Below the pieces are notes generated by a model. The model had not been told where the DNA came from and searched no databases. It worked only from the letters and a program-made list of their open reading frames with translations. Positions 1 through 64,000 of a stretch of DNA of 64,000 nt are shown in pieces; the first letter of the stretch is position 1, and the number at the start of each line of letters is the position of its first letter. Source of the DNA: Methanohalophilus mahii DSM 5219 (GTDB lineage: Archaea > Halobacteriota > Methanosarcinia > Methanosarcinales > Methanosarcinaceae); the NCBI RefSeq assembly GCF_000025865.1, contig NC_014002.1, positions 372,001 to 436,000 on the forward strand. The letters run 5' to 3'. Made by a program: the position numbers and the translations under genes.

Positions 1-69
1 CGTATTGGAGTTAGGGTTGCCGGGTTACAGGAAGTATCGTCTCAGACAACGCTTGCTTCTTATTTTTGA
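1..69 (+). CDS. dinB: DNA polymerase IV (DinB), C-terminal end only
   Basis: Only the last 22 codons are in the window, ending in TGA. The tail carries QTTLASYF at the extreme C terminus, which fits the PCNA-interacting (PIP) consensus QxxLxxFF. The residues before it (RIGVRVAGL) resemble the end of the little-finger domain of archaeal Y-family polymerases. DinB carries out translesion synthesis and is recruited by PCNA, whose gene lies at 35 kb here. The identification rests on a short tail, so another PIP-carrying protein is possible. The gene converges on the DUF151 gene with a 5-base gap. Confidence 0.6.
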   Translation, partial: RIGVRVAGLQEVSSQTTLASYF

Positions 70-74
70 GCCAT

Positions 75-533
75 TTAAAGAAGAGATTCGAATGATTTCG
101 CACCGTCCAGTTTTTCGGGACTTATTATGTCATTTTCCAGGATTTCATCTTTGATGTTGATTGGAACATCTGCTCGCAGGGCAAGGGCGATACAATCACT
201 GGGTCTTGCATCGAATTCCATTTTTACATCATTTTTGCTCAAAGTCAGACGGGCGTAAAAGACTCCTTCTGCCTTTTCGTCAATCAATACGTTTTCAACT
301 TTACCTTCCATTCTTGAGAGGATGGACATCAAAAGGTCATGGGTCATTGGGCGTGGTGTAGTTTCACTGTTTAATGCATTATTTATGGACAGGGCTTCCA
401 GATGCCCGATATAAATCGGCATTATTTTTCCGGCCGGACTTTCGAGGATGACAGTCGGTGCTATTCCCTCATCCATTTTCATCAGGTAAACTCCCTTAAC
501 ATTAACCTGGCAGGTTTCGTCTTCCTCTGGCAT
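75..533 (-). CDS. DUF151 / bifunctional nuclease-family protein
   Basis: This 152-residue protein matches the DUF151 (bifunctional nuclease, BFN) family along its length. Visible landmarks are the VILESPAGKIMPIYIG strand region near residues 28-43, a HDLLMSILSRM helix near 65-75 and the family's DARPSDCIALALR stretch near 108-120. Plant and bacterial relatives were reported to have nuclease activity, but archaeal members are uncharacterised. The gene lies 47 bases downstream of the M23-like gene on the same strand. The AT-rich gap could hold its own promoter. Family assignment is firm and function is not. Confidence 0.85.
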   Translation of the reverse strand: MPEEDETCQVNVKGVYLMKMDEGIAPTVILESPAGKIMPIYIGHLEALSINNALNSETTPRPMTHDLLMSILSRMEGKVENVLIDEKAEGVFYARLTLSKNDVKMEFDARPSDCIALALRADVPINIKDEILENDIISPEKLDGAKSFESLL

Positions 534-580
534 GCCTTTATCATGAAATTCAATAATATTAATATCTTATCAATTGATTT

Positions 581-1120
581 TTATTGATGTAAATAATGCA
601 GGGGATTCAAGAGGCCTGGAGGTTTTTTGGACCCGAACCAGTTACCTCCCAGATACAATTTATGATCTGTAACAGGGTATTCTTCCCAGATTTCAAAATG
701 CAGCATGGCAGGATTTTTTTCTTTGAGTGCCTGGATGTATCGTGGTGATGTGCTGTTTATCATCGCAGGGTTGAGTACCTGCCCGACTTCTCCAATCTGG
801 TCATATTTTTTGACCCTTGTACCTTTTTCCGGAATGGTCATGTCCATTTCCCCGTATTTATAATATGTCCCGGAGTTTCCCCGGATTATTAGATGGTAGG
901 TTTTATTCCAGTACTCTATCATTGAGGGTGAAGTCATGATTCCAATTTCTACAACTTCCCCTTCCTCTATGGCGAAAACCGGGGTTCCTTTTTCTGCATA
1001 TAGGTCAATGCCACAGTGATGGCGGTCTTTTCTGTCTTCCCAGAAACAACCCGCTTCACCATCAGCAGGTACATGTAACGGTACTGGAAGGGGGCATCTT
1101 TTTTCATTCCCTGTTTCCAT
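581..1120 (-). CDS. M23-like (lysostaphin-fold) metallopeptidase-family protein
   Basis: The start is placed at the ATG at 1120, preceded by a strong GGAGGAGGGG ribosome site; an upstream extension would only run inside the neighbouring gene. The 179-residue product has the M23 zinc motif HxxxD (H35-C-G-I-D39) and a late LHFEIW segment. In classical M23 enzymes the second motif is HxH; here the first His is Met (MLHFE), so one catalytic residue may be missing. No signal peptide is apparent. M23 enzymes cut peptidoglycan-type peptides, and the substrate in an archaeon without murein is unclear. The gene overlaps the end of the oxoprolinase gene by 17 bases, suggesting translational coupling. 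Confidence 0.75.
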   Translation of the reverse strand: METGNEKRCPLPVPLHVPADGEAGCFWEDRKDRHHCGIDLYAEKGTPVFAIEEGEVVEIGIMTSPSMIEYWNKTYHLIIRGNSGTYYKYGEMDMTIPEKGTRVKKYDQIGEVGQVLNPAMINSTSPRYIQALKEKNPAMLHFEIWEEYPVTDHKLYLGGNWFGSKKPPGLLNPLHYLHQ

Positions 1121-4100
1121 AGCCCCCTCCTCCGGGAGTTTTAATAATGAATGTATCTCCTTCTTCCACTTCGATTTCATCAGCTGCTGCGAGTTCAATA
1201 GTTTCCCCACTTTTCCTTTTTAGGAGGTTTTCGCCGGTGCTTGCATTTCCCCCGCCTGCCATTCCTTCTGGTGGGTATTTCCTGTGACTGGAAAGAATTG
1301 CTGCCTTCATTTTTTTGAGAAAATGTATCTTTCTGAGTACACCGTTGCCTCCCTGAAATTTTCCTTTTCCTCCGCTACCCCTCCGAATATTGAATTCTTC
1401 TATTCTCACAGGAAAACGTAATTCCATGATTTCAGGATCTGTTATCAGGGAATTTGTCATGTGTGTCTGCACCGCATCTTCTCCATCAAAACCATTGCCT
1501 GCTCCTGCCCCTCCACAGATGGTCTCATAATACTGGAATCTGTCATTGCCGAATGTAAAATTATTCATTGTTCCCTGGGACGGTGCAAGTGTACCGAGGG
1601 CTCCGTAGAGACAATCCACGATGTATTGGGAAGTTTCGACATTGCCGGCTACAACAGCTGCAGGATATGACGGATTAAGCATCGAATTTTCGGGAATGAT
1701 TATCGTAATAGGTCTGAGACAGCCCGAGTTAAGCGGAATGTCATCCTGCACAAGTGTCCTGAATACGTAAAGTACCGCAGCTTTGCAGACTGCAGACGGT
1801 GCATTGAAATTGCTTTTTGTTTGAGGCGAAGTGTGTGTAAAATCTATAATTGCTTTTGTGTTATCCCTGTCAATTCTTACCCGTACCGCAATTTTACTGT
1901 CATCATCCAGCCTGTACTCAAAGTTTCCGTCTTCTAAAACATCAATTACTTTTTCCACTGCCTTTTCGGCATTATCCTGTACGTGTTGCATGTATGCAGT
2001 AATGGTTTTCAGGGAATAGGTATCAACAAGTTTTCTGAGTTCTTCTATTCCTTTCTGGTTGGCAGCAATCTGTGCTTTGAGGTCTGCGATGTTCTGTTCG
2101 GGATTTCGAGGGGGATATGTTGCCTGGTTGAAAAGTTCAAGCAATTTTTCTTCCCGGAATTTTCCTTGCTCTGTAATTTTGAATTCTTCAATAAGGACTC
2201 CCTCTTCCTCTATCCTTGTGCTTAATGGTGGCATGGAACCCGGAGTGATCCCGCCGATATCCCCATGGTGGCCTCTGGATGCGACGTAAAATTGTGGTTT
2301 TCCATTGCTAATAAGCGGGGAAACTGCGGTAATATCAGGGAGATGGGTCCCTCCATGATAGGGGGAATTGATAATGTATGTATCACCTTCGCTGAAATCA
2401 TTTTCATGATTGCGGATCACCTCTTTTACTGCATCTTCCATTGAGCCCAAGTGTACCGGGATGTGGGGCGCATTTGCAACAAGATTACCGCTGCCATCAA
2501 AGATTGCGCATGAGAAATCCAGTCTTTCCTTAATATTTACCGAATGGGCTGCATTGCGTAACCTGTATCCCATCTGCTCGGCGACCGACATGAAACGGTT
2601 ATTGAATATCTCAAGCATGACGGGATCGACTTCAATACCAATATCCGCTCTGGGCTTTGTTATCCTTTTTTCCAGCAGCAAATGATTGTGTTCTGTCACG
2701 GAAGCCTGCCATTTACTTTCCAGTATAATAGTAGTTGTATTTTCCATGATTAGGGCAGGCCCTGTAATCCGATTGCCGGGTTTGAGAACATCTCTTGTGA
2801 ACAAAGGTATCCTGTGCCATCTCCCTTCCATGTAAACTTCCTTTGAAGACGCAGGGTTTGGGCTTTTATCTGTTAATAAATGGGTTTTTTCTGCAGGCGT
2901 CTTGCTCTTGCCGATAATTTCCACATAGGCAGAATCCACGACCAGTTTTCTATTTTCGCTAACAAAACCAAAACGTTCTGTATGCAGGCTGTGAAAAATT
3001 TTTATCATTTCGTCTATAGGTCCACATGGCACATCAAAAGTAGTTTCAGTACCTTCATATTTCAGGCGCACCCTTTCCACTTTTTCGATGTCAATATTCC
3101 TGTCACCTGTTGCAAGCATGCGTTCCATTCCTTTTTCAAAAAGGTTTTTTGTAACATCCGCCAGTTCCTTTTCAATTCCCTCTTCAAGATACTTTTCCAG
3201 AGCCTTCTCCTCGATCACCCGTCTGTCTGCAAGTCCCATCCCGTAAGCTGACAGTACTCCTGCAAAGGGATGAATCAGTATTTTTCCAATACCCAGAGAA
3301 TCAGCTACAAGACCCGCATGTTGGGCTCCCGCACCTCCGAAACAACAGAGAATATAATCTTCAAGATGATACCCTCGTTTCACCGAAATATGCTTGATGG
3401 CATTGGCCATATTTTCTACAGCCACCTTCAGGAAACCTTCGGCGACTTCCTCCGGATTCATGCTTTTGCCGGTTTGCAGCTTTATTTCTTCTGCAAGTTC
3501 ACGAAAATTTTCCACAACAATATTTCTGTCAAGGGGTAAGTCTGCATTCTCGCCGAAAATTTGGGGGAAATTCTGTGGGCTGATCTTGCCCAGCATCACG
3601 TTACAGTCAGTAACTGTAAGTGGACCACCTTTCCTGTAGCAGGCGGGTCCGGGGTCAGCACCTGCAGAATCGGGTCCTGTCTGGAACCTTCCATCTTCAA
3701 AATGCAGAATTGATCCACCGCCTGCGGCAACTGTATGTATGTTCAGCATGGGAGTGTGCAGATGTGTTCCCGAGATGGTGGATTCGAGGGTTCGTTCCAT
3801 TTCTCCCCTGTAATGGGCTACATCGGTGGATGTCCCTCCCATATCAAAACTGATTACGCGGTCAAACCCTGCCGTCCTGCAGACTTCTGCCGATCCTACG
3901 ATACCGCCTGCTGGTCCCGAGAGTATACTGTCTTTGCCCCGGAATCTGTCTCCATCTACAAGTCCGCCGCTGGATTGCATGAAGAAAAGATCAGTCGATT
4001 TTTTCTGGTCATTGAGTTTGTTGCGAACCAGATTTACATAATGTTCCAGCACCGGGGACAGGTATGCATCCACAACTGTTGTTTCTGCCCGGGCAACCAG

Positions 4101-4712
4101 CTTGCTTAACGGGCTTGTGCGATGAGAGAGGGATATATTGGTATATCCTGCATTATGTGCAATTTTTTCGATTTGTTCTTCGTGAGCATGATAGCGAAAT
4201 GAATGCATGAGGGCAACTGCGACAGAGCGGTACCCCTTATTGTAATATTCCATAAGTTTTTCTTTGATATCGTCACAGTCCAGAGGATTTACTATTGTTC
4301 CGTCTGAGCTGTACCTTTCCCTGGCTTCAATAACTTCTTCATAGAGAACTTTGGGTTTTTTGATATCAAGTGCAAATATAGAGGGGCGGTTCTGGTATCC
4401 GATTTTCAGGATGTCCCGGAATCCTTCCGTTATTACAAGAACTGTAGGCTCTCCCCTGCGCTCAAGCAGTGCATTCGTTCCTACAGTGGTTCCCATGCGG
4501 ATAGATGTAATTTTTTCTGCAGGAAGGGTTTCATCTTTTCTGAGATTCAGGACCTGTCGGATTCCTTCTATAGCAGCGTCTTCGTATTGTTCGGGATTGT
4601 CGGACAGGAGTTTGTGTGTCAGGAGCTTCCCTTCTGGTTTCAGGGCGACGATGTCGGTGAAGGTACCGCCCCTGTCGATCCAGAAGTCCCAGGAATTTGA
4701 ATTATTTTGCAT
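1104..4712 (-). CDS. Fused 5-oxoprolinase / hydantoinase (HyuA-HyuB)
   Basis: This 1202-residue protein fuses two subunits usually encoded separately in prokaryotes. Residues 11-23 hold the HyuA signature DRGGTFTDIVA, and a second actin-like phosphate loop DMGGTSTDVA lies near 290. The HyuB half begins near residue 690 and ends with a Gly-rich GGGGYGN tail. The family hydrolyses 5-oxoproline or hydantoins with ATP; members also include acetone-carboxylase-type subunits. The fused layout is like the eukaryotic 5-oxoprolinase. The ATG at 4712 is preferred over a TTG at 4736 because a TATA box at about 4742-4751 predicts transcription start near 4720. Substrate cannot be decided from sequence. 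Confidence 0.9.
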   Translation of the reverse strand: MQNNSNSWDFWIDRGGTFTDIVALKPEGKLLTHKLLSDNPEQYEDAAIEGIRQVLNLRKDETLPAEKITSIRMGTTVGTNALLERRGEPTVLVITEGFRDILKIGYQNRPSIFALDIKKPKVLYEEVIEARERYSSDGTIVNPLDCDDIKEKLMEYYNKGYRSVAVALMHSFRYHAHEEQIEKIAHNAGYTNISLSHRTSPLSKLVARAETTVVDAYLSPVLEHYVNLVRNKLNDQKKSTDLFFMQSSGGLVDGDRFRGKDSILSGPAGGIVGSAEVCRTAGFDRVISFDMGGTSTDVAHYRGEMERTLESTISGTHLHTPMLNIHTVAAGGGSILHFEDGRFQTGPDSAGADPGPACYRKGGPLTVTDCNVMLGKISPQNFPQIFGENADLPLDRNIVVENFRELAEEIKLQTGKSMNPEEVAEGFLKVAVENMANAIKHISVKRGYHLEDYILCCFGGAGAQHAGLVADSLGIGKILIHPFAGVLSAYGMGLADRRVIEEKALEKYLEEGIEKELADVTKNLFEKGMERMLATGDRNIDIEKVERVRLKYEGTETTFDVPCGPIDEMIKIFHSLHTERFGFVSENRKLVVDSAYVEIIGKSKTPAEKTHLLTDKSPNPASSKEVYMEGRWHRIPLFTRDVLKPGNRITGPALIMENTTTIILESKWQASVTEHNHLLLEKRITKPRADIGIEVDPVMLEIFNNRFMSVAEQMGYRLRNAAHSVNIKERLDFSCAIFDGSGNLVANAPHIPVHLGSMEDAVKEVIRNHENDFSEGDTYIINSPYHGGTHLPDITAVSPLISNGKPQFYVASRGHHGDIGGITPGSMPPLSTRIEEEGVLIEEFKITEQGKFREEKLLELFNQATYPPRNPEQNIADLKAQIAANQKGIEELRKLVDTYSLKTITAYMQHVQDNAEKAVEKVIDVLEDGNFEYRLDDDSKIAVRVRIDRDNTKAIIDFTHTSPQTKSNFNAPSAVCKAAVLYVFRTLVQDDIPLNSGCLRPITIIIPENSMLNPSYPAAVVAGNVETSQYIVDCLYGALGTLAPSQGTMNNFTFGNDRFQYYETICGGAGAGNGFDGEDAVQTHMTNSLITDPEIMELRFPVRIEEFNIRRGSGGKGKFQGGNGVLRKIHFLKKMKAAILSSHRKYPPEGMAGGGNASTGENLLKRKSGETIELAAADEIEVEEGDTFIIKTPGGGGYGNRE

Positions 4713-4738
4713 GTTTTCACAGCGATTATCCTGCAAAA

Positions 4739-4752
4739 TTGTTTATATCTGG
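4739..4752. promoter_or_regulatory. Shared TATA box between hyuAB and the PAP2 gene
   Basis: The sequence TTGTTTATATCTGG reads as a TATA box on both strands. On the minus strand it lies about 26 bases before a predicted start at 4720 for hyuAB. On the plus strand it lies about 25 bases before the ATG at 4770, predicting a leaderless mRNA for the PAP2 gene. This is inferred from spacing only. Confidence 0.45.
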
Positions 4753-4769
4753 CTTACAATCTTCTGTCA

Positions 4770-5264
4770 ATGCCATTTTAGGAGTTTGATTTACAATTAT
4801 TTCATTACATAAATTCCATTGAGGCTCTTGACTTTATCATGGTTCCCCTGACAATAGCGGGAAATCTGTTTATATGGTTGTTAATCGCTGCATTTCTATA
4901 TATATTTAAAGGTAAGTCCTATGCAGTCTATTACTTGTCACTTTTGTTAATAATATGGCTGGTTGTTTATGGGATGAAATCGTTATTCATGGTTCCCAGA
5001 CCAGAAACAGGACGTATCCTGGTGGAAGCAGCCGGTAATTCATTCCCCAGCGGCCACACAGCACTGGCTTTTGGAACTGCCACTTTTTTGCATCCAGTGT
5101 CAGGCAAATCAAGTTATATGTTCTGGATATTTGCCATGATGATGGGAATCAGCCGTATTACAGTAGGTGTACATTATCCTTCGGATGTTGTAGCAGGTGC
5201 AATAGCAGGTATTATTCTGGGTTATGCAGGTTTGCTTTTGTATCCTGCATTTGTAAAAAAGTAA
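4770..5264 (+). CDS. PAP2-family membrane phosphatase with in-frame amber codon at position 4
   Basis: The PAP2 phosphatase triad is complete. Counting from the internal ATG at 4839, it shows KxxxxxxRP (K47, R54-P55), PSGH (70-73) and SRxxxxxHxxxD (S105-R106, H112, D116), among about five hydrophobic segments. Relatives act on lipid pyrophosphates such as polyprenyl diphosphate. ATG 4839 gives only 141 residues. The same frame stays open upstream with PAP2-like residues (EFDLQLFHYINSIEALDF) back to a TAG at 4779-4781, and three codons before it is an ATG at 4770, correctly spaced from a TATA box. The product would be M-P-F-(amber)-E-F-D. The TAG may be decoded as pyrrolysine, or translation may begin at 4839 or at a non-standard codon. 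Confidence 0.8.
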
Positions 5265-5270
5265 ATCGGT

Positions 5271-6683
5271 TTAGAATTGATTAAGCCGGGTTTGCCTGCA
5301 CTGACATTTTTCCCCGGGAATTTCCAGAGGATATACTTCAGTCAGACATCCCATACACAGGTCCTCTTTGTCAATACCTATGGCTCTGACCAGTCCATCT
5401 ACACTGAGGTAGCCAAGGGAATCTGCGTGTATGGTATTACAGATATTCTCCACTTTGTTGTTGGACGCGATTAATTCATCACGGGTGGCCATATCAATCC
5501 CCATATAGCAGGGGGCAATTATAGCGGGGCTTCCAATTCTTGCATGTACTTCCCTGGCACCAGCATCCTTTATCATATTGATTATTCTTCGGGAAGTAGT
5601 TCCCCTTACAACACTGTCATCGATGAGTACTACCCTTTTTTCCTCTATGTTTTCTGCAATAGTGTTCATCTTGAGCCTGACAGCTGTTTCCCTCATTTCC
5701 TGGCCTGGAAGAATAAAGGTCCTGCCAATATAACGATTTTTCATCAAACCTTCCTGATACTGGATGCCCGATTCCCGTGTATATCCGACAGCAGAAGTTA
5801 TGCCCGAATCAGGTACCGGGGAAATAATATCCGCTTCAACAGGATGTTCTTTTGCAAGTTCCCTTCCAATACGTTCCCTTACTTTGTAGACAAGCTGGCC
5901 ATCAATTACAGAGTCAGGTCTTGCAAAATAGATGTATTCAAAAACACAATGTGCTGCATGTGTGGTATTGTATACCTGATGACTTTCTACTTCACCATCT
6001 TTTAATACAACGACTTCTCCGGGTCTTACGTCCCGGATAAGCTTGCCGTTTAATGTATCAATGGCAACACTTTCGGATGCCACTACCAGCCCAAGGTCAG
6101 TTTTTCCTATGCAGAGAGGTTTGATTCCAAGCGGGTCTCTTGCGGCGATCAGGAGGTCATCGATCATTATGGCCAAAGAATATGACCCTTCAAGCCTGTT
6201 CATCACATTTTTGATTGAATCTACAGGTCCGTGTTTTAGCAGTTCCTTGACCAGAAGGTGGGCAATAACTTCGGTGTCAGAATCGGTAATAAAAATCCTG
6301 CCTTCAGATTCCAGTTCGTCCCGCAGGTCATGGCCGTTTACCAGGTTTCCATTATGGGCAATAGCTATAGTACCACTTTTGTAATTCACAATAAGGGGCT
6401 GGCAATTTTCTATGCGCGAGTGGCCCGTTGTGGAGTAACGTACATGGCCAATACCTACATGACCTATCAGTTTAGCAATGTCTTCCCTTGCATAAACTTC
6501 CGGGACAAGTCCCATTCCTTTCATTGAATGGGTAGTACCGCCATTGTAAACAGTAATGCCGGTGGATTCCTGACCTCTGTGCTGTAGTGCATAGAGAGAA
6601 TAGTAAATCTGAAGTGCGGCGGTTTTTGATTGGGATTTTGTATCGTCAAGCAAAACCCCCACAACACCGCATTCTTCCTTCAT
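5271..6683 (-). CDS. purF: Amidophosphoribosyltransferase (glutamine PRPP amidotransferase)
   Basis: PurF makes phosphoribosylamine from PRPP and glutamine, the first committed step of purine synthesis. The protein (470 residues from ATG 6683) begins MKEECGVVG; the Cys at position 5 becomes the N-terminal nucleophile after propeptide removal. The PRPP loop is VVLIDDSVVRGTTS, near residue 360. Cysteines in HCVFEYIYF and LCMGC fit the [4Fe-4S]-containing Bacillus-type enzyme. ATG 6683 is chosen because GAGGTG sits just ahead of it; a GTG two codons earlier is the alternative. It is the last gene of an lsm-rpl37e-purF set. Confidence 0.95.
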   Translation of the reverse strand: MKEECGVVGVLLDDTKSQSKTAALQIYYSLYALQHRGQESTGITVYNGGTTHSMKGMGLVPEVYAREDIAKLIGHVGIGHVRYSTTGHSRIENCQPLIVNYKSGTIAIAHNGNLVNGHDLRDELESEGRIFITDSDTEVIAHLLVKELLKHGPVDSIKNVMNRLEGSYSLAIMIDDLLIAARDPLGIKPLCIGKTDLGLVVASESVAIDTLNGKLIRDVRPGEVVVLKDGEVESHQVYNTTHAAHCVFEYIYFARPDSVIDGQLVYKVRERIGRELAKEHPVEADIISPVPDSGITSAVGYTRESGIQYQEGLMKNRYIGRTFILPGQEMRETAVRLKMNTIAENIEEKRVVLIDDSVVRGTTSRRIINMIKDAGAREVHARIGSPAIIAPCYMGIDMATRDELIASNNKVENICNTIHADSLGYLSVDGLVRAIGIDKEDLCMGCLTEVYPLEIPGEKCQCRQTRLNQF

Positions 6684-6711
6684 TTGCACCTCAGCAAAGG
6701 AATAAGAGTAA

Positions 6712-6882
6712 TCAGTATTTGCACTTGCGCTGCCACTTGTAACTTCTCATACGTGAGGTCTTACCAAATCCGCAGGATGTGCACTGCTTGGTATGGATGT
6801 TAAGAGATACGCTACCGCAACGTCTGCATTTAGCATGTGTACGTTTCTGTCTTTTTCCTCTTGAGGGAGTACCTTTTGACAT
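6712..6882 (-). CDS. rpl37e: 50S ribosomal protein L37e
   Basis: This 56-codon gene encodes a Lys/Arg-rich zinc-ribbon protein beginning [19 protein letters not shown]. The cysteines form two CxxC knuckles (C19/C22 and C34/C37), as in L37e of archaea and eukaryotes, where the protein binds 23S rRNA in the large subunit. The ribosome site AGGTGAT lies upstream of the ATG. It sits 79 bases after lsm on the same strand, the usual archaeal lsm-rpl37e pairing, and 28 bases before purF. Confidence 0.97.
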
Positions 6883-6961
6883 TATTTATCACCTTGTAAT
6901 ATGGATGGTAGTAATCAGTATTCTGAAGGGTATCATTGATTGCCCTGATTATTCTTATATG

Positions 6962-7231
<270 letters not shown>

Positions 7232-7281
7232 TTAATTGGGTGTTTGCATGTAATAATGTAAACCTCACATGTTGCAAATAC

Positions 7282-7290
7282 TATATATAA
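7282..7290 (+). promoter_or_regulatory. TATA box for thiDN
   Basis: TATATATAA lies about 55 bases before the thiDN start, predicting transcription from about 7312 and a leader near 30 bases with AGGTG before the ATG. The leader is too short for a TPP riboswitch. Confidence 0.5.
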
Positions 7291-7344
7291 AGCTATCGCA
7301 GATATTCTGCATCAGTCAAAGAAATTATCATCAGGTGAAATTAT

Positions 7345-8673
7345 ATGAGCAATACAAAAGTGGCCCTTACGATAGCAGGTTCGGATTCCGGCGGAGGTGC
7401 CGGTATAGAAGCAGACATTCGCACTTTTTCAGCATTGGGAATGCATCCCACATGTGCTGTCACATGCATCACCTCCCAGAATACAATGGGACTGCAGGAT
7501 TCAATGGAGGTTCCTATATCCCATATATCCTCCCAGATTGATGCGGTATGTACGGATATGGACGTAAAATGGGCAAAAACAGGAATGCTTTCTTCTCCTG
7601 AAATCATTGCTGCGGTTGCATCAGAGGTTAAGAAGCACCGTCTTAAACTTGTTGTGGATCCGGTAATGACTGCCGAGGCAGGAGGTACTTTGCTTGCTGA
7701 ATCTGCTCTTAGTACCCTGAAAGAAACATTATTGCCTCTGGCTTTCGTTGTAACACCCAATATATATGAGGCAAAAGCCCTGTCAGGAGTTACGATAAAC
7801 ACCTGGGAAGATGGGCAAAAAGCAGCTCGCAGGATAGCAAAATTCGGTGTGGATAATGTAATAATTACAGGAGGTCATTTTGATGCTTCGGATCTTGTCT
7901 ATGAATCCCACAATGACACATTTACAACAATATCAAGTCGATTTGTTAAAGGAGGAACTCATGGCTCAGGCTGTACCTATTCGGCGGCTCTGCTTGTTTA
8001 TCTCTCAAATGGATTGAGAGTTCCCGAAGCTTCAAGGTGTGCCAAAAGGTTTGTAGAAAATGCCATTTCCAGAAGTACCGATGTTGGAATGGGTGTATCC
8101 CCTGTAGACTCACTTGCTTTTCTGCGTAATTCAGCTGCAAAATATCATACCCTTGTGAATACTACTGATGCACTTGATACCTTGATTTCGGAAAAGACAT
8201 TTTCAAAACTTATCCCTGAGGTAGGGTGCAATATTGCCATGGCAACCCCTGAGGCTGAAACAATATCCGATGTAGCCGGTGTACACGGTCGTATAACCCG
8301 TTCAAAAGGCAGGCCTGTGGCATCAGGGTGTGTTGGGTTCGGTGCCAGTAAACACGTCGGGAGTGTGGTACTTGCTGCTATCCATTCCAATCCTGAAATC
8401 AGGGCATGTCTGAATGTTAAGTACAGCAAGGAGGTACTTGCTGCCTGTAGTCAGATGGGTTTTGGTATTGCTTCTTTTGAACGCAAGGACGAACCTTCCC
8501 ATGTGAGTACAATGGATTGGGGCACGGCTTATGCAATAGGAAAATATGGTAAGGTTCCGGAAGTCATATATGATGAAGGCGATGTCGGGAAAGAACCCAT
8601 GATAAGACTGCTTGGCAGGAATGCTACAGATGTGGTGGAGATGGCCCTGAAAATAGTCGAAAGAATTAACTGA
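7345..8673 (+). CDS. thiDN: Bifunctional HMP(-P) kinase / thiamine-phosphate synthase ThiDN
   Basis: The 442-residue protein joins ThiD (about residues 5-250) to ThiN (about 265-435). ThiD begins AGSDSGGGAGIEADIRTF, the substrate-binding signature of HMP-P kinase, and has a GTHGSGCTYS nucleotide loop near 205-214. The C-terminal ThiN module replaces ThiE in many archaea and condenses HMP-PP with thiazole phosphate. Both steps lead to thiamine phosphate. The ribosome site AGGTG is 7 bases before the ATG. The gene stands alone, divergent from lsm. Confidence 0.95.
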   Translation: MSNTKVALTIAGSDSGGGAGIEADIRTFSALGMHPTCAVTCITSQNTMGLQDSMEVPISHISSQIDAVCTDMDVKWAKTGMLSSPEIIAAVASEVKKHRLKLVVDPVMTAEAGGTLLAESALSTLKETLLPLAFVVTPNIYEAKALSGVTINTWEDGQKAARRIAKFGVDNVIITGGHFDASDLVYESHNDTFTTISSRFVKGGTHGSGCTYSAALLVYLSNGLRVPEASRCAKRFVENAISRSTDVGMGVSPVDSLAFLRNSAAKYHTLVNTTDALDTLISEKTFSKLIPEVGCNIAMATPEAETISDVAGVHGRITRSKGRPVASGCVGFGASKHVGSVVLAAIHSNPEIRACLNVKYSKEVLAACSQMGFGIASFERKDEPSHVSTMDWGTAYAIGKYGKVPEVIYDEGDVGKEPMIRLLGRNATDVVEMALKIVERIN

Positions 8674-8762
8674 TCGGTTTTGGGTATAGGTATAAGTAAG
8701 TACAGACTTTATACCTTATACTGGTTATTTCCAATATTAAAGGGGGATATTGTATCGCAGTA

Positions 8763-10019
8763 ATGTTCGATGATTTTTATTCGACTATTGTAATAGTTAT
8801 ATTGACATTACTGGTGGTCCTTCTTCTCCAGTATCTTTTCAAGAAAACTTTGATTTTCAAAGGTGACACTTTCATAAGGAATCTTTTCTTTACCCTTATA
8901 ATATTCCTGGGTATGATGCTGGTTATATTTTCCCTGCCGATATCCAGTGATTCAAAACAGATTATTGTAAGTGCGATAGGTATTATTGTTGGTGCTACGG
9001 TAGCTCTTTCTTCTACCACTTTTGTTTCAAACGGAATGTCAGGTATAATGATCCGGCTCATCAAACCATTCTATGTGGGTGATTACATAAGAAGCGATGA
9101 AATCTTTGGCAGGGTGACGGACAAAACTATACTCTATACACGAATTCAGTCCGAATATCGTGATCTTATCACCGTGCCAAACCTGAAAATAATGTCCAAT
9201 CCCCTGACTACCATCCGCTCGTCGGGAACCATAATCTCTACTAATGTTTCACTGGGTTATGATGTATGCCGGCAGGATATTGAAACAGCCCTTCTAAAGG
9301 CGGCTGATGAGACAGGTCTGAAGGATCCTTTCGTACATGTTCTTGAGCTGGGGGATTTCTCCGTCACCTACAAGGTGGGGGGTCTGCTGAAAGAGACTAA
9401 AGCCTTGCTAACTGAACGTTCTAATTTTAAGAAGGCAGTGCTGGATTCCCTTCATAGGATGGATATCGAAATTGTATCCCCTACATTCATGAACCAGAGG
9501 GTCATGAAGAATGGTAAACGATTCATCCCGCCCCTGAGGGAAAATAAAAAGGATGAGGAGGAATTCCGGGCTGATAGGGATTATATTCCCAGGGTATCCA
9601 CCGAAGAAATCATTTTTGATAAGGCTATAGAGGCTGAAATGCTGGATAAAGCTCGAAAAACGCTGGAATATTTCGATAATAAAAAGGATAAAGTGGAAAA
9701 ACAAATTTCCTGCCTTCCTGACGAATCTGCCGAAATCCAGAAGAATAATTGGTCTTCTATAAAGGATCGATTGGGCAACATAGAGCAGATTGTTGAGGCA
9801 CTGGAAAAAGCTCCGGAACCGGGAGAAATGGAATCATCCCCCGAAGGCCTGCTCCATTCCAAGGTACTTGAACACCTCCGTTCCATCATGGACAGCATTC
9901 TTGAAGATTATAACCAAATGGTGGAAACAATGGAATCTGAGTCCTGTGAGATTGAGGATAAAAAATCTGATGAGTTATCCGATAGTGGTGAATCTGTCAG
10001 TGAAAATGATGTTAATTAA
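8763..10019 (+). CDS. MscS-family mechanosensitive channel with long charged C-terminal tail
   Basis: Three transmembrane segments (about 7-26, 41-60 and 65-98) are followed by the MscS beta domain, recognised by PFYVGDYIRSDEIFGRV (102-118) and TVPNLKIMSNPLTTI. Such channels release solutes on hypo-osmotic shock, relevant in an organism that imports betaine. The conserved domain ends near residue 245. The remaining 170 residues are strongly acidic and helical, with probable coiled coil and a Glu/Asp/Ser-rich end. This extension is not part of the minimal MscS and may be regulatory. A weak ribosome site leaves the start slightly uncertain. Confidence 0.88.
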   Translation: MFDDFYSTIVIVILTLLVVLLLQYLFKKTLIFKGDTFIRNLFFTLIIFLGMMLVIFSLPISSDSKQIIVSAIGIIVGATVALSSTTFVSNGMSGIMIRLIKPFYVGDYIRSDEIFGRVTDKTILYTRIQSEYRDLITVPNLKIMSNPLTTIRSSGTIISTNVSLGYDVCRQDIETALLKAADETGLKDPFVHVLELGDFSVTYKVGGLLKETKALLTERSNFKKAVLDSLHRMDIEIVSPTFMNQRVMKNGKRFIPPLRENKKDEEEFRADRDYIPRVSTEEIIFDKAIEAEMLDKARKTLEYFDNKKDKVEKQISCLPDESAEIQKNNWSSIKDRLGNIEQIVEALEKAPEPGEMESSPEGLLHSKVLEHLRSIMDSILEDYNQMVETMESESCEIEDKKSDELSDSGESVSENDVN

Positions 10020-10070
10020 ATAACTTATTTAGGATCACTTTTAAATACCAGATTGCTATAGTGGCGGAAT

Positions 10071-10712
10071 ATGGACGTTGTATCATTCTTTATTTACTCT
10101 TTTGTTAGCATCTTCGTTATCGTGAGTCCGATCGGAGCAGTCGTAACGTTCATCTCTCTTACAAGCAGCATGACACAGGAAGAAAAAAACAGTATAGCAA
10201 CCCGTGCAACCCTTCTTGCCTGTGCTATATGCATTTTCTTTGCAGTTACCGGTCACGGCATCCTCAATGTTTTCGGGATTAGTGTAGATTCCCTGAGGGT
10301 GGCTGGTGGAATATTGTTATTCAAGGTAGCTTTTGATATGCTGCTCTCAAGAGTATCCGGAGAAAGTGTAACGGAAGAGGAAATTCATGAATCCCTCAGC
10401 CGTGATGATGTCTGGATATTCCCCATTGCCCTTCCATTGATGACAGGACCTGCAACAATCACAACCGTAGTCGTGCTGTCGGGTACATCCCCTTTAATTT
10501 CTCATAAACTAGTCGTATTGCTGGCAATCCTGCTGACATTTGGTATATGTTTTGTGACTCTATACTATTCCCGTCGTCTCTATAAATTAATAGGATACAC
10601 CGGAGCACATGTTATCACCAGGCTACTCGGGCTTTTCCTCGCAGCTCTTGCGGTGGATTTTGTAACTCATGGTGTGTGGAATATATACAGTAACCTTGCA
10701 GGAGTCACCTGA
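10071..10712 (+). CDS. MarC-family integral membrane protein
   Basis: The 213-residue protein has six hydrophobic segments and the MarC family features: an N-terminal IVSPIGAVVTFISLTSS and a FPIALPLMTGPATITTVV loop near 122-139. MarC proteins were once linked to antibiotic resistance but have no confirmed substrate. A TATA-like TTTTAAATACC precedes it at about 10039-10048, and GTGGCGG lies just before the ATG. Its end overlaps the convergent UspA gene by 8 bases. Confidence 0.9.
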   Translation: MDVVSFFIYSFVSIFVIVSPIGAVVTFISLTSSMTQEEKNSIATRATLLACAICIFFAVTGHGILNVFGISVDSLRVAGGILLFKVAFDMLLSRVSGESVTEEEIHESLSRDDVWIFPIALPLMTGPATITTVVVLSGTSPLISHKLVVLLAILLTFGICFVTLYYSRRLYKLIGYTGAHVITRLLGLFLAALAVDFVTHGVWNIYSNLAGVT

Positions 10713-11226
10713 CCGACATTACATCACAGCCGGCATTATGGATTACTCTTTCTGCTACACGTCCCAGCCGGAATGTCCCGTCAGAACCCATACCCAATGT
10801 ACCCATAACAATCAGGTCGACCTTCTTGTCGGAGGCAAAATCAAGGATCTCGTTTGCCGGTTTGCCTTCGATATGTACTTTTTCGACATTTACGTCTTTA
10901 TTTTTCCCGAGTTCTTCGACGTAGGAAAGAATATTTTCTGCTTTTTCCTCGAGGTGTTTCTTGCGCTCAATTTTCCAGTTCTCATCGGCAATCTTTGCAA
11001 ATTCGCGCCATTGGGCCGGAGATATGTGTTCTGGAAGCGACACCTGCATTGCCGTTTTCCAGTCCCTGTGTATTGCTTCCCTGGTAATGCCTACAGGATT
11101 CATTTCCATTACATAAAGTGCATAGACCTTTGAGCCACAAGCCCTTGCCAGTTCTATTCCCTTTTGCACTGCTTTTCGTGCATTTTCAGAACCGTCGGTA
11201 GTTATCAATATAGTGTTATATACCAT
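10705..11226 (-). CDS. Universal stress protein, UspA family
   Basis: The 173-residue protein starts MVYNTILITTDGS, the typical UspA beta-1/ATP-binding opening, and ends with the GTLGMGS...RLGRVAERV nucleotide-binding segment. The start at 11226 is chosen because GGGGGAG lies 5 bases upstream; the frame extends 7 codons further without homology. The family binds ATP and supports stress survival, but the precise role is unknown. An inserted helical stretch (about 50-100, rich in Lys and Glu) makes it longer than the 140-residue minimal form. Confidence 0.9.
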   Translation of the reverse strand: MVYNTILITTDGSENARKAVQKGIELARACGSKVYALYVMEMNPVGITREAIHRDWKTAMQVSLPEHISPAQWREFAKIADENWKIERKKHLEEKAENILSYVEELGKNKDVNVEKVHIEGKPANEILDFASDKKVDLIVMGTLGMGSDGTFRLGRVAERVIHNAGCDVMSVR

Positions 11227-11277
11227 GGTACTCCCCCATAGAAACAAGGAGAGTACTCCAATAAATAAATAGCGAAT

Positions 11278-13875
11278 TTAGCGCAGTATTACTGCCATCA
11301 CATCGCTGACCTCAAGGACATCCACGGTCCTGCCTGCAGACGTTACTTCCTTTATTATTTCCACACTTTCCGGTTCCAGATTTATTTTTTCTCCATCAAC
11401 TTCGATATCAATGGATCTGGATTCCTTCATCTGTGCAACCCTGGATGCATCCATGCTTTTCAGGGTAGCGATTATACTGCCAGCCTGTTTGCGGAATTTT
11501 GGTCCGATGATTCCCATGTTGGGTTTCACATCGACGGGCACATGTTCAAATTCAGGTTTTCCTTCTATAACTTCCACTGCAGAATTTGTAGCTCCCTCAA
11601 GATCGGTAACATCATCCATTACAGAATATATCTCGATCTTTTTGAGAGGAGCATTAAGAGCCATACCACAATCGGATTTATACCTGCGGATACTGCTTGC
11701 GAGGTCTTTTATTATTTCGCCCTGCTTCTCAGCAGTTTCATCGATTATTTCCCTGTTTGAAGAGGGCCATTTTGTTTGGTGGACGCTGCCTGTAGAAATA
11801 TGGGAATAAACTTCCTCTGCAAAGAAAGGCGCAAAGGGTGCAAGCATGCGGGTCAGGGTTTCCAGGGTTGTGTAGAGAGTATAACGGGCTGCTTTCTTTG
11901 AAGTTTCATCCTCTCCATATAGTCTGGCTTTGACAAGTTCGATATAGTTGTCTGCAAGGGTTTCCCAGGCAAATCCGCGTATGGATTTGTAGGCTTCGTC
12001 GAACTGGTAGTTATCCATATTTTCTGTTACGGAAATAATCAGCCTGTTGAGTTTGCTGAGCAGCCAGCGATCTACTGTGCCCAGGCTGGATGTGGCAACT
12101 TCAGGAATTTCGGGTAATAATTCTTCCAGATGGGACATTGAAAAGCGGAAGATGCTCCACATCTTGTTAAAGTATCTGGACCCTGACACCACATCTTTCC
12201 ATCTGAACATTACATCAGAACCCGTCGAACCTCCGATTGCAGCCCACTGGCGGAACGCATCAGAGCTGTACTGATCAACGACCTCTTCGGGAGAAATGAT
12301 GTTGCCCCGGGATTTGCTCATCTTGTGTCCGTCTTCCCCTAGCACCATGCCATTTATCATGATAGAGTCCCAGGGTCTGGAATCCTGAAGAGCCTTGGAA
12401 CGCAGTATGCTGTAAAATGCCCACGTGCGGATAATATCGTGGCCCTGGGGTCGCAGCTGTGCAGGTGATCTCATTTCATGATCTGTAAGCCAGCCTGTAA
12501 CATGCAGGGCTGTCAGGGATGAATCCATCCAGGTATCCAGTACATCTTCTTCAGCTTCAAAATCAGTCGAACCACATTCACAGGGTGTTGGAGGTTTTGT
12601 CTGTGTGGGATCTAGAGGCAACCACTCCTCTTCTGCGATCAGGGATTTGCCACATTGTTTGCAGTACCACACCGGTATAGGAGTAGCAAAAATACGCTGT
12701 CTGGATATACACCAATCCCATTCCATGGTGTTTGTCCAGTTCTCCAGGCGTATCTTCATGTAGTCGGGAATCCAGTTGATCTCATTTGCTGTCGCAAGGA
12801 TTTTGTCATTTTCAATTTTGACAAACCATTGCCTTTCAGACAGGATTTCTATCGGTGTGTTGCAACGCCAGCACATTCCCACGTTCTGGTCAAGGCTGTC
12901 CTGATCGTAAAGGTAACCCTGCTCTTTGAGGTCCTGTATGATTGCATCCTTGCATTCTGAAGATTTCATTCCTTCGTATTTGCCGGCAATACCTGTCATA
13001 AATCCATTGCGGTCAATAGCCTTACGTAGAGGTAGGTTGTGCTCGATCCACCAGCGTACATCCTGTTTGTCACCGAAGGTACATATCATTACCACACCTG
13101 TACCGAATTCCGGATCGACCTCTTTGTCTGCGATTACAGGCACTTCATGGTCAAATAAAGGTACTTTTACATTTTCACCAATATTTTCTTTATACCTTTC
13201 ATCTTCGGGATTGATTGCCACAGCGACACAGGCAGCCAACAATTCAGGTCTTGTGGTGGCAATCCTGACTTTATCAAAGCTCAGGTAATTCAGTTTTGTG
13301 TCCCTTGCTTCATATTCGACTTCTGCAAAGGCAATAGCTGTTTCACACCGCGGACACCAGTTCACCGGATGATCGGCCTGATAGATACGTCCCTGTTTTT
13401 GCATCTGGACAAAAGAGCGCTGTGTTTTCACGAAGTATTCGGGTTTCATCGTGATGAATTCGTTACTCCAATCCACCGAAAAACCCAGCATGCGCATTGT
13501 CTGGCGCATTTTCTCTATATTCCCAAGTGTAAGTTCTTCGCAGAGTTTCCGGAATTCAGCTCTTGGGACCTGGTTTTTAGTAATACCATGTATCTCTTCC
13601 ACCTTCACCTCGGTGGGAAGGCCGTGACAGTCCCATCCCTGTGGAAACATGACGTTGAATCCCTGCATGCGTTTGTATCTTGCAACAAAATCGATGTAAC
13701 ACCAGTTAAGGGAATTTCCGATATGGAAATTGCCCGTAGGATAGGGGGGTGGGGTATCTATTATATACTGGGGTTTATTCTCATCTTCCCAATCAAAATG
13801 GTACATTGACATGTCCCAGGCATTCTGCCATTTTTTTTCCACTTCTTGGGGGTTATATTCTTTAGGGATCGTCAT
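11278..13875 (-). CDS. valS: Valyl-tRNA synthetase
   Basis: This class I synthetase (865 residues) charges tRNA-Val. The HIGH-type motif appears as [11 protein letters not shown] near residues 45-55 and the KMSKS loop as [10 protein letters not shown] near 515-525. Cysteine pairs typical of archaeal ValRS zinc sites are visible ([24 protein letters not shown]). An editing (CP1) domain lies between the catalytic halves, and the anticodon-binding domain follows the KMSKS loop. The start [10 protein letters not shown] at 13875 fits family alignments better than a start 25 codons upstream, and GGAGTG precedes it. Confidence 0.97.
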
Positions 13876-14060
13876 CAGGACACTCCGGTAATTATAATAA
13901 ATAAGTTTGATATTCAGTACCGGATGGCATAATATATCTATATCCGGCAAATCTCGAACAACATCTTGTCTAATATTATATTAAAGGTTTGCTTATGTGT
14001 AACACAGGCTTTTATAGGATAGCATGGCCACAAAATATTATTCGGCAAACTCAATTTAAG

Positions 14061-14315
14061 TTATACAATGAGTGAAACAAAGGTGCCTGCTATGATTATT
14101 GCCACGATTGATGCAGATAAAAAAAGACCGGAGTAATATATAAGATCCCTGTCATGTTCCTGCACTCCGTACATCAGGCCAAAAATGGTAATAAATATCC
14201 CGCCAACAGCTATAGCTATCAGATCACGATATACTGTGTACAGAAAAAGAATTGCAATGATATAGAGTACGGCTATAAGATACGGATTGCGATATAATGA
14301 TTTTTCTTTTTTCAT
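14061..14315 (-). CDS. Small membrane protein of unknown function
   Basis: The 84-residue product has three predicted membrane segments (about 11-27, 31-50 and 60-83) after a basic MKKEKSLYRNP start. A good ribosome site, AGGTGACAGA, precedes the ATG. I do not recognise the family. The gene is flanked by two AT-rich gaps of 110-185 bases and reads in the same direction as valS. Confidence 0.7.
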   Translation of the reverse strand: MKKEKSLYRNPYLIAVLYIIAILFLYTVYRDLIAIAVGGIFITIFGLMYGVQEHDRDLIYYSGLFLSASIVAIIIAGTFVSLIV

Positions 14316-14449
14316 TCTGTCACCTGGGTACTTTTTATTAGGTAGGGTCTGCAGGGGCGTGCGGTTATCAGATTTTTAAAAATAATGTTTTTTGTGGTGG
14401 TAATTATAATATTCAAATCACAAAAGGTATAAAAGGAAAATTGGGTAAA

Positions 14450-15517
14450 TTATTCTTTTTCTTCCGGAGGCTTCCAGCCAAAACGTTTCATAACCATCTT
14501 TATACGGGCATTGACTTCTCTTTTGTCAAAGGGCTTTGAAATATAGTCATCAATACCCAGTTCCATTCCCTTTAGTTTGTCATCTACTTTTGTTTTGGCT
14601 GTGATCATTATAATTGCAATGTCTCTTGTGTCCCTTTCCTTTTTCAGGGTCTCAACGACCTCATAACCGTCCATATCTGGCATCATTATATCCAGCAATA
14701 TAAGGTCGGGTATTTTTTCTCTTGCAATTTCAATGGCATCTTTCCCGTTATATGCAACCAAAAAATCGTAGGGTTCATCTTTAAGGGACAATTTCAAAAG
14801 GTCGGGAATATCGGGTTCATCATCCACAATAAGTATATTTAGCCTTTCTTTTTTGATCTTTTTCTGGATATAGTATAGATTTATTTTTCCCTTTTCCACT
14901 ACGTATTTCACATCAAGACTTTTCAGTCCCATTTCAACATGCATCTCTCCGGTATCTGAGATCTCGATGACAACATCGAAAAAGGAGGCCAATGTGCCTT
15001 CTTTTTCACCAGCAACGCCTTTGTTGAGCATTGATACAGCGCTTCCCTCCTGCTGGTGGACATTTGACATGATATATTCCAGGAAATTCTCAACAACCTG
15101 AAGATTGTCCTTTGAAAGGATATTCAGGTCATCAATAACCATTGTTGACCCGGGCATTTCAGAAAATAGTTTTGAGGTATGTGACCCGATTTTCATATAA
15201 TCGGTCTGGGAAGAATAGTAAAGGGTATTTTCTTTTTTTTCTTTTGAAGGGTCTTCAATATCTATAAACCACATTCTATCCAGGTGGTCTTCAATTTCCA
15301 TCCCATAATCTCTAAAATTAGCTATTACCTTGTCTCTTGAGTTTTTCAGACAGAGCCAGATTATATGTTTTTGATCATCATTTTCCAGTATGGACTGAAT
15401 ATAAAAATAGATTAACCTTTCACTGGATACACTTGCAGGAGCCAGAAAAACAGTAGTCTTGTCGGCAAGTCCTTCACGAAAAGTATCCATAATCTCTGCG
15501 GTATCTTCGCCGGACAT
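14450..15517 (-). CDS. Response regulator: N-terminal RecA/KaiC-like sensory region plus receiver domain
   Basis: The C-terminal part (about 228-345) is a CheY-type receiver with the acidic pair in ILIVDDEPD, the phospho-acceptor Asp near 274 in LLDIMMPDMDGYE, the Thr/Ala in MITAKTK and the Lys in ISKPFD. The first 210 residues have the strand-helix pattern and STMVIDDLNIL Walker-B-like strand of RecA/KaiC-type proteins, but no Walker A loop, so ATP hydrolysis is unlikely. No DNA-binding output domain or adjacent histidine kinase is present. It probably takes part in phosphorelay signalling by protein contacts. GAGGG precedes the ATG. Confidence 0.85.
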   Translation of the reverse strand: MSGEDTAEIMDTFREGLADKTTVFLAPASVSSERLIYFYIQSILENDDQKHIIWLCLKNSRDKVIANFRDYGMEIEDHLDRMWFIDIEDPSKEKKENTLYYSSQTDYMKIGSHTSKLFSEMPGSTMVIDDLNILSKDNLQVVENFLEYIMSNVHQQEGSAVSMLNKGVAGEKEGTLASFFDVVIEISDTGEMHVEMGLKSLDVKYVVEKGKINLYYIQKKIKKERLNILIVDDEPDIPDLLKLSLKDEPYDFLVAYNGKDAIEIAREKIPDLILLDIMMPDMDGYEVVETLKKERDTRDIAIIMITAKTKVDDKLKGMELGIDDYISKPFDKREVNARIKMVMKRFGWKPPEEKE

Positions 15518-15613
15518 TTCCCTCTACTCCTTCTGATATCTTTATTTGGCGTTTTAGAATATTAATGTTTGGGACCTCTGTTCATATTATAATAAGTCCC
15601 AAACAATCTTTGC

Positions 15614-18388
15614 TTAATCCCCGAGTTGCTCTTCTACCATCCGGCGACCCAGTGCAAGACCTTCATCGATCTTTGAACTATCCTGGCCTCCACCACGTGC
15701 CATTGAAGGTTTACCTCCTCCGCCTCCGCCGGTTAGATTTGCTATTTCACGTACGATATTTCCTACGTTAATTCCCTTTGATACTGCACTGTCACCGGCA
15801 GCAGCTGCTATTTTGGCACCTTCATGATCACTTATGAGTAATGCAACAATATCATCACTTGAAGCAAGTTCTCCTGCCATTCGGGTAAGTTCATCCGCAT
15901 CTGCCCCGTCGACTCTTGAATTTATAAGGCGAATCTCTTTTAACTGTTCAGCATTTTCAACTAATTGGTTTACGCGGGATTCTGCCAGTTCTTTCTTGAG
16001 CCGGGTATTTTCTTTCTTAAATTCCTTCCATTCAGTGAAGAAGCGTTCAATGGTTGTAGGTAGTTGTTCGGTAGCTACCCTCAAAGTTTCTGCAGAACTT
16101 CTGAGGAGTTTATCCCTTTCCTGGAAAGCTACAACAGCAGCTTCGCCTGCTGCATATTCAATACGTTCTACTCCGTCCTGTATCCGTTCTGTCTTCAGGA
16201 TCTTGATAGGGCCTACCTGGCCTGTAAAAGTGCAGTGGGTTCCTGCGCAGGCTTCAATATCGCTTCCTACATGCAATACACGGATGCGGTCGCCTGGTGG
16301 TACTCCACCCTGGTAGAGACTAAAGCCGTATCTTTTTTCGGCTGTACTGCGGTCCATCCACTCACTTATTACGCGTTTGTTCTCCATTACCATCTGGTTT
16401 GCAATCATCTCAATCTCATTGATTTCCTCGGGAACAATCCTTTTGTAATGGGAAATATCAAGTCTGGCACGGTCGGCGAATTTCTGTGCACCCGCCTGCC
16501 ATATATGTTCTCCCAGCACCTGCCGGGCTGCATCGTTTATTATATGGGTCGCAGTATGATTTCTTGCATGTGCCATGCGACGTTTTTCATCCACTTTACC
16601 CGTAACCATATCTCCTTTTCGAATATGGAGCTCATCTTCGATTTCTTCTATGGTATGGATTACTATGCCGTCAAATATCTGGACATCGATCACCTTTAGT
16701 AAAGCATCATCTACCATGAATGTGCCATGGTCTGGCGGCTGTCCTCCTCCCTCCGGATAGAGAAGTGTGCTGTCGAGCACTATATTGTTGTCAAAAACAT
16801 CAAGAACAACAGCTTCGAATTCCATTCGGTTTGGTTCATCATAGAAAAGACGTTTTGTAGGAGGAAGTTTTTTGAGACGATCTGCATAGGGGATTTCTTT
16901 TTCGTGTTCCTGTACGGATTTGCTGTGTCGCTCAGCTACAAGGGAGTAAAAATTGTCGGGTAGTTCGACTTCCACTCCAACTTCAGAGGCAGCTTCTCTG
17001 GAGATCTCAGCCGGTATGCCATGACTGTCATACATATCTATAACAGTATCAAGAGGCATTTTTTCTCCCTTCTTTTTGTAGTGCTTTGCAGATTTTTGTA
17101 TGAGTTTCTTCCCACGCTGCAGGGTTTCCTGGAACTTCTTTTCTTCGTTATCCAGTATGTCACTTATTACATCAAATCTGTCGGCGAATTCAGGATATTC
17201 GGGGAGATGGTTGATATGCATCTGTACAATGTCGGATAACGGGATTTTGATGTCAAGATCCTGCATCATCTTCATTGTACGTCTGATTACAAGTCTTGCA
17301 AGATATCCTGCTTTAACATTTGAAGGTATTATTCCGTCACCCAGCATGAATGTTATACAACGGGCATGGTCTGCAATGGCGTATGCCGTTTCCACGGGCT
17401 CCATTATGGTGCCCAGTTTGTCAGCAGTAATTCCTATGTTTGAAGCTACCTGTTTGCGCAATTCCAGCAGGTTTGCTTTTTCGCTCACATCCATCAGGCC
17501 TGCAAGCCGGGCGTTCTGGGATAAAATATTTGCATAATCTTCATCTTCCAGCCGATGCTCCACACCTGCCAGTTCCATAAGTTCCCCGACAACTTCGGGG
17601 AATATAGCATCGTATACAGTAGGGGTTCCCTGGGATGCCCATACCAGCCTTTCCAAACCGTACCCTGTGTCCACGATGTAGTTGTCCATTTTCCTGTAGG
17701 TATCACCTTTGATAACGATATCTCCGTTTTTGGATTGCTGCAGGTTCATAAACACAAGGGTTGCCACTTCCAGGCCGCCTATGAGGACTTCAACACATGC
17801 GCCGGCGTTTCCTCCGCCTGCCCAGGGCTCTTCTTTGTAGGTTACAGCGAAGGGGTCTACTCCAAGTTCGTTGAGCAGTCCGTCGCAGAGTTGTACTGTC
17901 CGGTCTTTCCAGTATATCTCATTACTTTTTTTGTTGAATGCGTGATGTGCCATCATCTCAAAGGTAGTCAGATGACGGCCACTTCTTCCGACTGCATCCA
18001 GGTCAGAAAGACGAATGCATGGTTGTGATATGGTGAGTGGGTTTGCAGGAGGGGCAACCTGTCCGGAAGTTACAAAGGGCTGGAAATCTGCTATGGAGGC
18101 GATAGTTAGATAGATATCATTTCTCCAGCGTGCTATCACAGGGTATCTTTCGATACGTGTGTGTCCATTTTTTTCAAAGTAACTAAGATAAAACTCCCTC
18201 ATCTGTGCAAGATTAAACTTTTTCTTGAAGACGGGGTTGTCGATGAATGAATAAGGGTCACAGGGTGCATCTCCGCATGTGTCCCTGTCTCTGTCACGGG
18301 TCCAGAAATAGCTGCCACATTTTTGGCACTGTTTTCTGATAAAACCGTTTTCGTAGAAGAAATTTATATCGTATTCCTCTTCAAGCAT
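15614..18388 (-). CDS. alaS: Alanyl-tRNA synthetase, archaeal type
   Basis: The 924-residue enzyme charges tRNA-Ala; a tRNA-Ala gene with the G3-U70 identity pair lies at 59.9 kb. The N terminus has the archaeal extension with a zinc-ribbon-like CQKCGSYFW...CGDAPCDPYSF. The editing-domain metal motif is present as HARNHTATH and CAGTHC. The C-Ala domain ends with the Gly-rich GGGGGGKPSMARGGG. Length is normal for archaeal AlaRS. The start is the only Met before the conserved zinc ribbon, although the ribosome site is weak. Confidence 0.97.
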   Translation of the reverse strand: MLEEEYDINFFYENGFIRKQCQKCGSYFWTRDRDRDTCGDAPCDPYSFIDNPVFKKKFNLAQMREFYLSYFEKNGHTRIERYPVIARWRNDIYLTIASIADFQPFVTSGQVAPPANPLTISQPCIRLSDLDAVGRSGRHLTTFEMMAHHAFNKKSNEIYWKDRTVQLCDGLLNELGVDPFAVTYKEEPWAGGGNAGACVEVLIGGLEVATLVFMNLQQSKNGDIVIKGDTYRKMDNYIVDTGYGLERLVWASQGTPTVYDAIFPEVVGELMELAGVEHRLEDEDYANILSQNARLAGLMDVSEKANLLELRKQVASNIGITADKLGTIMEPVETAYAIADHARCITFMLGDGIIPSNVKAGYLARLVIRRTMKMMQDLDIKIPLSDIVQMHINHLPEYPEFADRFDVISDILDNEEKKFQETLQRGKKLIQKSAKHYKKKGEKMPLDTVIDMYDSHGIPAEISREAASEVGVEVELPDNFYSLVAERHSKSVQEHEKEIPYADRLKKLPPTKRLFYDEPNRMEFEAVVLDVFDNNIVLDSTLLYPEGGGQPPDHGTFMVDDALLKVIDVQIFDGIVIHTIEEIEDELHIRKGDMVTGKVDEKRRMAHARNHTATHIINDAARQVLGEHIWQAGAQKFADRARLDISHYKRIVPEEINEIEMIANQMVMENKRVISEWMDRSTAEKRYGFSLYQGGVPPGDRIRVLHVGSDIEACAGTHCTFTGQVGPIKILKTERIQDGVERIEYAAGEAAVVAFQERDKLLRSSAETLRVATEQLPTTIERFFTEWKEFKKENTRLKKELAESRVNQLVENAEQLKEIRLINSRVDGADADELTRMAGELASSDDIVALLISDHEGAKIAAAAGDSAVSKGINVGNIVREIANLTGGGGGGKPSMARGGGQDSSKIDEGLALGRRMVEEQLGD

Positions 18389-18635
18389 AATAATCCCGGA
18401 TTGAATAGTTAATCGTAATAATAGAGCCTTAGATTCTTATGCCTAATGCCCCCATGTTTAAAAATATTTCTCATATATGCACCTTCTCAATCAATTATTA
18501 TTCAGTATTTATATTTATTACACCATATTTTTTGAACACATAAATCCATCAATACGCTTATTTTTGACTAATTTGTGTACATCTATGTTATATGCATGTC
18601 CATGAGTAGTTAGCCTTACTGAGGAGATGATATTA
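18389..18635. other. AT-rich intergenic region between alaS and the 91-residue gene
   Basis: This divergent gap of about 247 bases contains no open frame of note. It holds several A/T runs that could be TATA boxes for alaS (minus) and the small acidic gene (plus), but none is clearly best. No repeat or RNA gene was recognised. Confidence 0.5.
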
Positions 18636-18911
18636 ATGCAGACTATTAATTACATGTCAATGGTTTTCAGGGGTGCAGTAGAAGATTATGAAACAACCGG
18701 TGTTCATCCTTCAGTATTCCTTGATTCAAGCGGCGAACTCCAAATATATCTCTGTGATCCTGTTGCAGCGGAAGAAGAATTTGAAACTACTTATGGAATG
18801 GGCGACTACGAAGTTAACGGAGCCCAGTTTGTGAGTGACATTTCTGAAAATGAGAATATTCACGAAGTGAATTATGCAAAGTTAGTAACTCCCTTTTCTA
18901 TGAATGATTGA
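18636..18911 (+). CDS. Conserved-looking small acidic protein, unknown function
   Basis: This 91-residue acidic protein has no motif I can name. GAGGAG at 18621-18626 lies 9 bases before the ATG at 18636, which I prefer over the ATG at 18627 that begins inside the ribosome-site region. The gene has its own 250-base AT-rich upstream region and is followed by a T-rich tract (about 18919-18952) that could terminate transcription. The real start site and strong ribosome site argue that it is a gene. Confidence 0.65.
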   Translation: MQTINYMSMVFRGAVEDYETTGVHPSVFLDSSGELQIYLCDPVAAEEEFETTYGMGDYEVNGAQFVSDISENENIHEVNYAKLVTPFSMND

Positions 18912-19024
18912 ACTCCCTTTCTCTCTTACTTTCCTTCCCTCCTTTTTATACGAGTCAGTAAATATATAATCAAAACTCTTTTGTAATTTGTCTCTGTGCC
19001 TGTGTCTTATAGATAGGAGGCAAC

Positions 19025-20623
19025 ATGCAGATAAAGGCAAGTCCCGGGTTTCAGGTAAATCCTCATGTTTTTTATGTATCGGCAGTCCTGGTGTTATTTT
19101 TCGTATCCATAGGAGTCTTTTTTACAGAAAAACTATCTGTAATTTTTGGATCGTTACAGAATATAATTGTGGTTAATTTTGGATGGTTCTATATTCTATC
19201 AGTTGCTTTTTTCCTTCTATTTGTTGTATGGTTGTATTTCAGTCCCTATGGAAACATAAGGCTGGGCAAGGATTCGGACCGGCCGGAATATAAGGACACA
19301 ACCTGGTTTGCAATGCTTTTCAGTGCGGGTATGGGCATAGGGCTGCTTTTCTATAGTGTTGCAGAACCAATTCTTCATCTCGCGTCTCCCCGGGACACCG
19401 CACCGGGTACAATAGAGGCGGCAGTTGAAGCGATGAATCTCACTTTTTTCCACTGGGGACTCCATGCCTGGGCAATATATATCGTGGTGGGGCTTTCCCT
19501 TGCATATTTCTCCTACAGGCATGATATGCCTCTTACCATTCGCTCTACAATGTATCCATTGTTTGGTGACAGGATATATGGAATACGTGGAAATATTGTG
19601 GAAGTACTGGCCATCTTCGGCACATTGTTTGGTGTTGCCACCTCACTGGGCCTGGGTGTGATGCAGATCAATGCAGGAATGGATTATCTTGGCCTGATGT
19701 CGGTATCTGTAAATAACCAGATATTGCTGATTGTATTCATAACTCTTGCAGCCACTACTTCTGTGATGTCGGGTCTGAACAGGGGCATACGTATATTGAG
19801 TCAGGTCAATATCCTGTTGGGTCTTACCCTTGTCACATTCGTCTTTATCGTAGGTCCTTCTGTTTTCCTTTTGGGTTCATATGTACAAAGTATAGGTTAC
19901 TATTTGCAAAACATTGTTTATCTTACATTCCAGACCGATGCATTCACTGGCCTCGAATGGCAGAAAATGTGGACCATGTTCTACTGGGGCTGGTGGATCT
20001 CCTGGTCACCCTTTGTTGGCATGTTCATTGCACGTGTATCCCGGGGGCGCACAATCAGGGAATTTATCAGGGGAGTATTGCTTGCTCCTGCAATTGTAAC
20101 TTTCATCTGGATTATTGTCTTTGGTAATACGGCAATTCATATGGAAGTATTTGGCAATGGTGGTATTGTAAATGCTGTCCAGACAAGTATTCCGACTGCC
20201 CTTTATGTCCTGTTGGATAAATTGCCGGGTTCTCTGCTAAGTTCTGCTCTTGCAACGATTGTCGTAATGACTTTCTTTGTCACATCGTCTGATTCGGGTT
20301 CTCTTGTGATTTCCATCCTTTCCTCAGGGGGAGATCCCAAACCGGCAATTCCCCTGAGGCTATTCTGGTCCCTGCTTCAGGGTGCTGTTGCAGCTGTTCT
20401 TCTGTTGACAGGGGGGCTTGTGGGTTTGCAGACAGCTGCCCTTACCACGGCTCTGCCGTTCTGTGTCGTTTTAATTCTGATGTGTTACAGCATATCGAAG
20501 GGATTAAAAACCGAGGTTGATGGCTACAGGGTCATAGCTTCGGAGAAAAAACCGCCGGAAAATACATCAGATAATAAAACTAAACAACTGGTAGGAGAAC
20601 TTTTCGAAGGTGGGTCCAAATGA
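19025..20623 (+). CDS. BCCT-family (betaine/carnitine/choline) transporter
   Basis: The 532-residue protein has about twelve membrane spans and the BCCT signature near residues 319-330 (WWISWSPFVGMFIARVSRG), with the conserved Trp/Ser residues that line the substrate site. MGIGLLFYSVAEP near residue 104 is the family's Gly-rich TM3. FFVTSSDSGSLVIS marks TM10. BCCT carriers import glycine betaine, choline or carnitine with Na+ or H+. In a methylotrophic methanogen betaine could be an osmolyte or a methyl source. A GGAGG site precedes the ATG. The stop codon overlaps the next gene's start (ATGA). Confidence 0.95.
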   Translation: MQIKASPGFQVNPHVFYVSAVLVLFFVSIGVFFTEKLSVIFGSLQNIIVVNFGWFYILSVAFFLLFVVWLYFSPYGNIRLGKDSDRPEYKDTTWFAMLFSAGMGIGLLFYSVAEPILHLASPRDTAPGTIEAAVEAMNLTFFHWGLHAWAIYIVVGLSLAYFSYRHDMPLTIRSTMYPLFGDRIYGIRGNIVEVLAIFGTLFGVATSLGLGVMQINAGMDYLGLMSVSVNNQILLIVFITLAATTSVMSGLNRGIRILSQVNILLGLTLVTFVFIVGPSVFLLGSYVQSIGYYLQNIVYLTFQTDAFTGLEWQKMWTMFYWGWWISWSPFVGMFIARVSRGRTIREFIRGVLLAPAIVTFIWIIVFGNTAIHMEVFGNGGIVNAVQTSIPTALYVLLDKLPGSLLSSALATIVVMTFFVTSSDSGSLVISILSSGGDPKPAIPLRLFWSLLQGAVAAVLLLTGGLVGLQTAALTTALPFCVVLILMCYSISKGLKTEVDGYRVIASEKKPPENTSDNKTKQLVGELFEGGSK

Positions 20624-21099
20624 ATATGTGGGAACAAAAATTGCGGGATATTTTCCAGATGGAAAAGAAAAACTCCGGGGAAAGGACTACGGAGGAAATG
20701 AATGTCAGATTTGCAGAACTCAATATGAGGGATTTTTTCAAACATGTGGTATTTCCTGCCTATGACGACCTGAAAAAGGAAATTGAAAAATATGGCAGGA
20801 TTGTTGAGGTCAATGTGGATGATACGGGGATGAATTCCGCCTCTCTGACAGTTTATGTTCCCTCCGACAAAAACCCTGATGAACAGGTTGAGGAATTCTA
20901 TTTTGAGATAAGGGGTAGGGCCTACCAAAGGGCCGGTTTTGCTTTTCCGGCACATGCAGATGAAGAGCAGCCACGTATCCGTAAGGTGGAAATATTACTT
21001 CGCAATGGTACTGTCGATGAATATGATATAGAGAATCTGACCCGGGAAGATATCATCGAATGCTTTGTCGCTGAATATTCCAAGTGGATCAATTACTGA
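20620..21099 (+). CDS. Acidic soluble protein coupled to the BCCT transporter, unknown function
   Basis: The ATG overlaps the transporter stop by 4 bases, with GGTGGG upstream, so translation is probably coupled. The 159-residue product is soluble and acidic, with predicted helical N-terminal and mixed alpha/beta C-terminal parts (strands around EVNVDD and LTVYVPS, then FYFEIRGRAYQRAG). I recognise no family. Its coupling suggests a partner or regulator of the transporter, but that is inference. Confidence 0.75.
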   Translation: MNMWEQKLRDIFQMEKKNSGERTTEEMNVRFAELNMRDFFKHVVFPAYDDLKKEIEKYGRIVEVNVDDTGMNSASLTVYVPSDKNPDEQVEEFYFEIRGRAYQRAGFAFPAHADEEQPRIRKVEILLRNGTVDEYDIENLTREDIIECFVAEYSKWINY

Positions 21100-21148
21100 T
21101 CTATCAAATTCATTACCTTTAAAACCCTTAAGGTTAATCTGGCCTTCC

Positions 21149-21937
21149 ATGTCGAAAAAAATTCTGCTGACCAATGATGACGGTGTGTATTCCGCTGGTA
21201 TACGTGCTGCTTACAAAAGTGTGGATTCACTGGGCGATGTGACGATTGCTGCACCGGCTTTTCAGCAAAGCGGTGTAGGGCGGTCTATTTCTATTTTTGA
21301 GCCCCTGCGGATGAACCGTACAAAGATAGATGGCGTGGATGCTTATGCAATAGGCGGTACTCCCACTGATTCAGTGATACTGGGGATATTTTCGGTTATG
21401 AAAGAAAAACCCGATCTTATTGTATCGGGATTCAATATCGGGGAAAATATCAGTACGGATACCGCCACTACCTCAGGAACCGTGGGTGCGGCACTGGAAG
21501 GTGCAAGTTATGGTATCCCTGCAATTGCGGTTTCCATCCAGGTCATAGAACAGGGTCTCAAGTTCGATGACCTGCGGGATTATGAACATGATTTCGAGGT
21601 TGGTATCAGGGTAGTGAACAGGATTGCGAAAAAGGTCCTGGAACACGGGCTGCCTGAAAATGTGGATGTATTGAATGTAAACCTGCCGCATGATGTGAAA
21701 GAAGATACCGAGATTGAGATCACCCGCCTTGCAAGGAAGTTTTTCAATATGGAAGTGGAAGAGCGTCATGATCCCAGGGGCAGGCCATATTACTGGCTGG
21801 CAGGTGACCCGATGCCAGATGGTGAAGAAGGTACTGATGTACATGCCGTTACCCGGAAGGGGCACATATCGATAACACCTCTGAGTCTGGATTCGACTTC
21901 TCGGGTGGATAACTCGGAAATAGAAAAATTATTTTGA
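21149..21937 (+). CDS. surE: 5'/3'-nucleotidase SurE
   Basis: SurE is a metal-dependent survival nucleotidase that dephosphorylates nucleoside monophosphates. The 262-residue product begins MSKKILLTNDDGVYSAGI, with the metal-binding D10-D11 pair, followed by the GGTPTDSVILG and SGFNIGENISTDTATTSGTVGAALEG segments that are diagnostic of the family. The start at 21149 places the first beta strand at the N terminus, as in all homologues. The frame extends upstream into the end of the preceding gene without homology. SurE converges end to end with a small minus-strand gene. Confidence 0.95.
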   Translation: MSKKILLTNDDGVYSAGIRAAYKSVDSLGDVTIAAPAFQQSGVGRSISIFEPLRMNRTKIDGVDAYAIGGTPTDSVILGIFSVMKEKPDLIVSGFNIGENISTDTATTSGTVGAALEGASYGIPAIAVSIQVIEQGLKFDDLRDYEHDFEVGIRVVNRIAKKVLEHGLPENVDVLNVNLPHDVKEDTEIEITRLARKFFNMEVEERHDPRGRPYYWLAGDPMPDGEEGTDVHAVTRKGHISITPLSLDSTSRVDNSEIEKLF

Positions 21938-22087
21938 TTATTTTTTGATGTGGATGTCGATCTCTTTCCATGTTGGATCGACACCATGCAGACTTTCTGC
22001 AGACGCGGCTGCAGTCTTTCCCAGGATTTTCTGTACAAAATCGTTTATTTCTATATTTTCACCATCAACATTAAGTTCGACTTTCAT
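21938..22087 (-). CDS. 49-residue conserved-looking protein
   Basis: A short reading frame encodes a protein beginning MKVELNVDGENIEINDFV and ending EIDIHIKK. The pattern of two charged beta strands around a central helix (QKILGKTAAASAESL) looks like a folded mini-domain rather than random translation, and I recall similar short proteins in Methanosarcina genomes. Its stop codon abuts the surE stop codon with no gap. It may have been missed by size-limited gene callers. Function is unknown. Confidence 0.65.
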   Translation of the reverse strand: MKVELNVDGENIEINDFVQKILGKTAAASAESLHGVDPTWKEIDIHIKK

Positions 22088-22274
22088 TTTTGACACTTCC
22101 CTTTTTTTGCATATAGAATGAATTCCAATATTTATTTTTCTTTTCTATCCTTCTCTTTTTGTATTAGAGATTCTAATTTGAACCTGATGTCAGGGAGTCA
22201 ATTTAATATTTATGTCCAATTGTTCTTCATCCAGAACCTTTTTAACAAATCACCATGTTTTTTCATCTGAATAT

Positions 22275-23564
22275 ATGGATTTCCTCAAGAAACTATTTGG
22301 TAAGGACAGGGATGAGCCTGAAGAGTTACATCTGGAATTTGAAAATCTCTTTGAATGGAGTAAAACCAGGTATGAAAGGCAAGTTAACGCCGCAAAACCT
22401 CTTATAAGTGATCTGTATTCGGTGATTGACAATAAACTTGAACAGCTCAGGATCGACAAAAAGGCCTTCATGGCTGCCACGCCGATTGAATCAGCTGATA
22501 AGAAAATGGGTAAGATCGCAGATTCAAACCGGGATGTTATTGTTAGTAATCTGGAAATACTTGATGAGAAAATCATTGTCCCGAATGATAATTCTGTAGA
22601 GGGTGCTTATGCCTTCTATACTGAATCGGTTTCCCATCTGGATACTTTTCTGGACAATACCCGAAAAAGCATGCTTTATGCAAAGAGTCTCTATCCCACT
22701 GAATATAATAAAATAAACGCAGACCTTGCAAACCTGAATCATGCTTTAAGTGATTTATTTTCGGCAATTGAAAAGCCCCGGAATAAGCTGGATATGATCA
22801 ACAATATATTTGTCGATGTTGAAGATATTCATAATCTTGAATCTGAAATAATGGATTGTCGGGATAAGATTCAGGAATTAGAGAATAAATATTCCTCCCT
22901 GGATGAAAATGTACAGGATGCAAAATCTGATCTTGAAAAGTTGATTGCAGGTTCGGAATATCCACGGGCAGAAGCAATTAACAGTGAGATTGAAGAGGTC
23001 AGGCAACAGCTCCTGAATGTAGAAGCTGATATTAAAAGAATGTTCACCCCACTGTCCAAAGCATTATCCAGAATGCAAAAACAGGATGAAAACGGAATTC
23101 ATACCCTATCGCCACAAGTTCGCAATATACTTGATATTGTCGTGAATGATCCTGTCTCGGCACTGGATCACGATCTTGATCCTCTATATGATGAATTAAT
23201 TCTGAGGCTTCAAAGTGATTCACTTGGTCTGAAGGATAAAAAGAAAGATAAAACTCTTGAACAGGTACATTCAATAAAAAACTCTTCTTCTCTCAAATCC
23301 TTATATGAAAGTAAAACGGAATACAATAACATTCTCAGGCAGTTGAGGGGCCAATTGGACCAAATGGATGTGTATCGCCAGAAAACTTCCATGGAAAAGG
23401 ATATTTCAAAAAAGCAAGAGGCTTTGCTTTCCACACAGGATAAACTGGAAGATGAAAAAAAATGTCTGGAATCCCTGGAAGAGCAGCTGGTAAATGCAAA
23501 ATCGAAATTGAGTTCACATGTGAATGATGCATTTGAGGAGGATATCGAGATACATTTCAGGTAA
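22275..23564 (+). CDS. Large cytoplasmic coiled-coil protein, unknown function
   Basis: The 429-residue product begins MDFLKKLFGKDRDEPEE and is mostly helical. Heptad-rich segments lie at about 195-260 (ESEIMDCRDKIQELENKYS onward) and 360-415 near the C terminus. It has no signal peptide or membrane segment. The architecture resembles archaeal proteins annotated only as coiled-coil or SMC-like. The start at 22275 is chosen because the residues upstream in frame are Ser/His-rich and unlike the rest. It stands alone and diverges from the 49-residue gene. Confidence 0.75.
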   Translation: MDFLKKLFGKDRDEPEELHLEFENLFEWSKTRYERQVNAAKPLISDLYSVIDNKLEQLRIDKKAFMAATPIESADKKMGKIADSNRDVIVSNLEILDEKIIVPNDNSVEGAYAFYTESVSHLDTFLDNTRKSMLYAKSLYPTEYNKINADLANLNHALSDLFSAIEKPRNKLDMINNIFVDVEDIHNLESEIMDCRDKIQELENKYSSLDENVQDAKSDLEKLIAGSEYPRAEAINSEIEEVRQQLLNVEADIKRMFTPLSKALSRMQKQDENGIHTLSPQVRNILDIVVNDPVSALDHDLDPLYDELILRLQSDSLGLKDKKKDKTLEQVHSIKNSSSLKSLYESKTEYNNILRQLRGQLDQMDVYRQKTSMEKDISKKQEALLSTQDKLEDEKKCLESLEEQLVNAKSKLSSHVNDAFEEDIEIHFR

Positions 23565-23576
23565 CAACCTTACCTG

Positions 23577-24497
23577 TTAGCCTTCAGTTACGTTTCCTCT
23601 GTAATAAGGCACCCTTTTTTTCACAACTTCTTCCAGCAATCGTGGAATATCTTCTGCATTTGCACCTTTTGTATCCACAAGATTATCATTAACCAACAGG
23701 CATGGTTTGAGTTTCCCGTCGGCTGTCACACGCAGCCTGTTGCAGTTGGCACAGAATTCAGTATTGTCGATGGGTCTTACGACTTCAACTTCAGCACCGT
23801 CGATGATGTACTTTTTGCGGCGGTGCATTTTACGTACCCGGACTTCATCGGCCTTTTCTTCAAGTTGTTTTTCAATTTCTTCCACGTCAACCTGATATTT
23901 TATAACATCCTGGAAATCCATTAGCTGTATGAGTTGTAATATGGTGTTGCCTTTGTGCTTACGGACAAATTCAAGCATCTGATCGATTTTATCTTCATTG
24001 ACCCCTTTGAGCATTACCATGTTCAGCTTTACAGGAGTAAGGCCAACTTCGATTGCTTTTTCGATTCCCCTGAGAACCTTGTGTACATCACCCGGATTTG
24101 CTGCAGTAATCAAACTGTAGTTTCTGTCATCAATACTATCCAAACTTACATTTATCCGGTCCAGTCCTGCGTCCTTGAGGCTCCGGGCCCTTTCTTCCAG
24201 CAGTATCCCGTTGGTAGTTGCAGATACATCCTTCAAGGGGGGCAGGCTTTTCAGTATATCCTCGAAATCCCTGCGGACAAGCGGCTCTCCGCCAGAGAAT
24301 TTCACCCTGTCCACTCCATACATGCTGGCTGCCTTGATGATATCAGATATTTTCTGGGCTGACATTTCATCTGCCACTTTCATATTCCCTTCATTGTGGC
24401 AATAAATACAATTGAGATTACATCTGTCAGTAATCGATATTCTGAGGCTCTTTATGGTGCGTCCGTAGGAATCAGTGAGATGTTTTTCAGGAGTCAT
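23577..24497 (-). CDS. moaA: GTP 3',8-cyclase (molybdenum cofactor biosynthesis)
   Basis: MoaA is a radical SAM enzyme that begins molybdopterin synthesis from GTP; methanogens need the cofactor for formylmethanofuran dehydrogenase. The 306-residue protein has the SAM-binding CxxxCxxC at C26, C30, C33 (CNLNCIYC) and the C-terminal cluster ligands near 249, 252 and 266 (FCANCNRLRVTADGKLKPC). SGGEPL follows the SAM cluster. No clear ribosome site is visible; a TATA box at about 24539-24548 is shared with the divergent direction. It converges on the coiled-coil gene. Confidence 0.95.
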   Translation of the reverse strand: MTPEKHLTDSYGRTIKSLRISITDRCNLNCIYCHNEGNMKVADEMSAQKISDIIKAASMYGVDRVKFSGGEPLVRRDFEDILKSLPPLKDVSATTNGILLEERARSLKDAGLDRINVSLDSIDDRNYSLITAANPGDVHKVLRGIEKAIEVGLTPVKLNMVMLKGVNEDKIDQMLEFVRKHKGNTILQLIQLMDFQDVIKYQVDVEEIEKQLEEKADEVRVRKMHRRKKYIIDGAEVEVVRPIDNTEFCANCNRLRVTADGKLKPCLLVNDNLVDTKGANAEDIPRLLEEVVKKRVPYYRGNVTEG

Positions 24498-24588
24498 GCT
24501 ATATCGGGAATTGGTTTTTAAATTGGGATGGTGAAGGGGGTATATAAACTTAAGTTTATCCGGTAACAGTGAAGCTTACTGCCCCATA

Positions 24589-24597
24589 TTTTAAATA
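24589..24597 (+). promoter_or_regulatory. TATA box giving a probable leaderless cbiA/cfbB mRNA
   Basis: TTTTAAATA is centred 27 bases before the ATG at 24620, the spacing expected between an archaeal TATA box and transcription start. No ribosome site precedes that ATG, which supports a leaderless message. Confidence 0.5.
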
Positions 24598-24619
24598 CCA
24601 AATCAAACCAACTTGTGCC

Positions 24620-25936
24620 ATGAAGAAATCAATAGTTATTGCAGGCACACACAGTGGAGTCGGTAAAACAACCGTTTCCATGGGTATTATGGCGGCCCTG
24701 ACCCGCCGGGGGATGAACGTCCAGCCCTATAAGGTGGGGCCGGATTACATCGATCCCACTCATCATACCGCAATCTGCGGCAGACCCTCAAGGAATCTTG
24801 ATACATTCATGATGGGTGAGGAAGGTGTCCGGCAGAGTTTTCATTGCAGCTACGGGAATGCGGATATAGGAGTCGTTGAAGGTGTAATGGGTCTTTTTGA
24901 CGGAATGAATTCCTCGGATCTTGCAAGTTCGGCTCATGTGGCCAAATCCCTGGGTGCTCCTGTGATTCTTGTAGTTAATGTGCACGGCATGTCCAGAAGT
25001 GCTGCAGCCCTTATCAAAGGCTACTCTGAATTTGACAGTGATGTACGTATCGATGGTGTGGTTCTTAACCGCGTGGGAAGTCCCAGACATGCTCAAATGA
25101 TCAGGGATGCCCTGGGGGATGTGCCGGTAGTTGGTGCCCTGCCTCGTAACCAGGACCTGACCGTCCCTTCCCGTCATCTTGGTTTGCACATGGCTGATGA
25201 ACGGGATTATGATCTGGAAAGACTGGGTAACTTCATTGAAGAGAACATTGATCTGGATAGTGTGCTATCCCTGGCAAACGACCCTCGCCCGGCTGCCCCT
25301 GAGGAATGCATCGTCAACAGGGAGGTCGATGTGACAATAGGTGTTGCAATGGACAGTGCTTTTTGTTTCTACTATCAGGATATGCTGGACTATTTTCGCA
25401 GGTCAGGGGCTGAAATCAAATTCTTCAGTCCGCTTGAAGGTGAAATTCCTGATGTGGACGGCATGTACTTTGGAGGCGGGTATCCCGAGCTCCATATAGC
25501 AGAACTTGAAAAGTCACGGACAACTCACAAGCTCAAGGACCTTTCAGCAGACGGAATGCCAATCTACGGTGAATGTGGTGGTCTGCAATATCTCTGCACT
25601 TCCTACGAGATAGAGGACAGGATCTACAAAATGGCTGATCTTTTCCCTGCCGAGACCGTCATGACGAAAAAACTGCAGGCGCTGGGCTACACTAAAGGGT
25701 ATGCCGATTCCCCCATATTCAGGGGAGAAGTACGTGGTCATGAATTCCATTACTCTGTAACAGATTGTGCTTGCGACAGCCGTCTGGCTTACACTATGGA
25801 GCGGGGTAAAGGAATTGTTGATGGTATGGATGGTATCTATGAACACAATTCTGTGGCAAGTTACATGCATGCCCACCCCGGCTCATTCCCGGTGGATGAT
25901 TTTGTACAAAGCTGTCGCAAGTACAAACAACGCTGA
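24620..25936 (+). CDS. Cobyrinate / Ni-sirohydrochlorin a,c-diamide synthase (CbiA/CfbB family)
   Basis: The 438-residue protein has an N-terminal dethiobiotin-synthetase-like ATPase (GTHSGVGKTTVS, residues 8-19) and a C-terminal class I glutamine amidotransferase with the nucleophile Cys near 319 (YGECGGLQY) and a catalytic His in the last third. The family amidates the a and c side chains of cobyrinate (vitamin B12) or of Ni-sirohydrochlorin (coenzyme F430). Methanogens have both, and the two paralogues are hard to separate by eye. No other cobamide or F430 genes lie beside it. It converges on larE with a 2-base gap. Confidence 0.85.
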   Translation: MKKSIVIAGTHSGVGKTTVSMGIMAALTRRGMNVQPYKVGPDYIDPTHHTAICGRPSRNLDTFMMGEEGVRQSFHCSYGNADIGVVEGVMGLFDGMNSSDLASSAHVAKSLGAPVILVVNVHGMSRSAAALIKGYSEFDSDVRIDGVVLNRVGSPRHAQMIRDALGDVPVVGALPRNQDLTVPSRHLGLHMADERDYDLERLGNFIEENIDLDSVLSLANDPRPAAPEECIVNREVDVTIGVAMDSAFCFYYQDMLDYFRRSGAEIKFFSPLEGEIPDVDGMYFGGGYPELHIAELEKSRTTHKLKDLSADGMPIYGECGGLQYLCTSYEIEDRIYKMADLFPAETVMTKKLQALGYTKGYADSPIFRGEVRGHEFHYSVTDCACDSRLAYTMERGKGIVDGMDGIYEHNSVASYMHAHPGSFPVDDFVQSCRKYKQR

Positions 25937-25938
25937 TC

Positions 25939-26745
25939 TCAGGTCTCATCCATGCTGCCGCTTCTGTAACCTTCGAGGTCCAGGCAGACATGGGTGATAC
26001 CTGTAGTTTTCAGCTGCCTGATCAGATCATCCTTTTTCAGGACAGCCGTTGTGATTTGTTCAGCGGGGACCTCTATACGGGCAAGGGCCCCCCCGTCATG
26101 CAACCTCATCCTGCATTGTAAAAATCCCATTCTGTGCAGAATGTCTTCCCCCTCTTCGGCCCTTCCGAGTTTCCCGGCGTCCAGCATTTCGCCATAGGGT
26201 ATACGTGAGGCCAGACAGGCAGAAGAAGGCAGGTCCCAGAAGTCGCAATCTTTTTGTTTCGCTATCTGCCTGATATCCGCTTTGGTGATATTTGCAGACA
26301 CGAAAGGATGAAGTATTCCCTCTTCCCGGCTGGCTGCAAGCCCGGGTCGCAATGTCTGTGTATCCGAGACATTGGTACCGTCGGCAATAACTGTATAGCC
26401 CAGGGAGGCAGCATATTTCCTTGCAACTTCTATTACTTTCTTCTTACAGTGATAGCAGCGATCCCTCGGGTTCATTCTTATATTTTCATATTCAAGGGGA
26501 TCTATATCCAGTATATGCAGCTTTAATCCGTATTCATTGGCAGTTTGTTTTGCCCTGCGTACCGCATATTCGGGTATGAATGGGGAATTCAACAGGATGC
26601 AAATATGTTTATCTCCATGTACTTCCCTGGAGACAACCGAAAGCAGACTGCTGTCCACACCTCCTGAAAAAAGAATTGCAATTGGGCCGGTGGATTGTAT
26701 GAAATTTTCCAGTTGTTTCAATTTGTTATTTGTCATGTTTTTCAT
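25939..26745 (-). CDS. larE: LarE-family ATP-dependent sulfur-transfer enzyme
   Basis: The 268-residue protein has the PP-loop SGGVDS at 27-32 and the LarE signature SSACLASRIPYGE with Cys near 176. In lactobacilli LarE activates a pyridinium cofactor precursor and donates the thiol of its own Cys176, or sulfur through a cluster. No larB or larC is visible here. Its position as the last gene of iscS-iscU-moeB-larE suggests a role in handing sulfur from the cysteine desulfurase to a cofactor or tRNA in this organism. It starts 1 base after the preceding stop. Confidence 0.88.
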   Translation of the reverse strand: MKNMTNNKLKQLENFIQSTGPIAILFSGGVDSSLLSVVSREVHGDKHICILLNSPFIPEYAVRRAKQTANEYGLKLHILDIDPLEYENIRMNPRDRCYHCKKKVIEVARKYAASLGYTVIADGTNVSDTQTLRPGLAASREEGILHPFVSANITKADIRQIAKQKDCDFWDLPSSACLASRIPYGEMLDAGKLGRAEEGEDILHRMGFLQCRMRLHDGGALARIEVPAEQITTAVLKKDDLIRQLKTTGITHVCLDLEGYRSGSMDET

Positions 26746-26746
26746 A

Positions 26747-27472
26747 TTATAAATGGCCGCACTCTGGGCAGTCCATCCTGCGGCATATTTTCATCCTGTC
26801 TAACGTTCCGCTCCTGCCATCCCACATTACAATATGGCCGCTATGTAAATCTTCCCGGCCAAGCAGATACTTGATCACCTCGTTTGCCTGCATCGTACCT
26901 ACGATACCTGCGGTGCAACCGATGATCGGGAATATTTCTTTTGGTGGTTTTTCGGGTATGAGGCATTCGATACAAGGTGTTTTTCCCGGGATGATCGTTG
27001 TGACCTGGCCGTGGAATCCGTGGACAGCACCGTGGACCAGAGGCACACCTTTATTGATTGCCATCCTGTTGAGCAAAACCCTGGTGTCGTAGTTATCCAG
27101 GGCATCGACTATAATATCTACTCCCTGCGCTAGTTCATCCGCATTATCGGCATTGATCTCTGCATTGATTGCTTCCAGCTTTATATTGGGGTTGAGTTCA
27201 CCTAGCTTCTCCTGAGCAGATAGGCTTTTGGGTTTCCCGATGTTCCGGTGCCAGTGTAATATCTGCCTGTTGAGATTGCTCAGCTCAACGGTATCCTTAT
27301 CGATAAGCCGGATATGGCCGATCCCGGCAACGGCCAGGTAATTCAAAACGGGAGAGCCAAGCCCCCCGCAGCCGGCCACAAGTACGGTTGCCCCTTTGAG
27401 TTTATCTTGGCCGTCTTCTCCGATCATCATGATCTGGCGGCTGTAAAGTTCCTTATCCACATCATTCAGCAT
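26747..27472 (-). CDS. ThiF/MoeB-family adenylyltransferase (E1-like)
   Basis: The 241-residue protein has the ATP-binding AGCGGLGS loop at 33-40, the NLNRQILHW substrate-carboxylate region, a CIEC...CPEC zinc pair set (near 167-170 and 235-238) and a Cys near 184 in IGCTAGIVG. These proteins adenylate the Gly-Gly tail of ubiquitin-like sulfur carriers (MoaD, ThiS, SAMPs), so that a persulfide can be turned into a thiocarboxylate. In an operon with iscS and iscU it could supply sulfur to molybdopterin, thiamine or tRNA thiolation. GGAGG lies 9 bases before the ATG; the ATG overlaps the iscU end by 11 bases. Confidence 0.9.
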   Translation of the reverse strand: MLNDVDKELYSRQIMMIGEDGQDKLKGATVLVAGCGGLGSPVLNYLAVAGIGHIRLIDKDTVELSNLNRQILHWHRNIGKPKSLSAQEKLGELNPNIKLEAINAEINADNADELAQGVDIIVDALDNYDTRVLLNRMAINKGVPLVHGAVHGFHGQVTTIIPGKTPCIECLIPEKPPKEIFPIIGCTAGIVGTMQANEVIKYLLGREDLHSGHIVMWDGRSGTLDRMKICRRMDCPECGHL

Positions 27473-27866
27473 CGGGCTTTTCCTCCAGGGGCTTCAGGCC
27501 CTGTTTTTCCCTGTAGTCATTGATTGCCTTGTGGATACCTTCTTCCGCAAGCACCGAACAGTGCATTTTTACGGGGGGCAATCCCTCAAGAGCTTCGGCC
27601 ACTGCCTTGTTTGTGACCTTCCAGGCCTGTTCAAGGGTTTTGCCCTTGATAAGCTCGGTTGCCATACTGCTGGAAGCAATAGCAGCCCCACATCCGAAGG
27701 TCATGAATTTGGCATCCGCAATCACATTGTCCTCTATCTTGAGGTATATTCGCATAATATCTCCGCACTGGGGGTTCCCCACTTCCCCCACCCCGTCGGC
27801 ATCTTCCATTTCCCCGACGTTATGGGGATTCATGAAATGTTCCATTACTTTTTCACTGTACATCAT
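27462..27866 (-). CDS. iscU: IscU/NifU-type Fe-S cluster scaffold
   Basis: The 134-residue protein carries the three scaffold cysteines: C34 in NPQCGD with its neighbouring Asp, one near 59 in FGCGAAIASSS, and one near 102 in KMHCSVLAEEG. Clusters are assembled on these with sulfur from IscS and passed on to apo-proteins. Methanogens are packed with Fe-S enzymes, so this is a central gene. The ATG at 27866 is 9-10 bases after GAGGAA; an upstream GTG at 27875 would overlap the iscS stop and leave no room for the ribosome site. Confidence 0.95.
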   Translation of the reverse strand: MMYSEKVMEHFMNPHNVGEMEDADGVGEVGNPQCGDIMRIYLKIEDNVIADAKFMTFGCGAAIASSSMATELIKGKTLEQAWKVTNKAVAEALEGLPPVKMHCSVLAEEGIHKAINDYREKQGLKPLEEKPDAE

Positions 27867-27871
27867 CTGTA

Positions 27872-29065
27872 TCACTTCCTCAGTTCCTCTGGTGTCATAG
27901 GTGACATTGCCCTGAGTCTTTTGATAATCGGTTCTATTATCTGGAGAACGTAATCCACATCATCTTCCGTATTCTCCTTACCCAGGGTCAGGCGTAGGGA
28001 TCCGTGTGCGATTTCATGGGGGAATCCACAGGCAATGAGCACATGGGACGGTTCAAGGGAAGCCGAGGTGCAGGCACTGCCGGTAGAAGCTGCAATAGAG
28101 AACGAATTCAGCATCAACAGGATGGATTCCCCTTCTATGTACTCAAAGATCACGTTCACATTGTTGGGCAGGCGTTTTTCGGGATGGCCTGCAAGGTGGG
28201 TGGCCGGAATCTGCAGAAGGCCTTCTAACAACCGTGTTCTCAGCTTTTTCATGTGAGCGGCATGTTCTTCCAGTTGAGATATTGCCTGTTCGATAGCTGC
28301 GCCCATTCCCACAATACCGGGAACATTTTCTGTGCCTGCCCTTTTTTTCTTTTCCTGGGCACCCCCATGGCTATGGTTATCGATCCGGCTGCCTTTTTTG
28401 ATATACAGGGCACCTACTCCCTTTGGCCCGTAGAACTTGTGGGAAGAGAGGGAGAGTAAATCCACATTCAGGGCTTCCACATCTACAGGTATCTGGCCAA
28501 TCCCCTGCACTGCATCCGTGTGAAAATAGATACCCTTCTTCCGGGCTATCCTGCCGATCTCCGGGATTGGCTGAATTGTGCCGATTTCGTTGTTTGCCAG
28601 CATTACAGATATCAGGATGGTATCGCCCCGGATGGCTCTTTTTACATCCTCTGTTCTGACCTGTCCGTATTTGTCCACTGGTAGATAGGTTACCTCAAAT
28701 CCCTGTTTTTCCAGCCACTGGCATGTATGCAGGACTGCATGATGTTCAATGGCGGAAGTGATTATATGGTTGCCCCGTTTCCTGTTGGCAAATGCAACGC
28801 CCTTAATAGCCCAGTTATCGGATTCGGTCCCCCCACTTGTGAAATATATCTCTTCGGTGTCCGCATTGATGGCATCGGCTACCTGCTGACGGGCTTTATC
28901 GAGCGCTTCTCTGGATATGTGGGCGATGTTGTAAGGTGAGGAGGGATTGCCAAAATTCTCGGTGAAATACGGCAACATTGTCTCTAAAACCACTGGATCC
29001 GTAAAGGTGGTGGCTGCATGGTCCAGATAGACGGTATTGCCTGTATTCTTATTATTGTTTTTCAT
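27872..29065 (-). CDS. iscS: Cysteine desulfurase IscS/NifS
   Basis: The 397-residue PLP enzyme releases sulfur from cysteine for cluster assembly. It has the YLDHAATT opening, the PLP-lysine region SSHKFYGPKGVGALY and the active-site Cys loop STGSACTSASLEPSHV. The start MKNNNKNTG at 29065 is chosen because GGAGAC lies 5-6 bases upstream; an upstream ATG at 29131 would fall in the operator. A 14-bp palindrome at 29127-29140 sits over the predicted transcription start. Confidence 0.96.
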   Translation of the reverse strand: MKNNNKNTGNTVYLDHAATTFTDPVVLETMLPYFTENFGNPSSPYNIAHISREALDKARQQVADAINADTEEIYFTSGGTESDNWAIKGVAFANRKRGNHIITSAIEHHAVLHTCQWLEKQGFEVTYLPVDKYGQVRTEDVKRAIRGDTILISVMLANNEIGTIQPIPEIGRIARKKGIYFHTDAVQGIGQIPVDVEALNVDLLSLSSHKFYGPKGVGALYIKKGSRIDNHSHGGAQEKKKRAGTENVPGIVGMGAAIEQAISQLEEHAAHMKKLRTRLLEGLLQIPATHLAGHPEKRLPNNVNVIFEYIEGESILLMLNSFSIAASTGSACTSASLEPSHVLIACGFPHEIAHGSLRLTLGKENTEDDVDYVLQIIEPIIKRLRAMSPMTPEELRK

Positions 29066-29126
29066 TTTTGTCTCCGTTACTTCTCCTGTCTTCGTTATCA
29101 GTTTTCCTGTGTCATAATATATTTGT

Positions 29127-29140
29127 TTCACAATTGTGAA
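29127..29140. promoter_or_regulatory. Palindromic operator 1, upstream of iscS
   Basis: TTCACAATTGTGAA is a perfect 14-bp palindrome. On the minus strand a TATA-like AGTATATG lies at about 29155-29165, so the palindrome overlaps the predicted start of the iscS operon, as a repressor site would. Three related sites lie within 560 bp. Confidence 0.65.
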
Positions 29141-29230
29141 TGGGTTTTAAATGTTCATATACTTTAACTTTTCGTGTACGACTCTCCTTTCTATTGGAAT
29201 ATCCCGATTTTGCACTTTGGATTTAATTCA

Positions 29231-29244
29231 TTCACAATAGTGAT
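29231..29244. promoter_or_regulatory. Palindromic operator 2, upstream of the HTH gene
   Basis: TTCACAATAGTGAT matches the operator consensus TTCACWATTGTGAA at 12 of 14 positions. It lies between a weak TATA-like ATTTAATT (about 29220-29227) and the HTH gene start, consistent with autoregulation. Confidence 0.55.
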
Positions 29245-29271
29245 ATACCTGTAGGTTAATATCAATAGAAA

Positions 29272-29607
29272 ATGAAGCGTGAGAATATGAAAATTGAAAC
29301 TCCGTGTCAGGTTGTGGTGTGGGATGTCCTGCCCGCCATAAGGGCCGCCCTTGCAAAAGAATTGGTGGATAATGGTGTAACCCAACAGGAAGTGGCCAGG
29401 CTTTTCGGGATGGCGCCGTCAGCGGTTTCCCAGTACCTTACCAAAAAAAGGGGGTACAGGATTGAATTTGATGACAACATAAAAGTTTCCATTGCAAATC
29501 TTGCGGCCGATATCCAGAATGGTAAAGTAGATGATCTGTCGCACAGATTTTGCGACATCTGCCGCCAGCTGAGGGCGGATGACGCCTGTCCTGCTGGTGA
29601 AGACTGA
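29272..29607 (+). CDS. HTH transcriptional regulator with four cysteines (candidate Fe-S-sensing repressor)
   Basis: The 111-residue protein has a helix-turn-helix at about 37-58 (TQQEVARLFGMAPSAVSQYL), as in Xre-like regulators. Four cysteines lie at C12, C94, C97 and C106, and could bind an Fe-S cluster or zinc. It is divergent from iscS and upstream of tRNA-Cys/SepCysS, and 14-bp palindromes mark all three promoters. This context makes it the likely controller of cysteine and Fe-S supply, comparable in role to bacterial IscR but unrelated in fold family. An internal ATG at 29287 (with GTGAG upstream) is an alternative start. The regulator-operator link is inference. Confidence 0.85.
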   Translation: MKRENMKIETPCQVVVWDVLPAIRAALAKELVDNGVTQQEVARLFGMAPSAVSQYLTKKRGYRIEFDDNIKVSIANLAADIQNGKVDDLSHRFCDICRQLRADDACPAGED

Positions 29608-29635
29608 TTTTCCATCTTTTTTCTGTTTCTCCAGA

Positions 29636-29647
29636 ACTTATATATAC
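29636..29647 (+). promoter_or_regulatory. TATA box of the tRNA-Cys / SepCysS unit
   Basis: ACTTATATATAC predicts transcription from about 29668, which falls inside the first of the two tandem palindromes and 37 bases before the mature tRNA-Cys. Confidence 0.55.
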
Positions 29648-29659
29648 AAGAACCAACAA

Positions 29660-29687
29660 TTCACAATTGTTAATTCACTATTGTGAA
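29660..29687. promoter_or_regulatory. Tandem palindromic operators 3 and 4, upstream of tRNA-Cys
   Basis: Two 14-bp sites are joined head to tail without a gap: TTCACAATTGTTAA (29660-29673) and TTCACTATTGTGAA (29674-29687). Together they cover the predicted transcription start of the tRNA-Cys/SepCysS unit. The doubled site would allow tighter or cooperative control than at iscS. Confidence 0.65.
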
Positions 29688-29704
29688 TCAAGGTGAAACG
29701 TATC

Positions 29705-29775
29705 GGCCGGGTGGCAGAGCGGTTATGCAACCGACTGCAGATCGGTGTAGGTGAGTTCGACTCTCACCCCGGCCT
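29705..29775 (+). tRNA. tRNA-Cys (GCA)
   Basis: The cloverleaf is complete: acceptor GGCCGGG/CCCGGCC (7 pairs), anticodon stem CCGAC.. with loop CTGCAGA giving anticodon GCA, T-stem GTGAG/CTCAC with loop TTCGACT, and discriminator U73, a Cys identity base. CCA is not encoded. The tRNA ends 15 bases before the SepCysS start codon, so tRNA and the enzyme that completes its charging (Sep-tRNA to Cys-tRNA) appear to share one transcript. Confidence 0.95.
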
Positions 29776-29789
29776 TTAGGAGGATGAAA

Positions 29790-31169
29790 ATGAAAGGTGC
29801 CAAAGACCATTTGATAGGGAAGACCTTTGAGGCCCTTTTTGAGCTGGAGGATATGCGTGAGGTCATCCGCCGTTCTCTTCCCACCGGAATGTCGGCCACG
29901 GAAGAGACAGCATTTATGGAATCTACTGCTAACCTTAAATCGGTGATCGAAGACCTCGAAAAAGGCACTTCTGAAAATCAGACCAATTTCCCCCAAATCG
30001 TTGATCGCATAGGATTGCGATACCGGGAAGAAGGAAGCATAAATATTCAGCCCATCCAGGCTGCAGGCAGACTTACACCTGAAGCCAGAAAGGCTCTCAT
30101 CTCCTACGGGGATGGATATTCCACCTGTGATTCATGCCGCAAGCCTTTTCGTCTTGACAAAATTAGTCGCCCTCCGATTGCTGATTTCCATGAAGAACTG
30201 GCAGGTTTTGTGAATATGGATACTGCCCGGGTGGTTCCGGGGGCAAGGAGAGGTTTCCAGGCAGTTACATCGTCTCTTGTGGGAAAAGGGGATTCAGTAA
30301 TTGTTTCATCTCTTGCTCATTATACTGAATTCCTGGCAGTTGAGGCTGCAGGAGGCAAGGTCAGGGAAATACCACTGGATCATGGCAACAAAGTGGACAT
30401 TGATTCAATGGCTGAAAAGATAGAGGATGTTATCAGGGAGGACGGGAAACCTCCATCCCTGATGATGATGGACCACTATGACTACCAGTACGCAAATCAG
30501 CACGATATCAGGTCCATAGCCAAAGTTGCACATGATTATGATATACCTGTGCTCTATAACGGTGCATACACTGTGGGTGTGATGCCCGTTGATGCCAAGA
30601 AACTGGGTGCAGATTTTGTAGTTGGTTCCGGTCACAAAAGTATGGCTTCTCCTGCCCCTTCTGGAATACTGGCCACCACTGATGAATATTCGGACCTTGT
30701 CTTCCGCACAACCAGGATGAAAGGGGATGTCACGGGCCGCAAATTCGGTATCAAGGAAGTGGAGATGATGGGATGTACTCTTATGGGAGGCACCTTGCTT
30801 GCTATGATGGCATCATTTCCACATGTTAAAGAGCGTACGCAAAACTGGGATGAAGAGGTCCGCAATTCCAACCGCTTCATTGAAGAATTTTTGAAAATAG
30901 AAGGCAATAAGGTACTTTCAGAGTATCCGCGAAGGCATACACTGACAAAAGTGGATACAACACATACCTTCGATAAAGTGGCAAAGGAGCACAAACGCCG
31001 TGGATTTTTCCTGAGTGATGAACTATCCAAACTCGGGATTGTCGGCATGTTCCCGGGTGCTACCAGGGCATGGAAACTGAACACCTATGGCCTTAGCAGG
31101 GAAAAGATAGACTATCTTTCAGATGCATTTAAGGAAATAGCAGTAAAATATAACCTTAATGTCGATTGA
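29790..31169 (+). CDS. O-phospho-L-seryl-tRNA:Cys-tRNA synthase (SepCysS)
   Basis: SepCysS is a PLP enzyme that turns phosphoseryl-tRNA(Cys) into cysteinyl-tRNA(Cys) with a sulfur donor, the methanogen route to cysteine. The 459-residue protein has the STCDSCRKPF segment with active-site cysteines near 110-113 and the PLP-lysine region GSGHKSMASPAPSG. The start at 29790 leaves 6 bases after GGAGG; the ATG at 29784 touches the ribosome site. Upstream lie tRNA-Cys and tandem operators, downstream metY (10-base gap). SepRS is not in the window. Confidence 0.93.
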   Translation: MKGAKDHLIGKTFEALFELEDMREVIRRSLPTGMSATEETAFMESTANLKSVIEDLEKGTSENQTNFPQIVDRIGLRYREEGSINIQPIQAAGRLTPEARKALISYGDGYSTCDSCRKPFRLDKISRPPIADFHEELAGFVNMDTARVVPGARRGFQAVTSSLVGKGDSVIVSSLAHYTEFLAVEAAGGKVREIPLDHGNKVDIDSMAEKIEDVIREDGKPPSLMMMDHYDYQYANQHDIRSIAKVAHDYDIPVLYNGAYTVGVMPVDAKKLGADFVVGSGHKSMASPAPSGILATTDEYSDLVFRTTRMKGDVTGRKFGIKEVEMMGCTLMGGTLLAMMASFPHVKERTQNWDEEVRNSNRFIEEFLKIEGNKVLSEYPRRHTLTKVDTTHTFDKVAKEHKRRGFFLSDELSKLGIVGMFPGATRAWKLNTYGLSREKIDYLSDAFKEIAVKYNLNVD

Positions 31170-31176
31170 GGTGTAA

Positions 31177-33932
<2,756 letters not shown>

Positions 33933-33956
33933 GACGGGTGCTGTGATTTATGGCAG

Positions 33957-35012
33957 TTACTCTGTCCCTTTCTTTTCCTTTGTATTCGCAGGCTTTTTGA
34001 ATTTATTTTTATACCACATTTTCCTGCGATAATAGTTCAGGGGATGATTAATTTTTTTGCAAAGTTCATCGGCTCCATGACAATTACCATAGGTTTTCAT
34101 GGTGCTGCATGAGGGGGGAGTATATTTTGTACCAGAGGAACCGGCAATATGTTCAATCTGGTATCGTGTTTTTTCTTCATCAAAATCCGGGGATACATTG
34201 AACATGTTGATTATATCATCTATTGTCATGCCGATACCTGTCAAAAAGGAAGTCATTGCAAACCTCATTGAATGGGCAAGGTTTACCCCTGTACGAACAT
34301 TATTGATAGCATAATTGATACAGGGGGGGAACAGTTTACTGTCTACCTCTCCCATCTGGCCATTTTCAACATCGCCTTTCTTTTGCTGGAGTATTTCCTT
34401 CAATCTTGACAGTGCACCTGAACAATCGGTGCAGGTCTTTTCGGGAACTTTGAGGGGGAGGCTTTCGTGAATACTTTTTTTTATTGCTTCCTGCAGCAAT
34501 CGGGCAAAATCTTTTCTTTCAACAAAAACGTTGCCATGTACCATTCTCTGGTTTATCAGTTTCCACTCAATTGCTTTGAGGGTTGTGGAATATTTCAAAA
34601 AATCTGCAAAATGCAAATGGAAACCTCTTTCATGCTGTTTTGCATGGATTCCGAATTCTTCTCCTATTTCCCTGAGAAAAAAATCTTCTCTCTCTAACAG
34701 CAGGGAATATGCAGCTTCGGCCTCAGCATGAGAATATTTGCGGTTAAGGTAGGGGTCATTCAGGCAGGATACGAGTATTTTTGCATAAGGGTAGGAAAGA
34801 AGTTCTGTGAGTACCCGTCCTTCATCTGTATTTGTGAGAGAAGGTTTACGGATGCCTGAGGTCAGGGACTGGATTAATCTTTCTTCACCCCTGAGCCTGG
34901 CTGATTGGAACGCCCTTGAATTTATAAGGCGATCCAGCTCAAAATCCAGTTCTCCGACATATTGCGAAGCGGCGGATGTAAAGGGGTACAGCGCAAGTTC
35001 TGCCCTTTCCAT
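33957..35012 (-). CDS. priL: DNA primase large subunit PriL
   Basis: The 351-residue protein matches archaeal PriL: the N-terminal helical region (AELALYPFTSAASQYV) and the C-terminal [4Fe-4S] domain with conserved cysteines in LFPPCINYA, YTPPSCSTM and YGNCHG. PriL with PriS makes RNA primers for replication. It begins 3 bases after the PCNA stop, in a run of nudix-tfs-pcna-priL, an archaeal replication/transcription grouping. The Fe-S cluster ligands are intact. Confidence 0.93.
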   Translation of the reverse strand: MERAELALYPFTSAASQYVGELDFELDRLINSRAFQSARLRGEERLIQSLTSGIRKPSLTNTDEGRVLTELLSYPYAKILVSCLNDPYLNRKYSHAEAEAAYSLLLEREDFFLREIGEEFGIHAKQHERGFHLHFADFLKYSTTLKAIEWKLINQRMVHGNVFVERKDFARLLQEAIKKSIHESLPLKVPEKTCTDCSGALSRLKEILQQKKGDVENGQMGEVDSKLFPPCINYAINNVRTGVNLAHSMRFAMTSFLTGIGMTIDDIINMFNVSPDFDEEKTRYQIEHIAGSSGTKYTPPSCSTMKTYGNCHGADELCKKINHPLNYYRRKMWYKNKFKKPANTKEKKGTE

Positions 35013-35015
35013 AAT

Positions 35016-35753
35016 TTACTCTGACTCTATTCTGGGGGCCAGCAGGTATCCAACCTTGCCCCTTCCACCTGCAATTTCAAAATTGATCTTGATAGGGAAA
35101 TCATTTCCTATCTGGAGGGTTACCTCATTGGATTTAGAGGCAGGTTTCACGATGTCAGAAAGATAATCTAGGGAAAACAATGATCGTGCAGGTCCCGGTG
35201 TGATGCTTATCAGTTCATCACGGGGCATTTCCTGACGCATACGTTCTGTATCGCCTTCTGCTTCCAGGAAGAAAGTTTCTCCTTCAACTCCCATTGACAT
35301 ATGGTCACTTATTTTCTCGGCTGCTTTTACGGTCCTGCTGAATCCTTTACCGTTAATAACGATCTCTGCAGGCAGTTCGAGCTGGGGGATCCTGGGTTCT
35401 GCACGGATTGTAGACGGGTCAAGCAATGTAAGTGTATATGATATCCCGCCAATGCTTATGGAGAGTTTCCTTGAATCCTCTTCCAGTTTCATCTTCACTT
35501 TGTCCGTTTTTTCTGCGACACCCAATATGTCCAGAACTCTTGTAAGGTCCAATCCAATTTCGCTTTCCTCTGCCTTGTATTCATCAAAGGCATCAGCCTG
35601 AAGTTCAAAGCTGACCATGGCAACGTTGGCCGGGTCCACAGCTTTCACGCCTATACCTTCGGGTGAGATGTGTACTCGGGCTTCGTCAACCAATACAGAT
35701 AATGATTCAATGGAATCTTTCAGAAGTGATGCATCAATTGTTGCCTCTAACAT
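35016..35753 (-). CDS. pcn: DNA polymerase sliding clamp PCNA
   Basis: The 245-residue clamp shows the two-lobed PCNA fold: the N-terminal MLEATIDASLLKDSIESLS, the interdomain linker (ISIGGISYTLTLLDPS) and the C-terminal FPIKINFEIAGGRGKVGYLLAPRI. It forms a homotrimer ring that tethers polymerases and binds PIP boxes like those at the ends of DinB (1-69) and RfcL in this same window. Confidence 0.97.
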   Translation of the reverse strand: MLEATIDASLLKDSIESLSVLVDEARVHISPEGIGVKAVDPANVAMVSFELQADAFDEYKAEESEIGLDLTRVLDILGVAEKTDKVKMKLEEDSRKLSISIGGISYTLTLLDPSTIRAEPRIPQLELPAEIVINGKGFSRTVKAAEKISDHMSMGVEGETFFLEAEGDTERMRQEMPRDELISITPGPARSLFSLDYLSDIVKPASKSNEVTLQIGNDFPIKINFEIAGGRGKVGYLLAPRIESE

Positions 35754-35836
35754 TTTGTCGCTCCGCCTGATTATTTTAAAATCTGAAAATCATTATACGC
35801 GACAGGTTATATAAGTTTTTATTTTGTCGGAGGATA

Positions 35837-36151
35837 TCAGTCATATTCTCTCCAGGTGTAACTGCATTTTGTACACTTAAAGAACCTCGTCTCTGATTCA
35901 TCTGCTGAACGTAGCTGTCGCATCCACCAGTATGCTTTATTATTTCCGCATTCTGGACACTGGGCAAGTGTTGTAGGTAACCCTTCATCGACATTTTCCT
36001 CAAGCACTGTAACCTCACGTTCATCACGTTTGGTTTTCGAAACCATGGTTTCTGCGCCTTCTTCCCTGCTTTTCTCATATCCACATTTGCGACACTTAAG
36101 GTCCCCGTCGCTGGGAAACATCATACTCTTACATTTTGGACAAAATTCCAT
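35837..36151 (-). CDS. tfs: Transcription factor S (TFS, RNA cleavage factor)
   Basis: TFS stimulates RNA polymerase to cleave backtracked transcripts. The 104-residue protein has an N-terminal zinc ribbon (FCPKCKSMMFPSDG...CRKCGYEKSR) and the C-terminal TFIIS-type ribbon (CPECGNNKAYWW...RSADESET, FFKCTKCSYTW) with the catalytic Asp-Glu pair in SADE. The ATG at 36151 gives the usual 104-residue length and follows GGAG; the reading frame upstream is inside the nudix gene, which it overlaps by 23 bases. Confidence 0.95.
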   Translation of the reverse strand: MEFCPKCKSMMFPSDGDLKCRKCGYEKSREEGAETMVSKTKRDEREVTVLEENVDEGLPTTLAQCPECGNNKAYWWMRQLRSADESETRFFKCTKCSYTWREYD

Positions 36152-36545
36152 CAATATCATCTCCTGCATCATTTATGATCCGCTGGTGGTCAAAAGCGAG
36201 TTCTGGCAGATTGCCGGGATCAAAACATCCAACTTCTGCAGCATCGGTATCTGCCCGGGGTTCGCCTTTGCCTACTGCCAGGTAGGCCACGGATACTGTG
36301 TGACCCCTCGGATCACGGGAAGGCTCTGAATATACACCAACCAATTTGAGTATTTCGATTAGAAGCCCTGTTTCTTCCATTACTTCTCTCTTTACCGCTT
36401 CTTCTGTGGTTTCGCCAATCTCTACAAAACCACCGGGCAGGGCAAACGATCCCCTGTAAGGTTCATTTTTCCTTCTTATAAGTACTATCTTCCCGTTTAA
36501 TATGATTACGCCATCGACTGTTAGTAGGGGAGTTTTTGGTCTCAT
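36129..36545 (-). CDS. Nudix hydrolase (ADP-ribose pyrophosphatase-like)
   Basis: The 138-residue protein contains the Nudix box GGFVEIGETTEEAVKREV followed by MEETGLL (about residues 38-62), complete with all catalytic Glu residues. Such enzymes remove nucleoside diphosphate derivatives; ADP-ribose or NTPs are the usual candidates. It is the first gene of a nudix-tfs-pcna-priL run, divergent from artA. Specific substrate cannot be read from the sequence. Confidence 0.9.
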   Translation of the reverse strand: MRPKTPLLTVDGVIILNGKIVLIRRKNEPYRGSFALPGGFVEIGETTEEAVKREVMEETGLLIEILKLVGVYSEPSRDPRGHTVSVAYLAVGKGEPRADTDAAEVGCFDPGNLPELAFDHQRIINDAGDDIDGILSKM

Positions 36546-36608
36546 TCTGACAAAACCTTAATAGGATAGATACTATATTAATATTGGATACTTATAGGTG
36601 CTTCCAAA

Positions 36609-37430
36609 ATGACAGACTACATTTTATTGATAGCAATAGGATTAATGATTCTTTCAGCTATCCTTCCTGGTAAATTATCCTATCGTAAACTGATAGGCGC
36701 TTTTGGATGGATTTCTTTTGGTGCGCACTGGGCTTACCAGCCAATCCATTACATGGGAATTAACGATTATTTTAATGTATTCCTTACAATAATGATTGCC
36801 TGCTTCTGTCTTATGATGGCCTATTCTATGATAGATGAATATAGGACAGGAATACTGCCTGTTACGAACCTGGATATCACCTCAATGGTGACCAGCGCTA
36901 CTGCAATAGGTTCGCTTTTTTACTTCCCGTTTGCCCAGTTACCTTCACTTAATTACTGGATTATTGCTACTGTTACAGATAACATCACCTGGCTTCTTGG
37001 TGTTCTGGGCTATCAAGTTACTCAGGATGCCTGGAACCTGATCTCCTACAACGGCTATACAGTGGAGATTATCCTTGCCTGCACTGCCATTGAAAGTATT
37101 GCCCTCTTTAGCGGCCTGATCGTTTCTGTCAGGGCACCTGCTTTTAAGTTGTTCCAGGCATTTATAGTTTCAGTACCGGTTATATATATACTGAATATTT
37201 TTCGCGATGTTTTTGTTATTATAGCTTATGGGGAGCAATGGTTTGGTGCGGAAAGTTTTGAGATTGCCCACCATATGATTGCCAAGATGGGGTCGGCTTT
37301 AGCTCTATTTGTAATCGGCTATGCTGTTTTGAAGATTCTTCCCCAGCTCTTCGATCTGATTGATGGGCTTGTGTCCCTTTCAAGGTTCAGGTTAAAGGGA
37401 ATTATTGATAAAATTGCAGGAAACAGGTAA
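36609..37430 (+). CDS. artA: Archaeosortase A
   Basis: The 273-residue integral membrane protein has about eight spans and the archaeosortase catalytic set: Cys near 158 (LACTAIESIALFSG), Arg near 199 (NIFRDVFVI) and His near 221 (AHHMIAKMG). ArtA cleaves PGF-CTERM signals of surface proteins and attaches them to archaeal lipids. The stop codon is directly followed by the psd ATG. AGGTG precedes the start. In Haloferax volcanii the phosphatidylserine genes of the same pathway are needed for ArtA-dependent anchoring, consistent with this gene order. Confidence 0.93.
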   Translation: MTDYILLIAIGLMILSAILPGKLSYRKLIGAFGWISFGAHWAYQPIHYMGINDYFNVFLTIMIACFCLMMAYSMIDEYRTGILPVTNLDITSMVTSATAIGSLFYFPFAQLPSLNYWIIATVTDNITWLLGVLGYQVTQDAWNLISYNGYTVEIILACTAIESIALFSGLIVSVRAPAFKLFQAFIVSVPVIYILNIFRDVFVIIAYGEQWFGAESFEIAHHMIAKMGSALALFVIGYAVLKILPQLFDLIDGLVSLSRFRLKGIIDKIAGNR

Positions 37431-38132
37431 ATGCTTGCAAAAGGTTCTCATAGCTGGGTCTTTACGGCCTTATTGCTCACAATTGCAATGGGATTTATGT
37501 ATGTAACTTCACGATTGCAGATATTTATCCCTCAATTTATGCTGGATATGCCTCTGCTGGGAGGAAATACTTTCTTTTTGAGCCTTTTTTCCGGCTGGCA
37601 AATATTCCTCTACTCCACTTTTGGGTTTGGGTTGCTGACAGTATTTTTTGTCGTCTTTTTCCGTGATCCTAAGCGGGATTCTACTCTCTGTAAAAGCTGT
37701 ATCCTTGCCCCTGCCGATGGTAAAATTTCGGATATCAGGGGCCGTAAGGTTTGCATTTTCATGAACATTAACAATGTTCATGTCAACCGTGCTCCTTTTT
37801 GCGGTAAAGTTTTATCTGTAAAACACTTCAAAGGAGGCTATCTGCCGGCATTTACCAAGGATTCCTCACGCAATGAGAGAACAAATATCATGCTGCAGAC
37901 ATCCGCAGGAAAAATAGAAGTAACCCAGATAGCCGGTTTCCTGGCACGCCGGATAGTTACCTATGTGGAGGAAGGGGATGATGTCCTGCAGGGAGAAAAG
38001 ATTGGAATGATACGGCTGGGTTCCCGGGTGGATGTTACTATCCCTGAAGGATTTGATATTTGTGTCAGTAAAGGGGATAAGGTATATGCAGGCGATACCA
38101 AAATAGCAAAAACCCCACATCATGAGAGGTAA
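37431..38132 (+). CDS. psd: Archaeal (archaetidylserine) decarboxylase
   Basis: The 233-residue protein is a PSD-A-type decarboxylase with two N-terminal membrane segments. The self-cleavage LGS motif near residues 197-199 (RLGSRVDVTIP) would generate the pyruvoyl cofactor. The lipid product is archaetidylethanolamine. APADGKISDIRGRKVCIFM is the family's substrate strand. It starts right at the artA stop and is 3 bases from pssA, so the three genes are one operon. Confidence 0.93.
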   Translation: MLAKGSHSWVFTALLLTIAMGFMYVTSRLQIFIPQFMLDMPLLGGNTFFLSLFSGWQIFLYSTFGFGLLTVFFVVFFRDPKRDSTLCKSCILAPADGKISDIRGRKVCIFMNINNVHVNRAPFCGKVLSVKHFKGGYLPAFTKDSSRNERTNIMLQTSAGKIEVTQIAGFLARRIVTYVEEGDDVLQGEKIGMIRLGSRVDVTIPEGFDICVSKGDKVYAGDTKIAKTPHHER

Positions 38133-38135
38133 TGG

Positions 38136-38819
38136 ATGGATATTTTCAAGGACCTTGTCCTGCCGGACATAATGACATTAACAAACGCGGTTTTCGGACT
38201 TATGGCCATCTTTGCGGCCTTCAGCGGACATATTGAGCTGGGGTTTGTTTTTGTGCTGGTTGCAGCGGTAGCTGATGGGATGGATGGTTATCTTGCACGT
38301 ACCATAAGCCAGGGTCCAATGGGGGAATACCTTGATTCCCTTGCAGACGCTGTTTCTTTCGGAGTGGCTCCCTCATGCCTGGTCTTTTTAGGTGTATCAG
38401 GTCCCCTGCGTTATGCAGCGGGTCTTTTTGCCTGCCTGTATCTGGTTTGTGGGATATTGCGGCTTGCCCGTTTCAACACAAAGAAAAAAACGATCCCGGA
38501 TTTTGAGGGATTGCCAATTACGGCTTCTGCTGTGGTTTTATCATCCTACGCCCTGCTTGCACCCCGATATATCTATACCTGGGTTATCTTTGGCCTGGTG
38601 GTGCTGTTGTGCTATCTGATGATCAGTGATCATCCTTATCCCAAACTTCGAGGTCCCAGGGCCATGGGTGCTGTATCAATACTCTTTTTCTCAACAATAC
38701 TGTCCTATTTCCTGCTTAATTCCTATATGTGGGTATTCTCCACTATCCTGTTCCTGTCCCTGATGCTGTATCTGGAATCTCCGATAATGAGGATTCCCAG
38801 GCAGTATTATGAAAAATGA
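38136..38819 (+). CDS. pssA: CDP-archaeol (CDP-alcohol) serine phosphatidyltransferase
   Basis: The 227-residue membrane protein has the CDP-alcohol phosphotransferase motif DG...AR...G...D...D (DGMDGYLARTISQG then PMGEYLDSLAD, about residues 46-72) and about six membrane spans. PssA makes archaetidylserine from CDP-archaeol and serine, the substrate of the preceding decarboxylase. Its end converges on clpB. Confidence 0.93.
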   Translation: MDIFKDLVLPDIMTLTNAVFGLMAIFAAFSGHIELGFVFVLVAAVADGMDGYLARTISQGPMGEYLDSLADAVSFGVAPSCLVFLGVSGPLRYAAGLFACLYLVCGILRLARFNTKKKTIPDFEGLPITASAVVLSSYALLAPRYIYTWVIFGLVVLLCYLMISDHPYPKLRGPRAMGAVSILFFSTILSYFLLNSYMWVFSTILFLSLMLYLESPIMRIPRQYYEK

Positions 38820-38858
38820 ATTAAAGTGGTTTAATTAATTAAAAAAAGAAAAAGGAGA

Positions 38859-41468
38859 TTATGTATGTTCTTCTCCCTTTCTGACCTTGAAGTTCAGGCC
38901 ACGCTCATCCGCATCGACAACAACAGTATCCGATTCCATCACCTCTTTACTGACAATACGTTTGCCTACCTCGGTTTCAAGTTCGTTCTGGATGACCCTT
39001 TTCAATGGTCTTGCACCGTATGTTTCACTGTAGCCTGCATCTCCCAGGTATTTTTTCGCCCGGTCGGTGATTTCAAGATCGATCCTGCGCTCTTTAAGCC
39101 TCTGCACGAGGTCCTCTATCTTGATATCCACGATGTAGGTCAGCTGGTCCTTGGTGAGGGCGCGGAATATGGCAATCTCATCAATACGGTTGAGGAATTC
39201 CGGCCTGAAGTGTTTGGTAAGCTCGTTCATGGCCGTCTCCTGCATCTTGCTGTAGGCAACTCCTTCTTCCAGTTTGGAGATGGCATAATCCACACAGATG
39301 TTGGAGGTCATGATCACAATCGTATTCTTGAAATCCACTGTCCTGCCTTTTGAATCGGTCAGTCTTCCGTCATCAAGCAACTGGAGCATGATATTGAACA
39401 CATCGTGATGGGCTTTTTCTATCTCGTCAAACAGGACGACTGAATAGGGATTCCTGCGTACGGCTTCGGTAAGCTGGCCCCCTTCATCATGGCCGATGTA
39501 GCCCGGCGGAGCACCGATAAGCCTTGCAACTGTGTGTTTTTCCATGTACTCGGACATATCAATGCGGATCATATGATCTTCGCTATCGAAAAGTTCAGTG
39601 GCAAGAGCTTTGGCGAGTTCGGTCTTACCCACACCGGTAGGTCCCAGGAAGATGAAACTGCCGATTGGCCTGCGGGGATCCTTGATACCCGCATGGGCAC
39701 GAATCACAGCATCTGAGACGGCTTTTACTGCCTCATCCTGGCCGATCACTCTTTCATGCAGGCGATCTTCCAGATGCACAAGTTTATCTCTTTCTCCCTC
39801 CATGAGTTTGGTAATCGGGATTCTGGTCCACTCACTGACTACATGGGCAATGTCTTCTTCATCCACCTCTTCCTTGAGCAGCATGTTGGTCTGTTTTTCC
39901 TTCAGACGATTTTCCTCTTCCTCGTATTCATGCTGCAGGGGAACCAGGGTACCGTATTTCAGCCGGGATGCTTTTTCAAAATCGCCCTCTGTTTCTGCCA
40001 GATCCAGCTGGGTTTTTGTGTCATCTATCTGCTCTTTGAGGCTGTTCAGTTTTGCAATGGTGGCCTTCTCGTTTTCCCAGCGAGTGCGCATTGCGTCGGA
40101 TTCGGCCCGGATTTCCGAGATCTCCTTCTCCAGGCTCTGCAGCCTTTCCTTTGAAGCAGCATCCTTTTCCTTTTTCAGAGCTTCCTTCTCGATCTCAAGT
40201 TGCATAAGTTTCCTGTCTGCTTCATCCAGACTGGCCGGTTTGCTGTCAATGGCAGTTTTGACCTTCGATGCTGCCTCATCCAGCAGGTCTATGGCTTTGT
40301 CAGGCAAAAACCTGTCTGAGATATACCGGTCACTCAACACGGCGGCTGCCACAAGGGCACTATCCTTTATCCGTACTCCGTGATGCACTTCATATTTCTC
40401 TTTCAGCCCTCTCAGGATAGAGATTGTGTTTTCCACATCAGGGGCATTCACCATCACCGGCATGAACCTGCGTTCCAGGGCAGCATCCTTCTCGATGTAT
40501 TTCCGGTATTCATCAAGGGTGGTCGCACCTATGCAGTGCAGTTCTCCCCTGGCCAGCATCGGTTTGAGCAGGTTGCCCGCATCCATTGCACCTTCTGTGG
40601 CTCCTGCTCCTACAATGGTATGCAACTCATCGATGAACAGTATAATCAGGCCTTCGGATTCGGCCACTTCTTTCAGTACTGCCTTGAGTCTTTCCTCAAA
40701 TTCTCCCCGGAACTTGGCTCCTGCTACTAGGGAACCCATATCCAGAGCCACGATACGTTTGTTCTTCATTGCATCGGGGACATCCTTTTTTGCGATACGC
40801 TGTGCCAGCCCTTCAACAATTGCGGTCTTGCCCACACCTGCCTCTCCGATTAGTACCGGGTTATTCTTCCTGCGGCGGGACAGTATTTCTATCGTATGCC
40901 TGATCTCATGGTCCCTGCCTATTACCGGGTCAAGTTTTCCCTGGTTGGCAAGTTCTGTAAAATCGATACCGTATTTTTCCAGAGGTTCATATGTATCCTC
41001 CGGGTTTTCTGATGTCACTCTGCGGTTCCCCCTGATTTCCTTGATCGCCTGTTTCAGGCGTTGTTCATCTGCCCCGAATTCCTCGAGCAGTTTCTTGCTG
41101 TAACTGTCCTTTTCCCGGACCAGGGATACCAGTATGTGCTCTACACTGGTATATTCATCATTCATCTTACTCGCAAGGGTTGCAGCATTATCCAGTACCC
41201 GGATGGCTTTCTGGGTGAAGTAAACATTCTCGCTTCCCGGACCTGATACCTGCCCAAGCCCTGACATGTGTTTTTCGAGTTGTTCTTTAACCATTGCACT
41301 GGAAATGTTCATTCTCTCAAGCAGAGACGGCACAAGTCCTTCCCTTTGTTCCAGAAGGGAAAGGAACAGATGCTCCGAATCAATCTGCTGATGATAATAT
41401 CTTGCAGCAATGGTTCGGGAATTTTGTATTGCCTCCTGGGCTTTCTGTGTGAAATTATTCAGGTCCAT
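38859..41468 (-). CDS. clpB: ATP-dependent disaggregase ClpB
   Basis: The 869-residue protein has two AAA+ modules with Walker A loops [13 protein letters not shown] and [13 protein letters not shown], a long coiled-coil middle domain (about 400-530) and an N-terminal double Clp repeat. ClpB rescues aggregated proteins with the DnaK system. A GGAGGATC site precedes the ATG, and a TATA-like AGTATAAAG lies at about 41502-41512 (minus strand). Being next to bacterial-type groES-groEL suggests a shared bacterial origin of the heat-shock locus. Confidence 0.95.
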
Positions 41469-41560
41469 ACTGATCCTCCATTATTTAATTCAATATTTCA
41501 GGGCTTTATACTTTTGGAGTGTTTTTCTGAAGACATTCTTCCCCCAAAGAGTAATGCCTC

Positions 41561-41589
41561 AAAAAAAGCCCTGCAAGATGGCAGGGCTT
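41561..41589 (-). terminator. Intrinsic-type terminator behind groEL
   Basis: The minus strand reads a 9-bp hairpin AAGCCCTGC/GCAGGGCTT with a 6-base loop (41566-41589), followed at once by seven T residues (41561-41567, partly inside the stem). It begins 11 bases after the groEL stop. This GC-rich hairpin plus T run is of the bacterial rho-independent form, unusual in archaea where T runs alone often suffice. Confidence 0.75.
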
Positions 41590-41600
41590 GTCCGATGCCA

Positions 41601-43211
<1,611 letters not shown>

Positions 43212-43228
43212 TTATATCCCCCGATAAT

Positions 43229-43504
43229 TTATTCTTCAACTATAGCAAGTACGTCCTTGAAATCTATGAATAGGTATTTCTCTCCGTCCATTTCCATTTC
43301 ATCACTCTGGAAACCACCATAGATGATATGATCACCTTTTTTAACCGGTAATTCTTTGCCGTCTTCATATGTGCCTACGGCCACAACATTTCCTTCTTTT
43401 TTCTCTTTCTGGGCACTTTCCGGGATGTATATTCCTCCGGAAGTGACCTCCTCTTCCTTTATGGGTTTGATCAGAACTCTTTCTCCAACTGGTTTTACAT
43501 TCAT
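43229..43504 (-). CDS. groES: Co-chaperonin GroES
   Basis: The 91-residue protein matches GroES: VKPVGERVLIKPIKEEE at the start, a mobile loop (EEVTSGGIYIPESAQKEKK) and the GDHIIYGGFQSDE region. It caps GroEL. AGGAGG lies 6-7 bases before the ATG and groEL follows after 17 bases. Upstream at 43529-43543 is an inverted repeat that may regulate it. Confidence 0.96.
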   Translation of the reverse strand: MNVKPVGERVLIKPIKEEEVTSGGIYIPESAQKEKKEGNVVAVGTYEDGKELPVKKGDHIIYGGFQSDEMEMDGEKYLFIDFKDVLAIVEE

Positions 43505-43528
43505 GTTTATCCTCCTGGCCTTTTTCAG

Positions 43529-43543
43529 ACTGACTCGGTCAGT
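43529..43543. promoter_or_regulatory. Inverted repeat in the groES 5' region
   Basis: ACTGACTCGGTCAGT has 6-bp perfect arms around TCG. It lies 25 bases upstream of groES and just after a TATA-like TTTAAATATT (minus strand, about 43561-43573), so near the expected transcription start or in the 5' leader. It may be an operator or leader hairpin. Confidence 0.45.
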
Positions 43544-43637
43544 ATGGAATCTTAATGGTGGATATAATATTTAAAATTTTTCCTTTTTATAGGAATTATA
43601 TGCGTTTTGTAGATATCATTTATACATAACACAGTTA

Positions 43638-43666
43638 TTTTTATATACTATGATTCTGTTAATCAT
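43638..43666 (+). promoter_or_regulatory. TATA box and inverted repeat before the chaperone-linked HTH gene
   Basis: TTTTTATATACT (about 43638-43649) is followed by the inverted repeat ATGATT-CTGTT-AATCAT (43650-43666), which touches the HTH gene's start codon at 43672. The TATA spacing predicts a very short leader and the repeat could let the product repress itself. Confidence 0.45.
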
Positions 43667-43671
43667 CTCTT

Positions 43672-44079
43672 ATGAGCCGGCAGATTATTTTGTTAAATCT
43701 GGAAAAACCCAGGGAAAAAGATCCTGAAAAGGATTTGCACTGGTTATGTGATAGCTTTGGACTGTCTTCGGGAAGGGATGTAGAAAACACGGCAAATCAG
43801 ATCGTAATGACCTTGCTTGATAACATTGCCGAGAATGAACGTGTTTCATCGGAAATGATAGCTGAGGCTCTTGGCATAAATCTCTCCCGTGTTAATCACC
43901 ATGTAAGGAATTTGGTAAAGGCAGGACTTGTTTACCGTGAAAAACGCCTGCTTTATCTCAGGGGGGGAAGTTTGAAGGCAGCAGTACATGAAATGCGCAA
44001 AGACTCCGAGAGGATGTTTGATGAACTGGAAGTCATAGCTTCAGAGATTGACAGGCAAAAAGGTATCAGTAACCGTTGA
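43672..44079 (+). CDS. Winged-helix transcriptional regulator divergent from groES
   Basis: The 135-residue protein has an ArsR/MarR-like winged helix at about 56-92 (VSSEMIAEALGINLSRVNHHVRNLVKAGLVY), preceded by an N-terminal region and followed by a helix (MRKDSERMFDELEVIASE) likely used for dimerisation. It has no metal-binding cysteine pair. Being divergent from groES-groEL with inverted repeats in both promoters, it is a candidate regulator of the chaperone genes. The link is positional inference. Confidence 0.8.
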   Translation: MSRQIILLNLEKPREKDPEKDLHWLCDSFGLSSGRDVENTANQIVMTLLDNIAENERVSSEMIAEALGINLSRVNHHVRNLVKAGLVYREKRLLYLRGGSLKAAVHEMRKDSERMFDELEVIASEIDRQKGISNR

Positions 44080-44247
44080 ATAATCTGTTTTGTCGTATCC
44101 AGTTTGTAAATTACTGTATTTAATTTCCATACTTTTTCTTCGGTATATCAGTTTATTTTATATGGGTAGATATTAAGATACTTGTCTATGGCAGGATATG
44201 TTGGCCAGAATAAATTTAGGGATTATTCAAATATTGTCGTGTAATAC

Positions 44248-45042
44248 ATGAATAAGAAAAATGCGAAACCTATGATAATTGAAATGGAAAAGGTCACAGT
44301 TTGCAAAAAAGGTAATATATTACTGGACAATTTCTCTCTTAATATTAAAACTGGAGAAAATGTTGCGATTATAGGTCCAAATGGAGCAGGCAAATCCTCT
44401 TTTATCAGAACGGTTACAGGAGATCTACGTCCTCTTCACTCGGAAAAAACATTTGTCCGCTTATTTGGAAAGGAGCGCTGGAATGTTTTCGGGTTGCGCA
44501 ATAAAATGGGTATAATCAGCGGTGACTTGCAGGACGAATATATGCGTAATATTCCGGGAATCGAGGTAGTAGTATCTGGTTTTTTTAGCAGCATAGGCCT
44601 CTATCGCAATCATTCTATTAGCCGGGATATGAAAAGGCGTGCCCATGAGGTGCTCGGCTTTCTTGGCATTGAATATCTTGCCTTACGTCCCATAAACGAA
44701 ATGTCAACAGGACAGGCCCGCAGGCTACTGGTTGCCAGGGCACTTGTGCATGACCCTGATGTACTGATACTGGATGAACCTACAAACAGCTTAGATCTCA
44801 GGGCACGGCATATTTTCAGGCAGTCCATGCGCACGATTGCCTCAAAGGGTAAAAACATAATTCTTGTGACACACAATCTCGAAGACCTCATCCCTGAAAT
44901 TGACAAGGTGGTCCTGCTCAGTGAAGGAAGTGTATACAGGGATGGGCCAATGGATGAAATATTAACTGCCGAAAACCTGTCTGATATATTTGGAGTACAG
45001 GTGCAGGTTTTCTCTGAAGGTGGTTACTATCACGTCTGGTGA
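44248..45042 (+). CDS. Lone ABC transporter ATP-binding protein
   Basis: The 264-residue ATPase has Walker A GPNGAGKSS (42-50), the signature MSTGQARR and Walker B VLILDEPTNSLDL. It looks like the ModF/PhrA type of single ATPase. No permease or binding protein lies nearby, and the gene converges on a disulfide oxidoreductase with no gap, so its partner is unknown. TATA-like TTTTATATGG is at about 44156-44165. Confidence 0.88.
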   Translation: MNKKNAKPMIIEMEKVTVCKKGNILLDNFSLNIKTGENVAIIGPNGAGKSSFIRTVTGDLRPLHSEKTFVRLFGKERWNVFGLRNKMGIISGDLQDEYMRNIPGIEVVVSGFFSSIGLYRNHSISRDMKRRAHEVLGFLGIEYLALRPINEMSTGQARRLLVARALVHDPDVLILDEPTNSLDLRARHIFRQSMRTIASKGKNIILVTHNLEDLIPEIDKVVLLSEGSVYRDGPMDEILTAENLSDIFGVQVQVFSEGGYYHVW

Positions 45043-46386
45043 TTATCCACGTATCATGGACTGGATTTCTGAACTGACTGTAGGGAACACATAAACCACT
45101 TTCTTGAACTGGGAAAGTGTCAGTCCAAGCCTAATTGCCATTGCAAAGATATTAATCACTTCTTCCGAATGGGACCCCAGTATGTGAGCGCCTGCAATCT
45201 TTTGGCTTTCTTTTTCTATGATGACCTTTGAGGCTGCATAGTTTTCCGAAAGGCGCCTGCTGTTATACCAATGACTGCGATCATGGATCAGGACTTCATA
45301 CCTGTCAGTAGATTCGGACAGGCTAATACCTACACTTGAGAGAGGAGGCAGGGTAAATACCGTGGAGGGAATACCGGTATAATCCACGGTTTTGACATTT
45401 CCTTTTATCATATTGTCTGCTGCAGTAGTTCCCTGCAAACTTGCAACAGGAGTTAAAGGAGCTCCGGGCTTTACACAATCTCCGGCTGCATATACATAAG
45501 GGTTGGAGACACTTTGCATGTAATCATTCGTCTCCACGAATCCGTCTTTGGTCTCAACATTTCCCTTTTCAAGTTCCATTCCCTCAAGGGCTGCAATCCT
45601 GCCGGAACCGTTGACAACCAGGTCACATTCAATTCGGGATTCTTTCCCCTCACGATTCCTGGTATTCACAGTAAATCCAGATGAAGTACTTTCAACAGAG
45701 CTGACCGAGATACCGGTATTGACATTTATGCCGGCTTCTTCGGAAGCTTTTACCAGCAATTTGACCATATCCCTGTCAAATTGTTTGAGCACTTCGCTTC
45801 TTTGTAAGATAGTTACCTGACTTCCTGCCCGGGCAGCGATATGGGCCAATTCAAATGAAATATAACCACCACCCACAAAGACAATTTTACGGGGCAATTC
45901 ATCGAGATTGAGAAATTGCTCACTTGTAATCAGGTTTTCTTCGCCCTTAATTCCGGTTTTTCGGGGCACTGAGCCAGGTGCAATCAGAATGTGTTTGCCC
46001 TTTAGGATTGTATCTGCTATTTTCACTTCGTTTTTGGAAACAAACTTTGCCCCGCCATGGTAGGTGTCAATATCCATATTTGTGAACTTTTCTTCCTTGT
46101 TCTGAGGGAAATTATCTACAAAAGTTTGTTTAAAGTCCATTAACTTATTCCAGTTCACGGAAGATTGTGGCATGATTCCCAGTTTGTTGAAACGATTTAC
46201 CTGTTCAACAGTTTCGGCAACACCCACAAGTACTTTTTTTGGTACACATCCTCGAAGTGCACATGTCCCCCCATATTCCCTGATATCTGTAATCGCGATC
46301 TTCATCCCTGCCGCAGATGCCTTGTTCGCACAAACGGTACCTGCTACGCCTGTCCCTATGATTACAATGTCATATTCTCTGGCCAT
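45043..46386 (-). CDS. Pyridine nucleotide-disulfide oxidoreductase (glutathione/mercuric reductase-like)
   Basis: The 447-residue flavoprotein has the FAD-binding IIGTGVAGTVCANKA at the start and the redox-active disulfide in GGTCALRGCVPKK (spacing C-x4-C, as in glutathione reductase). VFVGGGYISFELAHIAAR is the NAD(P)H fold and YAAGDCV the second FAD contact; the dimerisation domain at the C terminus ends in a helix. The true substrate (a low-molecular thiol, metal or disulfide) is undecided. The start at 46386 sits 10 bases after GAGGG; an upstream TTG is less likely. Confidence 0.88.
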   Translation of the reverse strand: MAREYDIVIIGTGVAGTVCANKASAAGMKIAITDIREYGGTCALRGCVPKKVLVGVAETVEQVNRFNKLGIMPQSSVNWNKLMDFKQTFVDNFPQNKEEKFTNMDIDTYHGGAKFVSKNEVKIADTILKGKHILIAPGSVPRKTGIKGEENLITSEQFLNLDELPRKIVFVGGGYISFELAHIAARAGSQVTILQRSEVLKQFDRDMVKLLVKASEEAGINVNTGISVSSVESTSSGFTVNTRNREGKESRIECDLVVNGSGRIAALEGMELEKGNVETKDGFVETNDYMQSVSNPYVYAAGDCVKPGAPLTPVASLQGTTAADNMIKGNVKTVDYTGIPSTVFTLPPLSSVGISLSESTDRYEVLIHDRSHWYNSRRLSENYAASKVIIEKESQKIAGAHILGSHSEEVINIFAMAIRLGLTLSQFKKVVYVFPTVSSEIQSMIRG

Positions 46387-46449
46387 TTCCTTCAACCCTC
46401 TGGGGAAAATTAGGCGGTTGGAAGATAAATGGCTATCGCAAATCGAAGT

Positions 46450-47919
46450 TTAAAAATCAAAAAGAGTCTTCTGGGATTTGGCAGGTTTTGGATTATCCTT
46501 TTCCTTTCCGTCCATTTGATTTTCTTCTGCAGGATCTTTTTCTGCTGAAAACATGGAATCAAGGGTTGATTGTCCATTGTCTTTTTCGGGAGCATGCATG
46601 AATACGTCGATATCTTCATCTTCCTTTTCATGCATCATTTCCCGGGAAGCATCATAGATTTTCTGGATCTTCTTGGTTACCTTTTTGCTTTCAGTCAGGT
46701 AAGCAATCTCATCTACATCGAGTTCAAGGGTATATGCTGCATCAACTGCATAGTCCTCGTTTTTGAGTAAAAGTCCGTACATTCGAAGCAGGTCTATACG
46801 ACAATCCCGGATTGGCTCATTGCAGTGTAATCCCACTTTTGCAGCTATGTTATCCCTCATGTTTCGTTTGGAGCGCAGTTGGCCCATCCGTCTCCACATG
46901 GAGGGGGGTTGTAACTTGCGGAAACCGGAATGGGAGTGTTTCTTTGCCATTGCCGTTCCTCCGCTTAACAGGAATCCGGCATATCTCCAGAGTCCGTAGT
47001 TCTGCCGCAACCGTACCCTGCCAAGATATGTATCAGCTCTTGAAAGATTCTGATAGGCGGCTGTAATGTCTTCATTTATTGTTTCATCCTTGTCCAGATA
47101 CTGGTTGGGAAGGTTCTCGTCCACCCACTGAATAAGGTCTTCAGGTGTTTCATCCAGGGAAAAGGTTGCCCTGTAGGCTTCAATCGGCTCTCTGCCTTTG
47201 AAAACTTTGGTAAGTACTTTGAAAATAGATTCTTTTGTATCCCTTTCGGCTGTTGTGACATCCGCAACTTCTATCTCTTTTTTATCTGTTGCTGTTGCCT
47301 GCAGATCTTTTATGGCACTTCTGAGGTCACCGCCTGTATTTTCAGCGATTTTTTCCAGCACGCCTGTACCACACATAATCCCTTCCATTTTGCATATCTT
47401 TTTCAATGCGGGCAGGATGGAGCGCTGGGGGATAGGATTGAATTTTATGTTCACACAATGAGAACGCAGGGTCGATGAGAGGGCATACAGGTCATTGGCA
47501 ATGAGTATAATAGGTTGATTGGATTTCTTGATAACATTCGTAATGGCCCGGGTCCCTCCCCTGTCAGCCGATCCGTGCATATTATCTGCTTCATCCAGTA
47601 TAATGAGGCGCTTTTGTATCCCTGTAAGTGTACTCATACGTGAAGCAGAACCAGCCACCTTCTCGATAATCCCGGCAGTCCGCTGGTCACTGGCGTTCAT
47701 CTCGATAATTTCCCACCCCATCTCATTTCCCAGGGCATGGGCAGCTGATGTCTTTCCAACACCGGCAGGTCCACTCAATATGGCTGCTTTTTTTTCAGGA
47801 ACTCCGTGCTCCCATTCTTCTTCCCAGTCACGGAGGGCCTGCAGGGGTTTATTGTTCCCCACAACATCTGCCAGTTTGGCAGGACGGTATTTTTCTGCCC
47901 AATCTTGCGCTATTGTCAT
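46450..47919 (-). CDS. rfcL: Replication factor C large subunit RfcL
   Basis: The 489-residue clamp loader has Walker A GPAGVGKTSAAHALG, Walker B LDEADNMHG and a C-terminal domain that ends in the PIP box QKTLFDF. It loads PCNA (gene at 35 kb). The ATG at 47919 follows GGTGAGG; a GTG at 47931 would put the ribosome site inside the coding region. An acidic, Gln-rich linker (EKDPAEENQMDGKE) precedes the PIP motif. No small RFC subunit is in the window. Confidence 0.95.
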   Translation of the reverse strand: MTIAQDWAEKYRPAKLADVVGNNKPLQALRDWEEEWEHGVPEKKAAILSGPAGVGKTSAAHALGNEMGWEIIEMNASDQRTAGIIEKVAGSASRMSTLTGIQKRLIILDEADNMHGSADRGGTRAITNVIKKSNQPIILIANDLYALSSTLRSHCVNIKFNPIPQRSILPALKKICKMEGIMCGTGVLEKIAENTGGDLRSAIKDLQATATDKKEIEVADVTTAERDTKESIFKVLTKVFKGREPIEAYRATFSLDETPEDLIQWVDENLPNQYLDKDETINEDITAAYQNLSRADTYLGRVRLRQNYGLWRYAGFLLSGGTAMAKKHSHSGFRKLQPPSMWRRMGQLRSKRNMRDNIAAKVGLHCNEPIRDCRIDLLRMYGLLLKNEDYAVDAAYTLELDVDEIAYLTESKKVTKKIQKIYDASREMMHEKEDEDIDVFMHAPEKDNGQSTLDSMFSAEKDPAEENQMDGKEKDNPKPAKSQKTLFDF

Positions 47920-48007
47920 CTGTGACCTCACCTATATTAAAGCGAAAACTAATTAATAATTGTGTTGTTTGTTGATTGTTTAACTTTGCATATTAATGAG
48001 GGCGGGC

Positions 48008-48850
48008 ATGCAGAAAAAAACAGACGGATTGCTGGATATCATACGTACAAGGGCTCTTGATAATTGTCCCCGGGTTGCACTGGGTGTGCGCAATCCCACT
48101 CCCAAACTGATCCAGAGTGCAGAAAAAGCCGAGGTTGAAGGTTATGCCAGGGTGGTTCTTGTAGGCGACCAGCGTGATATATCGGCAATCGGGACAAACC
48201 TTGAAGTGATCGATACCCCGCAACCGGAAGAAGTTCTCGGCAGTCTGCTTGCATCCGGGGATGTTGATGCTGCTGTAAGGGGCACGGCAAAAGCCTCTGG
48301 TACCCTGTCCCACCTCAAAGAGATACTCGGCATCGAAAAATTATATAGGGTTGCTTTCCTGCTAACTCATGACAATAATCCATTTTTCCTTGCACCTGTG
48401 GGTATCGATGAAGGCCACTCCCTTTCCGATAAAATAGAGCTTGTAAAAAGAAGTGCTGCATATATCCGCAGGTTTGGTATCGAGCCTGAGGTTGGCATCC
48501 TGTCGGGAGGGCGTATGGGGGACCTTGGCCGGGACGAACGTGTGGATCGCACCCTGGCGGATGCGGATTTTCTGGCAAACCGATTAAATGATGCAGGAAT
48601 AGATGCGAAACATTACACGATCCTTATAGAGGATGCCATCAGGGAATCTAACTTCATCCTTGCCCCGGATGGCATATCAGGTAATCTTATCTTCCGTTCA
48701 CTCGTATTTCTGGGAGGGGGCAATGGAATAGGGGCACCCGTACTTATGGACAGGCATGTGTTTATTGACACATCCCGGGTGGGGGGTCATTATACCCTGG
48801 CCATAATGCTTGCCGCATCTCTTGTTTCTAACAAAAGGGAGGTTGTGTAA
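48008..48850 (+). CDS. mtxX: MtxX, methanogen marker protein 4 (phosphate-acetyltransferase-like)
   Basis: The 280-residue protein belongs to the methanogen-specific MtxX family, distantly related to phosphotransacetylases, with a GVRNPTPKLI N-terminal part and a Gly-rich LGGGNGIGAPVLM loop late in the protein. Its biochemical role is not known; it co-occurs with the MtrA- and MtrH-like genes that follow. An upstream ATG at 47996 exists, but GAGGGCGGG directly precedes the ATG at 48008. The gap to mtxA is 1 base. Confidence 0.88.
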   Translation: MQKKTDGLLDIIRTRALDNCPRVALGVRNPTPKLIQSAEKAEVEGYARVVLVGDQRDISAIGTNLEVIDTPQPEEVLGSLLASGDVDAAVRGTAKASGTLSHLKEILGIEKLYRVAFLLTHDNNPFFLAPVGIDEGHSLSDKIELVKRSAAYIRRFGIEPEVGILSGGRMGDLGRDERVDRTLADADFLANRLNDAGIDAKHYTILIEDAIRESNFILAPDGISGNLIFRSLVFLGGGNGIGAPVLMDRHVFIDTSRVGGHYTLAIMLAASLVSNKREVV

Positions 48851-48851
48851 G

Positions 48852-49436
48852 TTGGATACAGTTTCAGAAAAATGGCCTGTTACAAAAGGAGATTTCAGTG
48901 CAGGCAATACTAAATCCTGTATTGCTGTGGTAACCCTTGCAAGTTCGATGCCTCTGTTCGAAAAAGCAGCGATCTGGGGTAGTTGCAAAACGGAAAATCT
49001 GGGGGCTGAGAAAGTTGTAATGAATGTTGTTTCCAACTGCAATATCAGGTACGTGCTTCTCTGTGGTGGTGAATCCCGGGGTCATCTTGCCGGGCAGACC
49101 CTGAAAGCCCTTTACGAAAACGGTATTGATGAAGATGGCAGAATTCTGGGTTCAGAGGGGGCGATTCCCTTTATTGAGAACCTGGAAATTGAAACCATTC
49201 AGCGTTTCCGCCAGCAGGTGGAACTTATAGATCGTATCGGGCTTACTGATCTTGATGAAATATGCTCGATTGTTGATAATTATCATGATTCGGAGAAGCC
49301 CTTTGAAGCTTTTCCTGTATCCTTTAGAAAAGCTGTCAGGAAATACCAGGCACCTGAATCCATAGGTGCTGATATAGTTATCAGTGAAAAAGTGGTTATG
49401 GATGCTTTTTCCGGCTTAATTTACGAGATTGCTTGA
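48852..49436 (+). CDS. mtxA: MtxA, soluble MtrA-like corrinoid methyltransferase subunit
   Basis: The 194-residue protein matches the cobamide-binding part of MtrA, the methyl-H4MPT:coenzyme M methyltransferase A subunit, including LLCGGESRGHLAGQTLKAL with the conserved His that binds cobalt. The C-terminal membrane anchor of MtrA is missing, so it is cytoplasmic. The start is a TTG at 48852, 9-10 bases after GGAGG; the apparent longer frame would overlap mtxX. It is likely a methyl carrier working with MtxH. Confidence 0.9.
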   Translation: MDTVSEKWPVTKGDFSAGNTKSCIAVVTLASSMPLFEKAAIWGSCKTENLGAEKVVMNVVSNCNIRYVLLCGGESRGHLAGQTLKALYENGIDEDGRILGSEGAIPFIENLEIETIQRFRQQVELIDRIGLTDLDEICSIVDNYHDSEKPFEAFPVSFRKAVRKYQAPESIGADIVISEKVVMDAFSGLIYEIA

Positions 49437-49445
49437 GGTTTTCAA

Positions 49446-50378
49446 ATGTTCAGGTTCCAAAAAGATCAAAAAATTGCCAATATTGCCGGCGTGAAAATTG
49501 GAGGAAATCCCGGTGAACTGCCCACAGCCCTTGCAGGCACAATATTCTATGAAGGACATGATATCGTGGGGGATGCGAATGAAGGGCTTTTTGATCGCAA
49601 AATAGCAGAGGACCTGCTCAATTCCCAGCGTGCATCATCTGATGAAACAGGTAATCCCTGTCTGGTGCACATATTCGGTAATACCGAACAAGCCCTACGC
49701 AACTATATTGACTTTGTCAGTGAGATCACGGATTCTCCTTTCCTTATCGATTCCCCGGACCCTCTGGCCCGGATGGCTGCGACAGAATACGTGAGCGAGA
49801 TTGGCCTCGGGGACAGGGCAGTTTACAATTCCATTAATATGACCATCGGCGAAAAGGAGCGCCAGGTGCTAAAAGATTCAGATATAGATAGTTCCATAGT
49901 CCTGGGTTTCAATGCCATGGATTCAGGTTTTAAAGGCAGGATGCAACTTCTGGAGTCAGGTACCTCTTCAATGGACAAAGGCCTGATCGATATTGCTCTG
50001 GAATGCGGGATGTGTAATATACTGATTGATCCCGGAATTACTCCTATGGGCAATGGTTCCGGGGTCAGCCTGAGGATTACTCTGACAGCCAAGGCCAAAT
50101 GGGGGTTGCCGGTAGGTTCGGGAATTCACAACGCCCCTTCTTCCTGGGAATGGCTCAGGGACAAAAAGAAACACGATCCACTTGTGTTTAAGATGTGTGA
50201 TATCGCTTCTGCCGTAATGCAGCAGGCTGCAGCCGGTAATTTTGTACTTTATGGTCCCATTGAGAATGCACCCTATATCTTCCCGGTGGCTGCGATGTCA
50301 GATATCATGATCTATGAATCTGTCGAGGAATTTGAAATAGAACCTGCTTCTTCCCATCCATTTAACAGGTTAGTCTGA
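49446..50378 (+). CDS. mtxH: MtxH, MtrH-like methyltransferase subunit
   Basis: The 310-residue protein is a homologue of MtrH, which transfers the methyl group from methyl-tetrahydromethanopterin to the corrinoid of MtrA. Recognisable parts are KIGGNPGELPTALAG, PFLIDSPDPLARM, ILIDPGITPMGNGSG and AAAGNFVLYGPIENA. It is 9 bases after mtxA. In M. barkeri and M. mazei the mtxXAH set was described as a cytoplasmic relative of Mtr with an unsettled role. Confidence 0.92.
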   Translation: MFRFQKDQKIANIAGVKIGGNPGELPTALAGTIFYEGHDIVGDANEGLFDRKIAEDLLNSQRASSDETGNPCLVHIFGNTEQALRNYIDFVSEITDSPFLIDSPDPLARMAATEYVSEIGLGDRAVYNSINMTIGEKERQVLKDSDIDSSIVLGFNAMDSGFKGRMQLLESGTSSMDKGLIDIALECGMCNILIDPGITPMGNGSGVSLRITLTAKAKWGLPVGSGIHNAPSSWEWLRDKKKHDPLVFKMCDIASAVMQQAAAGNFVLYGPIENAPYIFPVAAMSDIMIYESVEEFEIEPASSHPFNRLV

Positions 50379-50402
50379 TTATATTGTTTTATACATAAGT
50401 CA

Positions 50403-50999
50403 ATGGTCGATACTAATGAAGTGATTCAGATGAGACAACTGAAAATTGACATTCATGATAGCCTTTTTGCGAAACTGGAATTGATGCCGGACAGTGACAA
50501 TTTTATATGCAGTTTGCTCGAAGAAGCTCTTGATCCTGAAAAGACAATGGATGATTCAGGCTTGATGGCTCAAAAACTCATGTCAATTGAAAACAGATTG
50601 AAATCTATTGAGGACCACCTGGCAGGCACTTCCTCGCCCGATCCAGTCCGCCCTTTTCCTGTGCACGATACTGTATCTCCGGATGAAAAATCTGCAGTGG
50701 CTGCAAATCCTGCACCCGAAGAAGTTGCCAAACAGGAGGATGATCCGTTCTATAGTAAAATGAAAAGGATAAAGAATAATGAAAAAGTGATCTCTGTGGA
50801 CGAAACACCTTCTCCTCTTAAACAGAGTATACTCCAGTACCTTCCCGATGGCATGATTATTAAAAAGCAAGTCCTTGTAAGCCTTCTTTCGGTCCGCTAT
50901 CCAAAGGATGAAATTGAAAAAGATATCGAAGATATGATCGGGGAAGGTACCATCTCCCTTGCGGATAAAGAAGACGGCACCTGCATTCAACGTTGTTGA
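50403..50999 (+). CDS. Hypothetical protein with coiled-coil and winged-helix-like end
   Basis: The 198-residue product has a ribbon-helix-helix-like start (RQLKIDIHDSLFAKLEL), a short helical segment (MAQKLMSIENRLKSIEDHL), an extended Pro/Glu/Ala-rich linker and a C-terminal helical domain with a winged-helix look (LKQSILQYLPDGMIIKKQV). It is 24 bases after mtxH in the same direction. It converges on ilvD with a 1-base gap. I recognise no named family. Confidence 0.7.
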   Translation: MVDTNEVIQMRQLKIDIHDSLFAKLELMPDSDNFICSLLEEALDPEKTMDDSGLMAQKLMSIENRLKSIEDHLAGTSSPDPVRPFPVHDTVSPDEKSAVAANPAPEEVAKQEDDPFYSKMKRIKNNEKVISVDETPSPLKQSILQYLPDGMIIKKQVLVSLLSVRYPKDEIEKDIEDMIGEGTISLADKEDGTCIQRC

Positions 51000-51000
51000 T

Positions 51001-52662
51001 TTATTCCCTGATAGCGCCTTTGTTGGCAGAACTTACGGATTTCCTGTAACGGGCAAGATAGCCTTTCACCTCTTTTACTAGAGGTTTGAAATTTTCTTTT
51101 CTCTTCTGCATCTCTTCTTCATCGATGAGAAGTTCCAGTTTCCTTGCAGGGATATCGATCTCTATCATATCCCCTTCCTCGATTAGACCAATTGGTCCGC
51201 CTTCCATGGCTTCCGGGGAAATATGGCCTATACAGGGTCCCCTGGTTCCACCGGAGAATCTGCCATCTGTGATAAGGGCAACTGAATCGGCAAGTCCCAT
51301 GCCTGCAATTGCCGAGGTTGGGGAGAGCATTTCCCTCATTCCCGGGCCGCCCTTGGGACCCTCATAACGGATTACCACAACATCTCCGGGTTTGATGTCA
51401 TTATCAAGAATTGCATGCATGGCTTCTTCTTCGCTTTCAAAGACCCTTGCGGGCCCCTTATGCTGCATCATTGCAGGCTCAACAGCTGCCTGTTTGACCA
51501 CTCCTCCTTCAGGTGCGAGGTTTCCTTTCAGTATCGCCAGGCCTCCTTCCTGATGGAGGGGTTTTTCAAGGGTCTGGATAATCTTCTTATTTATGGCAGG
51601 ATTTATGATCACGTATTCGTCGATATTTTCTCCAACTGTTTTTCCGGTGACCGTTTTTTCACCCCGGTTGATTTTTGATCTCAATCTCTGCATTATTGCA
51701 TGCACGCCACCAGCTCTTTCAAAGTCGATCATGTGATATTTGCCACCAGGTCTCAATCCGATGAGGTGAGGGATTGAACGGCCCAGGCGGTCAAATGTAT
51801 CCAGAGGCAGTTCCATATCAAATGCGTGGGCAATAGCCGGCAGGTGCAGGGCTGTGTTGGTACTTCCACCCACCGCCATGTCTACCATGATCGCATTCTC
51901 GAAAGATTTCTGGCTGACCACCTTGCGTGCTGAGAGCCCTTCATCCACCAATGCCATGATACGTTCTCCGGATTCCTTGGCGATGTGGATCTTTTTGGCA
52001 TCTACCGCATGGGCCGTGGCACAGCCGGGCAAACTCAGTCCCAGCGCTTCGGTCATACACGCCATTGTATTGGCGGTAAACATTCCGGCACATGATCCGG
52101 CACCTGCACATGATACATTTTCCAGTACCTTCAGTTGCTCGTCGGTGGCTTTGCCGGTGCGGTGTTCCCCGATCCCCTCGAATACGGAGACCAGGTCCCG
52201 TGGTTCATCTCCCGAAAAACCAGGTAGCATAGGTCCGCCGGTAACCACTATAGTCGGAATGTCCAGTCTGCCGGCAGCCATGAGATGTCCGGGTGTGATT
52301 TTGTCACATGATGTGATCATGACCATCCCGTCCAGGCGGTGGCCTTCGAGCATGAGCTCGATCGAATCCTCGATAACTTCCCTGCTGGGGAGGGAATATT
52401 TCATTCCTTCATGGCCCATGGCAATACCGTCACATATGCCTATAGTATTGAATTCAAAGGGTACCCCTCCGGCGTTGCGGATACCTGCCTTGACGGCTTC
52501 GGATACTTTATCAAGATGAATATGACCGGGAACAACTTCGGTCCAGGAATTGACTACCGCGATAAACGGTTTTTCCATTTCTGAATCGGTAACTCCGGTA
52601 GCTCTGAGGAGGGAACGGTTGGGTGCCCTCTCTGTCCCTTTTTTGATACTGTCACTTCTCAT
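51001..52662 (-). CDS. ilvD: Dihydroxy-acid dehydratase
   Basis: IlvD forms the 2-oxo acids of valine and isoleucine synthesis. The 553-residue protein has the Fe-S ligand motifs SCDKITPGH and [17 protein letters not shown] and the late [11 protein letters not shown] and [20 protein letters not shown] segments, all diagnostic for the family. GAGG lies 8-9 bases before the ATG. It stands alone, divergent from the radical SAM gene. Confidence 0.97.
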
Positions 52663-52753
52663 GTGGAAACCTCTGGGTAATTACTCCATGTTTATGAATC
52701 ATTAAATATAAGTAAGCTTTCAGTTTGTCCTTATAGGAAGGTCCACGGTATCC

Positions 52754-54289
52754 ATGAAAGTTGCAATCATAGACGGTTATGTTGACGAACCCGCATGTTT
52801 CGGCGTTCCCCCCTATATTTCTCCCTACATACGCTATATAGCGGGAGCCCTGGTAGAGTGTGGTATCGGTCGGGATGATATATCCTATTTCACTATAGAC
52901 GGTATCAGGAACAGTAAAAGGGAAGACCTTGCCCCGCTTTCCCGATCTGATCTCGTGGTAATCCTGTCGGGAATGACCGTCCCCGGAAAGTACCTGCGCT
53001 CCTCACCCATCACCCTGAAAGAAATTGAATACCTTTGCAGGGCCACGTCGGGTGTGAAAGTGATCGGTGGGCCTATACGCCTGGGTTACAGCAGTGAAGG
53101 CGGCATGGCAGCGTCAACCCTTGAAATGGCTGATGAAGATGTATTTGTTGCACGGCAGGACATCGAGGCATTTGTGCATGATATAATTGGCCCCGGTCCC
53201 TGCATAGAGGATCCTGATAATGTTGAACACCGGATGCGTACGGTTGGGGAGATCGGCAGATGGGCTGACAGGGGTGCCTTTATAATCAGGCGACATCCGG
53301 ATTTCCCGAATATAATGTGTGAGATGGAAACCTATCGCGGATGTGGCAGGGATACTCACTGTTCTTTCTGTACTGAATTTTTTTATGGTCCGTCAACCTA
53401 TCGTCCCGTGGAGGACGTAGTTACCGAGGCCGGGAGTCTCTATAGGGAAGGTGCCCTGTATTTCCGCCTGGGTCGCCAACCTGATCTTTTCACCTATCAT
53501 GCATTGGATTGTGGGGATTCTCTCCCAGGGCCAAACCCGCAGGCGCTTGAATCCCTGTATTCGGGGATTCGGAAAGTGGCTCCGGGTCTGGAGGTACTGC
53601 ATATGGATAATGCCAATCCGGCAACTATAGCCACCTACCCGGATGAATGTAGTAAAATAATGAAGACCATTTTGAAATATCACACACCTGGGGATGTAGC
53701 AGCCATGGGTATGGAAAGTGCCGATCCTGCTGTAATCAGGGCCAACAATCTCAAAGCAATGCCAGATGATGTGTTTGAAGCTGTAAAATTGATGAATGAG
53801 ATTGGAAGCATAAGGGGTGACAATGGTCTTTCACATCTGCTTCCCGGGCTTAATTTTGTCCACGGTCTGGCAGGAGAAACAAAAAAAACCTTCGGTTTGA
53901 ATTATGATTTTCTGAAAAATATTCTGGATAATGATCTTTTGTTGCGCAGGATAAACATTCGCCAGGTTATGCCCTTTAGTGGTACTCCTGCAGCAGAACA
54001 GGCGTTGCCTCTGGCCAAAAACCGAAAAATTTTTTTGAAATACAAGGAACAGGTCCGCAAGGATATCGATTTGCCCATGTTGAGAAGGGTAGTGCCCCGG
54101 GGTACTATACTCAAGGATGTGCTTTGTGAGGTTTGGGGTGAGGGTTCTGTGGGTACCTTTGGCAGGCAGATGGGCTCCTATCCGATACTTATAGGTATCT
54201 CAGAAAAACTTCCTCTGGGCGAATTTGTTGATGTGAGGGTAACAGGTCACGGTTTCAGGTCCATTTCAGCAACAGTGGTTCGTGAATGA
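52754..54289 (+). CDS. Radical SAM protein with non-standard cysteine spacing
   Basis: The 511-residue protein starts with a Rossmann-like region (MKVAIIDGYVDEPACFG) that could bind a cobamide-like or nucleotide ligand. The SAM-cluster cysteines at about C197, C203 and C206 (CGRDTHCSFC) have spacing C-x5-C-x2-C rather than C-x3-C-x2-C. The middle of the protein has a typical radical SAM barrel, and the end (from about 440) may be a TRAM-like RNA-binding domain (LGEFVDVRVTGHGFRSISATVV). It belongs to an uncharacterised archaeal Fe-S oxidoreductase group. Target unknown. Confidence 0.85.
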   Translation: MKVAIIDGYVDEPACFGVPPYISPYIRYIAGALVECGIGRDDISYFTIDGIRNSKREDLAPLSRSDLVVILSGMTVPGKYLRSSPITLKEIEYLCRATSGVKVIGGPIRLGYSSEGGMAASTLEMADEDVFVARQDIEAFVHDIIGPGPCIEDPDNVEHRMRTVGEIGRWADRGAFIIRRHPDFPNIMCEMETYRGCGRDTHCSFCTEFFYGPSTYRPVEDVVTEAGSLYREGALYFRLGRQPDLFTYHALDCGDSLPGPNPQALESLYSGIRKVAPGLEVLHMDNANPATIATYPDECSKIMKTILKYHTPGDVAAMGMESADPAVIRANNLKAMPDDVFEAVKLMNEIGSIRGDNGLSHLLPGLNFVHGLAGETKKTFGLNYDFLKNILDNDLLLRRINIRQVMPFSGTPAAEQALPLAKNRKIFLKYKEQVRKDIDLPMLRRVVPRGTILKDVLCEVWGEGSVGTFGRQMGSYPILIGISEKLPLGEFVDVRVTGHGFRSISATVVRE

Positions 54290-54323
54290 CAAGTTTTATC
54301 ATGAATAGTAAATTAATCGGAGC

Positions 54324-54854
54324 ATGAGAAAACTCCTATTTATTATAGCAATTGCCGCAATTCTTCTCATAAGTGGCTGCTCGACCCCCGCTGAAGTTGC
54401 AGAGGAAGGGGACAATGTCACCGTGGATTATGTTGGTGAGCTTGAAAACGGTACAGTATTCGATACTTCCGTGGAAGAAGTTGCCCTGGAGGCGGGTATA
54501 CACAACCCTGCCAGAACATATGAGCCCCTGGGTTTCACCCTGGGAGGAGAGGGAATGATCAAAGGCTTTGACAGCGCAGTGCAGGGAATGACTGTAGGGG
54601 GAGAAAAGACAGTTCAACTTTCCCCTGAACAAGCATATGGTTCCTACAAAGAAGAGCTTGTCAGGGCAGTACCCTTTGATGATTTACCCAATAAAACAAC
54701 ACCATACCAAATAGGAGACCGGCTTTCAACCGCTTATGGCCAGCAGGTATCAATTGTCGATGTTAATGACACCGCTGCAATGATTGATTTCAATCATCCT
54801 CTGGCCGGTGAAACACTGACGTTCAATATTACGCTGGTGTCCATAGAAGAATAA
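54324..54854 (+). CDS. FKBP-type peptidyl-prolyl isomerase lipoprotein
   Basis: The 176-residue protein has a signal peptide MRKLLFIIAIAAILLI followed by the lipobox SGC (Cys at 19), so it is probably a lipid-anchored outer-surface protein. The FKBP domain follows with NVTVDYVGELENGTVFDTS and FTLGGEGMIKGFDSAVQGM (a typical G-G-G-I-x-G-x-D turn). It would fold exported proteins by prolyl isomerisation. A hairpin terminator lies just past its stop. Confidence 0.93.
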   Translation: MRKLLFIIAIAAILLISGCSTPAEVAEEGDNVTVDYVGELENGTVFDTSVEEVALEAGIHNPARTYEPLGFTLGGEGMIKGFDSAVQGMTVGGEKTVQLSPEQAYGSYKEELVRAVPFDDLPNKTTPYQIGDRLSTAYGQQVSIVDVNDTAAMIDFNHPLAGETLTFNITLVSIEE

Positions 54855-54866
54855 AAATAATTAAAT

Positions 54867-54908
54867 GATTGAATATCCACTCAGGATACTCAATCTCTCT
54901 TTTTATTT
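54867..54908. terminator. Hairpin with flanking T/A runs between convergent genes
   Basis: GATTGAATATCC (54867-54878) pairs with GGATACTCAATC (54884-54895) except for one A-C mismatch, around a 5-base loop. It is followed by TCTCTTTTTATTT on the plus strand. It lies 13 bases past the FKBP stop, where it could stop plus-strand transcripts. Confidence 0.65.
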
Positions 54909-56067
54909 AGCCATAATCAGGATTTAATATATTTTCCTGTATTATGGATCCACTTTTGATTGTCAGGTCCGGCCAGATCTTCACATTGGAATGAATAGTT
55001 GAATTATTCCCTATATGTACCCTGGGGCCGATTACTGTCCCGTTTTCCAGGCTGCAGTTTTGTCCAACCACCGTAGCGTTATCAATCACAGTACCCGATG
55101 TATTACAATTACTTCCTATGGTCACATCATTGAATATGTAGGATGAAAGAATCCTGCAGCCATCCTTGATGACACAGTTCGAACCAATTGTCGTATAGGG
55201 GCCGATCAGGACATTGTCACCTATTGTTGTGTTCTCACCGAGTACCACGGGCCCTACAACAGCTGTGTTGGAACCGATCACCACATTGTTGCCGATTTTG
55301 AGAGGTCCGTTGATACGGGAATCCTTGGTGTTGAAGTGACCTTCGATGGTTGTTCCAGGCATTGATTCAAGCATCCAGCGCTGTGCCTGGCGATAGGCTG
55401 CCGGATTGCCCACATCGGTCCAGTGCCCTCGCACAAGCAAACCATTGATTCTTCTGTCTTCTGCCATCAGTGATGGGAATAGGTCTTTGGCAAAATCATA
55501 GGGCTGGTTTTCCGGGATCCATTTGAAGATTTCCGGATCACACATGTATATACCCGTACTTGCAAGATTACTGAATATTTCACCAGGTCCTGGTTTTTCA
55601 AGGAATCGATTTATACGGTTGTTCACGTTCATATCCGCGATACCGAATTCCCTGGGGTCATCTATGGAGAGCAGACCGATTGTAATTATTGCGTCATTAC
55701 TTTCATGGAACCTGTACATTGTACGGAGTTCAAGATCCATGACATGGTCCCCGCCAACTACCAGGAACGGTTCATCACAGAGGTACTTCTCGGCGTTCTT
55801 CACACCTCCTGCAGTACCCAGTTTTTTCTCCTCGTACACGTATTCCACATGGGCACCGAACATGCTGCCGTCACCCAGTTCCTCCCGGATCTTATCACCC
55901 ATGTAACCCAGAGTGATTATAATCTCAGTGAATCCTTCTTTTGCAAGATGCTCCACAAGGTGTACTACTGAAGCTTTGTTGATGATAGGAATGTTTGGTT
56001 TTGGTCTGTCAAAAGTCAAAGGCCTAAGTCGGGTCCCCTTTCCTCCACACATAATACAGGCTTTCAT
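54907..56067 (-). CDS. Sugar-phosphate nucleotidyltransferase with left-handed beta-helix
   Basis: The 386-residue protein has the nucleotidyltransferase signature CGGKGTRLRPLTFDRPKP near residues 7-24 and hexapeptide repeats from about 245 (NNVVIGSN, NTTIGDNV, YTTIGSNC) that form a left-handed beta-helix. Family members make GDP-mannose, UDP-GlcNAc or dTDP-glucose; the substrate is not readable here, though mannose-1-phosphate guanylyltransferase-like is most probable. It has no linked glycosyltransferase in the window. It converges on the FKBP gene. Confidence 0.88.
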   Translation of the reverse strand: MKACIMCGGKGTRLRPLTFDRPKPNIPIINKASVVHLVEHLAKEGFTEIIITLGYMGDKIREELGDGSMFGAHVEYVYEEKKLGTAGGVKNAEKYLCDEPFLVVGGDHVMDLELRTMYRFHESNDAIITIGLLSIDDPREFGIADMNVNNRINRFLEKPGPGEIFSNLASTGIYMCDPEIFKWIPENQPYDFAKDLFPSLMAEDRRINGLLVRGHWTDVGNPAAYRQAQRWMLESMPGTTIEGHFNTKDSRINGPLKIGNNVVIGSNTAVVGPVVLGENTTIGDNVLIGPYTTIGSNCVIKDGCRILSSYIFNDVTIGSNCNTSGTVIDNATVVGQNCSLENGTVIGPRVHIGNNSTIHSNVKIWPDLTIKSGSIIQENILNPDYG

Positions 56068-56108
56068 GTATAGGAATGATATTTTTAATGGCTTAAAATT
56101 GTACCGAT

Positions 56109-56492
56109 TTACATTTTCTTGATATCGTTTTCATTTTCCACTATGATCTCCTGATCACCCTTATATTCGTCCACCTCTCCCTTTATCCTTAATTTATCCC
56201 CGACAGCTATCCGTGAATCTATGTCCATTGCACCGTTATCTTCAGGTACAAATACAGTCAGCAAATCGGAATTATAATCTATCTGAAGAATCAGGTGATT
56301 TCCGTTGAATGTGGTTTCTTTACTATATAGGGTTCCTTCGATTGTCACAGTTTCCCCTACTTCTGTAGAATCTGTTAAGGGCTGTTCACCTGTTTTGTTA
56401 AAAGAGTTGGGAAAATAGGTGACATAAGCTACAGCCAGGGATAATATCGCCATTGTCAGCAAAATTGCAATTACCTTTTCTTCCTTTTCCAT
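56109..56492 (-). CDS. Membrane-anchored OB-fold protein
   Basis: The 127-residue protein has one N-terminal membrane segment (about 8-26) and an outside OB-fold-like beta domain (TVTIEGTLYSKETTF, HLILQIDYNSD, RIAVGDKLRIKGEVDEY). The layout recalls CcmE- or nucleic-acid-binding OB proteins, but the CcmE heme His is not obvious. It may share a promoter with the nucleotidyltransferase that follows 41 bases later. Confidence 0.7.
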   Translation of the reverse strand: MEKEEKVIAILLTMAILSLAVAYVTYFPNSFNKTGEQPLTDSTEVGETVTIEGTLYSKETTFNGNHLILQIDYNSDLLTVFVPEDNGAMDIDSRIAVGDKLRIKGEVDEYKGDQEIIVENENDIKKM

Positions 56493-56598
56493 GCTTAATT
56501 TCCTATTATCTTACTATGTTCGACCAATGTGTGTGACCTAGAAATATTTTTGTATCGATAACTAGTCTTTTATGTGATAGAAGATAAAATTCCTTGTG

Positions 56599-57972
56599 AT
56601 GGCAAATATTGGACGGATTCACTGGCTCAACGAGAAACCGATTGGAAGCGGAACATACGTACTCTACTGGATGCAATCTTCCCAGCGTGTGGATTATAAT
56701 CATGCACTGGAATTTGCTATACAGCAGGCAAATAAAATGGATTTGCCTCTACTGGTTCTATTCTGCCTGACAAAATATCCGCAAGCCAACCTGCGTCATT
56801 ATACATTCATGCTTGAAGGTTTGGTTCAAACAAAAAAATCCCTGGAAAAATTGGGTATACAATTTGTGATGTTAAAGGGAAACCCGGTTGATGTTGTCCA
56901 TGAGTTTGCCCGGGATGCAAGCCTGTTGGTTACCGATCAGGATTACCAGAAATTACAGCGCGGTTGGCGTGAAAATCTTGCTGCATCGATTTCCTGTCCT
57001 TTTGCGCAGGTGGAAAGTAATGTTATAGTGCCGGTGGAAAATGTTTCCGATAAGGAGGAATGGTCGGCAGCCACCCTGCGCAGGAAAATCCATAAACATC
57101 TTGATGAATTCGTGCATCCCTTTGAATTATCTGCTTTGGCCAATTCTTCCCTGGAAATTGATCAGGATTCTCTGGATCTGAATGATTTTGAACAAATTCT
57201 GAATAGTATGGATATTGACAGGAGTGTAAAACCCTCTCCGAGATATAAAGGGGGTATTCATCAGGCCAGAGAAAAGCTGTCAGATTTTATTGCACACAGA
57301 CTGGGAGATTATGATGAAAAACGTAATGATCCAAACCTCGATTTCCTTTCGGGAATGAGTCCCTATCTGCATTTCGGTCAAATTTCACCGCTTGAAATTG
57401 CACTAAAGGTCCAGGATGCTAAAAAGGGTGGATCAACCGCATATATGGAAGAACTTGTTGTTCGCAGGGAACTGGCAATGAATTTTGTGTATTATGATAA
57501 AGATTACGACTCCCTTGACTGCCTTCCTGATTGGGCAAAAAAGACTCTTGCAGAACACAGGGATGATTTCAGACAGTACATATATACTCAGGAAGAGTTT
57601 GAGCAGGCCCGAACTCATGATCCCTACTGGAATGCAGCCCAGAGAGAAATGGTCCTGACAGGAAAAATGCACGGTTACATGCGCATGTACTGGGGCAAGA
57701 AGATACTGGAATGGACAGATAGCCCCGAGCAAGCATATCAGATCGCCCTATACCTTAACAATAAATATGAGCTGGACGGCAGGGATCCTAACGGTTATGC
57801 GGGTATTGCCTGGTGTTTTGGCAAGCATGACCGGGCCTGGAAGGAACGTGATATTTTCGGGAAGGTGCGGTATATGAATGCCAACGGGCTAAAGCGGAAA
57901 TTTGATGCTGGTGGTTACGTGGAAAAGATTACCCGTCTTGAAGAAAAGCTGGGTTATCTTACGGACAAATGA
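56599..57972 (+). CDS. phr: Class II CPD photolyase
   Basis: The 457-residue enzyme repairs UV pyrimidine dimers with FADH and light. It begins MANIGRIHWLNEKPIG and includes YVLYWMQSSQRVDYNHAL, typical of class II enzymes, the FAD region EELVVRRELAMNFV and the C-terminal YLNNKYELDGRDPNGYAG. Methanosarcina mazei has a well-studied homologue. The ATG at 56599 is preferred over a GTG one codon upstream. Confidence 0.94.
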   Translation: MANIGRIHWLNEKPIGSGTYVLYWMQSSQRVDYNHALEFAIQQANKMDLPLLVLFCLTKYPQANLRHYTFMLEGLVQTKKSLEKLGIQFVMLKGNPVDVVHEFARDASLLVTDQDYQKLQRGWRENLAASISCPFAQVESNVIVPVENVSDKEEWSAATLRRKIHKHLDEFVHPFELSALANSSLEIDQDSLDLNDFEQILNSMDIDRSVKPSPRYKGGIHQAREKLSDFIAHRLGDYDEKRNDPNLDFLSGMSPYLHFGQISPLEIALKVQDAKKGGSTAYMEELVVRRELAMNFVYYDKDYDSLDCLPDWAKKTLAEHRDDFRQYIYTQEEFEQARTHDPYWNAAQREMVLTGKMHGYMRMYWGKKILEWTDSPEQAYQIALYLNNKYELDGRDPNGYAGIAWCFGKHDRAWKERDIFGKVRYMNANGLKRKFDAGGYVEKITRLEEKLGYLTDK

Positions 57973-58020
57973 TGTCGGGTTTGTTATAAAAATAAAAAAC
58001 CGAGATGGAGGAAAAGCTTT

Positions 58021-58194
58021 TCATGGCCTTTCCCTTCTCCTCATTAATAATACTGTGGCAATCCCCAGAATCCCGACCACAAAGAGTGGATTGGCGGTTG
58101 GAATATTTATTTTTACATTATGATGGGGTGGAACCATAGGTTGAGTTTCCATGTAAATGCCTGCATCAAGAATGTATAATGAGTCCTTATTCAT
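58021..58194 (-). CDS. 57-residue single-span membrane mini-protein, coupled to fprA
   Basis: A short frame encodes MNKDSLYILDAGIYMETQP then a Pro/His stretch, one hydrophobic span (NPLFVVGILGIATVLLM) and a basic RRRERP end. The start codon overlaps the fprA stop (ATGAATAA), with AAGGA just upstream, so translation would be coupled. The tail has the hydrophobic-plus-Arg look of a C-terminal sorting signal, but no PGF. It might be a membrane tether for FprA or a chance frame. Confidence 0.45.
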   Translation of the reverse strand: MNKDSLYILDAGIYMETQPMVPPHHNVKINIPTANPLFVVGILGIATVLLMRRRERP

Positions 58195-59374
58195 TATCCT
58201 TTATTTTTTCTGCAAGTTCCCTGCCAAGGTCGACAATCTTGTTGGTGTCTTCTTCAGTAGAGGGTCCTTTCACACCCAATGCTCCCACAAGCTCTATCTT
58301 TGTTGATCCCAGTACGTCCTGCACCTGTGACAGGGCGCCTCCTCCCCATCCGTAGGAGCTCAGGGCAGCTCCATATTTGAGAGGTGGACGGAGGATTTTG
58401 ACAAGGTTTGCTGCATGCAGGGCAAGTGGATGCATGCCTCCAAGCACCGTGGGTGTGCCAAGCACTATTGCCCTGGAATCTACCAGATCCATGGCGATGT
58501 CACCGATATCCGCATTTTCCAGATTGTACAGGCATACATCAATACCTTCCGATTGGAGTATCTCTACCATTTGCATTATCATATCCTGTGTGGACTGCCA
58601 CATGCTGACGTAAACAATAGTTGCTTTTTCTTTTGTTTTCCCTGAAGTCCAGTCAGAATATGCATCAAATATTTTCTCAGGATTTCTATATATGGGCCCA
58701 TGGCTGGGTGCGATCATTGCGGGGGATAATCCCTGTGCTTTTTCCAGCCCTTTCTTTCCCATCTTTCTGAATGGCATCATGATTTCGCCGAAATATTTTT
58801 TTGCCAGGCTCATCAGGTCCTCTACATCCTCATCATACATTCCAAAAGCTGTATGTGCCCCAAAGAAATCACATGGGAAAAGTACCCGGTTCTCTTCCAG
58901 AAATGTGAACATGGTTTCGGGCCAGTGGAGCCACGGTGCACTTATGAAACGCAGCGTCCGATTGCCAAGATCTAAAGTGTCCCCTTCCTTTACCACCATT
59001 ATTTGTTCCTGGAAAACACCGTAGTAAGTTTCTGCCATCTTTGCCCCTTTTTCTGTTGTTACCAGCATGGCTTCAGGTGCCTTTTCCATTATACGGGGTA
59101 TGGAATGGGAATGGTCCGGTTCGGCATGGTTCATGATGACATAATCTATAGACTCTATATCATGGACCTGGCTGATCTTCTTCTCTAACTCTTTCTCAAA
59201 TCCCGGATTGACGGAATCGATAAGGGCTGTTTTTGCATCACCTTTTACAAGATAAGCATTGTAGGAAGTTCCCTGCGGCAGGGGTATCAGTGCATCGAAC
59301 ATACGCCGGTCCCAGTCCTTTGCTCCCACCCAGTACACATTATCAGAGATCTCAGGCACAAAATATGTATTCAT
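58187..59374 (-). CDS. fprA: F420H2-oxidase-type flavodiiron protein FprA
   Basis: The 395-residue protein has an N-terminal diiron beta-lactamase-like domain with ligands in NHAEPDHSHS (H-x-E-x-D-H) and PWLHWPETM, and a C-terminal flavodoxin domain that ends near the stop (YVSMWQSTQDMI phosphate loop). FprA in methanogens reduces O2 to water with F420H2, protecting anaerobes. The ATG at 59374 follows AAGGAG; 10 residues further upstream lack homology. A ferredoxin and flavodoxin gene are nearby. Confidence 0.93.
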   Translation of the reverse strand: MNTYFVPEISDNVYWVGAKDWDRRMFDALIPLPQGTSYNAYLVKGDAKTALIDSVNPGFEKELEKKISQVHDIESIDYVIMNHAEPDHSHSIPRIMEKAPEAMLVTTEKGAKMAETYYGVFQEQIMVVKEGDTLDLGNRTLRFISAPWLHWPETMFTFLEENRVLFPCDFFGAHTAFGMYDEDVEDLMSLAKKYFGEIMMPFRKMGKKGLEKAQGLSPAMIAPSHGPIYRNPEKIFDAYSDWTSGKTKEKATIVYVSMWQSTQDMIMQMVEILQSEGIDVCLYNLENADIGDIAMDLVDSRAIVLGTPTVLGGMHPLALHAANLVKILRPPLKYGAALSSYGWGGGALSQVQDVLGSTKIELVGALGVKGPSTEEDTNKIVDLGRELAEKIKDNE

Positions 59375-59451
59375 TATATACAACTCCTTTTTGAATTTGT
59401 ACAAAATTTAAAAATAAAAAAAATAATTTATATTAATGTGAATGCCACATT

Positions 59452-59682
59452 TCATCCATCATTACCGATAGCATCCACCGGACATGTATCCACTGCCTCT
59501 TCACAGGCTTCCCTTTCACTGTCATTCTCAGGTTGTTTATATACATATGCAGTTGATTCGTCATCAGTCATCATGAAATTGTCCGGTGCATCGGATGTAC
59601 AAAGACGACATGCTATACACTGGTTATCTACATAGTATGGTCCATCAACGTTTTGTGGAACTTTGTTTGCTTTGTCTGCCAT
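59452..59682 (-). CDS. Monocluster ferredoxin
   Basis: The 76-residue protein binds one [4Fe-4S] cluster with ligands C22, C25, C28 and C67 (CIACRLC and DTCPVDAI), plus an extra Cys at C60. It is very acidic. GGGGG sits before the ATG. It is 77 bases upstream of fprA on the same strand and could deliver electrons to it, but it has its own space for a promoter. Confidence 0.92.
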   Translation of the reverse strand: MADKANKVPQNVDGPYYVDNQCIACRLCTSDAPDNFMMTDDESTAYVYKQPENDSEREACEEAVDTCPVDAIGNDG

Positions 59683-59874
59683 GATATTACCCCCACTTAG
59701 AAATTAGTAATATACCCATGCTCAGTCTGCTTTTCTGATATATATGAATACTGGATGCTTATATGGAATCTGCAATACAATAGCAGTATCAATGAAACTG
59801 ATTATATGTTGCAAAAATAAGTTTGTTAAGGGTCAGTCTATAGAATTAAGCCAGAAAAGATATCAAAATTATGG

Positions 59875-59948
59875 TGGACCGGTCGGGATTCGAACCCGAG
59901 GCCTCTACCATGCCAAGGTAGCGATCTTCCGAGCTGATCTACCGGCCC
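59875..59948 (-). tRNA. tRNA-Ala (GGC)
   Basis: The minus strand gives a complete cloverleaf: acceptor GGGCCGG/CCGGTCC with the G3-U70 wobble pair that is the alanine identity element, anticodon stem CTACC/GGTAG with loop TTGGCAT (anticodon GGC), T-arm with TTCGAAT, discriminator A and an encoded CCA just beyond (59872-59874). A TATA-like GTTTATTAG lies about 30 bases upstream. Confidence 0.96.
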
Positions 59949-60082
59949 ACATTTGCAATTCACAGTTGCAATCATTACTAATAAACCTATCGCCAATCTT
60001 GCTTCCCCTCACTATTATTTTCCTACCTTTAATACCGGTTTTGGATTTTCACGGGAAACACTTAAAATAACAAACAGCACAT

Positions 60083-60091
60083 CTTTTTATA
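60083..60091 (+). promoter_or_regulatory. TATA box of the broken flavodoxin gene
   Basis: TTTTTATAA at about 60083-60091 predicts a start near 60112, just before ATG 60115, and GAGGAGTGGA gives a ribosome site. The gene therefore still has intact expression signals. Confidence 0.5.
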
Positions 60092-60114
60092 ATTAGGATT
60101 GAGGAGTGGAAAAG

Positions 60115-60543
60115 ATGCCCGAATTAGCAGTAGTATACCTGAGTACTCAGGGAAACACCAAAAAGATGGCTGAGGCCATAGCTGAAGGTGCCAGGACAAG
60201 ACACGTTGAAGTAAAGATGGACAGTTAATGGGACCCTGCAGAAGCCGCTTCTGCCGATGCGATTGCTGTAGGTTCTTCCACATTCGACTATGCTATGCAT
60301 CTGCCAATTTCAAAATTCATTGATAAAATGGTGCAAGCCGGAGTGGAGGGCAAAATAGGTGCTGCTCTTGGTTCTTATGGCTGGAGTGGGGAGGCCCCTG
60401 TCCATATAGCAAATAAACTACGTAAAGCAGGTATGGAAGTTATAGACCCTGTACTGAGAATCCAGTATGCTCCAAATGAAAAGGACCTTCTGGAATGCAA
60501 CAGGCTTGGCAAAGACCTGGCTGGTAAAATGAAGCAGAAATAA
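60115..60543 (+). pseudogene. Flavodoxin interrupted by one in-frame TAA
   Basis: A 142-codon flavodoxin frame starts MPELAVVYLSTQGNTKK with the FMN phosphate loop S-T-Q-G-N-T. Codon 38 is TAA (60226-60228), and the same frame continues with WDPAEAASADAIAVGSS and GAALGSYGWSG to the end, so a single base change (for example TAT or TAC to TAA) would restore it. The promoter and ribosome site are intact. The only ATG after the stop is far inside the domain (60295). It is either a recent pseudogene, a sequencing error or a case of UAA readthrough. Confidence 0.8.
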
Positions 60544-60728
60544 TTGAGAATAGATTTTAATCCGGGTAAGACAAGTTATGTTTTCCCCTTTCTTTTTATA
60601 TCCAATTACCTTTTAGTATCAATCTTATAATTTTGCCAAAATATGCTAAAAGGGAGTCACCTAGCCGAAACCTTAAAGTATGAGGGTGTGTATTTGAGTG
60701 GTTGCGCGATGACAAATCGTGTTCCAAT

Positions 60729-60802
60729 GGGCCCGTAGCTTAGCTTGGTGGAGCGCACGGCTGATAACCGTGAGGTCCTGCGTTCGAATCGCAGCGGGCC
60801 CA
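60729..60802 (+). tRNA. tRNA-Ile (GAT)
   Basis: Cloverleaf with acceptor GGGCCCG/CGGGCCC, D-arm TAGCTTAGCTTGGTGGAGC, anticodon arm ACGGCTGATAACCGT (anticodon GAT), T-arm CTGCGTTCGAATCGCAG, discriminator A and encoded CCA (60803-60805). The 185 bases before it hold a T-rich stretch (about 60585-60598) that may end the flavodoxin transcript, and no other gene that I can see. Confidence 0.96.
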
Positions 60803-60965
60803 CCATTATATCTGTTTTTGTAAAAAGTTTTCTTCTATTGAGTATCTTTTAGTGTCTGTACTTCCATAACTTTATATATGGAATGGATAATATAAATCTT
60901 AAGTACATATATGAAGATTATATACTCTGGTGAACGTCCCATTCAAATTATTTATCGGTGTTTCC

Positions 60966-61343
60966 ATGGAAGAAGATGAACTATTTTCAATGACTGAAAA
61001 TCAAAGAGAAATTGCAAAGTTGCTAAGAAGGCTGCACCTTTCAAAACCAATTGCAAGGACACTTGCCTGTCTTTCATGTGGTGAAGAGGTTTCCTCCCGG
61101 AAAATAGAATCAATGTCACAGTTAAGGCAACCTGAAGTGAGCATTGCTATGAATTTCCTCCTGAAGAAAAAGGGCTGGGTTGAATATGAGGAAATAAAAC
61201 GCAATGAAGGAAAGGGGAGGCCTATCAAAGTCTATAAACTTGTAGTACCCATGGATTCCATTATTGAAAGTATAGAACATGAAATTCTTTCAGAGAACCA
61301 GATTCTGCTGGAAAATATAAATCGCCTTAAAGAATTCTCCTGA
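60966..61343 (+). CDS. Winged-helix transcriptional regulator upstream of hdrA
   Basis: The 125-residue protein has a TrmB/MarR-like winged helix (about 22-85: IARTLACLSCGEEVSSRKIE, then QPEVSIAMNFLLKKKGWVEY, then the wing with GKGRPIKVYKL) followed by a helical tail (ILSENQILLENINRLKEF). It is the only regulator near hdrA and may control it. The GTG at 60930 gives 12 extra residues; the ATG at 60966 is preferred because family homology begins there and GGTG lies upstream. Confidence 0.75.
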   Translation: MEEDELFSMTENQREIAKLLRRLHLSKPIARTLACLSCGEEVSSRKIESMSQLRQPEVSIAMNFLLKKKGWVEYEEIKRNEGKGRPIKVYKLVVPMDSIIESIEHEILSENQILLENINRLKEFS

Positions 61344-61437
61344 TTGGCATTTCTTTTTTCATCTGATTCTTTATGAGTTTCCCTTTTTTGAAATACATAT
61401 GAGATATCCGTCTCATCCTTTTGCCCTATTGGGGAGT

Positions 61438-61476
61438 GGTACATCATTATTGTCTGTTTCAGGCAATATATGTACC
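61438..61476. promoter_or_regulatory. Nested inverted repeat upstream of the hdrA promoter
   Basis: Outer arms GGTACAT (61438-61444) and ATGTACC (61470-61476) enclose an inner hairpin ATTGTCTG/CAGGCAAT with a TTT loop (61449-61467, one G-T pair). It lies 12 bases before the TATA box of hdrA (61489-61498). It may be an activator site or a terminator for the regulator gene upstream, though no T run follows. Confidence 0.5.
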
Positions 61477-61488
61477 CTTTCGGGCTAA

Positions 61489-61498
61489 TTTTATATAT
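61489..61498 (+). promoter_or_regulatory. TATA box of hdrA, predicting a leaderless mRNA
   Basis: TTTTATATAT is centred 27 bases before the hdrA ATG at 61521, and no ribosome site lies between. Confidence 0.55.
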
Positions 61499-61520
61499 TG
61501 CTTTCTGAAGACCTCTTTTA

Positions 61521-63818
61521 ATGAATGATTCGAAAAAACCCTCAGGTATTTTTATTTGCCATTGTGGGGGCAATATTTCAGACAATATTGATATTAAAAA
61601 GCTCAAGGATTCCTTTCCGGATTGTAAAGTATTTGATTATGAGTACCTGTGCTCCAATCGGGGTCAACAATACCTTAAGGACGAGATTGAAAATAGCGGT
61701 CTTGAAAGGGTAGTTGTGGGGGCATGTACGCCCGCCAAGCATGAAAACCTTTTCAAAAAATGTGCTTCCCAATGCGGAATAAATCAGGAATTTCTCAGAG
61801 TTGTCAACTTAAGGGAACAATGCTCCTGGGTGCATACCGATTCCGACAGGGCCACCCACAAAGCGTTTTCGATGCTCAATTCAAGCATGCTTCGCCTTTT
61901 TCGGGCACAGCCCGTTGAGCAGTACAGTTTGCCTATAAATCCTGATGCCCTGGTAATCGGTGGTGGGATTGCCGGTATTAATGCCGCCCTTAATCTTGCC
62001 AATAGTGGAGTGCACACTTATCTTGTGGAAAAAGAAACGACAATAGGTGGCAATGCCGCAAAGATTGGCAAGATATTTTCCCCGGAGAAACTGGTCGAGG
62101 AATGCGCCATGTGTTCTCTCAGTCCCCTGATGAATGAAGTTGCTTCTCATCCCAAAATAGAACTGCTAACTGATTGTGAGATCAGAAATATAGATTCAAT
62201 TACCGGTAACTTTCAGGTAAGTATTACTCAGAATCCCCGGTATGTAACCGATAAATGTGTCTGTTGTGGTAAGTGTGCTGCAGTATGTCCTGTAGTTACA
62301 GAAAATGAATTCAACTGTGGTTCAAAGGACAAAAAAGCCGTATCAATAAAATTTGCCCAGGCAGTACCCCAGATATATTCCATCAATCCTGAACATTGCA
62401 TAGAACTTAAGGGTGGCAGGTGTGGCAAGTGCAGGGAGGTTTGCAATGTAGATGCTATTGATTTCTCCCAACAGGACAAACATATCGAAATACAGGTGGG
62501 AGCCATTATTGCTGCGACCGGTTTTGGTGAATATGATCCTTCCTCCAAACCCCAATATGGTTACGGTCGCTTTCCCAACGTTCTAACCCAGATGGAACTT
62601 GCCCGGATACTTGGTGTAAATGGCCCTACTCAGGGTAAATTACTGCGCCCCTCTGATGCAAAAAGGCCGAAAAACGTTGTTATGATCCAGTGTGTGGGTT
62701 CCAGGGATGAGAAATCTTCGGGAAACCGTTACTGTTCCCGCTACTGTTGCATGGCAGCTCTTAAACATGCCAGTCTTATAAAGAAAAAATATCCGGATGT
62801 GAATGTCACCATCTGTTACATTGATATGCGTGCCTTTGGCCTGTATGAACACTACTACCGTGCCGTACAGGAAATGGCTGTCCAATTCGTGCGTGGTAGG
62901 CCTGCCGAGATTGCAGAACGAGATAATTCCGAGCTTGTGGTGAAGGTCGAGGATACCCTGAACCAGCAACTTATGGAATTGCCGGCTGATATGGTGGTAC
63001 TCTCTGCTGCCATGGAGCCATCAGAAGGTACACAGCAGATTGCCCGGATAATGGATACCAATCTAAGTGAAGACGGTTTCATCAAGGAACGACATTCCAA
63101 GCTCAGGCCGGTCGACACTTCAAAGGAAGGCATATTTGTCTGTGGCAGTGCCCAGTCCCCCAAGGACATAACAGACTCAATAGCCCAAGCCGGGCTTGCT
63201 GCCTCCCGCGCTCATGCTTTCCTGGCGGCAGGTGAGATATATCTGGATCCGCATATTGCAGTTGCAGACCCTGATGTGTGCACTTTATGCGGCAAGTGTG
63301 TAACATGTCCCTTTGGGGCCATTTCCATAGAGGATAAGGTAAAAATCGATCCGCTCGTGTGTAATGGATGTGGCTATTGCACCTCCCTCTGTGATGAAGA
63401 TGCGATCCATATCAGGGGCTACAGCAGGGAAGAACTGGTAGCCGAGATAGAAGGTCTGGCTCAAGCAGGGGATACCATTGTCTTTGCCAGCTGCAACATC
63501 GCATATTCAACCATTGATAATATAGGAAGTAGTGCGCAGGATTATCCTGCTTCTACAAAGATCATAAGGGTGCCGACAACTACCATTGTGACAGCGGAAA
63601 TGCTTGATATGGCATTCAATAGGGGTGTTTTTCATGTTGTTTTTGTGGAAGAACCACCGGATAACCAGATTGGTGAAATAATCTATCCACTGGCTGAGGC
63701 ACGGTTTTTTGAATTAAAAGCAGAATATGGTGATCGATTGCATCTCAAGAAGGCTTATATTCCTCATGCAAAGGGACTCAGTGATATGTTCTCTTCCCTG
63801 GAAGAGGTGGAAGAATGA
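61521..63818 (+). CDS. hdrA: CoB-CoM heterodisulfide reductase subunit A
   Basis: HdrA is the FAD-bearing subunit of the soluble HdrABC complex, which reduces the CoM-CoB disulfide and can bifurcate electrons via ferredoxin or F420. The 765-residue protein starts with the family's GIFICHCGGNISD, has the FAD loop VIGGGIAGINAALNLA near 146-161, inner cluster motifs CCGKCAAVCP and CGKCREVC, and a two-cluster ferredoxin end. One of these has the spacing CTLCGKCVTCP (C-x2-C-x2-C-x2-C-P), one residue shorter than usual. The hdrC start codon overlaps its stop; order A-C is as in HdrA1C1B1 of Methanosarcina. Confidence 0.95.
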   Translation: MNDSKKPSGIFICHCGGNISDNIDIKKLKDSFPDCKVFDYEYLCSNRGQQYLKDEIENSGLERVVVGACTPAKHENLFKKCASQCGINQEFLRVVNLREQCSWVHTDSDRATHKAFSMLNSSMLRLFRAQPVEQYSLPINPDALVIGGGIAGINAALNLANSGVHTYLVEKETTIGGNAAKIGKIFSPEKLVEECAMCSLSPLMNEVASHPKIELLTDCEIRNIDSITGNFQVSITQNPRYVTDKCVCCGKCAAVCPVVTENEFNCGSKDKKAVSIKFAQAVPQIYSINPEHCIELKGGRCGKCREVCNVDAIDFSQQDKHIEIQVGAIIAATGFGEYDPSSKPQYGYGRFPNVLTQMELARILGVNGPTQGKLLRPSDAKRPKNVVMIQCVGSRDEKSSGNRYCSRYCCMAALKHASLIKKKYPDVNVTICYIDMRAFGLYEHYYRAVQEMAVQFVRGRPAEIAERDNSELVVKVEDTLNQQLMELPADMVVLSAAMEPSEGTQQIARIMDTNLSEDGFIKERHSKLRPVDTSKEGIFVCGSAQSPKDITDSIAQAGLAASRAHAFLAAGEIYLDPHIAVADPDVCTLCGKCVTCPFGAISIEDKVKIDPLVCNGCGYCTSLCDEDAIHIRGYSREELVAEIEGLAQAGDTIVFASCNIAYSTIDNIGSSAQDYPASTKIIRVPTTTIVTAEMLDMAFNRGVFHVVFVEEPPDNQIGEIIYPLAEARFFELKAEYGDRLHLKKAYIPHAKGLSDMFSSLEEVEE

Positions 63819-64000
63819 ATGAAAATCATGACACTCCGGAATGTGGATCTCTTGTAGAAACCGTCAAGAAAAGCCTCCGGACCTCGGATTCTATCGGTAT
63901 CGAGCGCTGTATGCAGTGTGGTGCCTGTACTTCTTCGTGCCCGGCGGCACGATACAGTGATTACAATCCCCGCAATGTAATGAAAAGGGTCAAAGAGAAC
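63815..64000 (+). CDS. hdrC: CoB-CoM heterodisulfide reductase subunit C, start only
   Basis: The first 62 codons are present, cut by the window edge. The ATG overlaps the hdrA stop (ATGA). The reading frame contains the first cluster ligands CMQCGACTSSCP, as in HdrC, which shuttles electrons between HdrA and HdrB through two [4Fe-4S] clusters. HdrB probably follows outside the window. Confidence 0.92.
   Translation, partial: MNENHDTPECGSLVETVKKSLRTSDSIGIERCMQCGACTSSCPAARYSDYNPRNVMKRVKEN

Follow-up and report, generated by a model that had tools for sequence, protein, structure and literature searches.

In the methylamine methyltransferases MtmB, MtbB and MttB, an in-frame UAG codon is read by the pyl system, and the pyrrolysine (Pyl) it encodes is both catalytic and ancient. 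To our knowledge, few natural Pyl-containing proteins beyond these methyltransferases have support from more than one genome. Archaea in which all TAG codons stand for Pyl have reportedly been described by Kivenson and co-workers (Science, 2025).

Three published observations are close to the case described here. In Methanohalophilus portucalensis, MttB was shown to contain Pyl by LC-MS/MS (PMC4928046). In Methanosarcina acetivorans, Pyl has been proposed as a neutral replacement in the tRNA-His guanylyltransferase Thg1 (PMC2933860); there the residue is physically verified and described for M. acetivorans only. In Methanohalophilus mahii, the citrate synthase gene has an in-frame amber codon, and Pyl read-through was proposed for this housekeeping gene (PMC3017947). 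No PAP2 or other phosphatase appears as a Pyl candidate in the main texts of this M. mahii genome paper and of the Pyl prediction paper.

The gene studied here lies in a window of 64,000 nucleotides, positions 372001–436000 of the single-contig genome of M. mahii SLP, a halophilic methanogen (2,012,424 bp; PMC3017947), and all positions below count from the first letter of that window. A sequence-only reading had placed an amber codon at codon 4 of a PAP2 phosphatase gene, hereafter pap2. Direct reading bears this out: positions 4770–4790 are ATG CCA TTT TAG GAG TTT GAT, and the TAG (4779–4781, plus strand) is in frame with ATG 4770, the frame beyond it running on as a PAP2 phosphatase to position 5264. 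If the TAG is counted as a residue, 4770–5264 forms a single open frame of 164 amino acids that closes at TAA 5262–5264. Neither Lys nor Arg occurs in residues 1–46. A frameshift to bypass the TAG is not needed, since the frame after it is already that of ATG 4770. Under the standard code, the longest open reading frame at pap2 is 4839–5264 (141 amino acids), and codons 5–23 (4782–4838, the N-terminal segment EFDLQLFHYINSIEALDFI) would be missing from the product. As had been claimed, a standard-code start must be ATG 4839 (4839–4841, codon 24), given that no ATG, GTG or TTG stands in frame between the TAG and this codon in M. mahii. No alternative start is conserved in this interval across the six species that carry the gene; a TTG is found at codon 8 in a single species.

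The product is, by its sequence, a PAP2-superfamily integral-membrane phosphatase encoded by an intact gene. The Pfam family PF01569 matches residues 53–159 with 61.5 bits against a cut-off of 27.2, and PAP2 families are the sole matches, with no trace of the MtmB/MtbB/MttB fold. All three catalytic motifs (KX6RP, PSGH and SRX5HX3D) are intact in the M. mahii protein, as read from the sequence and its alignment: KSLFMVPRP at 4977–5003, PSGH at 5046–5057 (PSSH in the other five Methanohalophilus carriers) and SRITVGVHYPSD at 5151–5186. The frame past the TAG does reach an intact catalytic domain, as the first reading had it. The nearest solved structure by sequence is the lipid phosphatase LpxE (6ebu), to which residues 6–156 of the family profile align with an E value of 9.4e-24, the N-terminal segment included. 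Scores for the undecaprenyl-diphosphatase equivalogs SepP and PRK11837 were below the NCBIfam cut-offs (51.9 of 250 and 35.7 of 229 bits). LpxE and undecaprenyl-diphosphatase-like PAP2 enzymes use the ordinary genetic code, unlike what is proposed for pap2 of Methanohalophilus. AlphaFold2 run on four close sequences gave a pLDDT of 46.7, and the model was left unused.

Evidence on the nature of the TAG comes from its distribution in the genus. pap2 is present in six of eight Methanohalophilus genomes, among them M. euhalobius WG-1MB, Methanohalophilus sp. RSK and M. profundi SLHTYRO, and every copy has exactly one internal TAG. In all six the TAG is codon 4, preceded by ATG CCA TTT or, in one species, ATG TCA TTT. 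The remaining two genomes (G003 and G007) have no PAP2 gene beside purF and no pap2 remnant or match elsewhere, and their purF is only ~77% identical. Outside the genus, codon 4 is a sense codon in each of the 14 aligned homologues: 12 have Ser, and Cys and Thr occur once each. More specifically, in one other genus (g7, perhaps Methanolobus) the gene order hyuA-pap2-purF is the same and in the same orientation, with hyuA divergent upstream and purF convergent downstream; the start ATG of these orthologues aligns with ATG 4770 and their codon 4 is TCA (Ser). In a further genus (g5) codon 4 is TCG within TTTTCGGAATTTGAT, one base away from the Methanohalophilus sequence TTTTAGGAATTTGAT; the shared gene order is absent there within the stretch read. 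In the protein tree the TAG carriers form one clade with support of 100/100, which corresponds to a single change to TAG. The best reading of this pattern is that Ser-4, or another small residue, became UAG once, before the six species diverged.

The same distribution bears on the other two options that had been raised, a nonsense mutation and a sequence error, and on a reading of pap2 as a decaying pseudogene. An in-frame TAG is a stop under the standard code, and the citrate synthase gene of M. mahii could be seen as a parallel, since it carries one in-frame TAG while only C-terminal remnants of the gene are left in four congeners (G001, G002, G005 and G006); it is intact and without a stop in two others (G003 and G004). 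However, the citrate synthase TAG is not shared among congeners, whereas the pap2 TAG is found in every carrier. Because the identical codon occurs in six independently sequenced species, a sequencing error is rejected, and a private mutation is likewise ruled out. The frames are otherwise intact and under selection (pN/pS 0.33 for codons 24–140 across the six species), with their motifs preserved, and decay of the gene is hardly credible.

Another alternative is that translation really begins at ATG 4839, in which case 4770–4838 would be a non-coding leader and the TAG would have no meaning. ATG 4839 is the start that a standard gene caller would be expected to choose, and the main catalytic PAP2 domain lies behind it. 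Against this, codons 5–23 evolve as protein: among the six species, five of the changes in this segment are synonymous and one is nonsynonymous (pN/pS 0.04, against 0.33 for codons 24–140). So low a nonsynonymous count has a binomial P of 0.001–0.01, the value varying with the neutral share that is assumed, in a segment with only five variable positions. Upstream of the TAG there are only three codons, of which the ATG is invariant and codon 2 is Pro or Ser. Codons 5–23 also align without gaps to the translated N termini of orthologues and, from residue 6, to LpxE 6ebu, and N15, S16 and D21 are invariant in 20 homologues. This combination of protein-level purifying selection and alignment to the N termini of relatives and LpxE indicates that codons 5–23 are almost certainly translated. 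Nucleotide identity by itself is read with caution here, as the 5' third of pap2 is conserved at synonymous sites too: pS is 0.10 in codons 24–60 (4839–4949) vs 0.22 in codons 61–140, and the nucleotide conservation may in part have another cause.

The context of ATG 4839 points in the same direction. In many orthologues it aligns with an internal Met, and no Shine-Dalgarno-like sequence is conserved upstream of it across the six Methanohalophilus species; the weak GAGG that precedes it in M. mahii is CAGG in the other five. Taken with the low pN/pS, the three invariant residues and the LpxE alignment, these features make translation from ATG 4839 alone quite unlikely. At ATG 4770 (4770–4772), in turn, the start codon is invariant in the six species and matches the ATG at which orthologues from other genera begin. 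A TATA-box-like element, TTTATATC, lies at 4742–4749 on the plus strand, with its centre ~24–25 nt 5' of ATG 4770, close to the 25 bases first noted; the TTTATAT within it is invariant in all six carriers, and g7 has a comparable TTTATC 29 nt 5' of the homologous ATG. Transcription would be expected to start at about 4770 from such an element, which makes a leaderless mRNA plausible.

M. mahii has what is needed to decode UAG. One operon encodes PylS, PylB, PylC and PylD, all scoring over the NCBIfam cut-offs, and the gene for tRNA-Pyl (pylT, anticodon cta) adjoins pylS. A sense codon in a close relative combined with a genome lacking pylTS, which would speak against Pyl, is not what was found: both pylS and pylT are in the M. 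mahii genome. pylS is present in all eight Methanohalophilus genomes, and mtmB has one in-frame TAG in these same genomes. TAG as a terminator is rare: by a simple length rule applied to 464 kb of the M. mahii genome (the window and further stretches), we estimate that it ends three of 270 non-overlapping open reading frames of at least 200 amino acids, vs ~30% expected from base composition. Two of these three are interrupted genes (mtmB and an MFS transporter), and the third, an ABC-type ATPase, has a TGA four codons further on. The near absence of TAG as a terminator suggests that UAG is read efficiently in M. mahii.

Efficient reading does not agree well with the idea of a dual output, in which UAG would partly stop translation, releasing the tripeptide MPF, and partly insert Pyl, such that the amount of PAP2 tracks the supply of Pyl-tRNA as a methylamine-linked gate. 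In M. acetivorans, UAG suppression has been found to be partial, with a reporter value of only 20–30% (PMC2933860), and the UAG of pap2 may likewise also act as a terminator. Ending translation at the fourth codon of a leaderless transcript would be cheap, and the TAG has been kept genus-wide. In addition to the scarcity of TAG terminators, the RNA fold of 4770–4890 argues against such a gate, with no regulatory or PYLIS-like structure found 3' of the TAG (z 0.32). A PYLIS is not required for Pyl insertion, the conserved structure having been found only in mtmB and mtbB (PMC3639795). We consider a dual output a minor possibility, to be held tentatively.

Our preferred reading, to which we assign a probability of roughly 0.86, is that the pap2 TAG is a sense codon decoded as Pyl in an intact gene with a probably leaderless start at ATG 4770, and that it was most likely accepted by neutral drift. 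The shared TAG, the sense codon elsewhere, coding evolution behind the TAG, the full pyl set and the rarity of TAG terminators strongly favour the natural Pyl protein that the sequence-only reading had offered as one option. Judged from these comparisons, the pap2 product behaves as a natural Pyl-containing protein would, and very probably is one. The pap2 mRNA would be leaderless and begin at ATG 4770; tRNA-Pyl (CUA) would decode the UAG at codon 4 once PylS has loaded it with pyrrolysine from the PylBCD pathway, and translation would then carry on to 5264. Having replaced the ancestral Ser or small residue once before the six species diverged, the codon would have been kept since, with Pyl accepted by drift against a background of efficient UAG reading, much as proposed for Thg1.

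A neutral replacement at position 4 seems likelier than a catalytic role, because residue 4 precedes the first, probably interfacial, helix, is distant from the catalytic motifs along the chain and replaces an ancestral residue that was small and polar. We regard as doubtful that Pyl at codon 4 is under selection, be it as a gate tying the synthesis of a membrane lipid phosphatase to Pyl-tRNA supply, and through it to methylamine metabolism, or for a functional side chain placed where the protein meets the membrane.

Set beside the described systems, pap2 shares with MtmB, MtbB and MttB an in-frame UAG that is probably read by the pyl system here too, yet it belongs to a different fold, and its UAG stands in place of a Ser without catalytic function and occurs in one genus only. 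Compared with Thg1, the pap2 codon is common to six species, stands at codon 4 and is known from sequence. Its presence in six species, together with the ancestral Ser in syntenic orthologues, provides a dated and testable case of a sense codon that was changed to Pyl and then kept. Together with the scarcity of TAG terminators, this case speaks for UAG serving chiefly as a sense codon in Methanohalophilus. Annotation probably gives genes of this kind a wrong start, which would shorten pap2 by 23 residues, or lists them as pseudogenes.

Several further observations were made along the way. The MFS transporter mentioned above (G000:C1:1011155–1012297, minus strand) has its TAG at codon 289, after which the frame continues, and five congeners have TGG (Trp) at this position. 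This TAG is private to M. mahii and is a candidate for either a second Pyl codon or a recent nonsense mutation. One shorter M. mahii gene closes with a tandem TAG TGA. In pap2 itself, motif 2 varies further in orthologues from another genus (PSAH, PSTH or PSIH), and at 5250–5264 M. mahii is without one G found in its congeners, which gives a C terminus of VKK and not VRKVKRFRID.
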